Shown: piece by piece, positions 1-8,640 of the stretch
Layout of the letters: each line of letters opens with the position of its first letter
Numbering within the stretch: position 1 is the first letter of the stretch
Source of the DNA: an uncultured Desulfobacterium sp.
GTDB taxonomy: Bacteria; Desulfobacterota; Desulfobacteria; Desulfobacterales; Desulfobacteraceae
Length of the DNA stretch: 8,640 nucleotides
Direction: 5' to 3'
NCBI GenBank assembly: GCA_937124525.1
Contig: CAKZLA010000081.1
Coordinates: forward strand, 1 to 8,640
Made by a program: the position numbers and the translations under genes
Notes under the pieces: generated by a model
What the model was told of the DNA's origin: nothing
Seen by the model: only the letters and a program-made list of their open reading frames with translations
The model's database searches: none

Positions 1-157
1 CTTTCTGTTCAACATCCCCGAAAAACTTTAAGGTAAGGTGCATTGAAGATCTCCGGGTCCATGACGCTTTCACCCGGTTCTCCCGGATGTCTCCTTGGGT
101 ACTTGTGAGGAAAAGCCGGATGTTTTCGGGTATGGGAATGGCTATGAATGTTCGCAT
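1..157 (-). CDS. thpR: RNA 2',3'-cyclic phosphodiesterase (ThpR/LigT, 2H family), N-terminal part cut by window edge
   Basis: Translating the minus strand from the ATG at 157 gives 52 uninterrupted codons to the window edge, starting MRTFIAIPIPENIRLFL and containing MHLTLKFFGDV. This is the hallmark N-terminus of bacterial 2'-5' RNA ligase/cyclic phosphodiesterases of the 2H superfamily. The first catalytic H-x-T motif is visible (His40, Thr42); the second lies off the window, so only about the first quarter of the usual 180-200 residue protein is seen. Known role of the family: hydrolysis of RNA 2',3'-cyclic phosphates to 2'-phosphates, with weak reversible 2'-5' ligation. The start lies 7 nt past the RNA ligase stop, so it is the next gene of the same operon. 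A strong AGAGGTGAT lies inside the ligase 3' end but is about 16 nt from the ATG. An in-frame GTG at 178 is a less likely start because the family starts at MRxFIA. Confidence 0.85.
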   Translation of the reverse strand, partial: MRTFIAIPIPENIRLFLTSTQGDIRENRVKASWTRRSSMHLTLKFFGDVEQK

Positions 158-164
158 GGAAATC

Positions 165-851
165 TTATTGAAAATCACCTCTTAACTGGTTTGGTATGAT
201 ATCCTTGCGGGACCAATGGATTTCAATTGCCTGGACAAATTCTGGACGCACCAGTTTTGCCCTTGCCCCCAGCCATTTTCCGTGATCATACCGAAGGTAT
301 ATTCCTTCAGAAGGGGTAGTGCTGAAACGGGAAGTCCTAAAAAACGCTTTCAACCCATGAAGCGAAAAACTCCCTCTTCCCAACATGGGTGTCTGGGATA
401 TCTTCATCTGTCTAAATAAATCATTACGCACATCGCAGGATAAAAATTGCCTGCTTTCCTTATCATAAATATCAAATCCCAAAAACCAGGAGGGCAGGTT
501 TTCATATCTGACAGAGTGCCTTGCAAAGCACCATTCTCCGAATAAAATATATTGGTCCTGCAAAACATCAAAAAAACGATCCAGGTTTAAAAACAACCAC
601 TCATCTATTTTTTTCCACTGGCCTTGATAAGGTTTTAAAAGAAAAGATCCCCGGTTCTGAACATGAACTTCGCCGGAACTGTCAAAGGAGATGCCCACAT
701 TGGCCCCATCAATCTTTTCTTCCACTATTAATTCATGATCAAGGAATGCATCTCTTTCATGTTCTGTGAACACCTTATCATTCCGGACAGTTCCTTTCCC
801 GAGAACCGTCAGGTGTGGTGTGGTTGGGAATTTAAAAAAATCCAGGGTCAT
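165..851 (-). CDS. RNA ligase (covalent nucleotidyltransferase superfamily, Rnl2/DRB0094-like domain)
   Basis: A 228-residue protein. All core ligase motifs are visible: motif I EKIDGAN with the probable AMP-accepting Lys46, motif Ia QNRGS (65-69), motif III LFGEWCFARHSV (103-114), motif IV EGIYLR (182-187) and motif V RAKLVRPEF (197-205, Lys199). The N-terminal KFPTTPHL (7-14) is also typical of stand-alone bacterial RNA ligases. Members use ATP to join RNA 5'-phosphate and 3'-OH ends. There is no long C-terminal domain, so this is a minimal catalytic ligase. The frame is open further upstream to an ATG at 896, but the start at 851 is preferred: it overlaps the PIN-gene stop as ATGA (translational coupling) and places the conserved KFPxTPHL at the N-terminus. 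It sits between a putative RNase and a cyclic phosphodiesterase, which suggests sealing of the same cut RNA. The RNA substrate cannot be told from the sequence. Confidence 0.88.
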   Translation of the reverse strand: MTLDFFKFPTTPHLTVLGKGTVRNDKVFTEHERDAFLDHELIVEEKIDGANVGISFDSSGEVHVQNRGSFLLKPYQGQWKKIDEWLFLNLDRFFDVLQDQYILFGEWCFARHSVRYENLPSWFLGFDIYDKESRQFLSCDVRNDLFRQMKISQTPMLGRGSFSLHGLKAFFRTSRFSTTPSEGIYLRYDHGKWLGARAKLVRPEFVQAIEIHWSRKDIIPNQLRGDFQ

Positions 852-1384
852 TTTTCCATTTTTTCCTGATATTTTGCTTTGATATAATCCAGACATAGAA
901 AGTTTACTGAAATTCCGGATTCTTCAAGCCCCTTTTTCCATCCCCACCATTTGCTATCTGTGGATTGTAAAACAGACGGTTTATCAGGATGCGCGTTAGC
1001 CACCGCAACAAATTTTCTATCAGGTATATCAAATTCTGTAAGATCAGCATGGTCCGGAAATTCATCGTAGCTATTACCGTTCTTTGTAATGACCACTCGA
1101 TCAGTATCTGGAAATGTATATTGGTTATAATGTAACCATTTCAAAAACTTGTCACCAATTCCAGGTTGCCCACTCATGGAAAGCTGTTTGCGATATTCGT
1201 TAAAATTTTCCCCATTGGCATCCAAAACAAGCCCGCCGTTTTTCATAATATTTTCAATTGAATGGACACAGGCCTGAACACACAAAACGAGTTCATCTGG
1301 AATGGCTGCAGGATCAGTGGAAAGATTGGCATTCTTGGGGACATTGGTATCAACCACAAATTTACAGGACTTATGTTTACTCAT
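848..1384 (-). CDS. PIN-fold putative ribonuclease, partner of the upstream DUF3696 ATPase
   Basis: A 178-residue protein. It opens with a PIN-like first strand and acid, KFVVDTNV (Asp12). Further conserved-looking acids are Asp55/Glu63 in LDANGENFNEY, Asp122 in IPDRKFVAVA (the usual third PIN motif, D-x-K-F-V), and Asp143 in QSTDSKWWGW (the fourth motif). These four positions could bind the metal ions of a PIN nuclease, a family that usually cleaves RNA. It is longer than the 130-residue VapC toxins, and no VapB-like antitoxin is next to it. Its start overlaps the end of the ATPase gene by 8 bp (ATGAGTAA), and its stop overlaps the RNA ligase start, so the three products are probably made together. 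An AAGGTG ribosome site lies just before the ATG. Family assignment is by motif spacing only; nuclease activity and target are inferred. Confidence 0.72.
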   Translation of the reverse strand: MSKHKSCKFVVDTNVPKNANLSTDPAAIPDELVLCVQACVHSIENIMKNGGLVLDANGENFNEYRKQLSMSGQPGIGDKFLKWLHYNQYTFPDTDRVVITKNGNSYDEFPDHADLTEFDIPDRKFVAVANAHPDKPSVLQSTDSKWWGWKKGLEESGISVNFLCLDYIKAKYQEKMEK

Positions 1385-2783
1385 TCTCAGACACCTTTTC
1401 CTGCTCCATCTGACGAATCCTTTTATTCATTGCAGCCTTGGCATGGGCTGTGACATCTGCCATTTCATCCCCAAAAAAATTTTTCGGCCAATTTTGGATA
1501 TTACCAAAAAGATCTATTTCCAAGGGCTCTAATTTTGCCGGAGAGGAATCTACTTTTGCAAAATAGGCGGAAATATCCTCTTGGGAGACTTCCTCCTCTG
1601 CTATACGCCTTTGGAGTCGTTTTAAAAAATGTTCAGAATGTGTCTCAACAATCAATTGAATATTGCGATTCTGCCCATTTTCCTTTGAATTGATAACATC
1701 AATCATGACATCTGCCAAGGCGGATTGGGCACTGGGGTGCAAATGTATTTCCGGCTGCTCCATAATTATGATTGAGTTGGCAGGGGCATAGAAACATTGC
1801 ACTAATACCGGAAGTACCTGGGATATTCCAAACCCCACATCCGGAAGATCCACCCAGTCCTTAGAGCCCCTGGTCAATACGTTAACTTCATATTCCTGAC
1901 GTTGTTTAGAGATGCGTTTAACTTTGAATTCCTCTATCAGTCCCATGCTTTTCAAGCTTTTTGCAACAACCTCTTCCAGCGGCCTATTTACTTTTTTGTG
2001 CCCCAGACTGATCTTTCTACCCCGGGCGGCAAGCATTGCAGGCACTGTGTTTTCACCGGAATAGCCCACACTTTCAGGAGTGATGCCCGTCCATGAATAG
2101 AGCCTTTGGGTTTTTGTACGTAATGGACCCAAATAAAAAATTGATTTAAATAAATTTTCATGCTCAAGGTTAAGGCTTTGAACAAATTGGGCATTCTGGT
2201 GATACGCAATCACTTCATCAGGGAAACCATAAAACCTCACAGGTGATTCTGGATACCAAACCCTTCCTGGATTTTTTTTTAATGGATAATGGTTGGAATG
2301 GATTTCGTATTTCTTCCCTGCTGCTTTCTGTTCCATACCAATGGAAAGAATTTCTTCATTTTTATTTTTCAACTTATAATTAAAATATTCCATGGAAAGC
2401 ATCTCTCCATATTCCTTTTGCATGGCTATTTTGCCTTCAAAAGCAATGTTGGATGCAACGTATTTTTTTCCAGATAAGACATCCTTAATTTTTAATTCTT
2501 TGCCAACATCCCATTCATAATTAAAGCTTATTTTTTTTTCAGGGTCTCGATGAAAAATCATTTCCTGAAAAGAACCCAGCTGAACAGCTGAATTTTTATC
2601 TCCCGGATATAGGACTGCTTTTCTATCCGATGACTCAACCGTCTGTTTTAACATTATCAAAAACTGGCTGATACTGGATTTCCCCGAGCTATTGGTGCCA
2701 AAAAATAGTGTAATGGGTGCCATGCGGATACCAGCAGTATCTTTCCAGCCTTTGAAATTTTGTATTCTTAAATTTTGGAGCAT
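1377..2783 (-). CDS. SMC/OLD-like AAA ATPase with C-terminal DUF3696
   Basis: A 468-residue cytoplasmic ATPase. It begins with the typical LRIQNFKGWKDT strand, followed by Walker A GTNSSGKSS (29-37, Lys35). A middle region contains YLGPLRTKTQRLYSWTG (217-233) and VGYSGEN, both standard in this family. The signature-like DVGFGISQVLPVL is at 315-327, Walker B SIIIMEQPEIHLHP at 337-350, and the switch histidine in VETHSEHFLKRLQRR at 379-393. The last 70 residues (ISAYFAK, then LFGNIQNWPKNFFGDEM) match the DUF3696 tail. The length is normal and the gene appears intact. Ribosome site GAGGAGG lies at 2789-2795, 5 nt before the ATG. Such ABC-type ATPases act as sensors or switches for a nuclease partner in several anti-phage systems (for example AriA of PARIS, RloC, PrrC). 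Here the downstream PIN protein is the obvious partner, which is an inference from overlap and order. Confidence 0.87.
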   Translation of the reverse strand: MLQNLRIQNFKGWKDTAGIRMAPITLFFGTNSSGKSSISQFLIMLKQTVESSDRKAVLYPGDKNSAVQLGSFQEMIFHRDPEKKISFNYEWDVGKELKIKDVLSGKKYVASNIAFEGKIAMQKEYGEMLSMEYFNYKLKNKNEEILSIGMEQKAAGKKYEIHSNHYPLKKNPGRVWYPESPVRFYGFPDEVIAYHQNAQFVQSLNLEHENLFKSIFYLGPLRTKTQRLYSWTGITPESVGYSGENTVPAMLAARGRKISLGHKKVNRPLEEVVAKSLKSMGLIEEFKVKRISKQRQEYEVNVLTRGSKDWVDLPDVGFGISQVLPVLVQCFYAPANSIIIMEQPEIHLHPSAQSALADVMIDVINSKENGQNRNIQLIVETHSEHFLKRLQRRIAEEEVSQEDISAYFAKVDSSPAKLEPLEIDLFGNIQNWPKNFFGDEMADVTAHAKAAMNKRIRQMEQEKVSENE

Positions 2784-2788
2784 ATCAG

Positions 2789-2795
2789 CCTCCTC
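2789..2795 (-). promoter_or_regulatory. Ribosome binding site of the DUF3696 ATPase gene
   Basis: The minus strand reads GAGGAGG, 5 nt before the ATG at 2783. It fixes the start of the first intact gene of the left operon. It lies in the short gap after the stop of the MIT_C relic. Confidence 0.7.
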
Positions 2796-2816
2796 ACTCT
2801 TAGTGCCAGGTGTTGT

Positions 2817-3005
2817 TTACTCAACCTTGAAGATATCAATCTTAGTTTCCAGACATTTTCTCAAACTTAAATCATTGGCCCCAATTTCATACCACCCACA
2901 CAGTTTTTGATAAAAATCAAGACCCCGGCCTATTTTGATCACCCAGCTATTATCAATAACTGCAGCATTAAATGCAAGTGAGATATTTACACATTCACAG
3001 GACGA
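2817..3005 (-). pseudogene. 5'-truncated relic of an MIT_C (MITD1-like, phospholipase-D-fold) domain protein
   Basis: The minus strand is open for 62 codons between a TAA at 3006-3008 and a TAA at 2817-2819, with no ATG and no plausible start. The translation ends SWVIKIGRGLDFYQK, then IGANDLSLRKCLETKIDIFKVE. This matches the C-terminal part of the MIT_C domain as I know it from MITD1 (WMIKIGRGLDYFKK, then LRPCHETTVDIF). The upstream part of the domain, with its usual H-D-R-like segment, is not recognisable, and the preceding DNA becomes the large palindrome. The gene therefore seems to have lost its 5' end. Its stop is only 33 bp before the ATPase start, in the same direction, so it may once have been the first gene of that operon. 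No function should be expected from the fragment. Confidence 0.7.
2949..2977 (-). promoter_or_regulatory. Possible sigma-70-type promoter for the ATPase-PIN-ligase operon
   Basis: On the minus strand, TTGCAT (2972-2977) and GATAAT (2949-2954) are separated by 17 bp, close to the -35/-10 consensus. They lie about 170 bp before the ATPase start, inside the MIT_C relic. This is a consensus match by eye in AT-rich DNA and could be chance. Confidence 0.28.
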
Positions 3006-3085
3006 TTAGTGATACCTGTTTAATTTCTTCTCTTCATGGAAAATCCGGGAGAGAGTCTGGTTTGTTTGAGAGTGCCGCCAGCAGA

Positions 3086-3262
3086 GCCTCCGAGGGCTGC
3101 CCTGACCGGAATATTGGAAACCAAAGGGAGTAGGATTTTTGCCCTTCCAGGCGTTAAGAAGCACAGATTGTTTGAGGAGCTTACCCGCCGTTTCTGTGCT
3201 CTAAACGGAAGGGCAAAAATACCCCCGACGTTTCCGTTCCGGTCAGGGCAGTCCTCGGAGGC
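3086..3262. repeat. Large GC-rich imperfect hairpin (MITE-like palindrome or structured RNA)
   Basis: Four nested stems can be read on one axis. The outer stem is 26 bp, pairing 3086-3111 with 3237-3262; its only non-Watson-Crick position is 3096/3252, a G.U wobble. The next are 6 bp (3116-3121 with 3230-3235), 14 bp perfect (3135-3148 with 3207-3220) and 8 bp perfect (3160-3167 with 3193-3200), closing on a loop of about 25 nt. Outside the outer stem, GCCGCC at 3074-3079 and GGCGG near 3261-3267 extend the symmetry. The element is GC-rich in AT-rich surroundings and sits where the MIT_C relic loses its 5' part, suggesting an inserted element. Open frames on both strands here are by-products of the symmetry. 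It could be a non-autonomous mobile palindrome or a transcribed structured RNA; no known family is recognised. Confidence 0.75.
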
Positions 3263-3289
3263 GGCGGTATAATACCCTTTCCTATCTTC

Positions 3290-3325
3290 GTTGTGGCAGC
3301 TGGTTACTACCATGTAGGTTTATAT
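3290..3325 (+). repeat. Palindromic repeat unit L1
   Basis: The 36-bp unit starts GTTGTGGCAG, has a 7-nt loop, then CTACC and ATGTAGGTTTATAT. It is a diverged copy of unit L2 (same length, same ends). The GGCAG/CTACC arms carry one mismatch. It belongs to the same family as the copies at 3371, 3440, 7371, 8487 and 8580. Confidence 0.6.
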
Positions 3326-3370
3326 AAAACTCCGTCTAAAAGACTACAATTATTTAGAATTTCAATTTTT

Positions 3371-3406
3371 GTTGTGGCAGAGGTTTGCTGCCGTGTATGT
3401 TTATAT
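3371..3406 (+). repeat. Palindromic repeat unit L2
   Basis: It starts GTTGTGGCAG, with a 7-nt loop and CTGCC (3388-3392), giving a perfect 5-bp GGCAG/CTGCC stem extendable by G.U pairs. Outside the loop it differs from L1 at only three positions. It lies 81 bp after L1 and 72 bp before the core of L3. Confidence 0.65.
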
Positions 3407-3437
3407 GAAAGAGTAGATATGTCTAATATTCTTTCAT
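3405..3437. repeat. Spacer hairpin between repeat units L2 and L3
   Basis: ATGAAAGA (3405-3412) pairs perfectly with TCTTTCAT (3430-3437) around a 17-nt loop. The equivalent spacer of the right-hand array (8543-8579) also has 8-bp perfect arms but of different sequence, so pairing rather than sequence seems to be kept. Confidence 0.55.
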
Positions 3438-3439
3438 GT

Positions 3440-3491
3440 TTTGTTGTGGGCAGGCCAAATCCCCAATACGGTCTGCCCGTGGCAGTTATAA
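3440..3491 (+). repeat. Palindromic repeat unit L3, exact 52-bp inverted copy of 8580-8631
   Basis: Reading TTTGTTGTGGGCAGGCC to CAGTTATAA, the unit is identical base for base to the reverse complement of 8580-8631. Internally GGGCAGGCC pairs with GGTCTGCCC (8 of 9), and a small CTGCC-CGT-GGCAG hairpin follows. It lies about 200 bp before iorA. Confidence 0.85.
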
Positions 3492-3691
3492 GGAACACAA
3501 AAAAAGCTTGAAAAAAAACTCATTTGCTGTAGGTATCTCCAAAGAGAAACATTTCTCAGAAGAGGTGTACCATGACGAGAACATCGGTTTTGTTGAAACC
3601 ACATCAAGCCCCCATCTTCTGTTGAATATATTCGAGCTTGATCAACTACATATGAATTTCAAGCATTCTGATCTGACACAAGGAGACCTAC
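3492..3691. other. Leader region of the iorAB operon without a convincing gene
   Basis: About 200 bp between the repeat array and iorA. It holds a perfect GAGAAA-CA-TTTCTC palindrome (3544-3557) and A-rich runs around 3498-3519. No clear promoter could be picked. A 17-codon frame at 3572-3625 with a ribosome-site-like AGAGGTG has no distinguishing content and is not called as a gene. Confidence 0.4.
3681..3685 (+). promoter_or_regulatory. Ribosome binding site that decides the GTG start of iorA
   Basis: AGGAG lies 6 nt before the GTG at 3692. There is no in-frame ATG nearby that keeps the conserved N-terminus, so GTG is the start. Confidence 0.7.
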
Positions 3692-5521
3692 GTGACGCAA
3701 ACGGAGAATAACCAATTAATGCTGGGAAACCAGGCCCTGGCCAGGGGACTTGTGGAAAACGGCTGCCGCATGGCAACGGCCTACCCTGGCACCCCCTCAT
3801 CGGAAATACTCACCTCGGTGGCTGCATGGAAAAAGGAAGAATCCCTGGATAACATGCATGTGCAATGGGGAATCAATGAAAAAGTGGCCTTTGAAATCGC
3901 CTATGCCGGCAGCATTGCAGGCCTTCGATGCGCCGTTGCCATGAAACAGGTGGGACTTAATGTGGCTTCGGACCCCTTCATGAGTGCGGCCTATCTTGGC
4001 GTCAAGGGTGGCTTTCTCGTGATCAGTGCCGATGATCCCGGCCCCCATTCCTCCCAAACAGAACAGGATAGCCGCCTCTATGCCATGTCCGCCAAGGTGC
4101 CAGTGCTGGACCCGGATTCCCCGGAACAGGCCCGGCAAATGGCTAAACTTGGGTTTGAACTGTCCGAAGCATTTGAAATCCCCGTGATGATCCGTCCCAC
4201 CACCCGGGTGTGCCATGCAAGGCAGGATGTCTCCCTTTTGCCCATCACCCCCCGGGACAAAGCCGCTGAATTTGAGAAGAATCCGGGCAGATGGGCTGCC
4301 ACCCCTAAATTCAGGTATATGCTCCACAATCAACTGGAAGAAAAACTCAAAAAAATAGCAGCCTGGGAAGACACCGCCCCAATCTGTCTGAACCCATCTG
4401 TTCAATCGGACAAGGCCATTGTGGTGGCAGGCGTATCTGCGGCCCATGCCAAAGATATTATAAAGGAACTGAACCTGTGGGACACCGTGCGCCTGTACCA
4501 AGTGCTCCAGCCCTTTCCTTTGCACACCGCCTTTGTGGAAAAGGTGCTGGAAGATCATTCAGACATTCTTGTGCTGGAAGAGACCACCGGAGTCATTGAG
4601 ATGCAGCTTGCCCGACGGGATCGGGTCAAGGGTAAAAAATCAGGAGCCGTCCCGGAAACAGGAGAGTTACTGCCGGAAATAATGGAAGGCATCATTGCCA
4701 AGTTTCTCTCCGTTGAGCCCCAATCCGCCATCATGGAATCAAAACCCGGCAGACGTCCCACCCTGTGCGCGGGCTGCCCCCACCGGGCCAGCTTTTTTGC
4801 CATTAAACGGGCCGCCCCCAAGGGTATCTATACCAGCGACATCGGGTGTTATACCCTGGGCATGAATCTGGGTGCCGTGGATACGGTGCTGTGCATGGGC
4901 GCTGCCATCAGCCAGGCCGCTGGGTTTGCCCATGCCTATGCAGATGATAAACGTCCCCCCATTGTGGCCACCATGGGGGATTCCACTTTTTTTCACTCCG
5001 GGGTTCCCGCACTTATTGATGCCGTGGTTCAAAAAGCCCCGTTCCTCCTGGTAATCCTGGACAACCGCACCACTGCCATGACCGGCAATCAGCCCACCCC
5101 GGCCACGGGAAGAGGCATCATGGGAGAAGAAACAGTGTCCGTGGACATTGAAAAACTGGTGGCCGGATGCGGCATTGACTATTGCATCACCGCCGATCCC
5201 ATGGATTATCCCAATTTTCTGGATCATATGAAAGCAGCCGTGGCCCATTCCCGGGAGAACGGACCTGCGGTTTTGATTTCACGATCTCCCTGTGTGCTTT
5301 CCCTTTCAAAGGAGTCGCTAAAAGCCCAGTTCCAGAAAGTGGAAGTCAATGATCAATGTGATGGATGCGGATATTGCGTCTCCCATTTTGAATGTCCGGC
5401 CCTGGTGATGGATGATAAAGCAGAACTGGTCCACATTGATACGGCCCTTTGCACAGGCTGCGGTGTCTGCGTCAATGTCTGCCCCAAAAAATCCATTGAG
5501 ATCAAAACAAGAGAGGCGTAA
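3692..5521 (+). CDS. iorA: Indolepyruvate:ferredoxin oxidoreductase, alpha subunit
   Basis: A 609-residue cytoplasmic subunit, the normal length for IorA. Order: N-terminal pyruvate-oxidoreductase-type domain with AYPGTPSSEIL (30-40), GINEKVAFEIAYAGS (60-74) and AMKQVGLNVASDP (83-95); a middle transketolase-C-like domain (about 235-340); the thiamine-diphosphate domain with LCAGCPHRASF (358-368), SDIGCYTLG (382-390) and the metal/TPP motif GDSTFFHSGVPA to LDN (429-458); and a ferredoxin tail with Cys556/559/562/568 and Cys587/590/593/597 for two Fe-S clusters. With IorB it oxidatively decarboxylates arylpyruvates to aryl-acetyl-CoA and reduces ferredoxin, reversibly. It starts at GTG with a good AGGAG. 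It abuts iorB (TAA|ATG), as is usual for this pair. Which 2-oxoacid is preferred cannot be read from the sequence. Confidence 0.95.
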   Translation: MTQTENNQLMLGNQALARGLVENGCRMATAYPGTPSSEILTSVAAWKKEESLDNMHVQWGINEKVAFEIAYAGSIAGLRCAVAMKQVGLNVASDPFMSAAYLGVKGGFLVISADDPGPHSSQTEQDSRLYAMSAKVPVLDPDSPEQARQMAKLGFELSEAFEIPVMIRPTTRVCHARQDVSLLPITPRDKAAEFEKNPGRWAATPKFRYMLHNQLEEKLKKIAAWEDTAPICLNPSVQSDKAIVVAGVSAAHAKDIIKELNLWDTVRLYQVLQPFPLHTAFVEKVLEDHSDILVLEETTGVIEMQLARRDRVKGKKSGAVPETGELLPEIMEGIIAKFLSVEPQSAIMESKPGRRPTLCAGCPHRASFFAIKRAAPKGIYTSDIGCYTLGMNLGAVDTVLCMGAAISQAAGFAHAYADDKRPPIVATMGDSTFFHSGVPALIDAVVQKAPFLLVILDNRTTAMTGNQPTPATGRGIMGEETVSVDIEKLVAGCGIDYCITADPMDYPNFLDHMKAAVAHSRENGPAVLISRSPCVLSLSKESLKAQFQKVEVNDQCDGCGYCVSHFECPALVMDDKAELVHIDTALCTGCGVCVNVCPKKSIEIKTREA

Positions 5522-6046
5522 ATGAACCAGCAAATCGTTATCAGTGGTGTGGGGGGACAAGGGGTTCTGTTTATCACAGGCCTTCTGGCAAAGGCATGCA
5601 TGGCCAAAGGTGCCCATGTTCTTACATCGGAAACCCATGGCATGGCCCAACGGGGTGGCACCGTGATCTCCCATCTTAAAATCGGTGACTATGCAAGTCC
5701 CTTGATTCGACCGGGCAATGCAGATCTATTGGTTGTTCTGAAATCAGAAAACCTGGTCCAGCACCAGGAGTTTCTAAAACCCGGGGGCAAGGCCATTGTC
5801 AATGCACGGTCAGCGGCAGAGGCTTCAACATCCACAGTGATCACAATGAATGCAGACCAGTTGGCAAAAAATGAAAACAATCCGGGCTCTGTGAACCTCT
5901 ACATGCTCGGGGCTGCATTGGCCTTAACGTCGGTGTGCAGTCTTGATGATGTGAAGCAACAGGTTAAAAACCGCCTTCAAGGAAAACCCGAGGCCTTGGT
6001 TACAGGGGCTTTGAACGCCCTTGACCAAGGCTTTAACCAAATTTAA
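5522..6046 (+). CDS. iorB: Indolepyruvate:ferredoxin oxidoreductase, beta subunit
   Basis: A 174-residue gamma-type subunit of the 2-oxoacid:ferredoxin oxidoreductase superfamily, a little shorter than the usual 180-200. Seen: GVGGQGV (9-15), SETHGMAQRGGTV (36-48), a DLLVVLKSENL segment (68-78) and NLYMLGA (125-131), all standard for IorB. It has no cysteine clusters; electrons leave through the IorA ferredoxin tail. The ATG directly follows the iorA stop, with GAGAGG upstream inside the iorA end, so translation is probably coupled and subunits made in equal amounts. The gap to the next gene is only 26 bp. Confidence 0.94.
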   Translation: MNQQIVISGVGGQGVLFITGLLAKACMAKGAHVLTSETHGMAQRGGTVISHLKIGDYASPLIRPGNADLLVVLKSENLVQHQEFLKPGGKAIVNARSAAEASTSTVITMNADQLAKNENNPGSVNLYMLGAALALTSVCSLDDVKQQVKNRLQGKPEALVTGALNALDQGFNQI

Positions 6047-6072
6047 AGATATTTAAGGAAAAAGGTTGGGAA

Positions 6073-7368
6073 ATGGGATTTATACCCGATAATTTAACAG
6101 ACGAAAAAATTAAAGACCTTCAGCTTAAAGGACTGAAATGGACGCTGAATCACGCCCTGAAAAATTCATCCTTTTATCAGAATAAATATAAAGATACAGG
6201 CATCACCGCCAATGATATCACCCAATTGTCTGATCTTGAAATGCTTCCATTCATTGACAAGCACGATCTCCAGAACGACTATCCCCTGCCCCTGAAGTCC
6301 GTACCTGATGAGGATGTGGTCAGAATCCACGGCTCTTCCGGAACCACGGGCAAACGAAAGGTCATGTGCTATACCCAGAATGATATCAACACTTGGGCAA
6401 ATATGTTTGCCAGGTGCTACGAGATATCGGGCATGACCCGGAAAGACCGGGTACACATTGCCGTGGGCTATGGCCTGTGGACCGCTGGAGCGGGTTTCCA
6501 GACAGGCTGCGAACGTTTTGGTGCCATGGCCGTTCCTCTGGGGCCGGTGAATACAGATATGCATGTGGAAATGCTGGTGGATATGCAGTGCACGGTGTTT
6601 TGTTCCACCGCTTCCATGGCCCTTCTCATGGCCGAAGAGATCAAAAAAAGGGACCTGAGATCCAAGATTGCCCTGAAAAAAATCATCCTGGGAGCCGAGC
6701 GCCACAGCGATGCCATGCGTGCCCACATCAGTGAGCTTCTGGGGGTTGAAGAGATCTATGATATTTATGGCCTCACCGAACTTTATGGTCCGGGCACCGG
6801 TCTGGATTGCGCGTATCACCAGGGAATTCATTATTGGAATGATCTCTTTATTTATGAAATCATTGATCCCACCACCCTGAAGCCCTTGCCTCCGGGGGAA
6901 GAAGGCGAACTGGTGATCACCTCCCTTCAAAAGGAAGCAAGCCCTCTGATTCGCTACCGCACCCATGATATCACCCGGTTGATCCCGGGGAAATGTCCCT
7001 GTGGATGCGCCTTTCCCAGGCATGGCAGAATCAGGGGCAGAAGTGATGATATGTTCATTTACAGGGCCGTGAACATCTATCCCAGCCAGATTGATATAGT
7101 GCTAAGCAAGGTTGAAACCGTGGGCAGCGAATACCAAATTCACCTGCATCACCAGGAAAACGGCCGGGATCTCATGACGGTGAAGGTTGAAAGGGCCCAG
7201 GGTGTTTCTCCAGATCTTGATCTGGACATTGCCCGGGATATATCTGATAAAATTCGACGACGCCTCATGGTGCGGTCCGCCGTGGAAGTGGTGAATTATC
7301 ACACCCTGCCCAGAACCCAGAAAAAGAACCAGCGGGTTTTTGACAAGCGTAATGGCAATTCAAAATAA
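6073..7368 (+). CDS. Phenylacetate-CoA ligase family (PaaK-like) AMP-forming acyl-CoA ligase
   Basis: A 431-residue cytoplasmic adenylate-forming enzyme; the length fits the PaaK family (about 430). Seen in order: phosphate-loop motif HGSSGTTGKRK (86-96), IYGLTELYGPG (231-241), GELVITSL (278-285), YRTHDIT (295-301), the PaaK-type cysteine stretch CPCGC (308-312) before GRIRGRSDDMFIYR (318-331), the NIYP turn (334-337), and the C-terminal PRTQKKNQRV. It should activate a carboxylic acid with ATP and CoA, giving the acyl-CoA, AMP and PPi. Next to IorAB an arylacetate is the likely substrate: its CoA ester is exactly the product side of IorAB. Substrate is inferred from context; PaaK-like enzymes also act on other acids. 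The same family pairs with iorAB in various anaerobes. An AGG lies 7 nt before the ATG, with an AAGGAA slightly further upstream. Confidence 0.85.
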   Translation: MGFIPDNLTDEKIKDLQLKGLKWTLNHALKNSSFYQNKYKDTGITANDITQLSDLEMLPFIDKHDLQNDYPLPLKSVPDEDVVRIHGSSGTTGKRKVMCYTQNDINTWANMFARCYEISGMTRKDRVHIAVGYGLWTAGAGFQTGCERFGAMAVPLGPVNTDMHVEMLVDMQCTVFCSTASMALLMAEEIKKRDLRSKIALKKIILGAERHSDAMRAHISELLGVEEIYDIYGLTELYGPGTGLDCAYHQGIHYWNDLFIYEIIDPTTLKPLPPGEEGELVITSLQKEASPLIRYRTHDITRLIPGKCPCGCAFPRHGRIRGRSDDMFIYRAVNIYPSQIDIVLSKVETVGSEYQIHLHHQENGRDLMTVKVERAQGVSPDLDLDIARDISDKIRRRLMVRSAVEVVNYHTLPRTQKKNQRVFDKRNGNSK

Positions 7369-7370
7369 CC

Positions 7371-7415
7371 GCCACGGGCAGACCTGGCTTGTACCTGGGT
7401 TTGCCCACAACAAAT
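7371..7415 (-). repeat. Palindromic repeat copy R0 inside the operon
   Basis: GCCACGGGCAGACC at the start and GCCCACAACAAAT at the end match the R1/R2 units, while the middle differs. The arms (7376-7384 with 7397-7406) still pair. It begins two bases after the ligase stop and ends just before the AGGGAG ribosome site of the TRAP gene. As a transcribed hairpin it could affect mRNA decay or the expression ratio across the junction. Confidence 0.7.
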
Positions 7416-7421
7416 AGGGAG
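7416..7421 (+). promoter_or_regulatory. Ribosome binding site of the TRAP binding-protein gene
   Basis: AGGGAG lies 5 nt before the ATG at 7427 and directly abuts the repeat hairpin, so structure formation could influence its access. Confidence 0.6.
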
Positions 7422-7426
7422 AAAAT

Positions 7427-8437
7427 ATGAAACAAGTATTTGGTAGAACTATAACCGTATTATTTGCAATTTTCACCATTATTCCCATCATGCCCGGCAA
7501 TGCAGACGCCGGAAGCACCAAGTTAAATTATGCCAACTTTCCACCAGCCCCCACCTTTCCCTGCGTTCAAATGGAGCGCTGGAAAACCGAGGTGGAAAAA
7601 CGCACCGACGGTGCCGTAAAAATAAATACCTTCCCCGGAGGAACTCTCCTTGGAGCCAAAGGCATGATGGATGGCGTCATTGCAGGACAAGCTGACATCG
7701 GCTGTATCTGCATGGCCTACCAGCCCGGACGGTTTGTGGTCACCAATGGCGTAAGTCTGCCCCTGGGAATTCCCAATTCAGAAACCGGCAGCCTGGTGCT
7801 GTTTGACCTTTTTGAGAAATACAAACCCGCCGCCTTTGACAAGGTAAAGGTGCTCACCATGTTCACCACAGCCCCCACCAACATCATGAGCAAACAGCCC
7901 GTGCACACCCTGGAGGATATTAAAGGGATGGACTTAAGGGCCTCGGGCGGTGCCGCAGAAATTCTTAAAAGCTGGGGTGCCAACCAGATTGGCATGCCCA
8001 TGTCCGCCACACCGGAGGCCCTGCAAAAGGGGGTGGTCCAGGGCCTGTTCTCTTCCCTGGAGGTGATGAAGGATTTGAAGTTTGCCGAGGATTGCAAATA
8101 TGTAACCATGACCAACACCGTGGTCTATCCCTTTGCCGTTGTCATGAATAAAGCCAAATGGAATGCCCTGCCTGAAGATGTTAAAAAAGTCATGGATGAC
8201 CTTGCCCGGGAACAGGCTAAATGGACCGGTACCTACATGGACGGTCATGTGGACAATGCAGTTGCCTGGTCCAAGGAGACCCATCAGGTGGAGTTCATCA
8301 CCCTTGATGAAAAAACCACCGAAGAATGGAACACCCCCCTGGCACCCATCACAGAAAAATGGATCACCAAGGCCACTTCCAAGGGATTCCCGGGAAAAAC
8401 CATTGTGGATGATATTTCAGCTTTGATTGCCCGATAA
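7427..8437 (+). CDS. TRAP transporter periplasmic solute-binding protein, DctP/TAXI-type fold
   Basis: A 336-residue exported protein. The N-terminus has a basic start (MKQVFGR), a hydrophobic core (TVLFAIFTIIPIM) and a likely signal-peptidase I site near NADA-GS (about residue 28). The mature protein has DctP-type features: FPGGTLLGAKGMMDGVIAGQADIG (69-92), the LEDIKGMDLRASGG segment with Arg171 in the position that binds the ligand carboxylate in this family, GMPMSATPEALQKGVVQGLFSS (189-210), and the PFAVVMNKAKWNALPEDVKK stretch. TRAP transporters take up organic acids using the ion gradient; the DctQ/DctM membrane subunits are not in the window and could follow downstream. The position after a CoA ligase suggests it feeds that enzyme its acid. 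The ligand itself is unknown. Confidence 0.88.
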   Translation: MKQVFGRTITVLFAIFTIIPIMPGNADAGSTKLNYANFPPAPTFPCVQMERWKTEVEKRTDGAVKINTFPGGTLLGAKGMMDGVIAGQADIGCICMAYQPGRFVVTNGVSLPLGIPNSETGSLVLFDLFEKYKPAAFDKVKVLTMFTTAPTNIMSKQPVHTLEDIKGMDLRASGGAAEILKSWGANQIGMPMSATPEALQKGVVQGLFSSLEVMKDLKFAEDCKYVTMTNTVVYPFAVVMNKAKWNALPEDVKKVMDDLAREQAKWTGTYMDGHVDNAVAWSKETHQVEFITLDEKTTEEWNTPLAPITEKWITKATSKGFPGKTIVDDISALIAR

Positions 8438-8458
8438 AATAGTATATTTTCTTACAAA

Positions 8459-8481
8459 ATGGGCAGGCAGTCTCTGCCCAT
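8459..8481 (+). terminator. Hairpin after the TRAP gene, possible terminator
   Basis: ATGGGCAG (8459-8466) pairs perfectly with CTGCCCAT (8474-8481) around a 7-nt loop, 21 bp after the TRAP stop. No clean T-run follows (CCTTATTAT), so it is a weak intrinsic terminator at best. The GGGCAG/CTGCCC arms are those of the nearby palindromic repeats, so it may be a degenerate repeat unit. Confidence 0.4.
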
Positions 8482-8486
8482 CCTTA

Positions 8487-8547
8487 TTATAACTGCCACG
8501 GGCAGACCGTATTGGGGATCTGACCTACCCACAATAAATATCGAAAC
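8487..8547 (-). repeat. Palindromic repeat unit R1
   Basis: It runs TTATAACTGCCACGGGCAG to ATATCGAAAC and matches R2 over 61 bp with four differences, at an offset of exactly 93 bp. Orientation is opposite to the L units. Confidence 0.8.
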
Positions 8548-8579
8548 TCCAGTTATTACAAATCATCGGACGGAGTTTC
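8543..8579. repeat. Spacer hairpin between R1 and R2
   Basis: GAAACTCC (8543-8550) pairs perfectly with GGAGTTTC (8572-8579). The 10-mer GACGGAGTTT at 8569-8578 recurs inverted at 3327-3336 in the left array, showing the spacers of both arrays share ancestry. Confidence 0.65.
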
Positions 8580-8640
8580 TTATAACTGCCACGGGCAGAC
8601 CGTATTGGGGATTTGGCCTGCCCACAACAAATATCGAAAC
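8580..8640 (-). repeat. Palindromic repeat unit R2, running to the window edge
   Basis: Bases 8580-8631 are the exact reverse complement of 3440-3491. The last bases ATATCGAAAC repeat the start of the R1-R2 spacer hairpin, so the array very probably continues to the right of the window. Confidence 0.85.

Follow-up and report, generated by a model that had tools for sequence, protein, structure and literature searches.

RNases that act in defence are usually viewed as one-way effectors, and repair comes from the phage or from separate host systems. PARIS combines the ABC ATPase AriA, which gates the RNase, with the TOPRIM tRNase AriB, and AriB leaves 3'-OH and 5'-phosphate (3'-OH/5'-P) ends (PMC12409363). 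The anticodon nucleases PrrC and RloC are likewise under ABC ATPase control and carry ATPase and nuclease in one polypeptide; PrrC was found in a type I restriction-modification (R-M) locus (PMC12707154), and the known repair enzymes against it come from phage T4 (PMC12409363). An OLD-family ABC ATPase together with a PIN RNase was described in BREX loci by Rakesh and Krishnan (2026), who proposed a backup suicidal effector (PMC12839542); the word 'ligase' does not occur in the main text of that paper. PADLOC-DB lists HEC-03 as a candidate system, with the models HEC-03A and HEC-03B and none for a ligase. Finally, an RNA ligase is linked to a PIN-superfamily RNase in HARP and Rnl3, usually in divergent orientation, with a proposed role in tRNA/sRNA processing and with no ATPase mentioned (PMC12153264).

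The triad of genes described here encodes an ABC ATPase, a PIN protein and an RNA ligase. Like the BREX modules it pairs an OLD-like ATPase with a PIN protein, and it matches both HEC-03A and HEC-03B in identical order. It differs from PARIS in having PIN instead of TOPRIM, from PrrC and RloC in having separate ATPase and PIN genes, and from HARP and Rnl3 in the ligase family. To PARIS and HEC-03 it adds the ligase, which should seal AriB-like ends and which, unlike the phage-encoded repair of PrrC cuts, is found in the operon of its own RNase. The original prediction knew of no named system of this composition. This holds for the ligase, which was not found as third member of an ATPase-PIN pair in the main-text passages searched, but not for the pair itself, which is already catalogued as HEC-03 and in print as the BREX modules.

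Gene layout and protein families

The window, a stretch of 8,640 nucleotides from an uncultured Desulfobacterium sp., was predicted to carry four genes on one strand. This was confirmed, the fourth gene being interrupted by the window edge:

1377..2783, minus strand: DUF3696/OLD-like ABC ATPase (HEC-03B), 468 aa; predicted sensor and gate
848..1384, minus strand: PIN-fold protein (HEC-03A), 178 aa; predicted RNA-cutting effector
165..851, minus strand: RNA ligase (PF09414), 228 aa; predicted sealer of 3'-OH/5'-P breaks
1..157, minus strand: 5' start of a LigT/2H-type phosphoesterase gene (PF02834, 5.3e-6)

The ATPase and PIN genes overlap by 8 bp. No defence genes other than the triad were seen in the window, no BREX core genes were present among its Pfam and NCBIfam matches, and Rfam gave no match at the gathering threshold.

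The ATPase matches PF13175 and PF12476 in Pfam and, over residues 1-459 of 468, the PADLOC model HEC-03B (8.1e-132, compared with 1.1e-30 for the AriA model). It contains the strings GTNSSGKSS, IIIMEQPEIHLHP and VETHSEH, which we take to be Walker A, Walker B and the H-loop, respectively. The Walker A lysine is present in 94 of 105 loci, the remaining 11 being gaps, and the H-loop histidine in 103 (one gap, one glycine).

The gene directly downstream matches HEC-03A (1.1e-26). Its predicted structure shows a PIN fold with the acidic active-site residues D12, E63, D122 and D143, so the check named in advance as able to refute the PIN assignment came out in its favour. With Foldseek, no match reached E 0.001 (best E 0.45); the top five rows were all PIN proteins, and structural re-alignment was used thereafter. 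A PIN profile searched against PDB sequences gave nothing meaningful. None of the window's three proteins matched a TOPRIM family, and the partner of the ATPase is PIN by fold.

The ligase consists of little more than the adenylyltransferase domain and has the full set of its motifs: KxDG (K46), RG, FGEW, EGIYLR and AKLV. Among relatives, KxDG, RG, FGEW, EGIYLR and KLV are near-invariant, and across the triad proteins of 105 loci the catalytic residues are almost invariant. By its family it is Rnl2-like. As to a C-terminal Rnl2 domain, the last blocks of the protein have a pLDDT of about 70, and it scored 19 bits against the RNA_lig_RNL2 equivalog (cut-off 197). It matched none of the PADLOC families. 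A pairing of the HARP-Rnl3 type was rejected, as the ligase is not TIGR01209 (27 bits, cut-off 137). Among the Pfam matches of the three proteins there was no end-healing family of the kinase-phosphatase type (Pnkp/Rnl/Hen1), and no PrrC/RloC-type family appeared among their Pfam, listed PADLOC or NCBIfam matches.

Conservation of the triad and position of the 2H gene

To describe the relatives, we used 82 loci, the best 80 of 323 by PIN similarity plus two viral ones. The ATPase adjoins PIN in all 82, and the order ATPase-PIN-ligase is kept in 74. Overlaps of 4 bp join ATPase and PIN in 55 of 80 cases and PIN and ligase in 37 of 74. Association was also assessed from the ligase side in 348 evenly sampled Pseudomonadota genomes, with the seed genomes G002 and G008 left out of the counts, which are lower bounds because the search scored part of the first-look candidates. 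All ten ligases above the cut-off of 200 bits have an adjacent PIN gene, while PIN occurs in 13 of the 348 genomes (Fisher p 5e-17). One of the ten, in G479, has a TAG within the matched stretch. Six of 17 ligases fell below the cut-off (G386, G500, G526, G638, G307 and G311), and PIN adjoins none of these. Once the seed is set aside, every Desulfobacterota ligase that scores above 200 bits (3/3) adjoins PIN, and two of six hits fell below this score (G059 and G178); the PIN of G153 was detected by profile A1 only. Kept order and adjacency thus support the predicted grouping of ATPase, PIN and ligase as one module.

The converse does not hold: PIN lacks an adjacent ligase in 3/13 Pseudomonadota genomes (G320, G500, G381) and in 4/7 Desulfobacterota genomes (G130, G148, G209, G302), and ligase-less PIN genes are common outside close relatives. 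Six of these seven PINs score 127-251 bits against HEC-03A (G381: 25 bits), compared with 24-113 for ligase-bearing PINs, so that most PINs with a ligase fall outside the model's core. Of the loci from the genome search, 14 centred on the ligase were skipped because they repeat loci centred on PIN, as were rows whose PIN proteins are identical. The ligase is absent from 16 of 105 loci that retain ATPase and PIN, and the absences are scattered over the tree, which fits an auxiliary function.

Three rare PIN-ligase fusions were found. One of them, P0242 (401 aa), has seven member sequences on nine contigs and both motif sets intact. The other two have one member on one contig each and could be frameshift artefacts, as is conceivable where genes overlap; in one of these, P0241, the PIN domain is N-terminally incomplete.

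The distribution of the triad is patchy. The ligase occurs in 4/86 genomes of the family to which genome G001 belongs, two of them already reached via the loci, and this search showed no ligases as close as those of the nearest relatives, P0121-P0124. Searches with triad DNA in E. coli genomes gave no match for L082 and three short ATPase matches for L081, and phage records contained no match to PIN or to L082 triad DNA.

The original prediction also counted the 2H phosphodiesterase as a module member. We judged this gene to lie outside the conserved module, which is a unit of three genes, and rejected the four-gene system, as 2H is not recurrent downstream in relatives (89 genes, 82 loci). 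Thus, the neighbourhood check bore out the association of the ligase with ATPase-PIN elsewhere and failed for ThpR/2H. The downstream scan covered 89 of 92 genes, which a simple ORF heuristic had picked in the 56 loci with fewer than two BREX genes (upstream, 76 of 92 were scanned). No 2H family was among those matching at least two of the 89 (first 25 of 71 families); a single 2H match may still occur in relatives. Phmmer with the 52-residue 2H start, a short and weak query, found nothing in the 82 loci. The GC content of the 2H gene (0.48) is nearer to that of host genes (0.50-0.54) than to that of the triad (0.39-0.42). In at least one sister species (P0124), a 2H gene likewise lies downstream of the ligase.

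Genomic context of the relatives

The anti-phage setting that had been proposed was recovered in the relatives, whose contexts include BREX genes, a P4-satellite slot and type I R-M genes. BREX genes flank the triad on both sides in 23 of the 82 loci. We call them type 3-like because the best helicase model in L051, the locus on which PADLOC names were checked, is BrxHI, while type 3 is described with BrxHII. Two or more BREX genes are present in 26 loci; unlike the published BREX modules (PMC12839542), 56 loci show fewer than two, some of these on short contigs. In three loci (L073, L081 and L082) the triad lies between an integrase gene and psu, a slot shared with PARIS. It adjoins type I R-M genes in L025 (hsdM-hsdS-triad), as PrrC does, and in L063 (hsdR-triad). 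Of five annotated plasmid regions viewed, four carry the triad.

In 18 BREX loci, the triad genes co-vary more among themselves (r 0.61-0.65) than with their BREX neighbours (-0.12 to -0.22 with PglXI; 0.45 between ligase and PglZ distances). It should be noted that PglZ and PglXI reach just 0.41, so the low values with PglXI partly reflect its own variability.

Proposed mechanism and alternatives

Our best reading, held with a little more than even confidence, is that the triad is a mobile anti-phage cassette in which the cut of an ATPase-gated PIN RNase is resealed by its own ligase. The ATPase would sense a sign of infection, plausibly an inhibited partner restriction or BREX system or, as in PARIS and PrrC, a phage anti-restriction protein, and would release or activate the PIN protein. 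The latter would cut an essential RNA, probably tRNA, by metal-ion chemistry. Since the resulting 3'-OH/5'-P ends need no healing, the ligase could rejoin them without an end-healing enzyme. It may also repair the products of leaky cleavage while cells are healthy and allow survivors to recover. The analysis establishes gene order, conservation, predicted folds, active-site residues, the defence context of relatives, co-variation of the three genes and rare PIN-ligase fusions; trigger, RNA target, end chemistry and direction of ligase action we infer. Protein-only RNase P, a PIN relative, yields 5'-P/3'-OH ends (PMC10652100). Which ends PIN toxins leave is disputed: VapC products bear 5'-OH according to PMC6459853, and such ends could not be sealed by the triad ligase alone.

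The pairing of an RNA cutter with a joiner suggests a cut that the cell can undo after the threat. If the PIN protein leaves 3'-OH/5'-P ends, a single enzyme could bring about the reset, which a PrrC-type cut does not allow. We tentatively consider, at somewhat below even confidence, resettable abortive infection, in which one operon cuts essential host RNA and encodes the sealing ligase. Repeated absence of the ligase would be odd for a needed antidote, unless the ATPase keeps PIN silent. If this is true, immunity would amount to an RNA nick that can be undone instead of a terminal act, with cutter and sealer fused in some lineages. A cassette that is widespread and mobile and unites the RNA cut with a chemically matched ligase would open reversible immunity to direct tests, and it may account for the tolerance of cells to leaky RNase effectors. 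The ligase also adds a component, for which PADLOC has no model, to HEC-03 and the BREX backup modules.

Many ribotoxins leave 2',3'-cyclic-P/5'-OH ends. The ligase might repair host RNAs cut by an invader or another ribotoxin, PIN and ligase being independent co-travelling defences. This is unlikely given that the triad has no kinase or phosphatase to heal such ends, that intact strong ligases are always PIN-adjacent in the even samples and that PIN-ligase fusions exist, although the ligase is dispensable to ATPase-PIN, and Rtc (PMC7790460) and Pnkp1-Rnl-Hen1 (PMC4411300) are known as RNA repair systems whose operons carry no cognate RNase. Slightly less likely still is a ligase that forms part of the effector, misjoining, circularising or 5'-adenylating cut RNA so that phage repair enzymes are blocked. 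A fusion would suit such a cut-and-join enzyme, and an archaeal Rnl3 with strong adenylation and weak ligation is cited in PMC12153264; the scattered loss of the ligase while ATPase-PIN persists is unlike an essential effector part. That PIN and ligase target invader DNA or RNA-DNA hybrids instead of cellular RNA is very unlikely, even though several neighbours (BREX, R-M) target DNA and some PIN/FEN-like nucleases act on it. A housekeeping RNA-processing or tRNA-maturation operon of all four genes is hardly credible: 2H is the gene after the ligase both in the window and in one or more sister species (P0124), but it is not recurrent in the relatives scanned, and the patchy distribution, low triad GC and mobile and defence contexts speak against it.

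Beside the triad, no pattern of a decoy or target tRNA was seen among 43 loci scanned. A tRNA or tmRNA was present in six of them, and in three (L005, L030 and L073) it lies upstream of the ATPase at a distance of up to about 1.5 kb.

Gene layout in the window

The triad (an OLD-like ABC ATPase, a PIN-fold protein and an RNA ligase) lies near the left end of the window, where it is followed by a truncated LigT/2H phosphoesterase (2H) gene. The main features, by window position, are:

2783-1377, minus strand: DUF3696 ABC ATPase, transcribed first of four
1384-848, minus strand: PIN protein, 178 aa, second in transcription order
851-165, minus strand: RNA ligase, third; start at 851 set from relatives, most of about 229 aa
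157 to window edge, minus strand: LigT/2H gene, first 52 codons, fourth
3692-8437, plus strand: IorA, IorB, PaaK-like CoA ligase and TRAP DctP

On re-reading, the 8-bp overlap, the ATGA overlap and the 7-nt gap at the predicted gene junctions were all correct. The triad has a GC content of 0.39-0.42 and a GC3 of 0.34-0.42, lower than the metabolic genes to its right (GC 0.50-0.54, GC3 0.52-0.60), a pattern expected for acquired DNA. The latter genes probably serve aryl-acid/amino-acid fermentation and uptake. In family scans, no defence genes other than the triad were seen in the window.

A repeat of ~57-64 nt (core TGCCACGGGCAGACCGTATTGGGGAT...CTGCCCACAACAAA) was found at 3440-3496, 7360-7423, 8484-8547 and 8577-8640. 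One inverted copy precedes the indolepyruvate oxidoreductase/CoA ligase genes and is 98% complementary to the last copy; one degenerate (63%) and two close copies follow them. A 26-nt inverted repeat (96% complementary, 125 nt between arms) occupies intergenic positions 3086-3262, right of the triad. Rfam gave zero matches anywhere in the window, this inverted repeat included.

Association of the three genes across genomes

An alignment of the PIN family retrieved 323 relatives from genome contigs; we retained the 80 best and added two from viral contigs (82 loci, mostly metagenome-assembled). In this PIN-selected set, the ATPase gene stood directly upstream of PIN in 82/82 loci and the ligase gene directly downstream in 74/82. 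Record titles named Pseudomonadota, Desulfobacterota, Chlorobi, Planctomycetes, Spirochaetes and one Methanolobus archaeon.

Since these loci had been selected via PIN, we also searched evenly drawn genomes (348 Pseudomonadota and 296 Desulfobacterota, the seed left out of both) with a ligase profile. Matches above 200 bits occurred in 10 Pseudomonadota genomes, all ten with an adjacent PIN gene, and in three Desulfobacterota genomes, all three with adjacent PIN and ATPase. PIN was present in 13 of the 348 Pseudomonadota genomes (ligase-PIN association, Fisher p 5e-17). Weaker ligase matches (<200 bits; six Pseudomonadota and two Desulfobacterota genomes) never had an adjacent PIN gene. PIN lacked an adjacent ligase in 3/13 Pseudomonadota and 4/7 Desulfobacterota genomes. 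The predicted ATPase-PIN-ligase association is thus upheld by a shared order in most loci and by PIN next to every strong ligase match in the evenly drawn genomes. The fetched stretches of two genomes, G677 and G678, held ligase fragments only; neither PIN nor ATPase was found there.

PIN also occurred in 12 plasmid records. Four of the five plasmid regions viewed (Azotobacter, Tistrella, Aeromonas, Rhodococcus) read ATPase-PIN-'RNA ligase family protein', and the fifth (Acinetobacter) had an HNH gene where the ligase would stand.

The 2H gene, originally counted as a fourth operon member, was not a recurrent neighbour when its 52-aa start was compared with the 82 loci and 89 downstream genes were scanned (first 25 of 71 families). 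Its start also follows the ligase in one sister species, where the ligase (P0124) runs beyond the usual end as CDFHENIHSHSHTG; this stretch is the 2H start translated out of frame, the window frame giving DFHANIHSHSHTR. We take 2H for a host gene at the triad insertion point.

Defence context and coupling

The proposed defence context was borne out, some relatives standing beside BREX genes, in the P4 slot or beside hsd genes. In locus L051, PADLOC defence-gene models gave the order BrxC, PglXI, triad, BrxH, PglZ, BrxA. By similarity to these neighbours, 26/82 loci had at least two BREX genes, and in 23/82 BREX genes flanked the triad on both sides. In L008, L010, L021 and L050 the triad almost touches PglZ, and BrxH helicase was not detected between ligase and PglZ. 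The BREX interval that holds the triad also contains, upstream of it, another DUF3696 ATPase of 634 aa and an unknown 363-aa protein in L011 (5291-8252), and a Schlafen-like gene in L048; this interval seems to be a slot for varying effectors.

A P4-satellite arrangement, with a phage integrase on one side of the triad and psu on the other, was seen in Pantoea L073 and in the viral contigs L081 and L082 (in L073 the integrase is in two frames and psu is assigned by PHROG alone). PARIS, too, was identified in a P4 defence hotspot (PMC12707154, in excerpt). Type I R-M genes precede the triad in L025 (hsdM-hsdS) and L063 (hsdR). TOTE primase-helicases made up 4 of the 89 downstream genes scanned; in L030, where the ligase is absent, one directly follows PIN. 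Genes for tRNA-Phe or tmRNA, usual integration sites, lie up to ~1.5 kb upstream of the ATPase in L005 (8030-8105), L030 (7320-7671) and L073 (6837-7200).

Four-bp overlaps joined ATPase/PIN in 55/80 loci and PIN/ligase in 37/74, low counts because the most upstream starts were used. The four PIN acidic residues were kept in 104, 104, 105 and 102 of 105 loci, the ligase lysine in 88/89 (one gap) and the ATPase Walker lysine in 94 of 105 (11 gaps). Pairwise distances of the three proteins correlated over 84 loci (r 0.82-0.87). Within 18 BREX loci they did so among themselves (r 0.61-0.65) but not with PglXI (r -0.12 to -0.22), indicating that the triad behaves as a cassette moving between BREX loci; with PglZ the correlation was partial (r 0.18-0.45), and PglZ and PglXI gave r 0.41.

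On a tree of ATPase+PIN built by a quick method, with its long branches flagged, 16/105 rows had no ligase: six of them form a single clade and the other ten are dispersed. This pattern requires 11 changes, 7 of them forced by starred branches. With ligases either side of the midpoint root, we read the ligase as an old member, probably lost repeatedly, although gain and loss are not formally separable on this unrooted tree.

A joined PIN+ligase query (120 of 2766 matches listed) contributed to a comparison of 318 proteins containing three natural PIN-ligase fusions. In P0242, a 401-aa protein with 7 member sequences on 9 contigs, both the PIN and the ligase domain are complete and every motif looked for is present; P0241 (PIN part incomplete) and P0290, with one member each, could be frameshift artefacts. 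In L003, L061 and L066 the ATPase frame is split in two and PIN is intact, which fits a PIN protein harmless without its ATPase, or sequencing error; the ligase is broken in L003 and L066 and absent in L061.

Known systems and proposed mechanism

The original prediction knew of no named system with this composition. This does not hold for the ATPase-PIN pair, already known as a candidate system and a BREX accessory: OLD-ABC+PIN modules with the same pair are proposed as backup effectors in BREX (PMC12839542, in excerpt), a paper whose main text lacks the word 'ligase'. It stands for the ligase as a regular third gene, which, like the PIN-ligase fusion and the P4-slot context, was not found in the article text searched.

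In logic, the triad appears closest to PARIS and PrrC (ABC ATPase, RNase, anti-restriction sensing), in which the ATPase or a partner system senses anti-restriction and triggers an RNase (PMC12707154, PMC12839542, both in excerpt). By analogy, the triad ATPase or a partner system would watch for anti-restriction and fire the PIN RNase, whose cut would leave 5'-P/3'-OH ends. Such ends are those joined by ATP-dependent RNA ligases; the triad ligase alone could then suffice, which would explain why no kinase, phosphatase or 2H enzyme is needed. Protein-only RNase P (PMC10652100, in excerpt) and AriB (PMC12409363, in excerpt) yield 5'-P and 3'-OH products, but VapC products bear 5'-OH (PMC6459853, in excerpt), which counts against such ends.

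The ligase is dispensable, yet intact only beside its RNase in our samples. This fits an auxiliary that would act on the product of its own RNase, resealing leaks or resetting the cell. Possibly, PIN and ligase instead form a joint cut-and-join effector, or the ligase repairs damage done by others.

Distant relatives of the ligase were found in 155 phage records; Staphylococcus phages account for 130 and several others come from phages >300 kb, with 23-30% identity among the matches listed (20 of 155, H13-H32). They may be counter-defence enzymes with which a phage could rejoin RNA cut in this way. One ligase of the triad family, P0153, carries an extra domain, PF21247 by precomputed annotation, in a C-terminal extension.
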